Assembly (NCBI GenBank): GCA_019054805.1
Contig: JAHQIY010000004.1
Location: forward strand, 992,001 to 1,056,000
Length of the DNA: 64,000 bases
Source: Brachionus manjavacas
Lineage: Eukaryota; Rotifera; Eurotatoria; Ploima; Brachionidae
Direction of reading: 5' to 3'
Within the stretch, counting starts at the first letter, position 1; each line of letters opens with the position of its first letter. The position numbers and the translations under genes were made by a program. Shown one piece after another: positions 1-64,000 of the stretch. The notes beneath the pieces were generated by a model. It was not told the DNA's origin and did no database searches. It saw nothing but the letters and a program-made list of their open reading frames with translations.

Positions 1-239
1 AATTGGAGATTTAGGTTTTATTAAAGATTAAAGAAAAGAATTTTGACAAAAAAAATAATAATATTAAAAAAAGACTTGTTTTTACCCGTTGCTCCACTGC
101 CGTAATGAAAATTAAAAGAGAATTTTTTTTTTCATTAATGAATTAATTGATATTTTTTTTAATTCTTATTAAAAAATGATTTTAAAAAAATATAAATAAT
201 TAAATCAAATGTCTATTTAAAACACCTTATCGTATTCAA

Positions 240-2390
240 TCAGAAAAAAATTCGTAGCCTCCTTGAAAAAAGACTTGACAAATTTCAATCCGATGTAAAG
301 TTGAATGGGACGATAATACAACTCAAAACAATCAAATACCTAGGAGTTGAATTAAGCGAAGACGATAAAAACACGGTAAATATAAAAAAACGAAAAATAG
401 CGACCATGTCAGCATGCGCTAAGTTAAAAAAAACTAGGTCTTACGTCAGACAACATACATCCGAAAACAAAAGGGCATCTCTACTCTCATATCAGACCTG
501 TTCATACATTAATAGTAAAAAATCCCCAAGTGTTGAGGGTGAGTGTTACACTTACACTCTAAAATTTAAGTGTGACACTTGGTCTTTACGCTTAAAAACT
601 GGGAAAATTCAAGTTTGTTGGAATAAAAAATACGAATATGCAAATTTTTGAAAAATAATTTGTTTTAGAGAATTGTTTCTTGAATAATGTGAACATGTAT
701 ATGAATATATAATAAAAAAAATAAAAAAATTTCTTGTTTTTTATGCAGATAATAATAATTGATATTTTCTTTTCTAAAATTTAAAAATGGTTACATTTAT
801 TTAAGTTTTCGAAATATTGTGTAAATTTTAAGTCCGTGTTCGTTATGTTGATTACGATGAAAATGATCATAATGAAGCAGTTAATAGTGAAGACGAATAT
901 TTAAACGACGATGCAAACTTTCTAAATATCCAATTAGGAATCAATAATGTACCAAGTTACTTATGTGCTGGTCACAAACTTAATTACACGCAACCTATAA
1001 TCCGAATCAAGAAATTGGAGATGGAAAGAAACTAATTGAAGAGATTCTTAAATCGATTAAAGATCGTTTCAATTTCGAATTGGAATCCAAAATTTATATC
1101 TTAGCAGCTTTATTCAATACCTCATAATTGGATCAATGGTTTAATCAAAATTACGCTCGGAAATACAAAGAAAAAGCCTTAAACTCATTTACTGAAACAC
1201 TCCTTTTTTTTCTTGATGATGACCCAGATTTGAATTCTCAAACGCAAAATTCCGAAGTTGATCGTTCCTCGAAACTAAGGGTTTAATAGAGAAAACCAGG
1301 TCTTTAGAGCGTTTATTAATTCAAGGGCCTATGAATCGAATCCTGATAGAACTCGACTAACCAAAATTGAAAAAATTAGCCATGGAAAGAAAATCATTTT
1401 AGATCTAATTAGAGATCAAACAGAGCTTCAAAAATCTAAAAAAAGAATTTTGGAGCGCAAATTCTTCCAGACTCCCTATTTTGAGCTCAGCAGTGAAAAA
1501 ATTGTTTTCAATTCCAGCGTCTTCTGCATTTGTTGAAAGAAATTTTAGTATTTGTGGAGTTGTCATCAGTAAAAGAAATCAAAATATATAATTTAAAAAC
1601 TTGATATGTAAAACTGTATTAAAAGTAAATGTGGATTTATTCAAAAGAACTTTACTAAAAAAACTTATAATATTACAATTTATTTTTTTTTAATTAAATT
1701 ACTTTATTATTAAAAAAAAATTATTTATCGAAGTATCGAGAAATAATAAAAAAAAATAAATAAATAGATTTAATTTATTTAATTTAGTTTAGTTTTGTTA
1801 ATTTATCTCTAATTCTCGATTCAAGCTTTCTTTTTCCACGTCTTCGTATGTAAATAATTTTTTTGACATTTTTGTACTGGTAAAATTAATTTTAAAATAA
1901 CCTATAATAATACTTCAGTAATGCCACACTAAAATTTTTTAGGTGTTCAAGTTTTTTGAACCAAGTGTAACACTTGAATTTTTCAATTGTTCAAGTTTGA
2001 GTGTAGAGTGTAAGTGTAAAACTCACACGCACACTCAAAATTTGTTTTTTTCAAGTGTGTATGCATGGACCTGTTTTATTCTATGGAATAGAAAACTTTT
2101 TCATTAACGTCACGGAATTTAACTCTCTTAAAAGGACGGAAGGAAATTTAATAAAAATGGTTATGGGAGTATCCACTAAATGCAAGACATTCAACCTTCT
2201 TAGGACACTAAAAATTGAGCCAACCGAATGGAGGTTAGAACCCCTAAAGGGTGACTTTTTCTCTCGTCTACACAAAAACGAGTACACCAAGGCAATATTA
2301 GAACTTGTTAAAAATCTCTCCATAAAGAATGATTTAACAAGGGAATTAAAGCAAGGCCGCATATTAAAGCGTCATTTATTTTGATTAAAC
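240..2390 (+). mobile_element. LINE (non-LTR retrotransposon) fragment split by a DNA transposon
   Basis: C-terminal part of a non-LTR reverse transcriptase in two pieces, about 240-502 and 2076-2384. The first piece shows the thumb-like motif KYLGVELSED. The second begins PVLFYGIENF and continues into helical C-terminal sequence (NLIKMVMGVS, LLRTLKIEP). The pieces are separated by a hAT insertion. Removing the insertion and one copy of the 8-bp duplication rejoins the motif IRPVLFYGIENF, but the upstream part is then one base out of frame, so the copy was already damaged or decayed afterwards. No start, endonuclease or palm motif is present, so this is a truncated dead copy. Confidence 0.8.
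503..2067 (+). mobile_element. degenerate hAT DNA transposon inserted in a LINE
   Basis: Flanked by perfect 8-bp direct repeats GACCTGTT (495-502 and 2068-2075), the target-site length of the hAT superfamily. The ends start CATAC/CATGCATAC and share long imperfect inverted subterminal repeats containing TTACACTTACACTCTA and GTGTxACACTTGG (about 540-585 and 1935-2020). Inside, 1511-1591 reads IPASSAFVERNFSICG followed by SKRN, the hAT C-terminal dimerisation motif, ending in a stop. Upstream frames (about 1040-1270) contain transposase-like pieces such as DQWFNQNYARKYK but are interrupted by stops. Inactive autonomous-type remnant. Confidence 0.85.
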
Positions 2391-2437
2391 GCTAATAAAA
2401 TTAATGTAAATTAAATGTATTAATTGTCATAGTCAAA

Positions 2438-2815
2438 ATGGTAGCTTTTTTCAATGAACCATAGCTCGAATCTTACGACGCCAATAAATAATTTTATGGG
2501 GAATCGGGGGGTTATGAAGATATTCATGAGGCTTTCGACGAATAAATCGAAGCTCAAGACAACTTAAGGAACACTTTAATGGAAACTGAGGTAGAAGAAG
2601 GTAATAATGAGACTACCCTAGCAGCAAATTCCTACAATAACGCTTTTATCCCATTTAATAATGTGGAAGCATATAATTGGTGTTGATTAAAGCCAAGGAT
2701 TATTCGAGTCCTTTCCAGCTGAAGCTTGCGACATACCTTTAGGAAAATAAAGAGGAGTAAGACGACCAAAAAAGGAATTAAAAGCATTAGTAATGAAATA
2801 ATTGAAAATATTTTG
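2438..2815 (+). pseudogene. stop-riddled acidic / AT-hook-like protein, unassigned
   Basis: An ATG at 2438 opens a reading frame that stays protein-like for about 80 codons (FYGESGGYEDIHEAFDE, TLMETEVEEGNNETT) but has several in-frame TAG/TAA codons. A shifted frame ends in RGVRRPKKELKALVMK and a stop, resembling an AT-hook tail. The acidic body plus basic C-terminus resembles the MULE-associated tails at 48.2 and 52.6-52.9 kb, so I infer a decayed transposon protein. No domain is recognised with certainty. Confidence 0.35.
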
Positions 2816-4596
2816 TTAATTTTTTTATGATTAAAATTTTTTTAATTTAATTTTATTATGTTATAACTAATTACTTAAAATGACAACTATTACTTTTAAT
2901 TTACGATTCTTACATTCAATTGACTAATTTTTATGTTGACTAATTAATATAAATAAATGACGATTTGATCTTTTTTTAATTGACGTTTAATCAAAATGAC
3001 ACTTTAATATATTTTCATAAAGCAATACCGAGACTCGTTGCAAATGGATACTGGACAGCGCTTTGATGATCTACTTGACTTTTGAAGCATTAACAAATAC
3101 TATCAATACGGAAATGTGAGCTATGTTCAAGGACAATGAGATGGTGGACAAGATAAATAAAGTATTTGACATGAAGAACCGAAATGAGATACGTTTCAAA
3201 CTATTTTAATTAATAAAATTTAACCACGGAGAAAATACAAATGATAATTTACTTCTTTTTATTTTTTTCTTATTTTTATTTACGTATTTTTTTGAGGAAA
3301 ATTTAACTTAATTTAAATGCTTGTAAGAAAAACTTAAATGATTGAACTTCGATGAATTGGGTTAGTCTTTTTGTCTTTTCTTCAATTTTTTTACATCGTT
3401 TGTTTAAATAGATTTTTTGGTATTTTTACTTGTTTTTGGATTTTTATTAATAAAAATTTAAAAACTAATCCTAAGATTCTTATTATTCTAAGTTTAAAAA
3501 AAAGTCAATCAGGAAAATCGAAGGATTCTAATTTAAAGACTAAAATAACACAAAAATTAGTTTTATTCGAAAAAATTTTAAAACAAAAAAAAAATGATTA
3601 TAAATTGATTCTAAACCGATTCTTTTTTGAAACCGGTTCTTAAAACAAGCTTTAAAATTGGAACAGGTCTACCAGCCCAAATTACCGACCTCAAACACAC
3701 CAGTCGACTTGTTAAATTGCTTTTAAAATTTGGAAATAAAAATGTTAATAGGATTAGCAATTTATTTTATTTGGTCATTTATATTTTTTCCTTTTTTTTA
3801 TCCGTCTTTATTGTTACATAAATCATAATTAAAAAGAGTCATAATTTAATTAAATTTTTATTTATATAAAAAAGGAAATATTTATTAAACAAAAAGTTCC
3901 AAAATAACATTATTTGGAATTATTTATTTTTTGATCATTTAAAACGTGAGCTGAACCAAAATAAAATTAGGTGAACAAATTGAATAAAACTTTTTAATAA
4001 ATGAATGCCTAATTCTCTTAACTGATATAAAAAATAAACAATTTAAATTAATAATTTTTTTGATTTTTTTTAATTTGAAGGAGCTTTAGAAAAAGCCTTT
4101 TCTCTGATCTGGTTGACCTGGTGTAGACATAGGTTCATCTAAAAATCGCAAAATTATACCCAATCCGCTCAACAATTTTTTTATCTAATTGTTTTTTTTT
4201 CTATCTTATTTTTTAATAATATATTAAAAATAATAATAGAGCAAGCAAGCGGTAGCTAATTGCGCAAAAAATCGAGAGATAAATTAAGGGACCACAATTA
4301 AAGTTGCAGAGACGAAACTGAGGTACAAGACGAATACTAGAGATTATACAGATTGATGAGTTAAGTAGATTTAAAGTATTCAAAAAATTTGCCATTATTA
4401 ATTAAGAAATTAATAAAAAATAAATTAAATAATGGTACAATAGTATAAAAAACTAAAAAGAGATGAGTGATTTCATATATAGGTACAATTGATTAAGAAA
4501 AAAGAGTTTATAGAGAAATTACAGATATTACATGAGATTATAAAGAACATTACAGGTAAAGAAAAAGATAAATGGAAAATAATTTATAGAAAAAAA
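2816..4596. other. AT-rich stretch without recognised gene
   Basis: Nothing supportable. Short open frames at 3371-3643 and 3627-3821 are rich in F, L, I, K and N, as expected from random AT-rich DNA, with no motif. Confidence 0.6.
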
Positions 4597-5469
4597 GGTT
4601 ATCCTTAAAACGCGGAAAACGGAACTTCCGCTAAAAAAATCCGCTAATTATGACCCTAAAACGCGGAATTTCCGCTGTTTAGGGATCAAGACAAAAAAAA
4701 CGGAAAAAATCAGACAAAACGCGGAAAATTTGCAGAAAGACTATTTTTCAACCCTTATTTAAAGTTTTCTGAAATATTGAGTAATAATATTTGACATTAA
4801 ATTAAAAACAAAGTTAAGCTTTTTTAATTTTTGAAAAAAATCAAACAAAAAAATTTTACAATTTGAATTTTTGAGAAAAATAAAATAAAATATTAACCCA
4901 ATTTTACATTTGAAATAATTTGAATTAAAATGAATTTATATTCAACTGAGCATCAAAAGCTCAACTTTGCTTACGTACAAGAAATTTTGTCCAAATTTAA
5001 TCATAAAGAAACACCCTATGTCGATTTTATAAAAGACCCAACACCAGGTATTAAGGCTATAGATTTAATATGTTGTTATGTTTAAATTTAATTCTGAAGT
5101 ATAATTTTTCAGGTAATGTTGTGATTTTTTGGACCGATGATTTTTGGACCATTTCGAATGTGCGAGTGTTTCAAGTTATCATAGAAGCGGTAAAAGCAAA
5201 AACTGGTCATGTAGTAAATATGGTCTTAGTTGTAAAACAGTTTAAAAACTGTATTAAATATTGTTTTATTCTCATTGACTATTCAAATTAAACTCATTAA
5301 TTTTCAAAGATTCGATTATTCAATAAATTTATTTAGTCTTTCCGCAAATTTTCCGCGTTTTGTCTGATTTTTTGTCTTGATCCCTAAACAGCGGAAATTC
5401 CGCTTTTTAGGGTCATAATTAGCGGATTTTTTTAGCGGAATTTCCGTTTTCCGCGTTTTAGGGACAACC
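4597..5469. mobile_element. non-autonomous DNA transposon with ~135-bp inverted repeats
   Basis: The left arm (4597-about 4740) and right arm (about 5335-5469) are near-identical inverted repeats starting GGTT(A/G)TCC(C/T)TAAAACGCGG. Each arm contains an internal direct repeat of CCTAAAACGCGGAA. Both sides are flanked by GAAAAAAA (4589-4596 and 5470-5477), consistent with an 8-bp target duplication, though the A-run makes this weaker. High arm identity suggests recent activity. The interior holds a two-exon ORF. The superfamily is not certain; 8-bp duplications fit hAT, P or Kolobok types. Confidence 0.75.
4930..5291 (+). CDS. two-exon small protein inside the inverted-repeat element
   Basis: Exon 1 is 4930-5047, intron 5048-5112 (65 bp, CAG|GTATTA ... 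TTTTTCAG), exon 2 is 5113-5291. Splicing joins codons in phase 1 and gives about 98 residues: an N-terminal part with NLYSTEHQKLNFAYVQEILS and, after the junction PTP-G-NVV, a block beginning NVVIFWTDDFWTISNVRVF. Without splicing the first exon runs into a stop. Composition is far less biased to F/I/K/N than random AT-rich frames nearby. I recognise no family. Its place between the transposon arms suggests either a fragment of the element's own protein or a captured host exon pair. Confidence 0.45.
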
Positions 5470-5477
5470 GAAAAAAA

Positions 5478-6060
5478 AGTTACAATTATAAATGTAGATA
5501 GAAAATTTCGAATTATATTTAGCTAATTTCTAAATAGATGAAAAAAACTCAAAAAAGGTGAAATAAAATCCGAGAACAAGTAACTATACCTCAAAAACTT
5601 TGATTTTTTCTTTATAAATTTTGGATTAAGTGATAGTTTTTTAAATGCATTTTAACAAATACTCAATTTATGAAAAATGGAAAACAGAAAGTAGTAAGTT
5701 TTTTAAACTACAAATATTATCTTTGAGGATCATCATATCAAAAACCCAAAGTCAAAATTTATAAAAAACCCAAAGTTTTTCATGTATGCAATATTAACTT
5801 AAATTTATTTTTTTATCTGAAACTGAAAAAAATATTTGAAACATCGCACTTTTTCAATGTTATTTCAACATTGGACACATTTTGTAATTCAAACACAAAA
5901 AATTAAACCAATTTGATTATGGACTTGAAATTGGCAAAAAATCTACTTTTCTTTTATGATTTTGTTAAAACTTTTTTAATTAAATTTTATGAATTATCAT
6001 CTAATTGGTAAAAGTGAACTTTACAGAAAGCTTTTCTACTCATTTTTTTTTAATTTTACT
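5478..6060. other. AT-rich stretch, nothing recognised
   Basis: No ORF, RNA gene or repeat structure I can support. Confidence 0.6.
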
Positions 6061-6260
6061 TAATTTATTTTTTATTTCTATTTATTTTTTAACTGTAACG
6101 AGCTTAAGCTCCTTCAGAATAAAAATAAAAAATAAAAATTAAGTTAAGTAAAATATAAAAAAAAAAAAAGTAAAATAAAATCAAAAAATAGAAATAAAAA
6201 TATGAAAAAAGTTTATGAGAGTTAAAAGTAAAATTAAAAGTAAAATCAGATAAGACGGCA
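6061..6260 (-). mobile_element. LINE 3' end fragment
   Basis: On the minus strand this is T-rich 3'-UTR-like DNA followed by CTGAAGGAGCTTAAGCTCG and an AAATAAA-type tail. The same CTGAAGGAGCTxxAGCTC terminus is found at 20.17 kb and 36.77 kb (minus), and in diverged form at 17.67 and 21.36 kb (plus). No coding part remains here. Confidence 0.5.
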
Positions 6261-7545
6261 GTGTGACAAAATATAGAAAGACAAAATGTAGAAAACGATT
6301 TTTTATTCGATAATATAGAATTTACCTGTAAAAAAAAAAGTAGAATTTACCTGAAAAAAAATGTAGAAAAAAAACGGCCTAATTAATTTTATTTAAGATC
6401 AATACAAGCCAATATCGAATCTCAATTCAAACTCAATCAGCGACAACATCAAATCAAATATTGAGCATTGACGGAAATAATCAATGGCTTAAATTTTTTG
6501 GGGGTGACAAATTTAATTTTTTTAAGATGACAAAAATAACTAAAAGTGGTGACTAATTTAATCTATTTTACCTGACAAAAAAAACTAATTATTCTGACAA
6601 AAAAACTAAACGACTGACAAAAATATATATACTGAGATGACTATTTAATAATTTTGCACTGACAAAATTTTATTCATTTTTATTTTATTTTATTTTAGTT
6701 CTAATTAAGTTATTTAGGTGGACTTGAGTGGAAATCAAAAGTAATGACCCTATGCTTCACAAGGAGTGAATAGGGAAAAAAAAGAAAAGCTATTTAATAA
6801 TTTAGTTCTCTAAGATTGTAAGGAATGAACTAAAATTGTGACGTTTTCTCATAGTTGACTCTAGCTTGATGATGAGATTTGGACAAAACGGTTTGTCATA
6901 ATCGTCTGGAGCTTCCTTCCGATTTTGGTGCTATAGTTCAAGATTTTGATTTTTATTGTGACCTCAAAATCATTAATTTGTTGTAAAAATAATTAATTAG
7001 TCAAAAAATTGTTTTTTTCACTCAAATAATTATTTTTTCAGTCAATTAATTTATTTGTCATCATATGTAGTTTTTTGTCAGTAGATTTAGTTTTTTTTTG
7101 CAGTAAAATTTAATTTTTTTGTCAGTCCATTAATTGATGACCATAATCAATTATTAGAAAATCAAAACGGTCAAACCGCGAAACGTAAAAGAGGAAGACC
7201 GAGAAAAAATTAATATTTTTTTTTCGATTTTCTTAAGTATTTTTTCTATATTTAAAAATATTTTTTCTAATTTTTTTTTCTATTTTTCAAAAATATTTTT
7301 TTCTATAAAAAAAAATATTTTTTCTACTACAAAAAATATAAGCCATTTTATTTCAATTTTTTTCTTTGTCAATTAGTAAATTATTTTCTAAACCTTTTTT
7401 TTAATTTTAAGTTTAAGTCAAAGTCTCTAAGAGTTTTAGTCAAATAAAAGTCTCAAATATATTATTATAATAATATAATTAAAATTTCTATATTTTTTTA
7501 CATATAGTACTATTCTATATTTTGTCTTTCTTCCTCCCGATAAGA
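6260..7545. mobile_element. foldback-type inverted-repeat element
   Basis: Outer arms share GACAAAATATAGAAxxGACAAAAT (about 6268-6300, inverse at about 7515-7555) and TAGAA(A)AAA-rich sequence. Inner arms are arrays of TGACAAAAAxACT (about 6505-6665) matched by inverted AGTTTTTTGTCA arrays (about 6995-7130). A C-terminal AT-hook coding piece sits inside the right arm. The arrangement of nested arms with subterminal short repeats resembles foldback/MULE-like elements. Exact ends and target duplication could not be fixed. Confidence 0.45.
7134..7212 (+). pseudogene. AT-hook protein C-terminus fragment
   Basis: An open frame reads DDHNQLLENQNGQ and then AKRKRGRPRKN before a TAA stop. KRGRPRK is a canonical AT-hook (R-G-R-P core), a DNA minor-groove binding motif common in the tails of transposon proteins. 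Upstream the frame is lost. Probably the tail of the protein once encoded by the surrounding foldback element. Confidence 0.5.
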
Positions 7546-7845
7546 CAAAATTAATGCAATAGTATCTCCTTTAAAATGTTAATTTTTAATTTCAGAACAT
7601 TATAATTTAGGTTTTTTTGATTGTATAAGAGTTTCATTTCAATCAATAATGTATTAATAAATTAAAATAGTGATCAATTTAAATGTAATTGACATTAATT
7701 ACAAAAAAAAACTAAAATGTCTTAATTTTGTTCCTAATTCAGTATTTTAGTTTTTAAATTGCATATTATTGTTATTTAAGAGTATTATACGCGCTAGTAA
7801 AACGACTCAATGCTAAATTTACACAAATTCAAGATAAGGAATTTT

Positions 7846-8830
7846 CTTGATCTGAATAATAGATTTACTGTAAATTAATGTTAAAATATTTTTATGTCAA
7901 AAAATTAATGTCAGTGAGTTTAATGTTAAATCTTAATTAAGGAATCTAATGTTAAAAATTAAATAAGGAATTAAATGTTATTTGCTAAATAAGGAAATTA
8001 TTGTTAAATCTAAAATAAGGAAAGTATTGCTAAATCTTAATTAATAATCTAATGTTAAAAAATGATGCTATTCTATTTTAATTTGCCTAATTAAAAAAGA
8101 CTAATTGACCACTACCTTAAAAAAAAGCTTTGAATTAATAGAAGTCCGAAATTGTTTTGAAATCAGCATTCTTTTGATAAAAATTAAATTTTTACCCTTT
8201 AAATATTGAGTAGTCCAAAATTTACTTAAAAATTGAACAAAATTAACTTTTTTAAACAATAAAAAACAAAATTTAAAGCAAATATACGAAATGGAAGACT
8301 CTGAAGAGATAATTACATAGAAAGCAACTTTGGAATCGAGAAAGTAAAAAACTCTCATTCAGTTGTGATCTATAAAAACTTCCGCTATTGGTGGAGCAAA
8401 GAAAATAAAGACACTTCTTCTCGCTATGTTTGCAGCGAAAAAGAATGCTATGCCAGCATTCGTATCAAAGACAACAAGGTGACTAAACTGGGTGGCAAAC
8501 ATTACCACGATCCGATTACAATTGGAGAAATAGCTCTTTTAAGGGCTTCCCAAGATTTAAAAAAAGAAGTAAATTTGAAAAAGCATAATTACTATTTATA
8601 TTTTTTTTTTTTTGTCCTTGCTTAACAAAAATTACAAAAAATACAAATTTTTAATTATCTTTATTGATTATAGCTTTTAACATCAGAAAATTTTAACATT
8701 AAAATCCTTATTTCATTTTTGACATTAAATTATTTTGACATTAAAATTTTTGACAATAAATTTTTGACATTAAAATCATTTAACAATAATTTACAATAGA
8801 CCGAATAATAGCTTATTTAATAAACTTTGA
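7846..8830. mobile_element. foldback-type element carrying a FLYWCH zinc-finger gene
   Basis: The left arm (about 7846-8080) holds repeated TTAATGTTAAA/AATGTCAAAA and AAATAAGGAA units. The right arm (about 8675-8800) has the inverse, TTTGACATTAAAAT and TTTTAACATTAAAATCC. The outer part matches as GTAAATTAxTGTTAAA in inverse. The FLYWCH ORF lies between the arms, as in MULE-type elements whose transposase has an N-terminal FLYWCH/WRKY-like finger. Ends are approximate. Confidence 0.5.
8291..8625 (+). pseudogene. FLYWCH-type zinc-finger protein, N-terminal fragment
   Basis: The frame open from 8305 reads YIESNFGIEKVKNSHSVV, then YKNFRYWWSKENK, YVCSEKECYASIRI and KLGGKHYHDP. This is the FLYWCH pattern: an aromatic F-x-YWW block, C-x4-C zinc ligands, then H-x-H. 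A plausible start ATG at 8291 (MEDSEEIIT) is separated from it by a one-base frameshift and a TAG at 8318. After DLKKEV the frame becomes F/Y/L-rich, so the coding part may stop near 8570, where GTAAAT could be a splice donor. FLYWCH fingers are DNA-binding domains typical of MULE transposases and of host proteins derived from them. Broken by the frameshift, so probably inactive. Confidence 0.7.
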
Positions 8831-9123
8831 TATCAATAAAAGCATCTTAATCCTAACAAAAATGATTAAAAAATCTACGATATAGTATCGGTAAGAAACG
8901 ATAAAAAAAGCTTATTGCAATAAAAAAATCAACAATTATTAGTGTATCCTTAAGAGGATTACTTGGGTTAATTTCTCCTCTCAGCCAAACAAGAAGCATT
9001 TAAATTCTTAATTCTGTTGACACTTTGAATTTTTATTTTTTCTAACCAAAAAATTGGCTCAAAAATAAAAATTAACTATTTTGTTTAAAATTTACTAAGT
9101 TTAAAAAAAGAAAAAGCACTCAC

Positions 9124-10668
9124 CTTAGCAGCAATAAGAAACACCTCTTCATCAATGTGTTTGGACTGAAAAACAGTAGTTGCCAGTGCGACACCAGGAA
9201 ATATGTAGCTGTTGTTACCCTGTCCGGGTACATAAGTTTTGCCGTTGAGCTCTACCGGCTTGAACGGACTGCCACTTGAGAACAAACAGCGTCCGTCAGT
9301 GAATTCATAGGCATCCTGGGCCGTACACTCGGCTTTGTGTGTCGGGTTGCTTAGAGCAAATATAACAGGTCTTTCATTCAGCTGGCCCATTTTTCTGAGC
9401 ACAGGCTCAGTGAATATGCCTCCGACGCCAGTCGCTCCGATCAACGCAGTCGGCCTAATTTGCTCGACTGCATCGGACAAATTTTTTGTCGGCCTCAAAT
9501 TCTGCTTGGTGTACTTGTTCTTGGGGCCGTCCAGTTGGCCCTCGGCTCGGTCCTCGACCAAAAGACCGTCCACATCGTACATGTAAATGCGAGAGCAAGC
9601 CTGCTCAAATGTTATGTTTGCTTTGCGACTGATGGCCAAGGCGACCAGGTCGGCTATGCCGCACGCCGCCTGTCCCGCTCCCACAAACAAAATTCTGTTC
9701 TCTTCCAACGGAGTGCCGGTCAATCTTAGACTAGTCATTAGGCCGGCCAAAGCGACTGCAGCTGTGCCTTGAATGTCGTCATTGAACATGCAGTATTTGT
9801 CCTGGTACTTTTCGAGGAATTTGTAGGCGTTGTGCGATGCAAAGTCCTCGAATTGTATGAGACAATTGTAGCCGAAGCGAGCCACTACTGCGTCCATGAA
9901 CTCGTCCATGAACTCTTCATACACTTGGCCAGTGACGCGTTTTTGCCTTAAGCCTATGTAGAGCGGGTCGTCCAGCAAATTTTGGTTGTTAGTGCCGACG
10001 TCAAGCATGATGGGCAAACAGTGAGTGGGATAGATGCCAGCCAGGGCTGTGTACAAGGAAAGCTTTCCGATTGGTATGCCCATACCGTAGCAGCCGAGGT
10101 CGCCCAGGCCCAAAATGCGCTCGCCATCTGTCACCACTATGGCCTTGACAATCGACTCCGGCCAGTTGCAGAGCACGTCGTAGATGTGGCCTTTGTCGTG
10201 TATGGTTATGTACAAGCCTTTGGATCTTCTGAACGCAATGCCGTATTTTTGACAAGCTAGACCGACAGTTGGAGTGTACACAATTGGCATGAGGAGTTCC
10301 AAATTGTCGATTAGTACTTTGTAGAAGAGCTTTTCATTTCTGTACTGTAGATTTGTGAGCGCTATGTAGCGGCTGAGGTCGTCTTTTTCGCGCCGAAAAT
10401 TCTCCATAATTCGGTGACACTGGACTTGTTGGGACAAGACGGCCGGCGGCAGGAGACCGTGTATGCCGAGCAGTTGACGCTCTTCGACAGTGAACGCCAT
10501 GCCCTTGTAGAGGCTTGGATTGCGTAGTAGCTCAACGCCTTTTATTTGAGAGCGCGGCTTCGACAAACGGTCTTTGTCGTCAATGGCTATGTTCTTTATG
10601 GGCTTGACGCTCTGCACATTCAGCGACTTGCCAATTAGTCTTACACTTGAAGCATTTATTCTCAACAT
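9124..10668 (-). CDS. malic enzyme (NAD(P)-dependent), large first exon; C-terminus missing
   Basis: Oxidative decarboxylation of malate to pyruvate with reduction of NAD(P)+. The exon encodes 515 residues from ATG at 10668. Seen: YTPTVG (Tyr131, catalytic), GKLSLY (Lys202, catalytic), metal ligands Glu274-Asp275 in FEDF and Asp298 in NDDIQGTAA, dinucleotide site FVGAGQAACGIADL (328-341), ATGVGGIF, and ALSNPTHKAE. The first ~25 residues (MLRINASSVRLIGKSLNVQS) are basic with no acidic residue, which fits a mitochondrial presequence. The frame reaches AAK and meets a perfect splice donor AAG|GTGAGT at 9124/9123; reading on gives 12 unrelated residues and a stop. About 60-70 C-terminal residues usual for the family are therefore on an exon not found in the remaining 9 kb, which is filled with transposons. 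Cofactor choice (NAD or NADP) cannot be told. Confidence 0.95.
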
Positions 10669-11640
10669 TTTGTTCTATTTCTTCCCTTGTAGAGTAACGA
10701 TTGTGCTCAATTTTAATCATATTCACTAGATAGATTAGAATTTATTTTGATTTACATTTTATGTGAATTTTTTCTCTACATGTATTGCATCGGAACGCTT
10801 TGTTCAAAAAAGAGTGCTGTTTGGTTTTGGGGACACTGTGCTCTTAAATTAGTTCAAAAACAGGTGAGGTGCAGTTGATTTAATTGAATTTAATAAATGA
10901 AGTGTCTCATGTAATCAAAGACTTAGACATTTTGTTTTGCACAAAAGTTAAGTTTGATTTGCACAAAAGTTAAGTTTGCCAAATAAAATAAAGAAAAGTT
11001 GAATTGTTTGGTTAAAATTTGATGACAATTCATGTGAATCGCTTGAAGATTTTCAATCAAATTTTCTAATGCTTGAAAGTGAGTTTAAAAAAAGTAGGAA
11101 AGAAACAACCATAATGGGTGATTGGAATGCCGAAATTATACGTGGTAGATGATTTATATATCTCAGAAGATTTAAATTTAAAAAAAAATAGGTTACACTT
11201 ACAGAAATAGTAACTTTAAGGCCTTGATTGTTCATAAAGTTTAACAAAAAAATGACTTTAAGATGGTAGACGTTAAAATATGAAATAATAAATTGTTTAA
11301 AATTTACGATTTTTAACTCAAGTCATGTCAGGCGATTTATTCATTACTTGTTAATGAATAAATTTTTTTTTGTTAATTGATTATAAAAATATCCCTTTAT
11401 TTTAGGATTCACCGAGGCCAAGAATGAAGAATTTTTAAACACGAATTGTAAAAAGCTGTGTCGAAAGCGGCTTAGAGAAATTTGGTTTGGTTATAACATA
11501 AAAAAGCAACAATTTTAAAAATTGAAATTGATTATTTTGATTTTAAAAAGAACGAATTAGTATTAAAAGAGTTCAGTAAAAAAGTAATTAGAAATTTTTC
11601 AATTAAATGGATAGAAAAACATTTAGATTTATGCAAAATT
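10669..11640. other. upstream region of malic enzyme, no gene recognised
   Basis: The malic enzyme promoter and 5' UTR should lie in the first few hundred bases, but no clear TATA box or initiator can be called in such AT-rich DNA. A direct repeat of TTTGxACAAAAGTTAAGTTTG occurs near 10938-10980. Nothing else supportable. Confidence 0.5.
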
Positions 11641-11659
11641 GACTCATGTAGAGCCTCAG

Positions 11660-12775
11660 GTTGTTTTTTTAAAGACTAATAGCTAAATTGAAAGCGTATG
11701 GCTTTGGTGGTCTGACACTAAAATGTATTGAAACTTTCATGAAAAATAGAAGACAACAAGTTGTTCACAGTGAAATTTTGTCGGATTGAATTGAGATTTT
11801 TAGCGGTGTCCCACAAGGGTCAGTGATTGGTCTACTATTGTTCGTTTTGTATATGAACGATTTTACAAAAGGAATAGAGAATGCTATCAAAATGTATTCA
11901 GATGATACTAAAATATTCTCTCAAACGGTATCAGAAATAAACGCAATAAAACTACAATCAGATTTAGATTTAATTTTCAAGTGGACTCAAGATTGGCTTC
12001 TTCTCTTCATCACATCAAAATGTGTGGTTATGCATTACGGTCATAAAAACAAATAATTCACTTATTCTATTAATTATAAACAGTTATCAACATCAGAAAC
12101 TGAAAGAGATCTTGGAGTTATCTTCGATACAAATCTCAAATGAAAAAATCAAGTGATAGAGGCTACAAACAAAACAAATCAAATGTTGGGTCGCATCAGG
12201 AAATCATTCGCTCGTTTTGATTGTAATTTATTTGGATCATTGTATTTAACTTTTGTTCGTCCTCTTTTGAAATTTGCTGTGCCTGTATGGTTTCCAATTC
12301 TTAAGTCGAACTGTGAGAATGTTGAAAGGATTCAACGCTGACCTACGAAATTTGTTTCTTCAATTAGAAACAAACCGTATGAAATTAGATTGAGGGCTTT
12401 GAACATTCCAAATCTGGTGGAAAGAAGAAAAAGAGATGATCTAATTCAATTATACAAGTTCATGCATGGAATAGAGTTGGTTGAAAAAAGAAACAATTTT
12501 AATGTCACCAAAATCCAAGGAAGAGGTCAATGCTTCAAATATCACAAAGAAATTTCGAGGCTCCAACATAGAGATAACTTTTTTTTCAATTGAACCGCTA
12601 ATATATGGAACTTACTGCCTAATCAATTAGTTATAGTCCTCAATGTTAACAGCTTTAAAGCAGGCATTGATTGCTGGATGAGCAGAAATCAATCACATCA
12701 GCTGTCTTAGTATGCCTTATCAGCACACTCGCTAGCAAGCCATCTACTGTCAAAACTACTACTACTACTATAAAT
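11660..12775 (+). mobile_element. CR1/Jockey-like LINE, degenerate reverse transcriptase with 3' tail
   Basis: Reverse-transcriptase motifs in order: KLKAYGFGG, SGVPQGSV (11806-11829), MYSDDTKIF in place of the usual F/YADD catalytic box, ERDLGV, LYLTFVRPLLKFAVPVW, and NIWNLLPNQ near the C-terminus. Several stops and frameshifts interrupt the frame (before 11800, at 12056, 12140, 12341 and 12594). The end has a short (ACT)n microsatellite at 12752-12771, like the simple-repeat 3' tails of CR1/L2-type elements. The 5' part with the endonuclease is missing. Inactive. Confidence 0.85.
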
Positions 12776-13011
12776 ATTGCAGTTATTTGAAAAAAATTCT
12801 TTCAAGTTGTACCTGATGTTATTCAGAAATGCATAAGATTGCGCTGTTTAGCTTAGATGAAAAATATGTTTATTGTGGAGATACTCCTATTCCTGAAATT
12901 TACTTTTGTTTGAACATTGGAATTTTAAATCAAGCGAAAACCAAGTAATAGCTTTATATCCAAGAATTTTTTTTTATATTTTATTATTTCATTTGTTAAA
13001 CTTTCTAAAAG

Positions 13012-14461
13012 TTGATTTTAACTAAATTATCAACCATCCTGATAAAATTATTAGATGTGAATATCCAGTTAAATCTTAATTTCAATAAGAAAAAAAATGG
13101 AGGAATTTTGGCAGGACTAACTCCATGTGGAATATTCAATTCGTTTTGTGAGACTGTAAATGTTGACTCACTTGAAAAGTATTTGAAGAAGTTTTGAAGG
13201 TAAAATCAACAAATACAGAACTCAAGTATATTATTTATGAAAAATCTTATCAGCTTAATGAGCATAGAATAAAGCATTGCAGTGATGATAAAACGACAGA
13301 AAATTTGATTTTTTTAATAGATTCATTTCATTTAGGAAACAAAACAAGAAAAAAACTCCATGAAAACCACAATATCAAGAAACATGTTGAATTGGAATTT
13401 ATAAACTTTCAAATATGTAATCAAATTTATAGATAAATTTCCTGTAATAAACGTTGCTGCAAAAATTTTTCAAAATAATAATTTTATTATTTTTTTATTT
13501 GGTTGCTTGATAGACTAAATGAATTTACTATATTAAAGAAATAAAATAATTTAATTTTATATTCCTTCGTATTTTGATCAAAATTATAAAGAAATATTTT
13601 AAGATATAATTTTTAGCCTTATTTGGATGTTTTAATTTTAAATCATAAAAATTAGATGTTTTTAAATATTAATTTAATAATTTTCCTGTAAAAATTTTAA
13701 ATATTAATATTCAAATAATTGAATTAATTGGAAGACTTTTTTAAATAAATAATAAATTGGTAAGATGAAAAGGCTGAAGAAATTTGAATTGAGAAAGTAA
13801 AATAATTGAAAGTTGATCTTTAAAAGGAAACTGTCGATTAGTCGCAATCATGTTCTAAAGAAAATTATCGGGATGAAAATTTCAAAAAAGTACAAAAAGC
13901 TCTTTACTCCTTAAATGGAGTTGGTTGTATAGCAGTTGGTCTAGAACCTAGAATCTTAGCTAGACTGTATAGTATTGTCAGCCTATTTTTAATTATTGCA
14001 TAGAAATTTGTCAAGTTAAAAAAGTAAGCTTAAAATTTTGATGAATCACAGGACTGTATTATTAAACGTAACATTAGATTATCAAAATTCACAAATAATA
14101 CTGTTCTGTTGGAGGCGTTACATGTCAAATCAATAAGCAGAAGTCTAAGATCCTTTTTTACAGTCAATTATAAAAGCTAAATCCAATGAATGATTTATTA
14201 TCATATCCATGTATCTATTAAAATAAATTCAAATGCCCTGAAGGCTCATTGTTCAAACAAATAAAAGGTAAAATAGTTGATTTAGATCCTTTCACTGAAG
14301 ATGGCAAAGTTTATAAAGATACACTAGATCAATTTTATGTTTCAAAAATTACTCAAACAGTCAAAGCTCAACCCTATAGAAAAATTGTACATTTATGTGA
14401 CTTGTTCTGTAAAGATCAAGTAAATTATAAATACTATAAAGATATTTTATACGATGTGTAG
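13012..14461 (+). pseudogene. unassigned, possibly transposase-derived coding remnants
   Basis: Three separate protein-like stretches lie in the same orientation. 13093-13197 has NGGILAGLTPCGIFNSF and NVDSLEKYLKKF. 13194-13436 has FLIDSFHLGNKTRKKLHENH. 14249-14461 has KIVDLDPFTEDGKVYKDTLDQFY and RKIVHLCDLFCKD. The first two join by a frameshift or a lost splice. The layout of a PCG motif followed by D-x-F-H and an N-H-N block recalls some metazoan transposase-like proteins, but I cannot name the family. Composition (W-poor but with G, P, C, D) is unlike random AT-rich frames. Confidence 0.3.
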
Positions 14462-14470
14462 AATAAATCA

Positions 14471-15305
14471 GCAATTTAATTAATTAATTTATTAATTTAT
14501 TTAATTCAATTAATTCAATTAACGTAATAAAAAAGATTCAAAAAAAAAAACTTCAGTCAATAAGAATTTGGAAATTTTGTCTTTCTAATAATAACTGTGT
14601 TTGTTAATTTAATAATTAAATAATTTAATCTTAGCTATTTTTTTTAAGAATAGATTAAAAATAAATAAATAATAAAACACAAAAAAATTCTTCGTTAAAA
14701 TTACATTAATCAATTTTTTCATAATATTTTCAAAGTTTACTGTCACTTTCAATAACAGAAAGCTTTAAATTATAAAAATTGAATTTTTGAATTTTTTAAA
14801 ATTGTTAAGGTATCTAAACATTTGCGTTTTTCATTCTACAAAAACATTTTCATTTTATAAATTTTTTGATTCAGACCCGGTTTTGTTTTCAAGAACATTT
14901 TTTGAAAAACTAGACAAAAAATAAAAATTTAAGCTCCTTTGACGATTCAAATTTTTTGAGTTCTTGTAGAAAAAAAATTAAAATATTTTTTGAAAATGAA
15001 ATTCTTTTTTGTTAAGAAATTTTTATTATTTAAATAATTAATTCCGATTAAATTTCGTCGTTTAAAAAAAAAAAGTTTAAAAAAAAAGAAAAAAATTTTA
15101 AAAAGACTTTTTTTTAAAATTTTATCATTTGTCTCAGAGATAATAAAGCTCAATTAGAATACTCGACTAAATAGTATAAATTTTTTAGATGCGCTCTCTC
15201 AATCTAAAATAAGGTTAAATTTGTTCCTAATCTTTGATATTTCTCAAAATTCGATTTTTAAAAATTGTTTGGTTCAGCTTGATTAAAAAAAGGTTAACAC
15301 TGTGA
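14471..15305. other. AT-rich intergenic DNA downstream of alpha-actinin
   Basis: The 3' UTR of the actinin gene (minus strand) begins below 15306. No polyadenylation site can be singled out among many A-rich candidates. An imperfect tandem of AATTTATTTAATTCAATTAATTC sits near 14475-14522. No gene. Confidence 0.5.
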
Positions 15306-15675
15306 TCAAAGATCACTCTCGCCGTATAACGCTGTTGAAAACGAAGTATAATCAAGAGCACCGGGCACGGCATCCTGTCCTCGGTACGGCTGCATTCGTT
15401 GAACACAATACTGCGCTTGGTCCGCCGGCAGTTCACTTCTCAATATGTCCGCAGTTATGTAGGGCTTTATTTTTTATTTTAAACTTTCAAAATAATTAAG
15501 ATCAATTTAAACTTACTTTATTGTTAGCCAAGACCCTGAATGATTGTATAATTTGATCGGCAGTGTCCTGGTCGCTTGCGTCCCTTGTCATGAAATCCAT
15601 GAACGAGTCGAAGCTAACGTAGCCAGTGTTATTTGGATCAACAATGGACATGATTCTCTGAAAATCAGCATCACC
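15306..15675 (-). CDS. ACTN: alpha-actinin C-terminal EF-hand exons (15675-15517 and 15464-15306)
   Basis: Two exons of 159 nt each, separated by a 52-bp intron (donor AAA|GTAAGT at 15517/15516; acceptor AG before CCC at 15464). The first encodes [18 protein letters not shown] to FRVLANNK, the second [20 protein letters not shown] to GESDL and TGA. They hold EF-hand 2 and the paired EF3/4 module. The EF2 loop starts [12 protein letters not shown]: position 12 is Ser, not Glu/Asp, so calcium binding is unlikely. Confidence 0.95.
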
Positions 15676-18600
15676 CTTTTAATTTAAAAAAAATTAGTTT
15701 TAAGAAAAAAGTGTATTTATTTGTTATTATTTAAATTGAATTATTTTATTTTAAAAAATGAATGCCTTTTCAACAAAAAATCATTTTTCATCAAAATGGA
15801 ATAATTAGGAAATCTTGGTAGATAAAAAAGTTAAAAAATTTAAGGTTTTTGTAATGCATGGCAATTGTTCTTTAACTTAACTTAACTTTAAGATTTTTCT
15901 TTATTCATAAAAATGAATGATTTTGATCAAAAAATTGTAATACTTAAAAGATAAATTTTAAAATAATAAATTTCATTTAACTTCTGTTAAGATGGAATTT
16001 ACCATCTTTACATATTCTTTTTTTGTAGCGATTTATTAGGAACACTGATGAAATTCTTCGAATAAATCTTGATATTATTTTCACAATTTTTTATCTCAAA
16101 GAATTTGGTTAGGATTAAGAAAGGTGTCTAGATAAAAAATTCTAAAGACGCCTGTCGGGCAAGATTCTTGTCAATATTCTAAAAAGTACCGATTCTTGTT
16201 CATGTGAAATGAACTTAAGTAAAAATTACAACAAAAATAGGGAAATTTTCAAAAATTATGAGTTTGAAAAACAATTTGTTCGAAATTGCAGGCAAAGATT
16301 AAACTTTATTACAAACTGTATTAATGACATCACCAAAAGAAACAAAACAAATAATGAATACTCTCTGCTTTTAGCAGATGATCTAGTTACAGTGGTGATT
16401 TGATAACAGTATTTTACGAAAAATTACGTAAATATCGTTAATTAACAAAATTTTACCAAATTTTACGTAAATTAACGTAAAATCCGAAAAGTGAGAAAGA
16501 GGTATTTTACAAAAAATTGCTTAAATTTTCAGGATTTTGAGATAATTTTGGTTAAATTTGGTAAAATTCAAAACGGCCAATTTAAAATTCAAAATTTTTG
16601 AAAAGATGTCTTTTTTTTCGAAAAATCGAAAATTTAAAATAGTTTTTTTTTGTAACAATTTAAAAATAACTATTTTTTTAACCAATTTATGAAAAAAAAA
16701 GACATCTTTTCAAAAATTTTGAATTTTAAATTGGCCGTTTTGAATTTTACCAAATTTAACCAAAATTATCTCAAATCACCACTGTACATGCTTCATTTAT
16801 AACAAAAAGGGGAGCCTAGAAAATAAAATAAAAAAATACCAAACGAACTAGAACAATGGCTTATTAAATGGAAAATGAAGATGTCAGTTGAAAAGTCGTG
16901 ATCAGTAGTCTTTTCTAGGTACAAAAAAGAGGGTGATAATCTAAACCTAAAAATCTATGGAAACAGAATAGTGAGCCAAAAAGAAATCAAGTTTCTTGGT
17001 ATTAAATTTGATTCTAAATAAAATTTTAATATACTAGTAGACGAAATTAAAGAACGCTGCAACAAAAGGCTAAATATTATTAAGATATTGTCAAACAAAA
17101 AATGGGGTCTTACTCAAAACACACTAGGAAATTTATATAAATCTTTAGTCGGATCGATTTTAGACTACTCTTTTCCTTGCTTGAATTCATTTTCAGAAAA
17201 TAATATCAAAAAACTACAAGCAATTTAGAATACAGCAGTCAGATCTATCCTCAGATTAAAATATGATACTCCCTCCAACATGTTGAATCAGGAGGCTTTT
17301 AATAAACTTAAATTACTAACAGTCTCGAATCGACTTTTTGAGTTGAGTGAGAGATGTTGGGACAGGACTGAGTCATTCTATTCCATTGGTTGTTAGACTG
17401 GTGGAGGAATACAAAGAAGGCTTCGAATTAAGATAAATTGAATAACCAACTCCATTGTGTAATTGCTACCTTTCTATTTTCCTCTTTTTTCATGAAGCTT
17501 CATCTATGTAAACTTCTGTCACATGTAACAATCTATTTCATTAAATGTCCTATAAACTTTCTTTTCATTTTATTTTAGCTTATTTACTTTATTTTTATTT
17601 TTTTTAATCTCATTTAATTAACTTTAATTTGATTATTCATTTTATTGTTATTCTATTTTAAATTCTGAAGAAGCTCTACCCGGGATTTAAATAACGCATA
17701 ATTTCACGCAAAAAAACGCATCTACAAATAAACGCCTGTTTTTATGCATAAACGCGTAATAATCCTTAACAAAACAGCGTTTTTAACGTGTTTTTAAGAT
17801 TTTATAAAATTAATGGCAAAAGTTCAAAATATAAATAAAATAATCATAAAAGTTGATTTCTTAAGAAATTTAAAATATCTTATTATTTTTGAAAGCATAA
17901 AAAAAATATTTTTAAAAATCATTTGTGTATTAACGCATTGCCTCTTCTTTGTTTTGGGAGAAAAGTGGAGTTATGTGTATTTACGCACTAAAATGAGAGC
18001 TCAATATTTTTCAGCAAAAAATAATGAAAGATTGATTATTTTGATTGATATTTTGACATGAATGTTTTTTCAAAAAAAAACAATCGTGTTCATGAATGGT
18101 TTTTAGTGATTTAAATAATATTTTAAGAATTATTGAAATGATGCTTTTTTTTATTCATAGAAAATTAACTTAAAATAAAACAAAATAAGAAGGAAGCATA
18201 ATTAAAGATTTCTCTAAATTTATTATTTGATAAAAGATTCATAAAGGAAAATTTAGTTTTATTCTACCAATTTTTTAATAGATTGGCGAATATGGTATTT
18301 TACTGGCAAAAAAATACAAAGTGGAGGTATCCGGTTAGAGTTGATCTCTTTTAGCGTTTCTAATTTATTATAATTATATGTAGGATGTTAAAAGTTCTTC
18401 ATGAATGGAAAAATAATTGGATTAAAGTTTTTATTGAGCATGCTGATACATCCAATTAAAAAGGCAATCCTTAATAGTTGATATAAGTTAAATCGTAATT
18501 GATTTATTGATTAAAACTTTTCATGTATTGATATGTTAAGCTATCAATAAAAACTAACATTCCCTTTTTATAACATTAATCAATCAACTAACATAAAATT

Positions 18601-21600
18601 TAAAGTTGAAAATGACCGTTAAGTTTTCATTTAATTCGATAGCGACATGTCAATATTCATTTTTTTTACATTTACAATTTTCCACAATTCAACTTTTATT
18701 TAAATTTTTTTTATTAGATCAATCTTGTACAAAAATTCGGTTACAAAATTGATCTAATAAAAACTCAGAAACAAATAAACAAGAATATTCAACAACATCA
18801 CTAGCAAAAGCATTACAATGGAAGTCAGTATGATATCAAAGTTATTCTACATGCTAGTATAGTTAGCATTGTTTCATTATGGGTTTGATAAAAATTTTAG
18901 GTTTTCAATCCAATTATTTTACTAAAAGATCATAAAAAGTTCGCCTAGGGAATGAATGCCTTCTGTTAAAATTCAGTTTTTCAAGACATTTATTTACATT
19001 ATTTTGATTATTGTTCAACTCTGTTGTGTTATTTTTCCTGATTAGAAAGAAACTATTTTCAATATTTTAAATAAATATTAATGTAAATATTTTTTATTTT
19101 TTTTAAGCGTGTACATTTTGAAATCGAGTAATTAAAAAACTGTCTTTTCTATAATTTATAATTTGACTTCTTTTTCTTAATAATAATGATAATATTTTTT
19201 AGTTATTTATTCACTTGAATAAAGAAGTATAGAAGAGATCAATGAAAATGCTGCACTTGAAATGTTGATAAAAATATAAAAAATTAAAGATTACAAAAAA
19301 TGGAATTGTCGAATAAAATTTTGTTTTTTTTTAAATAAATAAAAAATAGCCATATATTATTTGAATAATAAATAAAAAATTTTTTTACATTTAACATCAA
19401 ATTATTTTGTCATTAGATTCTTTTTATTTCTTTAAAATTAACATCATTAACAATTGATATAAATAAGTGTCAATTAAAAAAGAAATATTTGTCAATTAAA
19501 ACAAGATAATTCTTCAGTAATACTAGAGTCAATTTGAAAAAATAAACGTCATTTAAATAAATGTTTTGTCAATTTAAAAATTTTTTTGTCAATGTAATAT
19601 GAAAGAGTTTTGTGAAATTCAGTACAAATTGTAAAAAAGTTGATCAACTTTTTTCTAAAGATTTAAACTTAGTTCTGTAAATGCAACATAGTGCAACATT
19701 CAAAGTTGCATCAAATATCTAAGTCTGATAAATTTGCAGAGTTAAGCAGAAATTAAATTTCAATTTAATTAAGCGAAGTGCATTTTGCAGAGATTTTGCA
19801 CACCTTTAGAAGACCTTTACAGTTGATGCAACTTTGAATGTTGCACTATGTTGCTTTCACAGAATTAATTTTAAATCTTTAGAAAAAAAGTTATTTAATT
19901 TTTTTACACTTTGTTCTGTTCTTTTGTACTGAACTTCACAAAACCATATGAAAGAAAATATAAAAAAAGTTTTTAAATATGGAAAGGTTTTGACTTCTTA
20001 TTTTTGCAACGCTATTGACATATTACGTGGTCGGCCAATGCTGGCAACTTGACCAAGTTAACTTTCTCGATATGCAATTCCTATGATGTGCTTGCACATT
20101 TAATGTTTAAACCACGATGGACCGTCAAACCAATTATTATTATTTATTTGTTTTATCTGTGCCGAGCTAAAGCTCCTTCAGATTAAAAAAAAATAAAATA
20201 AAAATAAAAATGAAAAGAAAAAGTATAAGAAAAATTAAAATAAGTTAAAATATAATAAAAAGACAATTAAAAATTGATAAATTGTAAGAGGTGACATGTG
20301 CAAAGTATTCAAGTATTGAACAGTTCAGCAAAGAAAGAAGAAATAGTAAGATAGCAATTACACAATAGAGTTGGGTATTCAACGTACCTTGGTTCAAAAC
20401 CCGCTTTATATTCATCAACCAGCTTGGCAATCAATGGAACAGAATGACGCAGTCCTCCCGCTACATATCTTTCGCTCAATTCAAAAAGTCGATTCGAGAC
20501 AGTTAAGAATTTAAGTTTATTAAAGGCCTCATGATGCAAAATATTGGAAGGAGCGTCATATTTTAGTTTAAGTATAAAACGAACTGCTGAGTTTTGTAAG
20601 GCTTGAATTTTTTTAATGTTTGTCTCCGAAAATGAGTTTAGACCCGGAAAAGAGTAATCAATTATAGATCCGATTAAAGATTTATAAGGGTCTCCTAGTG
20701 TGTAATAATTAAGACCCCACTTTTTGTTTGACAATATTTTTATTAAGTTCAACCTTGAACTACAACGCTGTTTTATTTCATCAACCATTGGGGTAAAGGT
20801 TAATTTTGAATCAAATTTTATGCCTAAAAACTTTATTTCCTTTTGACTCTCAATTATATTTTCATAAATTTTTAATTTAAGTCCATATTTTCCTTATTAT
20901 ATTTAGTGAAGACAATGAAGCAAGACTTTTCAACAGATATTTTCATCTTCCACTTGAAGAGCCATTTTTCTAGTTCGTCTAAGTATTTGTTTATCTTATT
21001 TTCTAGATTTCCTTTTTTCTTAAACCAACCATTTACCGAATAATGCATCTTTATTCCTTTAATCTTTATTTCCTATTAATAAATTTTATTTACAATAACT
21101 TAATTTAATTGACAAAAATTAACTTTAATTCACAATTATTTATTTTATGTTACAAATATTTAATACAATTGACAAAAAACAAATTGACATTTCTCTAAAT
21201 TAATTGACAGTTTCTCTCCCTGCCTAAAATCATTTAAAAATAGTGTTACTTAAAAGTGATGTTTGATAAATTTTTTTCATAACATATTTTAACTTGATAA
21301 ACATTTTTTTTTTACTTTAAATTTTTTTTCTTGATTTTAATTTTTTTAATCTTAAGAAGCTTTATCTCTGCACAGATAAATTAAAAAAAAATTAAATAAA
21401 TAAATAAACTGTTGATTAAAAAAAAGGCCAAGCCTTGCCAAACTGTGAGCAAAAAAAATTTCAACTAACCTGTTTGTCATCTCTGATATTGTATCCGAGC
21501 GAAATCAGACAAGATCTGAACTCTTTGGGCTCAAGACGCCTAGTCCTGCTCTTGTCAAAGTGATTGAACGACATCCTGAACTCGTTCATTTGCTCCTCGG

Positions 21601-24600
21601 TAATTCCCTTCGAGTCACGTGTCAATATTTGATTTTCCACCTCGTTTATGTTGCGAGCAATGCTCACGCCGAGCTGCTCCCACCCGACCCGTATGGTCTC
21701 CATGGTGTAGCCAGTGTGTCTGTTCTCGAAGATCATGGCCTCCTGAATTTCCTTGTTGATGTTTTCCAGCTCGTCAATGTTCGGCTTGTACTGAGCCAAT
21801 CCTTGATCCATAGTCCTGAGCCTTTGCAGCTGCTGCTCCAGCCCGCCCTGCATGTTCACGGCCACGCTGGCTATTTGATCGTGCTGACGCTCGATCCAAG
21901 GGCCGGCCACGTTCGCCTTCAGGGCGAACAAGATCCTCAAGCTGTCGTTTTGTTTCTGCTTGTTCATCTCGCCTTGGAGCGTTTGGTCGCGCAGCGGCAC
22001 CAACTGCTGCACTTCCATCCACTTGGACTGCAGCTCGCTGGGCTCAATGCTTGTGTACGGGTTCTCGGCAATCTGCAGGCCGTGCTGCTGGCACAAATGG
22101 AGCGCCTCGTGGGCCAGCGCATCTATCGAGCTGAACTCTTTGTCGGCTTCGGCCAGAGTGGCCTTGAACTGCTCATGGGCGCCAATCAGGCCCTGAATCT
22201 CGTCCACGCTGTGCACAATGAACATGTCCACGAGGTCCTCGCGGGCCCCGTCCAGCCAGTTGTTGTAGGGCGCGGCGCGCTTCGCATACTCCAAGAAAAG
22301 ACTGTCCACGTGCTCGAGTATGCGCTCGGCCTCCTCGAGCGCCACTCGCCGCTTGCTGGTCAGCGTGCCCAGCAGGTCCCAGTTGCGGCATATGCTCTCG
22401 CATCTGGCGTTCACGGAGGCCGCGTCGTGGTAGTCGAGCGCGTTCAGCTCTTGGGCTATGGCCGCTATTTGCTCGACGCGGTCCTGGTGCGCGGCCAAGT
22501 CCGACTCGAACGCTTCGTGCTTTTTTATCAAGGCTTTGAGGTCGTTGAGCTTGCAGCGCTTGAAGTCGTGGGCCTGCAGCAGGTCTTCTTTGCCGTTGGC
22601 CCACGACTCGTGTATGTCGCACTTGTGTTTGAACTTTTTGGCCAAGTGGTCGAGCCGCTCCAGGCGCATCAGCTCGGACAGCAGCCACTCTTCGAAGCCC
22701 CTCTCGGCGAACTCGAGGCCTTTCCACGCGTTCGATATGTCCGAGACTAGTTTGCCCTCGGAGGGCAGATAGGCCGGCCGGTTGCTCAGGCGAAGCTTGG
22801 TCTGCAGCGTGTTGAAGTCGGTCTCTAGCTTGGCTTTTTGCTCGAGACGTGGCGGCTTGTGCACGCGGCGGTAGTCGCGAAACTCCGAGAGCTTTTTTTG
22901 GGTGCCCGGCAGTGTGTTGTCAGTGGTGCGGTTCTCCAGCCACGGGGTTGTGCGTCTAATCCATTCCAAAAGCTTTAAGAAAATTTTTTTTAATGGTGTT
23001 AAATGCCAGAAAAGGTTGGCGGGTCCAATTTTTTGGCGCCGTTAAAAAATCATTTTTTTGCCCACCCCCTCTCAAAGATTAGCACCAAATTTTAAGCTGT
23101 ACCCTTTTAGGACTAAAAATTTAATGATTTTGTGAACATTTTTAATTATTGTTGTACAGATTCTTGGAGCTCTTTTTCTAAGCTACAAAATGGTGTGTTC
23201 ATTTGTTTTAAAAAAAAAAATTTTGACTATCAAAGCTGGCTTTTGCTAAAACACGGTCAGATAAGGAATTTTGCAATAGATGCTTACCACTGACCATTCT
23301 GTAGAGAATTTGATGTTGGACATTAGGTGCTGATGTAAATCAAATTGACGATTTTATTTTCATTAAATTTAAAAAGAAATTAAATTCAAACATTAACTTA
23401 TATAATTCTAATTTCAATTTAGATGATTGTTTAATTAAAAAAAGGGTTTATAAAAAAATTTTATAAAAAAATTTTGGGTCTTGCGTAAAATGTGATCCGG
23501 TGATCACATAACTTGTGATCCAAAATTCGACAACAATTTAAAAAAAAAATTTTTTGGGGTCTTTACCAATATGTGATCACTTGATCACCAAAAATGTGAT
23601 CATTTTAATAATGCTGGTTTTGTGAACAAGACTGATCACCAAATCGATGATCACACAATATGTGATCAAATGATTGATCACGAGAATTTAAACTACGATC
23701 ACTAAAAAAAATTTACTGATCACGCTTGAATCTCAAACTTATAATATATATTGATCATCAAAATAAAAAATTTTCTCATCAACTTTTCTTGATAAAAAGA
23801 TGTCACATTAAAATTGCAATATAAATTATATGTGCTTCAGTTTTGAAATCTTTTTTATATAATCATTCTTACGCTTACTAAGCTTTAAATTGTAATATAT
23901 AAAATGAATGAATGTCTTGAATCAAATAATAATTCGTATAATTTTGGCTGTTATTCGATCTTGGGCTGCCGAGTTGACTGTTTCAAAGACAGTTGATTCA
24001 ATTCTTCTCCACTTTGATCACAATTTAAACAGAGAAACTCCATATTGCTAAAAAACACAGTCAAATTTCATGTTAATTTTTTTTCTATATAAAACTTTAT
24101 TAATGTGACATCTTTTTATCAAGAAAATTTAATGGGAAAACTTTATATTTTAATGATCTATATATATTATAAATATTGCCACTTTATTCTTACGTCTTTG
24201 ATCACATAAATAAAAACATTGATCACAAAAGTTTTTTCCTTAATTTTACTTTTTATATTTTAGATCACATATTGTGTGATCATCGATTTGGTGATCAGTC
24301 TTGTTCACAAAACCAGCATTATTAAAATGATCACATTTTTGGTGATCAAGTGATCACATATTGGACAAGACCCATTTTTTGATCTCCAAAAAAATGTCTG
24401 TGATCACATCAGTATAATTGAAAAATCAAAAAAAATGAACATTTTGCTTAAATTTTTTAAAAGTCTTGGAAAAATTTTTACTTATGTTTCTTTGAAATAT
24501 GTAACTTTACACGCTTTTCATTCATATTTTCAGCATTTGATTATTGCCAAAATTATCTCCAGCGGTTTTTTAAAAAAAGAAAAAAATGAGTCCTTAAATA

Positions 24601-27600
24601 CAGATTTAAATGAACCACAACTACTACATCTCCATGTTTTTAATTTTAAAAATTTTTTAATTTTTTCAAAATACAAATGAAATATTTTTTAATAAAATAG
24701 CATAAAGTTCTAAAAAGTTTTTCTTTTTTTTCATTTGATGATCATCAATTAGCTCTTCAACTTTAAGAAGCTTTATTAGAAAATCAAAAATTCATGTGAT
24801 CGTGAAAATTTTTTTGGGATCAAGAAAAAAGTTTTTGTGAACATTGAAATTATTTATGTGATCAACGATTTGGTGATCAGCAATGATCACAAAGTTCGCA
24901 TGATACCACTGACCACATTTTACGCATGACCCAAAATATTAATTTTTAATAAAGGTTTGATCATTTTCTTTTTTTTTAATTTTGAATTTTAAAATTTAAA
25001 TTCAATCATTTTCTGGGTCTAAATCAAAAATCAATTAAAAAATTTGAATGAAAAAATGACCACTAGTCATATGAATTGCAGAAAAAACTAGTGGTGACCT
25101 AGCTCTTTTCTTTAGAAGCTCATGGCTAAAAAAAACTAAAGAAAAAAATTAAAAATATCTTTTTTTGGTATGTACATTTAATTTTTGCTCAAAATAAAAA
25201 AAATAAAATTGCGGTCTTGTTTAATTATCTAAACGAATTTTTAATTCCTAACTGAATTACTTTTTACGTAGATTTTCTTACACTAATCATTCAATTTGAT
25301 GTTTTTGGTAATTTTTTCCCAAAAAATTACGTATACTTACGCAAAAAATGTAGTAATTTATGTAATTTCATTAATTTATTTATTTAATTAATTGTTAGAA
25401 AATTTTTAATGATATATCTTTATTTGTTTTTTTTGCGGGGAAGCTCAATCAGTTTTTAAGCTATTTTTAGTGTTTGACCAAGCTAAATTAAAATCAATGT
25501 TATGTGGAACAAATTTCTTCAAATGATTTTAAATGGGTAAATTAAACCTTATAACAAATAAAATACGAATTATGAAAGCATAAATAGAGGTTTAATTTCC
25601 TAATTCAAAATCTCCAGATTTAAATCCAATTGAGATGGTATGGAATGAGTTAAAAGCTTTTGCAAGAAAAAAAGCAATCAATAATGAGGAAGATGCTAAC
25701 AAATCAATATTTGAATTTAACAGACTACTTTAGTCATCTTAAATTTAAAAAAAAAACGAAAATTTTTGGTCTTTTGAAAATTTTACGTAAAATTTGTAGC
25801 CCTGAATAATCACTTATTCATCAGCTTGTCAACTGATGCACAAAGATAATTATACTTGTTAAGTATTTCAGAAGTAGGAGGCTTCGAAATGCTGACATAG
25901 ACATTAAGCACTTAGCTCACATCTTGACTTAATTACAAGCTCGTGTTCTTGACACGAGCACATATATAAATAGATATAAATAAGAATTCCATTCTTAGAA
26001 CTTCAGAACGTTCAATAACTTAAATAAAGCTTTTGAAGATCAAACATTGTTTTATTATAAACCGGTTACGTAAGCTTGCGTAATTTTCCGTAAAAATTAC
26101 CAAAAACATCAATACTAATTTGAAATCAATACTGTTTATTTAAAAAAATTCCTTTGTATATTTAAGAAATTTTCACTTTGTGACTCTTTATAATTTATCG
26201 TTTATTTTTAATCAAATTTTTTTTTTTAAATAAAAAATTTATCTAATAGAGAAAACTCTTTATTCTTATTGTCGTAGCAAAAAAATTTAACAAAAAAAAA
26301 TGAGAAAAAATTTAAACTTACGTCTGATGCGAGACGCTCATACTCCTCCATTAATCTCTCGTTTTCCTGGTTAACTTTGAGCACCTTGCATATTCGATTG
26401 GCAGCAGTCTCGGCCTTAAATAAAAGGTTAAGTGGCTGGAAATGGTCGTGGGTAGATGGCAAATCACATGCAGACCTTTTGAGCACCGGCAAATGCGTGA
26501 TAATACGAGGACACATAAGTCATTACGGACTTTTCATCCGGCTTAGCACTATGGGTTATTTCTAGCAAAATCAGACAAAGTTTAAGACACAGCACAACAA
26601 ATAGAAAAAATAAAAAAGACAAAATTTAGGGCAACATGCATGGACACGCGCAGCAGACGGCATACCTTGTGAGCGCCGGCGAACGCGTGGTAATACGCCG
26701 AGACGTAGGTCATTACGGACCTATCGTCCGGACGGATACAATTAACCATGTCTGCACAGTTTTTAACATTTAATTTCAACTAAGTGGTCAATTAAAGCTA
26801 GATTACCTTCGGCGTCCAGCATTTTGGGTATGTCCAAATGTTTCTCGGCAATGTCAAAGGCCAGATTCAAGTTTTTGAGCGGCTCGTCTTTGTTCAGCTT
26901 GTCGTAATCGATCAAATCTGGACGGTGACGATGAATTAGAGCGCAAAAGGCAAGGCCGTCTTTGAAGCTCATGTGAAAGTTTTGTACATTGACATTTTTG
27001 TATGGCTGCGTTTTGCGCTGACACCACAATAGAAGACCTTCTTTCGCGGACATTTCTTTTTTTTTTTAATTTTCAATAATTTTTATCATTAAATAATTAA
27101 GAAAAAAAAATTTTTTTTTCTTAATTTTTAATCAATACAAAAAAATTAATTTCTTTGAAAATTAAAAATCAATTTTTATGTTTTATCAATAAATATTTTA
27201 TGTAATTTTTTAATTTTTTAAATAATGGGAAAAAAAAATTTTGTTGATATATTTTTTTTACTTTTTTACTAAGAGAAAAAAACTGTTTACCTTCTACTGA
27301 AATGTCCTGAATGGCAAATCTAAGAATAATGGTCCAGATCATGCCGAGAGTCATTTTTAAATTTCCATCGACTATTTCCTCGGCGCCAATCGATACCAGC
27401 TTGACGCCCTTGCTCTGAATGTAGTCAAGGGCCTTGTTGACATTGGCTATTTTGTGGAAGCGCATTTTGCCGCGGTCAGGCTTGGGCAGCTGTTCGCCCG
27501 ATATCACCTCAAGCAAGAGCATTAGCTTGAGACCGTTGCGAAAGTCCTCATTTATTTCTTCGATTTGAGTGCCGGCCTTGCGCAGATGCGAGTTGCACCA

Positions 27601-27810
27601 CGCAGTGAACGTCTTGCGCTGCTGCTTCTCCCACAGCGGGTCCAGAACGCCCTCGCGCTCCCACTCCTCTTCCTGCTGCATGTACTCGTCCGAGTACGCG
27701 TTGACCGGCTTGCCCGAATAGGCCTGGTCGTACGGCGACTGCTGGTACGCCTGCATGTACACACTGTTTGCCGGGTTGGCATAGTAACCGTTCATTTCCG
27801 GGTTCATCAT
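15306..27810 (-). CDS. ACTN: alpha-actinin, complete gene with twin alternative exons
   Basis: Actin cross-linking protein of Z-disc-like structures, stress fibres and adhesion sites. Coding exons (minus): 27810-27291, 27055-26807, then 26751-26666 or 26561-26476, then 26414-26322, 22972-21470, 15675-15517, 15464-15306 (stop TGA). All junctions are GT-AG and keep frame. The product is about 922 residues, normal for the family. Order: Tyr/Gln-rich N-terminus (1-55), CH1 (about 63-168, [14 protein letters not shown]), CH2 (about 178-285), neck ([12 protein letters not shown]), four spectrin repeats (from [15 protein letters not shown]), EF-hands ([35 protein letters not shown]) and the C-terminus [17 protein letters not shown], the hallmark actinin ending that binds titin-like or PDZ partners. 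The start is the second-codon Met-rich [10 protein letters not shown]; either Met may be used. Two large introns carry transposons. Identity is certain; the exact isoform set is inferred. Confidence 0.97.
16310..17690 (+). mobile_element. LINE family A fragment, reverse transcriptase C-terminal half
   Basis: Starts with [23 protein letters not shown] (FADD box changed to LADD), is interrupted at 16390-16784 by a MITE, and resumes with the thumb region ([50 protein letters not shown]). It ends at 17660-17690 with CTGAAGAAGCTCTACC, the family 3' terminus. Stops at about 16875 and 17226 and a frameshift near 17355 kill it. Closely related to the copies at 37.3-38.6 and 39.4-40.4 kb. Confidence 0.85.
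16390..16784. mobile_element. Tc1/mariner-type MITE (395 bp) nested in a LINE
   Basis: Terminal inverted repeat CAGTGGTGATTTGA ... TCAAATCACCACTG with TA on both sides (16388-16389, 16785-16786). The paralogous LINE at 39.73 kb has the uninterrupted sequence GTTACATTCTTCATT with a single TA, which directly proves the insertion point and the TA duplication. The inner half (about 16535-16770) is a long near-perfect palindrome. No coding capacity. Confidence 0.9.
19606..19945. mobile_element. palindromic MITE (340 bp) with 9-bp target duplication
   Basis: Ends AGTTTTGTGAAATTCAGTAC and, inverted, GGTTTTGTGAAGTTCAGTAC. Both arms are about 115 bp and include GCAACATAGTGCAACATTCA. The flanking direct repeat ATATGAAAG occurs at 19597-19605 and 19946-19954. 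A 9-bp duplication with long arms fits MULE-derived MITEs. Non-coding. Confidence 0.75.
20130..21055 (-). mobile_element. LINE family A' copy, reverse transcriptase C-terminal part with 3' end
   Basis: On the minus strand: [19 protein letters not shown], a frameshift near 20890, then [33 protein letters not shown] (from 20788), [39 protein letters not shown] and [13 protein letters not shown]. The 3' UTR ends with CTGAAGGAGCTTTAGCTCGG and an (AAATAAT)-like tail near 20130-20175. Nearly identical to the plus-strand copy at 51.6-52.4 kb, including the same frameshift. 5'-truncated, inactive. Confidence 0.85.
21300..21412 (+). mobile_element. LINE 3' terminal fragment
   Basis: T-rich DNA followed by CTTAAGAAGCTTTATCTCTGCACAGATAAA and an AAATAAATAAATAAA tail, a diverged form of the LINE 3' end CTGAAGGAGCTTTAGCTCGGCACAGATAA seen inverted at 20.16 kb. 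Confidence 0.45.
21470..22972 (-). CDS. ACTN: alpha-actinin rod exon: four spectrin repeats plus first EF-hand
   Basis: A single 1503-nt exon (501 codons, phase 0 at both ends) from LLEWIRR to NIRDDKQ. It carries the four spectrin repeats that form the antiparallel dimer rod (conserved W and L heptad positions, for example [20 protein letters not shown] and [20 protein letters not shown]), then EF-hand 1. The EF1 loop [12 protein letters not shown] lacks the usual Gly at position 6, so calcium binding is doubtful. The exon is strongly GC-rich against its surroundings. Confidence 0.96.
23472..24936. mobile_element. TGATCAC-rich foldback element in an actinin intron
   Basis: Outer inverted ends TTTTGGGTC(T/A)TGCGTAAAATGTG (23472-23494 and about 24914-24936). 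Inner arms of about 110 bp are near-perfect inverse copies (23556-23668 and 24263-24373), including GGTGATCAxGTGATCACATA and CATCGATTTGGTGATCAGTC, and a further inverted segment with AATGTGACATCTTTTTATCAAGAAAA (about 23790-23815 and 24103-24130). The self-complementary heptamer TGATCAC/GTGATCA occurs many times. The loop 23840-24090 is less AT-rich but has no recognised gene. Foldback-type, non-autonomous. Confidence 0.75.
25285..26130 (+). mobile_element. degenerate Tc1/mariner element
   Basis: 25611-25734 reads [20 protein letters not shown] to a stop, the strongly conserved C-terminal catalytic block of Tc1/mariner transposases (third acidic residue in NPIE). Inverted ends share TTGATGTTTTTGGTAATTTTT and xTTACGTAxxCTTACG (about 25297-25345 and about 26068-26115). 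The rest of the transposase is lost. Sits in the actinin intron between the neck and rod exons. Confidence 0.7.
26322..26414 (-). CDS. ACTN: alpha-actinin neck exon
   Basis: 93 nt, phase 0 both ends (acceptor TTTAAG|GCC, donor GAC|GTAAGT). Encodes [20 protein letters not shown] to YERLASD, the linker between the actin-binding domain and the first spectrin repeat. Confidence 0.95.
26476..26561 (-). CDS. ACTN: alpha-actinin alternative exon B (CH2 end)
   Basis: 86 nt, acceptor GCTAG|AAATAACC and donor AAAAG|GTCTGC. Completes the phase-1 codon G|AA and encodes [16 protein letters not shown] then [13 protein letters not shown]. Same length, phase and protein pattern as exon A just upstream, so one replaces the other in the mature mRNA. 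It matches the canonical actinin sequence at KPDE(K/R), like ubiquitous vertebrate isoforms. The donor GTCTGC is a weaker match to consensus than that of exon A. Confidence 0.85.
26666..26751 (-). CDS. ACTN: alpha-actinin alternative exon A (CH2 end)
   Basis: 86 nt, acceptor TGTGCAG|ACATGG and donor CACAAG|GTATGC. Completes the phase-1 codon G|AC and encodes [16 protein letters not shown] then [13 protein letters not shown]. Separated from exon B by a 104-bp intron and from the preceding CH2 exon by a 55-bp intron. GC-richer than exon B. Confidence 0.88.
26807..27055 (-). CDS. ACTN: alpha-actinin CH2 exon
   Basis: 249 nt, enters and leaves in phase 1. Encodes [20 protein letters not shown] through [10 protein letters not shown], the body of the second calponin-homology domain. 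The acceptor AAAAAG|AAATGTCC is preceded by a run of A rather than a pyrimidine tract. The donor is GAAG|GTAATC. Confidence 0.94.
27291..27810 (-). CDS. ACTN: alpha-actinin first coding exon: N-terminus and CH1
   Basis: 520 nt, ends in phase 1 at GAAG|GTAAAC. An N-terminal extension of about 55 residues rich in Tyr, Gln and Asn ([16 protein letters not shown]) precedes CH1, with the actin-binding surface [16 protein letters not shown] and [19 protein letters not shown]1 ends with [15 protein letters not shown]. Confidence 0.95.
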
Positions 27811-28316
27811 TTAGAAATGAAGATGCTCTAGAGTTTATTTATGTTCAGGTGCTCGTAATTTTATTTCTAAAAAAACAAAACAAAAAATGCTAATTTTGAT
27901 GCTTTTTGTTCAATTAATAAGCATAGATGTTTCAAAGTGAGAGAGAGAGAAAGAAAAAAGCATTAAACTAGATGCTTTGATCGAGCATACCCTCAGATCA
28001 AATTACGTTTAGTATTTTTTTTTTCTAGCATAAATAGTTGTACATTTTCATTTTTGATTTGTCTAGATTTTGCCTTGTGTGTAGCCCCAATGTGCCTCAA
28101 ACAGCAAGCGCGTTCTTGTCCTGGTTGTTTGTTAGCTTCTTGCAGATGTTAAACACTAGTCTAGCTTTTTGAATCACTTAATGCACTCGATCAAAATTCT
28201 AGGCTGAGATTAGAAGCCTTAGAATTGTTCGCTGATAACGAGTGCATTTTTTATGCAGTACGGAAGATTATAATAACAAAATTTGATTTCTTTTTATTAC
28301 AATATTTCCTATGATA
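27811..28316 (-). promoter_or_regulatory. alpha-actinin 5' flanking region
   Basis: Region expected to hold the 5' UTR and promoter. There is a GA-rich microsatellite (GAGAGAGAGA, about 27941-27952). 28080-28200 is less AT-rich than its surroundings and could be an untranslated first exon. An inverted pair TGCACTCG/CGAGTGCA lies at about 28182 and 28238. No TATA box can be called with confidence. Confidence 0.3.
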
Positions 28317-29535
28317 CAGTGCTGCTACGATACCTTGAATTCACCATATTTTACGTAAATTATGGTAAATTCACGATATTTTACCATATTTACCGTAAAA
28401 TATGGTAATATAAAAAAGGGTATTTTTCGTAAAATAACGATAATTATCGTAAAATACCGATAATTACTGTAAAATTCAGTGAAAAAAAAAAATTCCAAAA
28501 TTTCTCGAAAAACCGATTTTCATGAAAAAAATTTTTTTTTTGAATTTTTGAAAAAGGAAAACAAAAAAAATTTTTTAGACAAAAATTGACGTAAATTTCG
28601 GTAAATTCTTGTAAAAAAAGGTAAAAAATGTTAAAAATTCAACAGAAAAGGAAAAATTGATTTTTTATTACTTCTTTCAATTTTCTAACAAATTAAAATA
28701 TTTAAACATTATTTACAAAATAAATTTTATTTTCTAGCTTTTTTTGCTTTTAAGCTGTTAGCTGTCTTGTCCCAAGCTTCTTTGAATGTTGATCCTTTTG
28801 GAATAAATTTTACAAGCCCAGCTTTTTAAAAAAATTTATGTCTAACTTTTGATTTCATTTAAAGCATATTATTTTACTTTTGATATTAAGCATTTCAAAA
28901 AACTTTGACAGTTGAAAAATGTAAGAAATCATCTTAATATATAAATCATCTTATAAATGTAAAAAATACTAAAAAATTTTATTATTTTAATTTTTTAATA
29001 AATCATTTCTAGGTTGTTGAGATTGTAAGTGAAAGAAATGGTGACTGGTCAGATCATTGAATTCTGATTGTGTATCTTTTTTTTATAGAGCTCTTTATAA
29101 ATGATTTTTGATAATTTTTGTTTATAAGAAAATAATTTAACATTTTCGTACTTAATATTTTCAAATACTGATTTGGGAAAACAGATAATTGACAAATAAA
29201 TATTAATTTTCATAATTTGTTTAGAAAAAAATTGAAAGAAGTAATAAAAATCCATTTTTCCTTTTCTGTTGAATTTTTAACATTTTTTACCTTTTTTTAC
29301 AAGAATTTACCGAAATTTACGTCAATTTTTGTCTAAAAAATTTTTTTTGTTTTCTTTTTTCAAAAATTCAAAAAAAAAAATTTTTTTCATGAAAATCGGT
29401 TTTTCGAGAAATTTTGGAATTTTTTTTTTTCACTGAATTTCACAATAATTATCGGTATTTTACGAAAAATACCCTTTTTTTGATTACCATAATTTACGTA
29501 AAATATGGTGAATTCAAGGTATCGTAGCAGCACTG
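28317..29535. mobile_element. Tc1/mariner-type non-autonomous element (1.2 kb)
   Basis: Inverted ends CAGTGCTGCTACGATACC... with TTGAATTCACCATATTTTACG, flanked by TA (28315-28316, 29536-29537). Long arms (about 28317-28670 and 29255-29535) fold back on each other. The centre holds a conserved coding tail (28727-28828) and AT-rich DNA. A second, 3'-truncated copy starts at 41297. Confidence 0.85.
28727..28828 (-). pseudogene. coding tail carried in a Tc1-type element (copy 1)
   Basis: Minus-strand frame KAGLVKFIPKGSTFKEAWDK then TANSLKAKKARK and a TAA stop. The same frame, with a few substitutions and the same stop, is kept at 41.75-41.83 kb. I do not recognise the protein. It may be the last exon of a host gene or of the element's former transposase. 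Confidence 0.4.
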
Positions 29536-29537
29536 TA

Positions 29538-30109
29538 ACAGAATTTTTAATTTAATTTAGTTTTGTTACAAACCATGCAAAATAGAGCTGTTGGAACAAT
29601 AAACAAATTTATTCGAGAACATCTCGATTTGATCCCAATTATTAAATAAACGACCCCAAAAATAACGATTGTTATTTATCACATTTTCTGTCATGAAGTA
29701 TGATATAAATTAATGAATTTAACTGCAAAAAATAAAAGATTTCTTAACTGAAAAATTATCAAATTCAGCAAGTCTTCTGGAGAATAATTTCGATGACACT
29801 TTCATTGACGCAGAAACTTTTCCCAAAAAAATAATAGAAATTCAGCAATAACCCGCAACTTGGTCCAAGAGTGAGACTTGTTGTAAAAATTCAAGGAAGT
29901 GATAAAGGGTTTACATTTCGACAGTGTGTCATTGAACTCCCATGGGATTAATCATTTAAAAGATTCAGTCAAGCATGTATACAACTGCAAATATCAAAAA
30001 AATGAGGATTTGGGCTGTAAAGGCCATAACCCTCATACAGCTTAGAGTAGAAAAATATCATTGTTTACCTAGAAGAACTTTATTATTCAAAAAAGCCATT
30101 GAAAAACAA
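29538..30109. other. no gene recognised
   Basis: Broken frames with some protein-like pieces (RAVGTINKFIREHLD; HVYNCKYQKNEDLGCKG near 29960-30020) but no assignable family. The same sequence resumes after 30693, so it is the host of the next inserted element. Confidence 0.4.
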
Positions 30110-30111
30110 CT

Positions 30112-30692
30112 GGGGTGAAGTTTTGACATGAGTTAATTAATTAAATGAATTTATTATTATGTTAACTCATTATTTTTTTAGTAACTCATTTTTTACTTAT
30201 TTTTTTCTGCTTCAATATTTTGATGAAAAGAGAAAATTTGACCATAAAGATTCTAAAGTTCTAAAATTCCAACAAAAAATCCTAAATGAAACCCAAACTT
30301 AACTAAAAAACAATAATTGAAAAAAATCAATTAAATAACTTAAAAATATATTTAAACCTTAAACCCATTGCTGATAAAATTACACATTGTTAAAAATGAA
30401 TGCTTATATTATTCCTATTTTAAATATTGACTTATCCAAGATATTGGAAAAAAAGGTTGTACGTCCGTCAAATAAAGATAAATACCACATTCGTGGCAAA
30501 TTTATGCATATTTTTGACAAATATATTATTGAAAATACATACAATTATTCTTTATTTAAAAACACCAATGTGAAAATCACCCTTCTTTTTGAAATCAAAA
30601 ATTGAATTAATAAAATAAGTTAAAAAAAAACATGAGTTATTTTTTAATTAACTCATTTTTTTTTTAAACTCATGTCAAAACTTCACCCCAGT
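30112..30692. mobile_element. inverted-repeat DNA element carrying a short ORF
   Basis: Ends CTGGGGTGAAGTTTTGACAT and inverse ATGTCAAAACTTCACCCCAG, continued by AGTTAATTAA/ACTCATTTTTT repeats. Flanks TGAAAAACAA and TGAAAAACTA look like a 9-10-bp target duplication with one mismatch, as for MULE-type elements. Interior ORF at 30394-30605. Confidence 0.65.
30394..30605 (+). CDS. small ORF inside an inverted-repeat element, unassigned
   Basis: About 70 residues from ATG at 30394 (MNAYIIPILNIDLSKILE) through KKVVRPSNKDKYHIRGKFMH to FEIKN and a stop. The middle is basic with no long F/I/L runs. No family recognised; could be a fragment of a transposase or a captured sequence. Confidence 0.3.
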
Positions 30693-30855
30693 GAAAAACT
30701 AACTGACTGAATAGTTATATCTATAGTTGTGTATTATATACACACTTCCAACTTAGCTGAATGTCAAGTTACTCTTCGTCGAGATGGCTGAGGAATTGGT
30801 TAATCACAATATATTAATATACATTCAAAAATTTTTATTTTATATTAAATATATA

Positions 30856-31044
30856 CAGTGCCGGAAATTAACTTGTCACATTATATCTATATGATTTGAT
30901 ATCAACTGATATCAGCTAATATCAGGGTAAAAAAATTTTTTACAAATTTTTACATAAAAAAAATTCAAATTTTAATTCACCTGATTTTTTCTGATATCAA
31001 ATGATAACAGCTGATATGATGTGACAAGTTAATTTCCGGCACTG
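30856..31044. mobile_element. Tc1/mariner-type MITE (189 bp)
   Basis: Near-perfect inverted ends CAGTGCCGGAAATTAACTTG, TCACAT, flanked by TA (30854-30855, 31045-31046). The whole element folds into one hairpin through GATATCA-type repeats. Non-coding. Confidence 0.9.
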
Positions 31045-31046
31045 TA

Positions 31047-32320
31047 TATATAATATGTATACAATATACATATAAGTAGAATATATTTAGACTTCCTACA
31101 ATATTCTAAATATATTGTACCATTATTCTAAATATATGTACCATTAGTTGCTCCACAAGTCAAAGTGAAAAGTATTTAGATTATAATTATATTGAGTAAC
31201 TGCTCTTTTTTAAATTTTACAAATGTTATCATGTGATGAGTCCAATTTCGCTTTTTCCCAAAGCACCATAGGGATCAATGTCTCAATGTCGTTCTGATGC
31301 TTGATTCTAAAAAAAGATAAATTTGAGAAAAAACTCTAATGATGTGGGATAGAAGCGTCTACTAAAGGCTTTTCAAAAAGCTAAACATCGATTGTGTAGT
31401 TTAGGATAAGAACCCTCCTAACTTACCCGAAAGAACCAAGGAGACTTTTGGGGAATTTTGAGAGCAGAAGTGTAAGAAAAATTGATGTACTGAAACATGG
31501 ATCAACTTGTTAAAAGAATTGTGTTCTGCAAAAAAATAAATTGTCGTTTTCTCGAGTTGATACAGTAAAAAATAAAGGAGTAATTTAATTGAAAGCAAAA
31601 ATGGGAAAAACTATTTTGTCAATTTTAAGTAGGAGAAAGTGTCTACAAAGCAAATTTGAAACAAATTAAAAGTTATTCGATTACGACACTATGTTAGGCA
31701 TTGTGAATTTTCATGCAAAAATTCAAAAACAAAACTTAAATTCATAATAAAAAACTTTTGAACCACAGATTTTTATGTAATTTCTAAAAGGTGCATTTAA
31801 CAGTCCAATTTAATAAAAAATTTAAATAAATATTTGCCAATAAATTTATTGTTTTTAATCAAATTGTTTGTAAACTTAGAAATTAAAAATAAAGATTTTT
31901 TCAATTTTAACGATGACAAAATTTTAACATTTAAATAAAATAAATTTAAAAAATGCAACAAAAATTCTTATTTGAATAGATCATAGAGACAAGAAATAAA
32001 TAAATTTCAAAATATTGATATTTTCCTGAAATAAAAATTTATCTTATTTTGTTGAATTTAGTGAATTTTTTCAATTTGTTTCATCATCAAATTTTAAAAA
32101 GCTCAATTTTGTCAATTTAAATGGGTACTATTTTTCGTGCTACTTAAATTATTTTTTCTGCTACAAAAATAAAAAATGATGTAAAAATTTAATGTTAATG
32201 ATATTTAATTTACATAATTGATATAATTTTTTTTACTCTGATTTAAAAAATAAACAAATAAAAAAATAATCAATTAATCAAATAAAATTATTTTTTTTTG
32301 ACTAATGAATCATCTGTCGT
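31047..32320. other. AT-rich stretch without clear gene
   Basis: A piece near 31226-31260 reads CDESNFAFSQS, faintly like the S-D-E-S-x-F segment of Tc1 transposases, but nothing around it supports this. Otherwise featureless. Confidence 0.4.
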
Positions 32321-32324
32321 ATTC

Positions 32325-32565
32325 AATAACTAATGAATCATCATCATCATCATCATATTCAAATAAATTGTCAATAGTCTCAATTTCTTACATATTTAGC
32401 GCTTTGTTGGTCTTTGCCGGTCTCCCTTTTTTTCGATTTTGACCTCCGATAAGGAACATCTTTAGCATTTGGATGCCAAGCAAGACCTTTATCACGACAG
32501 GCAATAGCTATCACATGTTTACAAATACAATTTTTTTTCCAGTGTGGACAAGTACAAGAACTTAT
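32325..32565 (-). pseudogene. MULE-like transposase C-terminus: SWIM finger, AT-hook, acidic tail
   Basis: Minus strand reads SCTCPHWKKNCICKHVIAIA: C-x-C ... C-x-H spacing of a SWIM zinc finger, found near the C-terminus of MULE transposases. It continues CRDKGLAWHPNAKDVPYR. After a one-base frameshift comes KKGRPAKTNKAL (AT-hook), then a stop, and further on FEYDDDDDDSLV. The peptide WHPNAKDVP recurs at 52.55 kb, so both are from one transposon family. Frameshift and stop make it inactive. Confidence 0.65.
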
Positions 32566-35500
32566 TTTTCAATCTCTAATCAACTTAGCAAATTATCTTT
32601 TTATTTTTATTATTATTTTTATTTTTATACACTAAAAAATAATTTAGATATCAGCATAATTAATTTTTCTATCTTATACATTTTTTTTATTCTATCATTT
32701 GTATGAAATTTTGTATCTATTTTTATTTTTATTTATGTAGCAGAAGAATGAATTTTTGTATCATCATAAAAAATAAGTCAATTTAAATTAATGAAAAAGA
32801 ATTTCATTTTTGTTATTTTGGCTAGGTTTGTATGACATTTCACAATGTCCTACGTTAGAACAGTTTTCTTGTACCAAAAAATATGGACAAATTATGAGCT
32901 CTTATCTGTTGATACAACGATACAATTAATTAACTTAGAAAACTTACAAGTCATAAAATTAAGAAAAAAAAGTAATAGCCAGGTATGTACTAAGTGTAAG
33001 GTGGTAATAAAAAAATATGTGCTTATTGTTCAAATGGATTTACCAAAAAAATAAATCTATCTATAAAAATTGACTATTTTTCACAAAAATTTTATTTTAA
33101 TTTGTCTTTTATTATTATTAGCAGACATTTTATTTTGATCTTGTGCAAAAAGTAATAAAATTGATTCAATTAAAAATTTAACTACTTACAATTAATTGAA
33201 TATTCGTTTAAAGTAAAAAAAAATAAAAAAAAATCCCCTATTCTTGCTTATTAAAAATCAGATCATTTAATACAATAGATAAATACTTGTGTAAGGTAAG
33301 TCTTTGTAAATATTAACAATTAATCTATTTTTTTATAGACTAAATTATGCGCTTAAAGAAAACAAATCTCGAAGTCCCATAACACACATTCGGCAAATTA
33401 TATATAAAAAAATTTCTTCCCTAAAAGATAATAAAAATTTGAGCATTTAAAAATTAATAAAAAATAACACAAAACATGCAAAAAATTAATTTATAGATTA
33501 TTGATTTTATGGTAAAAATTTATCAAATTTACAAGATGAAGTTTCTTAATTATATCTGTTTTTTTAATTAATAATAATAATAATAATATAAGTTACAACA
33601 AGCTAGCAAGCTAGACTTGCGAAGATGGGAAACAGTAGGATCCCATCTATGGTTACTTTGGTATGTAATAATAACAATAATAAAAAAAAACTATACTACT
33701 TCATACTTTCATATACTACATATATTAGATCAGCATTGCATTTTGAATTTTAAATTAATCTTTTTCTTTTTCTCCTTTTTTCTTCTTTTTTTATTCTTTC
33801 TACTAGTTAGATTTTTAGACTGATCCAATCAGGCAAATTAACCAGATTAATCAAGCTTCATAAGATTCCAATCAAGGTAACTCAAATTTTTTTCCTTTTT
33901 TTTTTTTTTTTTAAACATAATTTTACTTATTATTTATTTATATATTTCATTTAGCGCCAATTCTGGCGATGTTTTAATATTAAAAAAAAAAAAATTTTCA
34001 ATTAAAATTTAAGACAAAAATAATGATACAAATTAGAAATAAAAACGAAATATAGATTTTTTTTGTTAATTTGGTTTCAATTAAAATAATAAGCCTCTTG
34101 TGTGATTCCAGATGTCATGGATAAAATACAATTTACTCCAATTAATAAAATTTTATCAATATTTACGCTTTATTTCACTTATTTCAAATTATTACTATAT
34201 TGTATTTTTAATTTCAGTTAATTACGAGAAAAATAGAAAAAACAGGAAAAAATGATAATTTTATTTATTTCAAAATTTACGTCTTGTAACGCAATATTAT
34301 CAAAACAAAAAGATAACATGGATAAATTAAAAAAACAAATAATTTGTACTAAATTTTTGAAAATTAATTTTGAGAATAGAAAATAAAAAGAAATGGTTAA
34401 GTGAAAATTATAAAATGAAGTCGGGTATTCGATAAACCTATTCTGTTATTTATTTTATTCAAAATTGCACAACTTTTAATTTTAAATCAAAACAGCCAAA
34501 AAAAAAACAAATTTAAAACCAAAAAAGTAAAAGAAAATTTTATAAAATCTAAAATTATAATTTCATATTCTATTTTTTACTAAAATAATTTATTTAAATT
34601 TATTTTTAATAACACCCGTAGGTAATTTGGATAATTTTATCTAGAAATTAAATAAAATTATATGAAGTGTTTCATTAAATTGACATTTTATTCCGATAGT
34701 TAACTTATTCAAAAACATTTAGATTTTATTTATATATTTATAGTTTTTTAATTTCTTAAAGATATTTGAAAATATATTAAATATTAATTCTGAAAAGAAA
34801 CGATTCACATTTCAAATATTCGATTTAAAATTACCTAATAAAAATATTTATCTAAGTAATCTTGAAAAATATAAATTTATTGAATTTTTTTTGTTTTAGA
34901 TACTTTAATTATTCAGATCTAACATTTGAAAATTTTGAAAAATCTTTTATTTAAAAAAATCAAAAATTTTAGATAATTTAAAAAATAATTAATTATAATT
35001 AAAAAACTTAGATAGTATAACTTTGAAATAAGTCTAATCAACCGATAAAATCAGAATGTTAATATTAATTACTGTTATTTAATATAAAATAAAATTATTT
35101 TTTGCGCCCCTGAGCTAATGACAAAAAAATGCAGAAGGTTAATAAATTTTAAAGACTTGCTAGATTATGTAGTAATAAAAGTTATCATAAAAGATAACTT
35201 CAATAAAAAGTTATTGAAAAAATCCGGAATATTAAACACTTTTAAAAACAAATATTTGCATTGAAAATAACCCATTGGAAATGAAGATGTAAAAATACTT
35301 TATTGAAATTGGAAAAAAATAGACTGTTGGTTCAGACCTGTATACTTTTTTTATTTTATTTGCTTTTCTCATATCATGTCAAGATTTTGGGTTAAACACA
35401 CTTTATTTTTTTTATATTTGTTTTATTGGGACCATCTATTTATTTTTGGTTCGAACTCATATTTTTTTACTTTTTTAGCTTTTTTGAGGCTAAAAAAAAA

Positions 35501-36740
35501 TTTTACCACATTATTTTTGTGTTAAAAAATTATTGTAATGAATAGATCCTTTTCTGTGAAGAATAGATTTTTGTTATGAGGAACCAATTTTAATTTTTAA
35601 ATTAAGCAAAAAAACTTTATTTATTCTTAAGGTTTGGTAATTATATTTTGGTAGATGTAAAAAATATGTACTTGGAAATTTTTTGTTGAAATTTAAATAT
35701 TTTATTTTTTTGAGAAATCTTTTATATTTTAATTATCGTTAAAGCTTAATAAATTATTGAATTTATTTAATATTGTCAAAATATGCTTTTAAAAAAAATA
35801 AATACTCTAGAATATTCTCCAAAATTCATTATAATATGCTTTTCCATTACTACCAATATGCTTTTAATGCTTTGAATATGATAAAAATGCATAAACAAAA
35901 CAAAATAATCAGACTTATATAAAGCAGGAAAAAATATTCTGTACAAGTTAAAAACAAGTGAAAGTTTGACTTGGACTTTATAAATTACACTTTTTATTTT
36001 GATATTTTGAAAACCTAAACCTCCATTTTCCGGTAATATGCATTGTTTAAAAAATCATGTTTCAATTTTTACACCGAAAAATAAATTTAGACAAGAAATT
36101 TTGTTTTTTCTGAATAAAAAATCTATGTCTTATTAATTTTTAACTATTTTTTTTTACTTTTTAATTCTATTTTTAAGAAAAGTCAAAATCTTCACTCAAA
36201 ATTTTTAAATTTTTGAAACAAGAAAAAATCATGACTTGCACTTGACTTCTGTCTTTATACAAGTCTATAAATAATTAAAATAAATTGAAATTTATTAAAT
36301 AAAAAAAAAATTATCAAAAAATGGTTTATTTTTAGAAAATATAAGGCAATATATCTAATTTTCATTTAATAAAAATATATATTTTTGAATTACGGTTAGA
36401 ATTAGCTAATAAAAATGCAGCTAAAATCCTAAAATACAATTCAATCAAATTTTATATGACTTTTAGTCAATTTAATAAAGAAAACACATTAAACTTATTC
36501 AGAATCATATTTCCAATCAATAACTTTTAAATAATCTAATTTAGAGAATTTTTGTCAAATGTTTTAGAGTCAGTTTACAGGCGACAGTTTAAAGATAAAA
36601 GTCTCGGGCCTAAAAGCCAAGTCATGTCGAAAGGTGGACGCTTTAAACTTGACTACTTTAGGAACAAGGTGATTGATTCTATTTGAATATATTAAATAGT
36701 TAACAAAGAAGAAAAAACAACTTGGTTTTAACCTCCGATT
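32566..36740. other. long AT-rich stretch, no recognised gene
   Basis: No coding region, RNA gene or inverted-repeat element that I can support. Contains a (TAA)n run at about 33572-33591 and poly-T runs (33898-33914). Confidence 0.6.
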
Positions 36741-36744
36741 CATT

Positions 36745-36815
36745 TATTTGTTTATTTTCTTACCGAGCTAGAGCTCCTTCAGAATAAATTAAAAAAACAA
36801 AAATAAAAGAATAAA
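36745..36815 (-). mobile_element. LINE 3' end fragment
   Basis: Minus strand ends CTGAAGGAGCTCTAGCTCGG then TAAGAAAATAAACAAATAAAT. Same terminal stem (GGAGCTxxAGCTC) as at 6.1 and 20.17 kb. It may belong to the minus-strand LINE pieces at 37.3-38.6 kb, separated by the unrelated ORF at 36.96 kb. Confidence 0.5.
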
Positions 36816-36963
36816 TGAAAATTAACTATTTAATAATTGTCAATTATATCTGTAAATTTTGAGTTCTATAAGTAAATGTCTCATTACGGTACAGTTAACA
36901 AATAAATAAATAAAATAAATTTATATACTCCAACGAGAAACCAAAAGCTAATAAAGGGAAAAA

Positions 36964-37206
36964 ATGGATATTCCAAATCTTGAACAGTTAGATCAAACAC
37001 AATCTTCAAGTTCAGCTCTAACCAGAAATCCAATAGCAAATCATGACCAAGACACTGGCAACAATGTAGAAGAAATAATCTTGCCACATGAAAAACCACC
37101 TAAACGATGCAGAAAAATTATTTATGTTATTCTTTAAAGAATATCCAGATAAGAAATCTGCTTTGGTTGCTTTAAATGAAGATTTTTTACAAGATGGGCA
37201 AAATGT
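36964..37206 (+). pseudogene. unassigned N-terminal exon-like ORF
   Basis: ATG at 36964 opens MDIPNLEQLDQTQSSSSALT through NNVEEIILPHEKPPKRCRK. One frameshift then continues as LFMLFFKEYPDKKSALVALN, EDFLQDGQN up to a possible donor AAT|GTAAAT at 37206. Ser/Gln/Asn-rich start and a basic patch suggest the first exon of a DNA-binding or transposon protein. Not recognised. Confidence 0.35.
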
Positions 37207-37319
37207 AAATTTTTTTCATTGAAAAATTTGTTTATATTAAATTGACAAATATTTGTTTTTTAATTGACATAATATCATTTGGTCAATAAAATTTAAAGAA
37301 AGTTAAAAGACATAAATTG

Positions 37320-38580
37320 AAATAGGTTGTTACATGTGACAGATGTTCATTGTTGAAGCTTCATGAAAAAAAGAGGAAATAGTAAGGTAGCTATTACACA
37401 ATGGAGTTGGATATTCAATATATCTTGATTCGAAACCTTGTTTGTATTCCTCCGCTAGTCTGAAACACCCGTGAAAATGAATTCAAACAGGGAAAAAATT
37501 AGTCTAAAATTAATCAATTAAATTTCCTAGTTTTTTGAGTAAGACCTAATTTTTTGTTTGACAGTATCTTAATAACTTTCTTTAATTTCATCTATCAGTA
37601 TATTAAAATTTCGCTTAGAATCAAATTTAATACCAAGAAACTTGATTTCTTTTTGGCTCACTATTCTATTTCCATAAATTTGTAAGTTAAGATTGTCACT
37701 CTCTTTTTTGTACTTAGACTACTGAACACGACTTTACAACTGATATCTTCATTTTCCATTTAATAAGCCATTGTTCTAGTTCGTTGGTACATATTTTTAT
37801 CTTATTTTCTAGGTTCCTTTTTTTGTTATAAATGAAGAATGTAATTAGATAGTAATGTTTACATTAGTACCCTTGGGCCCGTCTATCTGATCTTTTCTTT
37901 AGAAGCATTGGAACACCTATTTATGCTCCTTGTAAACTTAAACGCTCATGGTTAAGTTAATCAACTCACTAGTGATATCGACAAAGATGTCGCCATATCA
38001 CTTGGATCATCTGCAAAAAGCCGAGTATTCATTGTTTGTTTTGTTTCTTTTGAGAAATCATTAATATATATACTAAATAAATTTCATTTAATTTTACTTA
38101 TGTTTTGTACATATCTTACAACTTAATTAAATTTCTCTAATCTCTTTTTTTGTGTCTATGATGCTTAATTCATTCAAATAAATAAACAAATAATTTGTCA
38201 CCAAAAGTGCGCATATCAGAAGTTTAGCTTAATACGGCTTGAAAAGGATTTTTTTTTATCTTGTAATTAATATTTAATTTCATTTTTTTTTTCATAAATT
38301 ATGAAATTTTTTAAAAATAATTTTTTAAAATAACTTTTTAAATTCTATTTTTTATTCTTTTTTTTTACTTGTCCATGGGACTTTAATTTTTAATAAATAA
38401 ATAAATAAATAAAAGAGGACTAATTACTGAGCTTTGAGGAACACTTGGAGTCATTTGGTATTCTTCAATGAAAAAAATGTATGTCCACCTCACAGATTTC
38501 ACGAGAAGATTGGTAATTAACTGCGATAGGTATCAGCTTTTTGTACATGACCGATTTCTCGCTTATGTGTCGTGATTTAG
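37320..38580 (-). mobile_element. LINE family A fragments, minus strand
   Basis: Read on the minus strand: TPSVPQSSVISPLLF (about 38425-38470, variant of GVPQGSxISPLLF), a decayed IYINDFSK...LFADD piece (about 37985-38090), then the thumb region ([26 protein letters not shown]) at 37490-37860 and the C-terminal FKQGFESRYIEYPTPL-like end at 37380-37460. Gaps and stops throughout. Same family as 16.3 and 39.4 kb. Confidence 0.7.
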
Positions 38581-39430
38581 CAAATATTTGATACAACTTT
38601 ATTAATTTGGGATCTTTTTGGAAAATTATTCTAAAAAGTCTTAGTCTTGATAAGCGAAAAGATTTTATCTAGTTTAACTAGAAACAAACTGAGCTCTTTA
38701 AAAAGCGTTCTTAACTATTTTAAGTAAAAGATCTAATTTCACTATTCAAGTTGCTGTTTTTTCAGATAAACAAATTCTTGAAGGTATTTGTAAAAAAAGC
38801 TACTTGTACTCCTCTCAATCGAAAGTTAATTTCTGCTATACACGTTAAAAGTAACAAAATATTTTAGATTTATCTCTAACTCAAATAAGAGTAAATATGT
38901 CAATTATGTAAGTTAAGCTTTTTCAGCTTAAAACTTGAATCGATCTAAGGCTTTAGATCTATTTATGTTTAGTATATTATTTGGCTCATATAAATCATTA
39001 ATCTGTTAGCTCTAAGCTTTTTACATTTAAGCAAATCATCAGCTAGGCTTTAATCAAATAACTGACAGGTAAGGAATTGAAAAGTCGACTTTTTAAAATT
39101 TTAAAAATACACTTTTTGAGTATTTAATTTAAAGTACAACGCAGAAAGCTAGAGACTCAAAATTAATTAAGCTGTCTGTTTATTGGGAGCTTTAGGTTAA
39201 TTGAAACCTAGAGAACACTTAATTGTTAGACTTTAAAAAAATCTAAGTAAAAGCTTGCTGGACTCGGTTATTGTTTAAAAAAATCTGCATATTGTAGGTC
39301 GCTGAATTCAACAATTATCTACAATTAGTTGTATTTGATCACTTTTTTGTTTTGAAAAAGGACTCAAATGTCATGCACGCGCTAATTAATTTAATTTATT
39401 CAATCAAAGTTTTCTTTGAGATTTTGATTA
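38581..39430. other. no gene recognised
   Basis: Between two LINE pieces; only short random frames. Confidence 0.5.
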
Positions 39431-39433
39431 AAA

Positions 39434-40376
39434 ATGGCCATCAGTTATAAAATAAAATTTATTCGGTATATGGTTTGGCATGAAGGTCTACTTTTTAAAT
39501 TGATTAAAATGAATCCACCTCATTACTTGACTAACTGGATTAGATCCTTTTTAGATAGTAGGACATTTAAGGTAAATGTGAATGATCATCTGAGCGAAGA
39601 ATATAAAATAACTGCAGGTGTTCCTCAAGGCTCAGCAATTAGTCCTCTTTTATTTAGTATTTATATTAATGACATCCCCAAAAGAAACAAAAAAAATTGA
39701 ATGAATACTCTCTGCTTTTCGCAGATGATCCAGTTACATTCTTCATTTATAACAAGAAAGGGAACCTAGAAAATAAGATTAATAAATACACCAACGAACT
39801 AGAACAATGGCTTTTTAAATGGAAAATGAAGATATCAGTTGAAAAGTCGTGTTCAGTAGTCTTTTCTAGATACAAAAAAGAGGGTGATAATCTAAACTCA
39901 AAAGTTTATGGAAACAGAATAGTGAGCCAAAAAGAAATCAAGTTTCTTGGTATTAAATTTGATTCTAAGTTAAACTTTAATATACTAATAGACGAAATTA
40001 AAGAACGCTGCAACAAAAGGCTAAATATTATTAAGATATTGTCAAACAAAAAATGGGGTCTTACTCAAAACACACTAGGAAATTTATATAAATCTTTAGT
40101 CGGATCGATTTTAGACTATTCTTGAATTCATTTTCAGAAAATAATATCAAAAAACTACAAGCAATTCAGAATTCAGCAGTAAGATCTATCCTTAAGTTAA
40201 AATATGATCCTCCCTCCAACATCGTGCAACATGAAGCTTTTAATAAACTAAAATTACTAACAGTCTCGAATCGGCCTTTTGAGTTGAGTGAGAAATATGT
40301 TGGGACAGGACTGAGTCATTCTATTCCATTCGTTGAAAGACTGGTGAAGGAATACAAATAAGGTTTCGAATCACTT
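39434..40376 (+). mobile_element. LINE family A copy with RT palm and thumb
   Basis: Best preserved copy of this family. VWHEGLLFKLIKM, AGVPQGSAISPLLFSIYIND (about 39614-39675), YSLLFADDPVTFFIYNKKGN (FADD catalytic box, frameshifted at about 39690), [13 protein letters not shown] and [14 protein letters not shown] 10-nt deletion at about 40118 removes FPCL, present in the 17.16-kb copy. LFELSEKYV follows. Ends in a second LINE at 40377 without a 3' UTR. 5'-truncated, inactive. Confidence 0.88.
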
Positions 40377-41280
40377 CGACATCTCTCAGGCTTTTGAAAA
40401 GGTATGGCACATTGATTTAATCTACAAACTTACCAAAATTGGGACCCGTTTCTACATTCTTGAATGGGTTGTTAATTTTTTAAATTTTTTCGATTTTTTT
40501 TGTGAAAATAAATAACTTTATCTCGGATTCAGGTCCCATTGATACTCGAATTCCCCAGGGTGCAGCCATTAGTCCTCTACTCTTTACTATTTTTATTAAT
40601 GATATCCCCAAGCAGGACCAAAAAAAACAGTCATATTCCCTGTTATTTGCCGATGATCTGGTAACCTTTTTTATCTTCAAAAAATATGGCAACATTGCAA
40701 ACATTATAAATAACTATCTTAAAAAATTCCAGCTGTGGCTACAAAAATGGAGGTTAAAGATGTCTCCAAAAAAGCTTAGTCTAAAACTTTTTGGAAAGCA
40801 AATACCCTACACTGACTCCCCAGTCTTCCTTGGAATTAAATTTAAATTAAGTAAAAATTCTAAATGGAATCTATAATGCCCTTTTAGGTTCCATTATAGA
40901 CTATAGTTTGTTCATCCTATCCTGTGTCTCACCGACAAACATAAAAAACTGCAAGTAATTCAAAATACATGTTTTAAGTCAATCTATCACTTACCATATG
41001 ACACACCGTCTATTCAACTTTCTGGTCTTCTCGAGGAACAAAAGGTAGATAGAATTGAATCAAGACTCAGAATTCTGCTTGAAAAGTACATAAAAAAAAT
41101 GTTTAATATATAAAAACACACTCATTATTTCACTCATACAGGATTATATTGATGTTTTTGTTGAAAGCTCAAGAAGTTCTGAATTTAAAACCCTACTTTG
41201 TAAAGTCTCAAATGAGCTCTTCCAATGGACAACAGTATTTCTCTAACATTTCTAATTCCTCTTTCAAATTCTAATTAATT
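40377..41280 (+). mobile_element. LINE family B fragment directly following family A
   Basis: A distinct RT: HFDISQAFEKVWHIDLIYKL, RIPQGAAISPLLFTIFINDI (about 40547-40607), YSLLFADDLVTFFIFKKYGN, VFLGIKFKLSKNSKWN, then frameshifts into YGLFI..SCVSPTNIKKLQVIQN and RLRILLEKYIKK. Shares only general motifs with family A, so this is a separate insertion or a recombinant. Ends just before the Tc1-type element at 41297. Confidence 0.8.
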
Positions 41281-41296
41281 TAATTAATTTAATATA

Positions 41297-41850
41297 CAGT
41301 GCTGCTACGATACCTTGAATTCACCATATTTTACGTAAATTTTGGTAAATTCATGATATTTTACCATATTTACCGTAAAATATGGTAATCAAAAAAAGGG
41401 TATTTTTCGTAAAATAACGATAATTATCGTAAAATACCGATAATTATTGTAAAATTCAGTGAAAAAAAAATTTCCAAAATTTCTCGAAAAAAACCGATTT
41501 TCATGAAAAAAATTTTTTTTTGAATTTTTGAAAAAGGAAAAAAAAAAATTTGATTGAATTTTGTGACAAAAAATGACGTGAATTTCGGTAAATTTTTGTA
41601 AATAAAGGTAAAAAATGGCAAAAATTCAACAAAAAAGGAAAAATGTATTTTTTATTATTTCATTCAATTTTTTTTCTAAACAAATTATGAAAATTAATAT
41701 TTAAACATTATTTACAAGATAAATTTTATTTTCTAGCTTTTTTTGCTTTTAAGCTGTTAGCTGCCTTGTCCCAAGCTTCTTTGAATGTTGATTCTTTTCG
41801 AATAAATTTTACAAGCCCAGCTTTTTAAAAAAATTTATATGTCTTTTTTT
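41297..41850. mobile_element. Tc1/mariner-type element, truncated second copy
   Basis: Begins CAGTGCTGCTACGATACC after TA (41295-41296) and follows the 28317 element almost base for base through the left arm and the coding tail, then diverges near 41835. No right terminal repeat found downstream, so the copy is truncated. Confidence 0.8.
41745..41830 (-). pseudogene. coding tail carried in a Tc1-type element (copy 2)
   Basis: Frame KAGLVKFIRKESTFKEAWDK then AANSLKAKKARK and stop. It differs from copy 1 at 28.73 kb by substitutions (P to R, G to E, T to A) but keeps frame and stop. Family unknown. Confidence 0.4.
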
Positions 41851-43535
41851 TGATAATACAATCATTTTTTTTTGGTAGAAGCTTATGAACTAATAATTTA
41901 TTTTGTTATTTGGAACATTTTTCATTAGATAGTCTTATATTTAACAATTATAACCAAGTGTCAAATTTTTTAGTTTAAAACTTAATTAAACTGTTAAATT
42001 ATTATATTAAATATGCAAAATAATTCGCCTCTTATTACTAAGTTAAGATCAAACAAGAATTATATAGCTATATATTTGACTAAACAAATCAAAAAAAAAG
42101 AAAAGAAGTAAACGATTTTCTTAAATGAACAAAGTTGTTCAGATTTTGTTAAAACCACTGAAGACATTGTCGATGAAATTAATAGATGAAAAAAAAAATT
42201 AAACAATAAATTTATTTCTGTATTATTCTCTTTAATATACAAAAAGCAGTCTCTTAGATTACTGGAATTGTCTCTATAAATTATTATTTTTTTAACTAAA
42301 ATTAAAGAAGAAGCAATTTTTTTCAATATTTTATTGAAAATTTATTGAAATTTTTAGAAAGACATTATGAAAAATTAAAGTAAATATATTAAGGAAGATA
42401 GTTTTGTAGTTTGTTTTATTTTTTAATTGTTGTTTTGTAATTTGATGATCTAATGCCTTTCTAGCTTTATTTGGTTGACCTCTTTTTATTAATTTAAAAA
42501 TTTAAAATCTAATTTTTTTAGATTCAAAATAAATTTCAAAAAAATTGTAAGTTTTGAAATTTTCGAAAAATTACATGAAAAAAATGTGCGTCACCATTAA
42601 GAAGAATTAGAACATATTTTTCAGATAAGTCGCAAAAACTGATTACCACTTTACTGTGGAGCATTAAAAAGGAATTGGTCGCATAAATAATTAAAATGTA
42701 TGATTAGAAAAATGTTATTCATTTTTCAGCCATCTTAAATATGTAAAAAATTATTTAAATTTTATATCTTTAAATTTTTCACTTAAACTTTTAAAGTGTT
42801 TATATTTAAAAAAAACTTAAAATTGATTTGTAAAATGTCATAAAGCTCTCAGTTATTCTCGGAGTCTGGAAAAAAATTATTAACATCATTATTTGGAAAA
42901 AAAGACAACAAAAACTTAAGATTAAAAAAATTGGTTTTTTGTTTTTTTCAAAAAAACAATTTTTTACAATTTAGAAAAAAAACGGAAAATTTTTTTTTTG
43001 AGTAACAATCTTTTCTTTCGCTAGAGGATCAAAATTCCTAACTTGGAAGAGAGCTGGTTTTATCAAAATTTAATTCAGAGTAAGCCTAAAAATTAGAGAA
43101 ATCCTTTTAATTGTGAAAAAACATTGTGGAATATCTATTTGAAAAAAAATTTGAATTTTTGAATCATCCTAGTTGAGAGGAAATGTATAATCGATTAGCA
43201 AACACAAAGGTGAATACTTAAAATAAATAATTATTCTTTTTTTGAAAAGAATTTTTATGTATTTGTTTGCTCAGAAATGTTGTAAAAGAAAAATTTTCGT
43301 ATAATTCTAACAGCATCGCCTTAATAAATAAACTTATTTTTATAAAATTTTTTCCACAACTCTGAATTTTAATCAAATTTTTGTGAAAGACATTTTTAAA
43401 ATTTAAAAATGAAAATATCTTGGCCCTCTTGTCGACAATCTAGGCCTTACTTTGATCACAAAATTGCATTAAAAATTTTTGTTTACAGCAAAAATTGTTA
43501 AACACTAAAATAAAAAGCAGAGATTTTTCATTTTT
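41851..43535. other. AT-rich stretch, no recognised gene
   Basis: Short random frames only. Confidence 0.6.
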
Positions 43536-43539
43536 GTAT

Positions 43540-43645
43540 TTTGTTTAGTTTGGAAATGGCAATGATAAATAACCTGAAAAATAGAGGACTCATTGCTGAT
43601 CCTTGAGGTAGACCTTTTTAAATTAAATAAATTATTACAGCATCC
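43540..43645 (-). mobile_element. LINE reverse-transcriptase relic
   Basis: Minus strand reads KGLPQGSAMSPLFFRLFI, the LPQGSxMSP strand-turn motif of non-LTR reverse transcriptases, with nothing else preserved nearby. Confidence 0.55.
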
Positions 43646-44135
43646 TATCGATGAATGAACTGAACCGATGTGTGATGTGGTTAATTTATTTATCCACGTC
43701 AAACATCAAAAATCAAAAAAGGTGACGACATTGAAACTTTATTAAAAATTTATGGCAAAAAAGATTATTCAATAGCTAATTTAAGATAATTAAATTACTA
43801 ATTTTTTATTTATTTGTGTATTTAATTAATAATCTATTTGGATAATTCTTCTATCTTCTACTCCCACTTATTCCAAAGAATCTTGAAGAATCTTTAGGAA
43901 AGTGTCTAAGATCCTTTAAATTCTAATCTAGGATCTTAAAAAATTATCTTCGGAATTCTTAAATTGCTAAGATCATTTTTTGAATTCTTAAATTAAAACC
44001 TTATAGAATCTTATTTCCAAAAAATCTTTTATTTTTAAGATCAGGAGCCAATACTTAAGAAATTACTTAAGAATTATTAGGAAGTTGACGAAAATCTTTA
44101 AAAAAAATTCTCAATGGGAGATCAAATAATGAAAG
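43646..44135. other. no gene recognised
   Basis: Contains a cluster of degenerate GATCTTAxAGAATTCTTAA repeats (about 43870-44050) without clear structure. Confidence 0.4.
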
Positions 44136-44139
44136 AAGT

Positions 44140-44750
44140 CTAATGAGACAGAAATAGTACGAGATCAAGGATTAGTTGTTACGAACAATTCAAAATGGTA
44201 CAATCAAGTCAATGCAGCTGCAAATAGAGGTAATTATGCTTTGGGCTCAATAAGGTGAACAATTAAATTTCAAAATAAGAAAACAGTAACTATATGAAGC
44301 TTTTGCTAAGCCTCACTTGGAGTATGGAGTACAAGTATGGAGTCCACTTCTTAAGAAAGATATAAAAGTCTTAGAGTCAGTTCAAAAATGGTTCTAGAAT
44401 TTAAAAATTGAATTACAAAGAATTTGACTACTTTAGAAAGAATGAGAGGAGATTCGATTGAAATTTTCAAAATTGCCTTAGACATTCCCTTAGTCTTCAA
44501 GAACAGGAAAGTGTTTATGGTCCAGTTCTTGGGCAGCATGAATTTATACTGGAGAAGAAAATGGTAAAAAATTGTGAGCAAAGATATAATATTTTCAGTA
44601 ATAGAATTGTAAATACTTGGAATCAATTAGATGAAAATATTATTAACTCAAAAACTGTAAATGAATGAAAATTCTGGAATCAAGTTTATTTAAATAAAAT
44701 TTTAAATTTTAGTAAAACTCATCATGTTAATTTATAATGATGATTTAACA
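44140..44750 (+). mobile_element. CR1-like LINE C-terminal remnant
   Basis: VRDQGLVVTNNSKWYNQV (thumb), [20 protein letters not shown] (about 44305-44370), LESVQKW, then frames equivalent to RYNIFSNRIVNTWNQLDENI (about 44580-44640). The pattern matches the conserved C-terminal region of CR1-like LINEs, as in the 11.7 and 53.3 kb copies. Multiple stops. Confidence 0.75.
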
Positions 44751-45282
44751 ATGTAAAAGTGTTTACATATTTTTTTCACAGGGAAAATAAGGAATTTTGA
44801 AAAAATTTCACCTTAAAAATTTTTTTGTCAACTGTAATCGAATATTTTCAACTAGAAAATATAGAGCAATTCAAAAAGAGAAATTTTGGCACAAAAAATT
44901 TAATTAATTTTTCAAAAGGTTAAAACAACCTCGAGCAACTTTTGGTCGTCCCTGATAATAACTACAGTTATTGAAGTTATTTAATTGTTTTACACTCTCT
45001 CTGTACTGAATTTGAGAAAACTTTCAAATTCAAAATAAGCATTTGGAATACCAGCCAGAAAAAAGTGACACGAATTGGATTTAATAGGAAAGAATGCCAT
45101 TTTTAAAATTTAATATTTACTTTGTCTTTTTAAAATGACTCGAAAGATTTTCAAAAATTTAATTAAATAAATGAGTACAGGCAGTGTGTTATTTTGTGGA
45201 AAATTTTTCATAGAAAAGTCATATAGAAATGTTATTTTCATGCTTAATCTATTCAATTTAGCTTAATAATTACTAAATATTG
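44751..45282. other. no gene recognised
   Basis: AT-rich; nothing supportable. Confidence 0.5.
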
Positions 45283-45284
45283 TA

Positions 45285-45711
45285 CAGTGCCGATTTGACA
45301 AGTGGATTTCGGGTAATTTTGCGTAAAAATTGGTAAAATAAAAAGGCCAAAAAAAGCTTAATTTTTTGAATTTTTTATTATTTTCTAATAAATTTTGAAA
45401 AAAGTAGTTTCTATTTATTTAATTATTATCAGCGTAATTTATGAAATAAATAATAATTAATAATTAATAATTTATTAATTATTAATTACATTTTACCAAA
45501 AGTTACTTTTTTTTTTCGTAAATTTATGTAAAAAAAGGTAAAAATAAGTTGCTTTTGGTAAAATATAATTAAAAAAATAGAAACTAATTTTTTCAAAATT
45601 TATTAGTAAAAAAAAATTCAAAAAATTGAGATTTTTTTGGGCTTTGCATTTTTACCAATTTTTACGTAAATTTACATAAAATTACCAGAAATTCACTTCA
45701 AATCGGCACTG
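45285..45711. mobile_element. Tc1/mariner-type MITE (427 bp)
   Basis: Inverted ends CAGTGCCGATTTGA(C/A)AAGTG ... with a TTACGTAAATTTTACC-like continuation, flanked by TA (45283-45284, 45712-45713). Long arms fold back around a short AT-rich loop. Non-coding. Shares CAGTGC ends with the elements at 28.3, 30.9 and 41.3 kb. Confidence 0.88.
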
Positions 45712-45713
45712 TA

Positions 45714-46945
45714 AATAATCTTTTTTCAAAAAGATAAGCGAAAAATGGACAGAGATATTGCAATTCTAAAATTATACTAGTCGTATTTGTTTTTTGACAA
45801 ATTGATTAATGTGTTAAAAAATTAAAGTATTAATTTACTTGTTAACAAACAACATTTTTGATTTTTTTCAATGTGTTTTTTCTATTGAATGAAATCTATA
45901 AAATCATTTCAAATAAACGCATTTTTTATGAAATTGAACTTTTCTTTTTTTATTAGCATTCTATGAAAAAAATATCTATTAAATTAATTGATCCCTTATC
46001 TCACCGATTAAAAGTAGCGTATTAGAAAAAAAATTAACAAAAGAACTCAAAAGCCAATATAAGAAAAAAACTTTAGTGGTAAAGTCAATCACTCCAAAAA
46101 ATAAATAAATTCTAAAAACTAAATTTTTGTTTTTTTTTAATTTACGTAAGTTGACTTCATCTATTCCATATGTTAAAGTAGATTCGATTGGAATAATTTT
46201 TTCTATCAAACGAGTATATCCAGGAAATTATTTGAAAAAATCAATTGATCAAATTGACTGGAGCCCGTTAGATCCTTTTCACTTTTTTAATCCATAATTC
46301 ACAACAAATCAAACTAATGAATAAAAAATAATTCCAAAAAACAAAACTTCATTTTTAATTAGGTAAATATTTTTTTAATTTAGATCATTAGATTAGACTT
46401 GGCTGTAATTGACTCTTGAAAATAGACTCTTAAAATAATACACCTTCAATTTAAAATTAATTTTTCATTTGATATATGATTCATTTGAATAGAAGGTCCA
46501 ACAGGCTACAGGTGGTCTACAGATGATTGAAAAGATGCTAAAGAAAGCAGCTTATCTTTTAAGGTTAACAAATAGATCTTGGTTAAAGTTTTATTTCAAA
46601 TGTACAAACTAGTCCAAAATATAGGAAAAATAAATTTCATAAACTTGTCTTTTTTTTCCACAAAAGATTAGGGAACAAAGTCTAAGTCACAAAAATTTAA
46701 GTCAGACTTATGACTTGCACAAAAATTTTTATCAATACCTGCTTCATTTGGACGACTCGAAAGATATTTTTTCAAAATCTGGTTACATTTACAGAGCACA
46801 AAGGTCAAGATTAACGGCCAGGAATTTGGAAGCAACTACTTTATTGGTATCAAATATGGATTTATTAAATTATTGACTTAAAAAAAAAAATTTAAGTTAT
46901 TTACTTGACTTGACTTAAGACTTGTGACTTATACGACTCCAGGTC
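45714..46945. other. no gene recognised
   Basis: AT-rich; a few protein-like scraps only. Confidence 0.5.
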
Positions 46946-46949
46946 TAAT

Positions 46950-47475
46950 AAGGTCTTTCCTTTCAGAGCGATTTTCTTCCGTTGACGTAGAGGGAGAGAA
47001 AAGCATGAATTGTCCGGCCCTGGGTTCCCTTTTATTTACTAATTTCATCAATAAACCGCCTACTAAAAAAAGCAGAATCTAACTTTTTCTACTTTATTTT
47101 TCGACGATCTAGCTACTAATCTAAAAAAATAAGTAAAGGTATACAAAACTACCTTAGTACATTGCAATATTGGCTATTTAAGTGGAGGCTAAAAATGGCA
47201 GCGACCAAAGGTAACTACGGCTAAAGAACTTAATTTTTTAAGCTGGACCAAAACCTGAGGTTTAAAAAACAGATAGAGAAAATGTATACAGAGACTGAAC
47301 ATTGTAAGAATTCTTTCATGGAAGCTAAATAAAAAAACATTAGTAGGAGTTTTTAGATCCTTATTGATGCAAAGTCTAAGTGTGAGTGATGTAGGCATAA
47401 GAATGTACGAGATTAAATCAGATATATTCTTAAAGCTATTATTCACAATCCGTTGATCCAAGGGTGTGCCTAACC
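46950..47475 (+). mobile_element. heavily decayed LINE reverse transcriptase
   Basis: RSFLSERFSSVDVEGEKS, PALGSLLFTNFINKPP (variant of P-x-GSLLF-x-x-FIND), FLYFFDDLATNLKK-like frame, then KNRxRKCIQRLNIVRILSWK and SLLMQSLxxSDVG. Many stops and frameshifts. Confidence 0.55.
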
Positions 47476-48200
47476 ACCGCACATAAAAATAATTTCAACG
47501 CACATTTGAAAAAAAAGTCGGTTTATTTAAAATTTTAAAAATATGAATTTAAGGACTAGAGTAGCTAAAAGCTGTTCCGCCAAAAGAAAATATAACAAAA
47601 CCAAAAAACCAACAGAAAAAAAAGAGAGAATGAAACTATATGACTCTCTCAATGATATTGATAAAGATTTAAAAGGTAATTAAATGGGAAAAAATTAAAA
47701 AATTGGACGCATCTTTTTAAATTCTATATAAAAAACTCTTGTCGCCTGATTTTATTTTATTAAATATTTAAAGACATAATTTTTTTGAATATTTTTTATC
47801 TCGTTAGCACACATTTGAGCGCGTTAGAAAGAAGCGCATTAATAAGTTTTGTATGTGCGTTAAAAAAAAATTTGCGTCCAAAACAAATCCCTCTCTATAT
47901 TTGCACCTATCATTTGGATGTTTCTTAAGTCCAATCTTTACCTGAATGACAATATAGACACTGAGTGTGATCCATAAACACCTTCCTTTTCTTATATATT
48001 TTAGATAATTTTGTATCAGAAAACAGAGATACAACTCAATTCCTAATTATTTGTAATTTTTAATTATTTAATTATTTTTGGTATATCATATAAATGTTGA
48101 AAGGAATATAATATTCTATTTTTTTATTCGAATTTGTTGGGACAATCAAGTCTTCTATCATTCAATAAAAGTATTTTCTAATTTTTAAAAATATTGAACC
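47476..48200. other. no gene recognised
   Basis: AT-rich; nothing supportable. Confidence 0.5.
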
Positions 48201-48204
48201 CAGT

Positions 48205-48303
48205 GAAGAAAGAAAAAAAGAGGTAGACCGGCTGGCTCAAAAACAAAAAAAAAGATCAATCAATCGTTTCAGTTGCTCAAAAAAGACCTAAAAGAAAATA
48301 ATT
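48205..48303 (+). pseudogene. AT-hook tail of a MULE-like protein (copy 2)
   Basis: Frame KKRGRPAGSKTKKKINQSF to a stop, with KKRPKRK in a shifted frame. Almost the same DNA as the tail at 52.87-52.96 kb (KKRGRPAGSKNKPKDQS ... KRPKRK). The R-G-R-P core is an AT-hook. Only this tail is recognisable. It continues at about 48350-48420 with PRERPNGSRPS-like basic sequence, perhaps a second degenerate hook. Confidence 0.55.
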
Positions 48304-48430
48304 GACATTTTTTTATTACATTTTCCTTTTTTTTTTTTAAATAATTTAGGAGGTGGCCCCAGGGAACGTCCGAATGGTTCAAGACCTTCGTTTGAGCCCG
48401 CATTAAAAAGAAAATCAGATAAAAAGTGAT

Positions 48431-48940
48431 TCAATTAAAGCTAAGTTTATCGAATGGAGTTGAAAATCTTATCAAATTAGGGCGTTCTGACAGCATGAAT
48501 TGTTCGATCTCTTTTGCGATCAGCACTTGCTTTGATTTGTTAGACAAAAACTTAAGAAATAAGTTGTTGGCTCTTTCTTCAATGGCTTCTAGCTTAAGTA
48601 TTTTGTGCATGGAACGAATCGGTGTTTTGAGAGGAAAATACTTAATAATACGCAAGAATTTGTTTTGAGTTTTTTGGAGAGAAGAACTTATTTTTTCGGT
48701 CCCACTGTTTAGTATCACGAAGCAGTAATCGAATAAGGATCGGATGAGAGATTTGTACAGCACAAGATTGATTGATAGTGAATTTGACCATTTGAAATTT
48801 TAGTTTTAGACGTTAGTTTGTTTTCAAGATCTTGTAGATGTGGTTTAAACGATAATTTGGGGTCAAGCTTGATACCAAGAAAGGTTGGATTTGCGTCTAA
48901 GGGGATCTCTGAGTTAAGTACTGTAACATTTTCCTATAGT
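48431..48940 (-). mobile_element. LINE family C fragment (RT C-terminus)
   Basis: Minus strand: NPTFLGIKLDPKLSFKPHLQ (about 48840-48890), then LYKSLIRSLFDYCFVILNSG, LQKTQNKFLRIIKYFPLKTP (from 48763), to RFSTPFDKLSFN and stop. An uninterrupted 110-codon frame, but 5'-truncated. Distinct in sequence from families A and B. Confidence 0.8.
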
Positions 48941-49915
48941 TTATATCAAAAAATATTTTTTATCATTTTTGTATAGTAGAAAAAAAATTTTTTTAACAAA
49001 AATAGTTATTATATTATTAATTAAATGTCTCTATTTAGTTATTTTTTATCTCTAATTGTCTTCGTCTTTGTTTCAATTTGTTCACTCTAAAAAAGTTGTT
49101 TTTGTTCTGAGAATCAATAAAAACAACTTTTTAGAACAAAAAAAAACTAATGTATTTTTGGTATGTACATTTAATTTTGTTCAAAATACTTTTTTAAATT
49201 TAAACTGTAAATCGAGAGGTTTAGAGTATTTAAAATACGAAAGCGGAAATTTTAGAATATATGAGATGAATTAATGATTAGAAAAATACACAAATCTCTT
49301 GATTGACAGCGTAAAGTTGAGAGAGTATTTTGAGCAAAAATTAAATATAGATACCAAAAAAGTACAAATATAACCTTAATAAAATTACTTATTTTTTGAA
49401 CTTAATAAAATAAAATAAATTAAGCTAAGTTTCCTTTTGGAAATTTTGACCGAGAGTCCTAAAAAAAAGAGTAAGGTCACTATGTCTTTGTCCGTAATAA
49501 TGCTAAGGCGATTCTCTTTCAAATAATTAGCGGTTGGAGGTTCTAGTCCTTATCATCATCCTGAAAACATGCGATCCGTTAAAAAGCCATTTAGGATTTT
49601 TTTCGCTTTTACTAGTTTTACAAGACAAAAACTATGTCCCAGTGTCCAACTGGTACCTTTGCGTCGGTGGTCGACATCTTATGCATTATTCCTAATACCA
49701 TCCGACCCCGGTCCGTGTTTTGGCATAAGCTTTTTTCTATTGCACTAAAGAGTTTAATTTCAAATATTAAAATGTCTGCAATGTTAAAATTATTTTTTTA
49801 ATTTGAAACGTCGCCTTTTGGTAATTTTTAATTGTAGCAATTGAGAAATCAAATCCCAAATCATTTGACTGAAAAGAAGCTATTCATTCCTAGCCTCGAA
49901 AACTGGTAGAAAAAT
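48941..49915. other. no gene recognised
   Basis: 49560-49740 is less AT-rich but yields no recognisable protein in either strand. Confidence 0.4.
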
Positions 49916-49917
49916 GA

Positions 49918-49990
49918 GACTAAGGAAGGAGTTGTTATTATTTATGAACATGCTAAACAATGGAGGACTGATTGCGGCCATTGAGCCTTC
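49918..49990 (-). mobile_element. LINE reverse-transcriptase relic
   Basis: Minus strand reads LPKEGSMAAISPPLFSMFIN, a degenerate form of the GLPQGSxISPLLFxxFIN motif. Nothing more is preserved. Confidence 0.5.
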
Positions 49991-50540
49991 CTTTGGTAGC
50001 CAAATAGGTCTACATAAAAGCAGATTAAATATTTCATCTTAATCGCTATTTTGGTCACTACACTAAGAACCTTTTAATTTCTGTTTATTGTTTAGTAAAA
50101 GATTAAATAAAAAAAAGTCATTTTTAGACTTAATACTTTTGCGTGCTTGTTGTGAGGTCCAGCTACAGGTCATGTTGTTGTTTTTGTTGTTGTTGAGGCC
50201 AAGCTCGCTGCTAGAAATAGAAAAGCAACGCTTTCAATAACTAAAGCTAGAAAATAGATATATTTCGTCTGTTCTTGTTCAATCTCGAGCACACAACCCA
50301 ATATATATTAGCTCTAGATAGATCATTGGATCTCAATGTAAACTGAATATTCAGTTTAGTTGATTTGTGAGTGTGTGATTGTATGAAGAAGCCAATCTGT
50401 CTAATCGTATCAATCTACACAACATAAACTAAATACGATTAGAATATTATGATAGAGCAAACACTCAAACACATTCGTTTTTGAACGCCTTAGAATAACT
50501 AATTTTCCCATTTTTTTTTCTCCTCTCTTTTTTCTATTGT
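49991..50540. other. no gene recognised
   Basis: Less AT-rich in places (50140-50460), with a palindrome AACTGAATATTCAGTT near 50341. Possibly the 5' flank of the candidate exon that follows. Confidence 0.35.
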
Positions 50541-50545
50541 TGTAG

Positions 50546-50598
50546 CTCTATCCAAAACACACCGAGATATGAAAATATGTTGATTCGAGCTTACGAAG
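50546..50598 (+). CDS. candidate short 5' exon
   Basis: A 53-nt segment between a good acceptor (pyrimidine-rich TTTTTCTATTGTTGTAG) and a consensus donor (GAAG|GTAAGT). It contains ATG at 50577 followed by MLIRAYE and leaves in phase 1. It would be a first coding exon of a plus-strand gene, but no following exon could be identified up to the LINE at 51.36 kb. Speculative. Confidence 0.2.
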
Positions 50599-50599
50599 G

Positions 50600-51345
50600 T
50601 AAGTATCGAATACAAATCAATAATAAACAATCGAGGATTGTTCGTGCATTGCCATTTCTGTTCTAATTAACAATTATTTTCTTAGCCTAGTAGAAAAAAT
50701 TATAATAATGCGAAAATTAATATGCTCTCGTTTGGCTTCTAATTAGATAACTGTTGTTTTTTTTTTCTAGCTTTTTTTGTTGTTCATTCTCTCCTTTGTT
50801 CTTTTCTTAATCCTTCATTTGAAGAGCAAACATGGATAATTGTTCAAACCAGCCTGCTAAACTCCCACTCTCGCTCAAACTGTTTGTGGTCAATCAAATC
50901 CCTGCAGCTAATTAGTAATGTTGACACTGCGAGCATCGCAGATAATCTGGCAGAATGGTAAAAAAGCATCAGTTAGCGGTGCGCATTTTTTCACATAAAT
51001 TAATCTTTGTTTTTTGTTAGTTGTTTTCAAATTAAATAAATGATAAATTAATTATTTAATTTTTGTTTGCTATGTATGCCAAAGTATGCTCAGAATTATC
51101 TGGCATAATTCAATTTTACAAAGCCAAACATGGCACTAACAAGATAAGCGCTCCGTTTGAACCTTCTATTTTTCAGATAGATTCGACTGTTGAATAATTA
51201 TAGGCACAGTTTATCCGTAGGCTAAAAATTAAATGATAGAAAAAATTTTCTTTTTTTATACAATAATGGTTCAAGTAAGGGGTGAAGACCGCTGATTCTC
51301 TCTTCTTCCTTATTTAAAAAATTGTAGAATCATTTAATAGAAAGA
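50600..51345. other. no gene recognised
   Basis: Moderately AT-rich (50820-50990 is GC-richer) without recognisable coding frame. Confidence 0.4.
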
Positions 51346-51354
51346 AGAAAGTTT

Positions 51355-52430
51355 GTTCCCGTTTTTTGATATCTCCAAAGCGTTCGATAGGGTTTGGCAT
51401 GATGGTCTTATTTATAAACTAATAAAAATGAACCTTCCCTCTTCCCTAATACATTGGATTAATTCATTTTTATGTAAATGGTCACATAAGTGATGAATAC
51501 CATATTAATACAGGTGTTCCTCAAGGCTCGGTAATTAGTCCATTACTTTTTAGTTTTTTTATCAATGACATTCCTAAAAGAAATAAAACAAATAGTGAAT
51601 ACTCTCTTCTTTTTGCTGATGACTTGGTTACAATTTATATTTAAAAAAAAAAAGGAAATCTAGAAAATAAGATAAACAAACACTTAGACGAACTAGAAAA
51701 ATGGCTCTTTAAGTGGAAGATGAAAATATCTGTTGAAAAGTCTTGCTTCATTGTCTTCACTAAATATAATAAGGAAAATATGGACTTAAATTAAAAATTT
51801 ATGAAAATAAAATTGAGAGTCAAAAGGAAATAAAGTTTTTAGGCATAAAATTTGATTCAAAATTAACCTTTACCCCAATGGTTGATGAAATAAAACAGCG
51901 TTGTAGTTCAAGGTTGAACTTAATAAAAATATTGTCAAACAAAAAGTGGGGTCTTAATTATTACATACTAGGAGACCCTTATAAATCTTTAATCGGATCT
52001 ATAATTGATTACTCTTTTCCGTGTCTAAACTCATTTTCGGAGACAAACATTAAAAAAATTCAAGTCTTACAAAACTCAGCAGTTCGTTTTATACTTAAAC
52101 TAAAATATGATGCTCCTTCCAATATTTTGCATCATGAGACCTTTAATAAACTTAAATTCTTAACGGTCTCGAATCGACTTTTTGAATTGAGCGAAAGATA
52201 TGTAGCGGGAGGACTGCGTCATTCTGTTCCATTGATTGCCAAGCTGGTTGATGAATATAAAGCGGGTTTTGAATCAAGGTACGTTGAATACCCAACTCTA
52301 TTGTGTAATTGCTATCTTACTATTTCTTCTCTCTTTCCTGAACTGTTCAATACTAAAATACTTTGCACATGTCACCTCTTACAATTTATCAATTTTTAAT
52401 TGTCTTTTTATTATATTTTAACTTAATAAA
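51355..52430 (+). mobile_element. LINE family A' copy
   Basis: FFDISKAFDRVWHDGLIYKL, NTGVPQGSVISPLLFSFFIN, YSLLFADDLVTIYI (stop), [20 protein letters not shown], a frameshift at about 51780, [20 protein letters not shown], then an open frame to 52399 ([36 protein letters not shown]). The 3' end stops at about 52430 without the CTGAAGGAGC tail found in the 20.1-kb copy; MULE-like sequence starts right after. Inactive. Confidence 0.85.
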
Positions 52431-52552
52431 AAGAAAACACCTTTACTGATTCGTTGTTTTTTTTTTCCAATTTTGTTATTAGACATTGAGCGACTGACTT
52501 GAAATTATGTGATTCGGCCAAGACTTGGATACATTTGATTTGATATCTTGAA

Positions 52553-52963
52553 TGGCATCCAAATGCTAAAGACGTGCCATTAGGCGCAAATAGGAAGAAA
52601 GGGAGACCTGGGAAAAATAAGCGAGCACTTGTAGTGCAACCATCTGAACTCCAAGATGAAAATAAAAGTGACGATAAAATGGACGATTCCTTTGAAATAT
52701 ATTTAGACGATGATGATGATGAAAATGATGATGAATCAATGGAAGAAATTACAACAAATGTTTTGGAATCAAGAACACAACATAATGATGAAACTGGCTC
52801 AAGCGATCGTCATGATTTTGTTGTAACAGTATCAGATAATGAAGAAAATATTGATCCTATTGTAGCTGCAAAAAAAGAGGAAGACCAGCTGGCTCAAAAA
52901 ATAAACCAAAAGATCAATCAACCGGGTCTAATACTCATAAAAGACCAAAAAGAAAATAGTTGA
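52553..52963 (+). pseudogene. MULE-like protein C-terminus: AT-hooks and acidic tract
   Basis: WHPNAKDVPLGANRKKGRPGKN (first AT-hook), an acidic middle (FEIYLDDDDDENDDESMEEI), then in a frame shifted by one base KKRGRPAGSKNKPK (second AT-hook) to KRPKRK and TAG. The open frame runs 52574-52963, but the second hook is only seen in the other frame, so a frameshift occurred near 52870. The WHPNAKDVP block matches the minus-strand SWIM fragment at 32.4 kb. No catalytic part is preserved upstream. Confidence 0.6.
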
Positions 52964-53290
52964 TCTTTTTTTCTTTGTTTTTTTTTTTTTTATATCACAG
53001 GTATTATTTATTATATCAGATTGTGTCAATTATATATCAATTTTATTTTTTAGTTTATATCATTTCCGTTAATTTTTATATAATTTTATTTTTTTATTAT
53101 AGCAAAGAATTAAAATATTATAGCACGAAAAAATATAAGTCATTTCAAAAAGAGATTTAAAGCTTTACAGAGTTTATTTATAAATTTTTTTCTTTTTCTT
53201 CGAATTTTGTCAATCCGACTTTTGACACCTTCCATTAACGGAGACTATTACAAAAAAGCAAGACAAAAAATTAAACAATTAAAATAGCAC
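52964..53290. other. AT-rich stretch, nothing recognised
   Basis: Open frame 52960-53160 is F/Y/I/L-rich, random-like. Confidence 0.5.
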
Positions 53291-53299
53291 TTTTTTTCT

Positions 53300-53725
53300 T
53301 TATTTATTTATTTCAACAAACACCTCTTAAAACTAAACACGCCACAAGCCGAGCGAATCGCATAGGTGCAGTTGGAAAAAGTTCAAATTCCCTTGTGCAA
53401 AAACATTAAACTTTTGTACACCTCATTTATCAGACCTAACTTGGAGTATGCAGTAAGCTGTTGGTGCCCGTATCTGGGAAAAGACATATCAGAAATCGAA
53501 AAGGTTCAGCGAAAGGCAACAAAGCTTATTCCAGAGTTATAATCAAAGATATGAACTTAGGAAACATAGCAAAAGTCTTCACAGGGAACAAGTATAGAAT
53601 TGTCTACCAAGATTTAATTTTTTGACTAATAGAGTTGTCAACAACTGGAACAAATTGCCGGAAGATATTTTGAGCGCGAGAAGTGCTCCAAATTGCAGTT
53701 TTTTATACTAATACTACTATTACTC
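53300..53725 (+). mobile_element. CR1-like LINE C-terminal remnant with 3' tail
   Basis: LYTSFIRPNLEYAVSCWCPY (about 53412-53472), IEKVQRKATKLIPEL, then shifted frames ending FNFLTNRVVNNWNKLPEDIL (about 53610-53670) and SAPNCSFL. Terminates near ACTAATACTACTATTACT, a degraded simple-repeat tail like the (ACT)n of the 12.75-kb copy. Inactive. Confidence 0.8.
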
Positions 53726-54052
53726 TTGGGTGATGAAAAAAACATATATATGAAAAAAAAATAAAAGAAAGAAAAATAATGCATAAATTGAAAATTAAAA
53801 TAAAATTTTTAAGAACATTTTATGTGTCAATAATCAATAAGTTTGCTTTTTTTTAAAGGGATTATTTTAGAATCACATGCTTTTGATCAAAATACTTAGA
53901 ATTTGATAAAATAAAGGAAAATTAAATAGAAGAGAATAAAAGAGAAATTTTGGATTAACTCCTTATCTCCAAGGTACTAGTCTAGCTCTCGAGATTGCCA
54001 CCGACACTCTTCTTAACTTCATCTTCGCATTAAAAGTATTTTTTTCTAGAAA

Positions 54053-54593
54053 ATGAGTGATTTGGCAAATAAGCTTAATGAATTAAAATTTAATAGCAAT
54101 AAAAGCTATGTCACTGAATCTCAAAAAAGATTACCACATATAAGCTACCAAGTCCATTTCTTAATACTAACCTTTAATGCAAAAAATCAAAACGAAAATA
54201 AAATAAAATGGCGGTGTACTAACAAAAATTGCTCGTATAAATGCCAAACAAAAAGATGAAGAATAGGTGAATTTTAAGAAATTGTACATACCGAAGTAGC
54301 TCACATTGAAGCTCCTGATACAAAGAAATTGTCTCAATTAGAATATCATTTAGGTATAATGCGTTTTCTAAAACGTTAAAATATCACCCTTTAATATATG
54401 AGCTTATCGACTAGCTTCGTTCATAGTAAAATTTAACTGTAGAAAAAATTATTCAAGCAAAAAGTGGTATAAAATATACGGAAAAACCTCATTATCTTAA
54501 ATTAGATGAGAGAATAAAGGAAATTCTAAGCAATTATAATAGAAACAATTTTGATGATTTTTTTGATAGTTTAGCTTCAACTATTGACTATTA
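54053..54593 (+). pseudogene. FLYWCH-like N-terminal fragment of a MULE-type protein
   Basis: ATG at 54053: MSDLANKLNELKFNSNKSYV, then KIKWRCTNKNCSYKCQT, a W-x-C-x4-C finger like FLYWCH domains, then a stop and in a shifted frame EIVHTEVAHIEAPDTKKLSQ (the H-x-H position of the finger). Further frames (PHYLKLDERIKEILSNYNRN about 54488-54545) are protein-like but broken. Second finger-bearing relic besides 8.3 kb. Confidence 0.5.
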
Positions 54594-55355
54594 ATAAAAT
54601 TTTGATTAATTGATTTATTGATTAACTTTTTTGTAAATCTTAAAAAATTTTTTCTGAACTTGCTATTTTGATTAATTAAATAAATTTCAGCTTATTATTT
54701 TTACAATTTCAAGCTTAATCGACAGGCTAGTGTCCTATTGAGTATTTGGAAACTCCATTTATCTGAGTAAATAAAAAAAAATAAAGAAATTTTATAAAAA
54801 TAAAATTAAGTAACAAAAATTAATTAATTTTTCTTAAAAAGCAAAAAAACAAAACTTGAAGTTAAAAGTTGAAAATTTACGAAAAAAAAGAATTTTGAAA
54901 CAGCAAAATTCAGTAAAGCTTAAAAAATTTTGGGGAAAATCAATAAAAATTTGGGAAAAAAATCTATAAAATGAAATAAAGGTGATGCTTTTAATTAAAT
55001 AATTTAATTTTTGTAAATTACATTATAGATAATAATGCCTTTTATCAATGATGTTATAAATATACCTTTAATTTCCAAGTATTTTTCAAAATCTTTTGTG
55101 CGGTAAAAAGCGATGGTCTCATTTAAATTATTTAGGCATTTTTCTCTTATTATATTTTGTAATTCTTAAGTCTTCTTGAAAAAATTATTAAAAGATCCTA
55201 TTATAAGATGTTTTTTTTGATTTTTTTGAAAAGTTGATTTCGTTAGTAATTAAAAAACAGGATACTATCTAGCTATAAAACCAATTATTTAAAATAAAGC
55301 ATTAAAAACATTTTAATGAACTTTTTATTTTTTTAAAACATTTTTTCTAAGATTT
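54594..55355. other. no gene recognised
   Basis: AT-rich; nothing supportable. Confidence 0.5.
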
Positions 55356-55359
55356 TTTA

Positions 55360-55686
55360 AATTTTACTGAATTTTACGGTTTTGAAATCCGTCGTTTACA
55401 TATATTTACCTAAAAATCGGTAACTTTTTTTCTCAATTTTTTTTTAATTTATTTAATTTACTGAATAATGATTTAAATAATGAATAATGTAAAATATGGC
55501 ATTTTTGTTTTTAAGTAATTTTTCTACATTTTTGTATACTAACCAAAATTTTCGTAATTTTTTCGTAATTTTACCTTTTCTTACATGTGTATTTTTTCGA
55601 AAAATTACAGAAATTTACTAATTTTTACGTAAACTTTCAAAAAATTACGTAAAATTACCAAAAACCCTAGTATCAAATCAGCACTG
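55360..55686. mobile_element. Tc1/mariner-type element end (right side)
   Basis: Ends TATCAAATCAGCACTG followed by TA (55687-55688), preceded by TTACGTAAAATTACCAAAAA. Read inward from the end this gives CAGTGCTGATTTGATA... GTTTTTGGTAATTTTACGTAA, matching the termini of the Tc1 relic at 25.3-26.1 kb. No convincing left end found. Confidence 0.55.
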
Positions 55687-55689
55687 TAT

Positions 55690-57725
55690 TTAAATGATTT
55701 CAAATTTCTTCTGATTTGAAATGAACTTTTTAATATTATTACTCAAACTGAAAAATAGGGAATCCATCTTGCCGTCTTGAATTCAAAAAAATAAGTTATC
55801 CGAAGGGGAAAACCAAAAAAATAAATAAATGATTAAAAAAAATTTTATGATATTTTAATTTGATATTATTTACTAAATATAATATTAAAAATAATTATTA
55901 AACTTTTAATTATTGTTTTCAGGTGTTTTCTAACGGCCGCTAACTAATTTACTTGATCATCACATTCATTATTTATTTATCAATTGAATTAACCTCCTTT
56001 TTAGGAGAAGCAAAATTTTTAAGTTTCAAAAAAGAAAGACATAAAATTTAATTATTAAGTGACAATAAAAAAAATTAAAAAAAAGAAGTTCTTTCTTGAC
56101 ATATTTTAGTAGATTAGTAAAAAAAGGAAAGGCAGAAAAATAAGAAAGACCTAGAAAATGATTTATGATAAATGAGACCCTACCAAACATTTGCTCATTT
56201 CATTGAACGTAGGAAAATGTAAATTAATTCACTTGGGTAAACAATGTGAAACAATTTAATTCAATTAAATTTCAATTTAATTTCAATTTAATTTTTCCTA
56301 AAAATTAAGAGCGCTTTACAGATTTGCAGAGTTTTTGCAGAGATTTAATTTGTGTGGTAAAAAGTTTGTTTCATCTGATAAATTTTGCAGAAAAATTTTT
56401 AGATCATAGTTAGTAAAAAAGTTATGTCATTTAAAATTTTTTTTTGTTCTTTGTTCCAAAATTCACAATGCCTTGAATGTATGGGTCTGGTCTATGTGAA
56501 CATTGGTCACATAATATTAGTGTATACGAAATAAAAAGATGAACTTAGTAGATAAAATGTATTAAATGTTTGTTCTATAAAATACAATTATTTACTAGAT
56601 AATTAATTTAACATCTAGATAAAATTATTAACTAATAGAATTATTAACTAATAGATACATTCATAGAGAAAAAAATTAAATTACTAGATAGTCTTATTAA
56701 TTAACTTATGCAATTAACACTAGATATAATTCAATAGTTATTCAATATTTTATTTGATTAATTAAATAATTTATTAAACTCGATCAAAAGGTTATCTTCA
56801 AATTCTCTAAGCTTTACTTTACTAAATCAATTGAAAAATGATGTATCCAGACACCGACTCTTCGAACACGAGTAGTACCGAGAACCTCGAACCTTGCAGT
56901 GAAGACACTGATACCGAAACATACGAAGTTGCGCTATGAAAAACTCGCATTATACCTTCTTATGGATTCAATAAAACAATAATCGTTCAACAGAATGTCA
57001 AGAATACTGAATGTCAACAGAATGTCAAGAAATCTATCTAATCTCTGCTTAAAAGGAATTCCCTAAAAGATTATTCAAATTGATGCTGAACATGTTCATG
57101 AGTCGCTCAAATAATTAAGTACTGATTTATTTTATTTAGTTTTTTTCATTTTCTTGTCTATTTTGCATTGAATTTTGGACCTTTTTTATTTATTGAACCA
57201 ATAATAACAATTAAATGAAAAATATATCATTCAAGAGGTCTTTTTATGATCTACCGGCAAAATGAAACTAAATCAAGAAATTCCGCAAAATTGGTGAAGA
57301 ATTTTGGCATTGAAAATTGCATTTTTTTTCAAAATAAACTTAACAAAATTTATCATGTTTTTTTTCCAGTTAAATTAAAATATATCCAGTAAAAACCATA
57401 ATTTACCTTTACGCTTTTTATTCTTTTCCTCTTTCTTCCCTTTCCTTATGTTAATTTATAATCTGAAGAGGAAAGTAAGAAAAAGCGTAAAAGTAAGTTT
57501 TAGTCTATAATAAATATATTTTAAGCTTACTGTAGAAAAAAAGGGTAAAAAATTTAATTGTTTAAAAATTTTGAGAATCATGATTAAAATAAATGATAAA
57601 GTCAGATTCAAACGATCTAATGGTGTGTGTGATTTTTTAGATTAATATATTTTCCTATTTCGAATATTTAATTTTTGAAAGATCTTTTCAAGAAGGTTTT
57701 ATAGTCAAATTGATGAGAAGAAGTT
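55690..57725. other. AT-rich stretch, no recognised gene
   Basis: 56290-56470 has GCAGAGTTTTTGCAGAG-type words also present in the loop of the 19.6-kb MITE, but no full element. 56860-56940 is slightly GC-richer without a frame. Confidence 0.45.
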
Positions 57726-57729
57726 AACT

Positions 57730-58271
57730 GTGCAGTGGATTGTCAACAAAAGAACTTTTATAAAAAGTCTTTTAATTGAAGACGTCGAAAAACTTAATTT
57801 TTCTCATATTGATATTTTGTATTTTATCAGAAAACTAATATATTTTTTTATTTTTTATATGCTGTTATTTGTACTGTACTTTTTTTTGTTTCTGTCCTTT
57901 TATTCACAGTGTTTTTTGGTGAAGGTGTTTATGTTAATTATTATGATCTTGAAACAGCTTATAAAAAATGTTTGCCTTATAAAGATTATTTTATTTTTTA
58001 TTTTTTTTCAAGTGACTTCTGTTTAAAAAGTCCATCTATATATAGAGCTTTGATACTCACATTAACAGATTTTTTTTCTGGTTTAGGACAATGGAATGGA
58101 CATTTTGTAAATTCATTTTTTAAAGGTTTATTCTTTGATGTCGGTATTTTTGGATATTTAAATTTTAGGTTCGTAATTTTTGTTTTTTGTTCAGTTTTGT
58201 TGATAACTTTTTTTCTAGGGATGTTGAAATTAATTTTGTTTAAAAAAACTTTTAAAAATTCAATTATTTAA
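57730..58271 (+). other. unassigned overlapping ORFs, hydrophobic
   Basis: 57730-58026 starts WIVNKRTFIKSLLIEDVEKL and turns into a long F/Y/L stretch. 57909-58271 has FFGEGVYVNYYDLETAYKKC and FFSGLGQWNGHFVNSFFKGL. Some segments have normal protein composition, so decayed exons are possible, but no family is recognised and most of the hydrophobic parts are what AT-rich DNA gives by chance. Confidence 0.2.
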
Positions 58272-58419
58272 AAAAAATTTTGGACTTGTATTTTGTCAAT
58301 ATTTTTAATTTAATCAATTTTTATAAAATATTAAAATATAATTTTTAAATAAATTCTTAAATGAAAATTATTCTTAAATTAATCTGTTTTCTTAAGTATA
58401 AAAACTTTAACAATACAGT

Positions 58420-58651
58420 ACGAGTGTTCGCTGGCATCTCTTTTGAACTCCATGGACTCGTCATCGGATCGGTTGAATTTGCGATGTTTACGGTAGTACT
58501 TCCACAATTCCTGTATGAGCTCAGTGCACACAAAATCGATGGTGTAAGAGGCCAAAATGCAGATTATGAAAAATCCGTCGGACTCCAGATAGTCGCGGTC
58601 AAAGTGTTGGATGAGGTCTTTTTCGAACTCGTGCAGTTCCAGGTCTGGCAT
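58420..58651 (-). CDS. orphan exon encoding an acidic/basic protein with one hydrophobic segment
   Basis: The minus strand from ATG 58651 reads MPDLELHEFEKDLIQHFDRD, a hydrophobic stretch GFFIICILASYTIDFVCTEL, then LWKYYRKHRKFNRSDDESME and SEHSY before the reading becomes AT-rich. It is GC-richer than its surroundings. It is preceded by a good acceptor (CAACTTTTAG|CAAATG), so the ATG may be internal. The coding part probably ends near 58420, but no convincing donor is seen. Family unknown. It lies just downstream of the trehalase pseudogene on the same strand and could have been its membrane-anchor exon; that is only inference. Confidence 0.4.
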
Positions 58652-58976
58652 TTGCTAAAAGTTGAGCGTATTCTTCGTTTTTTTTATGTTTTTTTTTTAT
58701 TTATTTTTTCAACTTTTTAATTTCCTTTTATTCTCCTAATACATTTTATTACAATCAACATTTAAAAAAGATCATCAATAAAAAGAAATGTAAAATAACA
58801 ATAATTTCAGAGCTTTATTTTTATCTAAAAAAATTTAATTTTTTCTTGTTAATTTTTTAACTCAAATGAATCCGAACGACATCTTTTTAATATCTTAAAA
58901 AAAAAACAAAAAAAATTCTTAATTTAACCACTCAGATCTTGCATCATTTCATCTTTAAAAATTTAAACGAGCTAAA

Positions 58977-60060
58977 AAATGACTCCATTAGTACAGACAA
59001 ACCCAGTCTGTACGTCATACTCGCCACCAGCAACTTTCTCTCCAGGCACATGCACTTCAATCTTCTCATAAATCATACCACTTTTCTTCCACCAATGATA
59101 CACACTATTTAAAAAACTTCTTCGCCAACTTTAATGCCACACACGGTTCATGCTTCAACATCATCATGATATACGAGTGTTGGTTGGACGCCCACACATT
59201 ATTAAAGTTCCATTGCTGCGTGGTCTTTAACAGAGAGACGGGCACACGGCGCTAATATCCATCAAACAAGTGCCAATGCTTACGGATCACTTCAGCCGCT
59301 CTCACTCCCGACATCGTTCTCATGTCGTATTATATAAGGTATTAAGTCTGTTGTGTGAATTGTGGCCATGTTCATGGGGTTCTTGAACCATCTTGAACTA
59401 AAGTCGTAGCCGGACTCGACGGCGGCCGTGATGTCGCAGTAGAGCTTGTGTTTTTAGGCGTGGGTGTGACAGTGTCTGGCCGTGTGCATGTCCTCGAGAT
59501 GGATTCGGGCCAGGCTATTTTTGTGTTGACTGTGTAGCGGTTGAATTTGAACTTGCTTTTTGTTCGCTTGTCGACCAGGAGTTCGATTGATTTTTGACGG
59601 GTCCAGTAGCGGTATTCGAAGAGAATGAAATTGTAGGCGTGAGTGAGGACGAAGTTTTTTTTTGTTGTTTGGTGGTGGATCCATGTGGTCGCATGACCAT
59701 TTGGGCGAAGTTGTGAGGATGTTTACGGTTTAAGTAGTAGATGCGCGAGTCGTTCGGAGTGAATCCGAATTTTTTGACAAAGAATATGAAGTTTTCGATC
59801 AATTGACGCATTGTGTCGGTCATGCCGCAAACGAGCAGGCCTTCGATTGTCCATTATGTGACCAAGTAGTAGATTTCGATGAAGCGACCGCCGGGAACGA
59901 TTGTGGTGGCGCATTAGAAGGTGACTGGTGACGCACTTGTGCCCTAGTTTGCTCATGTCCAGCTTTTTGTTCAGGTTTAACCGAACGCGGTTGAGAGCAG
60001 TGCAAAAGTGTCTGTTCTGACACGGCGAAAAAACTTCTCGTTCATGTAGAGCTTTGCTGC
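58977..60060 (-). pseudogene. trehalase (alpha,alpha-trehalase, GH37) pseudogene
   Basis: Minus strand, order preserved but frame broken several times: TIVPGGRFIEIYY (GH37 signature 1 start), TMRQLIENFIFFVKKFGFTP, SRIYYLNRKHPHNFAQMV, EYRYWTRQKSIELLVDKRTK, KFNRYTVNTKIAWPES, VESGYDFSSRWFKNP with TIHTTDLIPYI, NNVWASNQHSYIMMM, and the C-terminal GGEYDVQTGFVCTNGV. Right after PGGRF-E-YY the usual W-D-S-Y-W is replaced by residues including a stop. Functional trehalase hydrolyses trehalose to two glucoses. The many stops and frameshifts show it is dead, but GC content is still exon-like, so loss was not ancient. Confidence 0.85.
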
Positions 60061-60169
60061 TTGGATTATTTCATGCCTCATCAAATTGAGCTTTTTGAAT
60101 TCATTGTGTTTGGAGTTGAGCTTTCCCCTAAAGAGTTTTGGATGTTGGATTTTGAAAGAAGGTTCAAGG

Positions 60170-60545
60170 TTATGTTAAAAATAGTTGTTGTGCGGCTTCT
60201 AGTATCTAATCTTCAGGGATAGTGACGCTGTTTAAACGCTTTGTGCATTTTAACTGCTTTAGCGGTAATGACAACTAGGCTTTTACATAAACAGCCAATC
60301 TGGTTCTGAAATTTTCCGCTAATGCAGCAAAGTACGGATAGGAGACGCTTGATGAAGAGAGAGTGTCGGCAGTCTTAGCGGTGGCGCAGGTCGTCCACTT
60401 ACTGATCGACGGCCGTTAGCATGTAGGTCATTTATTTTTGTCAATTTTCTGACTTGTCCACAGATTTATAGTTCGATGCTGTCTCGACTTTGTCGCGGAT
60501 GCCTATTCCGAATGACAAATTTTTCATGTGAGACTTGAAAAAACT
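60170..60545 (-). pseudogene. unidentified pseudogene segment
   Basis: One minus-strand frame keeps protein-like sequence over about 110 codons (SHMKNLSFGIGIRDKVETAS, TYMLTAVDQ, VDDLRHR, DCRHSLFIKRLLSVLCCISG, AKAVKMHKAFKQRHYP) interrupted by at least five TAA/TGA codons. GC-richer than its surroundings. Not trehalase as far as I can tell; family unknown. Confidence 0.4.
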
Positions 60546-61970
60546 AACAATTAAAAAGTTTGACTTATCAATTAATATATTTTCCAAATGAATTAAAAAT
60601 AAGAATATTTTCATTGATTAGTTTCTAAGAATTTTGTTTTATTTTAATAAATAAACATTAATGATTACACATTTTTTTAGATTTTTTATTTTATTAATTT
60701 AAAACATATTTAATAAAAAAATTCACAAACTATTATAAAAGCAAAGTGTTAATTATTTGTGGGTTTTTTTTTTTAAAAACTTACAAAAAATAATATTAAT
60801 AAAAAACTATATCCATTAATCAAGTGTTTTGTTTTGAATTATTTTCGATTTTTATTAATTCTTTTTGCAGTTTTTTCCTTCTTTGTCGATAAAACCATCT
60901 ACTTATTTGTCTATTTAAGATAGATAAAGAAGTCGACAATTTTGATTTTTGTTCCTTATTAGGATACATGCTTTCTGTTTAAAAGAAATTGTTTAAGATC
61001 ACTTCTTCACTGAAAGAAATTCGTTTTAACTTTGTCTTAATTCGAATTGAATTTGAAGTAGAAGTAGACTTTGAAATCTGACGAACAGATTTATTGGTTT
61101 TCTGTAAATTTTTAAGTTTTTCTTGCCTTGATTTTTTTTTTGGAATAAATATTCGAAAAAAGTAATTTTCGATTCCTATAACAAATTCTTCTCATTTTTA
61201 ATACTTTTTGGTTATTTTTCTTGTTTTCTAGAAAAATAATCTTATTAATTAAGCAACCAATTTTTGCCATACCATTAAATGAAATAATGGTTGAATATTT
61301 GACAACACGAAAAACTTGAATTGCTAAATTCACGCTATATGTTGCTGTATTTTTAAGATAAAAAAAAATTGATTTCGAAAATGAATTAAAGGATTCAATT
61401 TGTCTATTCATCTTGAATCAAAGGACTTTAAATGAAAGAAAAATGAAAATGTCTTGTTAATTAAACAAATATAATTCGAAGATGAAATACAAAAGAAGAT
61501 TTATGGAAGTTTAAAACATTATTTTTTCATATTTTATAGTTTTTGCTGATTAAAAACTTTTTTTGAGCAAAAATCAATTTTTTGTGCTAAAATAATTTAT
61601 TTTGAACTCAAAAAAAGACAAAATTATTAATATTTGAAGATCGAGATCTAATTTAATAACAAGATTAAATGAATTCTTTTATTTTTTTAATTATCAAATA
61701 GATTAAATCTCAATTCCAATTTCTTTTCATTTAATACAATTTTTTAAATATATTTTTTTATGCTCAGATTATGTTTTTCTATATTTTTAATTTCTTCTTA
61801 ATTTTATATTTTGCCAAACCCTGTTTTTTACTTTCATCAGCGCATATTATTTCAAATCAAAAACCAGCTTCGGCTGAGTCTCATTTAAGCTTTACCTCAA
61901 ATACAATTTTCCATGTGTTGTTTGTAATGATTCAGAGAGATGTGATAGGTTAAAAGAATTTTCTATACCT
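60546..61970. other. AT-rich stretch, no recognised gene
   Basis: Short random frames. Lies between the pseudogene island and the Ty3 LTR. Confidence 0.5.
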
Positions 61971-62235
61971 TGTGAAGTCGCTTCAAAGTCCAGTTAAGGA
62001 AAAACTTTTTTCTTCTTTTTTAAAATCTTTATTTTGAGCTTAAGCCAAAAAAACGGGATTCCCCATGTGCTTCTCCCCTCTCTATTTATATCTTTTTTTT
62101 ATCGAGAGTCATATAACTACTCGAACATGTAAAAATAAAAAGTACAAAAATAAAATATAAAAATATCATAAGTAACTTAACGCTCACATACATAATAAAT
62201 AAATAAACAGATACTTATCTGTGGTGAACACCACA
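61971..62235 (-). repeat. probable 3' LTR of a Ty3/gypsy element
   Basis: On the minus strand it starts TGTGGTGTTCACCACAGATA directly after a purine-rich tract and ends CGACTTCACA (61971), giving TGT...ACA termini and about 265 bp. It contains a TATA-like GATATAAATAGAGAGG (about 62078-62100) and AATAAAG (about 62025). The partner LTR lies outside the window, so the outer end is tentative. Confidence 0.55.
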
Positions 62236-62252
62236 ACTTCCCCTCTCTTTAG
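62236..62252 (-). other. polypurine tract (plus-strand priming site)
   Basis: Minus strand AAAGAGAGGGGAAGT directly abuts the LTR start TGTGG. This is the expected position and composition for priming of plus-strand synthesis in LTR retrotransposons. Confidence 0.6.
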
Positions 62253-62388
62253 ATGGAAATTTCGACTCTCCAAATAAATGACGTACAATAGGTTAATGAA
62301 TAAATAGCTTAAGTAAAAAAAAAAAATCACAAACAGATAAACAAAAAAAACATTAGAAATCCAAGTGAGCCAGAGTTGCTTAACGACT

Positions 62389-64000
62389 TCATTGTTGACC
62401 GTGCTGTTTCTTGGCTGCTCGTTCCGGTTGAACTCGCTCCGGCGGATTCAGTACTCTTTTTGTCACCTCCGCTGCCTTCCGTTCCGCCTCCCGATGCTCC
62501 GACTCGGCCTTCTTCGGGCGTCCTCTACCTACACCCGTTGCCATTGCCGCCTCAACATTGACCGCTGCTGCGTTGGTTGTTGGACTTGCACTGGTCTGGC
62601 CATCATCACCTGGTGCTGCTGCCGCGCTGACTTCAGCCGCCGACTCCGTCTGGTCGCCGCTGCTACCTCTCACCACTTCCTGTACAACCACTTTGTCCTC
62701 CTCGAAACTGCTGAAGTAAACTTTGAAGAACGAGGAGTTCCTCGTGATTGAATGGCCTGGTCTCGAAGCAGTTACCATGCTGCCCTTGACGTTCACGACT
62801 GTATACGGCTCCGGATCCCATTCCGGCCTAGACTTGTGAGTGCGCTTTAGCTTGAGCAGCACTCTGCTTCCTACTCGGATGACACTCATGCGCGTGCGCG
62901 TTCGCTTATTGTACTCGTCCTCCATGCGTCTCCTGGACCGTTCGTGGTTCTCTTTGGCCAATCGATGCCACTCTGCTCGGTCTGGCTCGCCGACTGGTTC
63001 AGGCAAACCCGAAGTCCGACTGAAGCCGAACATCAACAGGTTCGGAGAAATCTTGGTGGCTGCATGCGGCGTTTCCCGATACGCCCTCAAGAAATCTCTT
63101 AGTGCCTGGTCTCGACTGATTCCCGTCGCCTCGGCTCCTCTGATGGTCTTGCCTAGGTTGCGCATGAAGCGCTCCACGTCGCCGTTGGCCCTTGGCCAAA
63201 GTGGTGTAATCTTGCGATGCTCAAATCCCAGCTCCCGTGCGTACTCGGCAAAGGAATGTGATTGGAATGGTGCGCCGTTGTCCGACTTGTAAATGAGCGG
63301 TGCGCCAAAAATTGAAAAGAGCTCGTCCAAAACAGGCTTTACGTGAAACCAGCTCGTTGATGCCACATCGTTGACGAATACTTGCTTCGAGTACTCGCAT
63401 AGATTCACAAACCAGAACTTGCCGTTCGCCAACGGTCCGAAAAAGTCGCCGGCGACACGCTCCCATGGTCCGTTTGGACATGAAGATGCCCTGAGCGGCT
63501 CGAGGGTTTGCTTTGTTGCAACGGTCTGACACAGATGACAGTGTGCGACCTCCCGCTCGACTCGCTTGTCGATTCCTGGAAACCAGACTCTCGCCCTAAT
63601 CAGCGCCTTCGTCTTGACCACTTCTTGATGCCCACGGTGCGCCAACGTCACAATCGCCCCTCTCAGCTTGCTTGGTATGATGATTCGACTCCCTCGTAGC
63701 ATGACACCATCCTGGGCCTCGCTGATCTCGTCAATGACGTGCTCGAACTCAGCCAGCTCCTTTGGTAGCCGCCCTGTCGGCTGAATGATGAACTTAAAAG
63801 CTGCAGCTGCTCGTCAGCCTCTGTTGCCACGGCCACCTCCTTTTTTGTGATTGTTCTTGGCAGAGCACTGACTTGCGCTTGATGGCCTTGTTGAGCAACC
63901 TGTTGTCGCATGTCATTCTGATCTTGACCTTCTTCGGCTGCCCCACCACCGGGTTCTCCTGCTTCTTTTCGATCACCACCAAGTTCGAAATCCATTCAGG
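62389..64000 (-). pseudogene. Ty3/gypsy pol, internally deleted, with intact integrase domain
   Basis: LTR retrotransposon polyprotein, 3' part. From the window edge: start of reverse transcriptase (WISNLVVIEKK, RMTCDNRLLNKAIKR), then an abrupt jump near 63870 to the pre-integrase linker (SALPRTITKKEVAVATEADE), a frameshift near 63805, then one open frame to 62389. Integrase: HHCC finger (LAHRGHQ ... CHLC), catalytic Asp in VAGDFFGP, Asp in KSDNGAPF and Glu in GDVERF with 35 residues between the last two (D-D-35-E), then a GPY/F-like region (DPEPYTVVNVKGSMVTA) and a C-terminal tail with an AT-hook (GVGRGRPKK). RT catalytic core and RNase H are missing. Strongly GC-rich against its surroundings. 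Gag and 5' LTR are outside. Confidence 0.88.

Follow-up and report, generated by a model that had tools for sequence, protein, structure and literature searches.

Two tandem exons at the end of CH2 in the alpha-actinin gene of the rotifer Brachionus manjavacas: a probable one-or-the-other choice

In a stretch of 64,000 nucleotides from Brachionus manjavacas (contig JAHQIY010000004.1, positions 992,001 to 1,056,000; hereafter the window), two neighbouring exons, A and B, code for different versions of the same segment of an alpha-actinin, and the question is whether the gene uses one, the other or both, and what would enforce the choice. A sequence-only reading had held that the two "must be mutually exclusive". 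The explanation favoured here, with high confidence, is that A and B go back to an old tandem duplication of one actinin exon and that one or the other is used to finish the CH2 domain, with a regulated exclusive choice backed by disposal of errors through the reading frame.

Regarding the gene, all its exons lie on the minus strand (-), and its name, alpha-actinin, and the affected domain, CH2, were given correctly in that reading, since the Pfam architecture and the matches to solved structures agree. Exon 1 (coding part 27291..27810, start codon at 27810; an open frame of 520 nt with the donor GTAAAC) provides the N-terminus and CH1, and a profile search of the genome placed its CH domain at G000:C4:1019313-1019624. 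Exon 2 (26807..27055, 249 nt) carries most of CH2 and ends in phase 1; its CH match, G000:C4:1018808-1019050, covers profile positions 2-86 only. There follow an intron of 55 nt with a poor pyrimidine tract (26752..26806), exon A (26666..26751), an intron of 104 nt with a U-rich second half (26562..26665), exon B (26476..26561), an intron of 61 nt (26415..26475) and the next common exon, of 93 nt and in phase 0, which codes for the neck (26322..26414). Further on lie a large exon (21470..22972) that codes for the spectrin repeats as well as for the first EF hand, and the exons for the second EF hand and the C-terminus (15675-15517 and 15464-15309), which end in YGESDL and were found as one copy in the window. 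The assembled isoform A has 922 residues and comprises two CH domains, four spectrin repeats, EF-hand and EFhand_Ca_insen (Pfam); judged by this content, the gene is a complete alpha-actinin. When a CH2/neck query of 165 residues was compared with solved structures, the closest were alpha-actinins, with spectrins further off: ACTN2 was the best, with E 1.5e-93 vs 1.3e-46 for spectrin beta.

As for the number of such genes, the searches covered the assembly of 114 Mb in 61 contigs. The CH domain profile gave 37 matches in the genome, and a query of 170 residues found 7 places: 4 inside the actinin gene, including A (94% identity) and B (64%), two outside it with 42% and 37% identity (L011 and L012), and a weak match on contig C16 (E 3e-4); outside the actinin gene, no place found with this query exceeded 42% identity. 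L011 and L012 were named by reading, as apparent beta- and beta-heavy-type spectrins. Because the remaining matches are two spectrin-like places and one weak one, one actinin gene is counted, by a search that scores its best candidates only.

The same DNA holds several repeats and mobile-looking elements. An element at 28312-29540, which lies ~0.5 kb upstream of where the actinin reading frame starts, has terminal inverted repeats with 57-nt arms that are 98% complementary, with more arms inside, and looks, by reading, like a DNA transposon; another inverted repeat (23557-24373; arms of 114 nt, 97% complementary, GATCAC-rich) sits in the 3.3-kb intron between the neck and spectrin exons. By reading, two nearly identical open stretches, 20309-20893 (-) and 51773-52399 (+), resemble the C-terminal part of a reverse transcriptase of LINE type, and a third, more diverged relative seems to lie at 39673-40125; the long open frame at 62389-63813 (-) reads like the end of a retroelement integrase/polyprotein.

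Elsewhere in the assembly, contig C21 (1.22 Mb) carries an open gene named by reading as a cyoB-like quinol oxidase (L009, G000:C21:119055-123401), which is the only COX1-family match of the genome search and whose identity to the bacterial loci listed, 80 of 216, is at most 58%; C21 is probably a bacterial companion or a contaminant. On C4, Gsx (3398223, +; motifs NSNSRRM and SNEKCKC) and Cdx (7900424, -) lie 4.50 Mb apart on opposite strands, and the published report on the B. manjavacas genes places them on one scaffold, on opposite strands and 4.425 Mb apart (PMC13161344). Read from ATG to stop, Cdx has here three exons (724, 146 and 579 nt) and two introns (282 and 56 nt); the published exons have 724, 146 and 579 bp and the introns 284 and 56 bp (PMC13161344). 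Of the four primer names published there, NSNSRRM and SNEKCKC are the two Gsx motifs, NRRAKERK is present, and KTRTRDKY (PMC13161344) reads KTRTKDKY. With a difference of no more than 2 nt, in intron 1, the gene structure points to B. manjavacas, in another strain, or to a very close sister. The telomere repeats TTAGG and TTAGGC gave no match, in a search that passes over simple repeats and so carries little weight here.

The twin exons have the same length (86 nt) and phase, as coordinates and frames confirm, and the intron sizes first proposed, 55 bp before A and 104 bp between the twins, are exact. The borders follow GT-AG in that both exons are flanked by AG and GT, but the donor of B is GTCTGC, with C at +3, a small correction to what had been described. 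The joins considered ran from exon 2 (27055-26807) through A or B to the neck exon (26414-26322). A alone gave an open actinin frame, and so did B alone, each exon adding 29 residues; joining A to B gave K and then, as codon 2 of exon B, the stop TAA; with both exons skipped, a stop came after 14 codons, and both stops lie far upstream of later junctions. It is then true, as claimed, that the frame is kept by A only or by B only. Exclusivity follows for the full-length protein, because the single-exon joins alone preserve the frame; it does not follow for splicing as such, and to this extent the "must" was too strong. The two exons are adjacent, are alike in length and phase, have their own splice sites and break the frame when included or skipped together, as homologous pairs of this kind do. 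A tblastn search with both exons gave no third copy in the window beyond a chance-like match of 18 residues (E 0.40). A possible second donor, identical to the GTCTGC hexamer of the B donor, lies at 26653-26658 (-), 7 nt past the donor of A; its use would shift the frame.

Regarding their divergence, the A and B proteins are identical at 18/29 residues and differ at 11/29, and the nucleotide sequences differ at 26 of 87 positions (the shared phase-1 G included), with 16 of the 26 changes at third codon positions. Over the whole pair dN is 0.25 and dS 1.36; the last 18 codons have a dN of 0.05 and a dS of 1.50, and the first 11 codons, with dN/dS figures of 0.72/1.13, are far more diverged. The earlier description of the two proteins as homologous holds for the second part of the exon, where 16 of the last 18 residues are identical, but much less for its beginning, where 8 of the first 10 differ. 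Because the divergence is biased to third positions, it shows B, on the evidence of this comparison, to be conserved as a coding exon, and the same figures demonstrate, at the level of sequence, that protein-level constraint acts on the pair. If one of the duplicates, be it B or A, were dead or seldom used, this would agree with the C at +3 of the B donor and with the poor pyrimidine tract at the A acceptor; yet such a copy would not be expected to combine the low dN and high dS of the last 18 codons with a stop-free frame and two intact borders. Among 20,000 random copies of A with 26 changes, just 30 stayed free of stops with 18 or more identical residues, and, as described below, the CH2 score is restored by A and by B alike, which makes a dead or seldom used exon very improbable.

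As for the place of the swap in the protein, the CH2 score was 87.5 bits for the sequence ending ahead of the pair; A raised it to 112.7 and B to 110.0, so that the two exons evidently complete CH2 about equally well by this profile measure. Each aligned without gaps to chain positions 233-261 of the ACTN2 entry 7ank_A, and the two results agree with the initial proposal that the twins change the end of CH2 next to the neck. In the [RK]SVMTYVS of the exons, the spacing K..T(+4)..S(+7) fits, and matches K255, T259 and S262 of ACTN4. An ACTN4 fragment falls in the same register against the chicken and ACTN2 chains. The exon takes in the end of CH2 together with the segment of these three residues, the same part that is exchanged by the 8/8' exons of ACTN4; the position equivalent to 255 is R in A and K in B, the equivalents of T and S are common to both, and 8 of the 10 residues ahead of the 255-equivalent differ between the two. 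The ACTN4 mutant K255E is described as populating the strong-binding state only, and T259I and S262P as further high-affinity mutants (PMC13001351, a preprint); all three also appear as strong-binding ACTN4 mutants in PMC6820738. The swapped segment is the one where ACTN4 mutations that cause kidney disease in humans fix the protein in a state of strong actin binding, and the exon swap may alter the CH1-CH2 contact that sets actin-binding strength, with a shifted closed/open balance of the actin-binding domain as its presumed consequence.

Matches to individual actinin structures separate the twins by a few bits: A scores higher with ACTN2 (7ank, 314.1 vs 312.8 bits, A +1.3), and B with ACTN1 (2eyi, 255.9 vs 260.2, B +4.3), ACTN4 (6o31, 250.9 vs 252.2, B +1.3) and ACTN3 (1tjt, 259.0 vs 260.5, B +1.5). 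To call A muscle-type and B non-muscle-type from such small differences would be a weak guess, and ACTN3, a muscle actinin, goes against it.

As to how the choice would be made, the favoured reading is that the actinin gene takes A or B to end CH2 and to begin the neck, and that tissue-specific splicing regulators would choose between them via the 104-nt intron and the donor of B. RBFOX and muscleblind-type proteins may favour A, while the muscleblind motifs upstream of B, together with the RBFOX site on the B donor, may disfavour B; transcripts with both exons or with none, having early stops, would then be removed by nonsense-mediated decay. This last step could also be the whole explanation: exclusion would not be enforced in splicing, A and B would be joined freely, and decay would hide the A+B and skip products. 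The positions of the two stops, described above, suit this idea, and among human exon pairs whose lengths are not multiples of three, reads that join the two are reported for 83 of 377 clusters (PMC5740500). Decay by itself, however, gives no tissue choice, and many transcripts would be wasted unless regulation were added; as the sole cause it is unlikely.

Regarding candidate sites for such regulators, the motif classes (YGCY, TGCY, CELF-type, PTB-type and UGCAUG) were picked after reading the introns, and the counts are to be taken as post hoc. The window, with its 128,000 strand-bases, has 19 copies of UGCAUG, the RBFOX-type site, and one of them lies in each intron downstream of A and B: at 26635..26640 (-), intron position +26 after exon A, and at 26467..26472 (-), +4 to +9 after exon B, where it overlaps the B splice donor. 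The joint chance of this is ~1.4e-4, uncorrected for a motif chosen after looking. The 104-nt intron contains five YGCY against a background mean of 0.50, and 0.07% of 4,362 overlapping stretches reach 5; mononucleotide shuffles rarely have as many (p 0.017), but first-order Markov copies of the intron often do (p 0.66). CELF-type motifs (TGTT/TGTG) number 4 in this intron against a background of 0.92, with 3.0% of background stretches reaching 4, and exceed neither shuffles nor Markov copies; PTB-type motifs are not raised there, and again exceed neither. Conserved intron flanks left from the duplication were also considered and rejected: local alignment of the A and B flanks was not above shuffles (p 0.12 to 0.39) and, because the flanks are not alignable above chance, inheritance of the shared UGCAUG lacks support.

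The genome contains matches to the corresponding factors, namely an RBFOX-type RRM split over two exon pieces, both of which match the human query at 74%, muscleblind (MBNL)-type zinc fingers in pieces at 73%, 47% and 58%, and CELF-type RRMs at 65% and 69% on C16 and 49% on C7. RBFOX binding downstream is described as usually favouring inclusion, and upstream as favouring skipping, and an influence of RBFOX2 on the splicing of ACTN1 is also stated (PMC11380049); the excerpt of the fly Rbfox1 muscle study (PMC8742874) leaves actinin unmentioned. In flies, muscleblind is reported to act on Actn, where YGCY clusters lie downstream of the exon that is included and upstream of the excluded one (PMC3315501), and this is the layout seen in the rotifer twins. 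The proposed model, in which A would be favoured and the B donor covered, follows from the position rules of RBFOX and muscleblind. In a more specific version, one RBFOX-family protein would switch both ways, the UGCAUG at +26 promoting A and that at +4 to +9 blocking U1 at B, so that exclusion would be built into two motif copies, with the muscleblind sites as backup; this version is speculative and, on balance, unlikely. If it were true, rotifers, flies and vertebrates would steer the same actinin segment with the same few muscle splicing factors, and these would be shared although the exon duplications may be independent.

Another way to keep A and B apart would be steric, with a distant branch point in the 104-nt intron too near the A donor for A to be joined to B; such a design is described for vertebrate tropomyosin, actinin and OGDH (PMC1431707, PMC7969005). 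The intron has no AG before its acceptor, there is a candidate CUAA at 40 nt from the donor with a U-rich tract of ~60 nt after it, and the published threshold is ~50 nt (PMC7969005, PMC5740500). However, AG-free stretches of 102 nt are not rare in the window (664 of 25,560 overlapping ones, and 133 of 1,354, about one in ten, among the pyrimidine-rich), and other branch candidates lie nearer, at 49, 21, 20 and 9 nt from the acceptor. The introns of 55 and 61 nt in the same gene imply that, if both isoforms exist, splicing there has to manage with donor-to-branch distances no greater than ~46 and ~52 nt, and an intron of 56 nt, published for B. manjavacas Cdx (PMC13161344), is found here too. 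Since this gene would splice such short introns if both isoforms are made, a spacing of 40 nt need not be prohibitive, and for all these reasons steric exclusion ranks low and is rather improbable. The locus would then be a small natural case with short introns in which regulator sites, not intron length, should explain the exclusive choice. Competing RNA structures, the docking-site pairing known from Dscam, are scarcely credible as the basis of the choice: the fold of the 392-nt stretch is not better than that of shuffled sequences (z 0.44), 64 of 100 doing equally well. A pairing of U12-type with U2-type donors was rejected as well: compared by eye with the U12 consensus, none of the donors GTAATC, GTATGC and GTCTGC looks U12-like.

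In conclusion, with regulated choice between A and B as the preferred reading, the rotifer pair is, to judge from its gene model, a further case of an exon exchange already published for this part of actinin. It had been suggested that vertebrate ACTN1 and ACTN4 use alternative exons there; this holds for the exons 8/8' of ACTN4 (PMC7052930), but the ACTN1 pair, in the sources as excerpted, is 19a/19b, in the EF hand (PMC1769375, PMC4550062). The 19a/19b pair of ACTN1 and ACTN4 resembles the rotifer one as mutually exclusive actinin exons, and differs in belonging to another domain; the rotifer window has one EF-hand set, which fits the statement, in the excerpted literature, that EF-hand exon pairs are limited to chordates. 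The Actn1 pair is reported to be regulated by PTB (PMC5062968) and, according to the titles of cited studies, by CELF. In an excerpted comparison of human and fly events, 7 of 42 were of common ancestry, and the human actinin events described were those of the EF hand. Rotifer actinin is the subject of no title among the matches listed in the literature on actinin splicing and on rotifers.

The closest vertebrate parallel, ACTN4 8/8', consists of two equally long exons that give two mRNAs differing in the same protein segment (PMC7052930); the products are said to differ at three residues, against 11/29 in the rotifer. In Drosophila, a single actinin gene likewise makes its exon choice within the region of the actin-binding domain (PMC4550062), with alternative exons for non-muscle, larval and adult muscle forms; the RC product, though, is 67 bp longer than RA/RB (402 vs 335 bp; PMC3315501), and therefore the fly arrangement is not a simple pair of equal length. 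Tandem exon substitution is also reported for atn-1 of C. elegans and, for the actinin family, in vertebrates, flies and worms (PMC9741552). Since exon choice in the actin-binding domain has been published for arthropods, nematodes and platyhelminths (PMC9177970, citing Lek 2010), a rotifer switch is unsurprising; it would place the CH2 exon switch in Rotifera, beyond the vertebrates, arthropods, nematodes and platyhelminths named in that literature, as excerpted.
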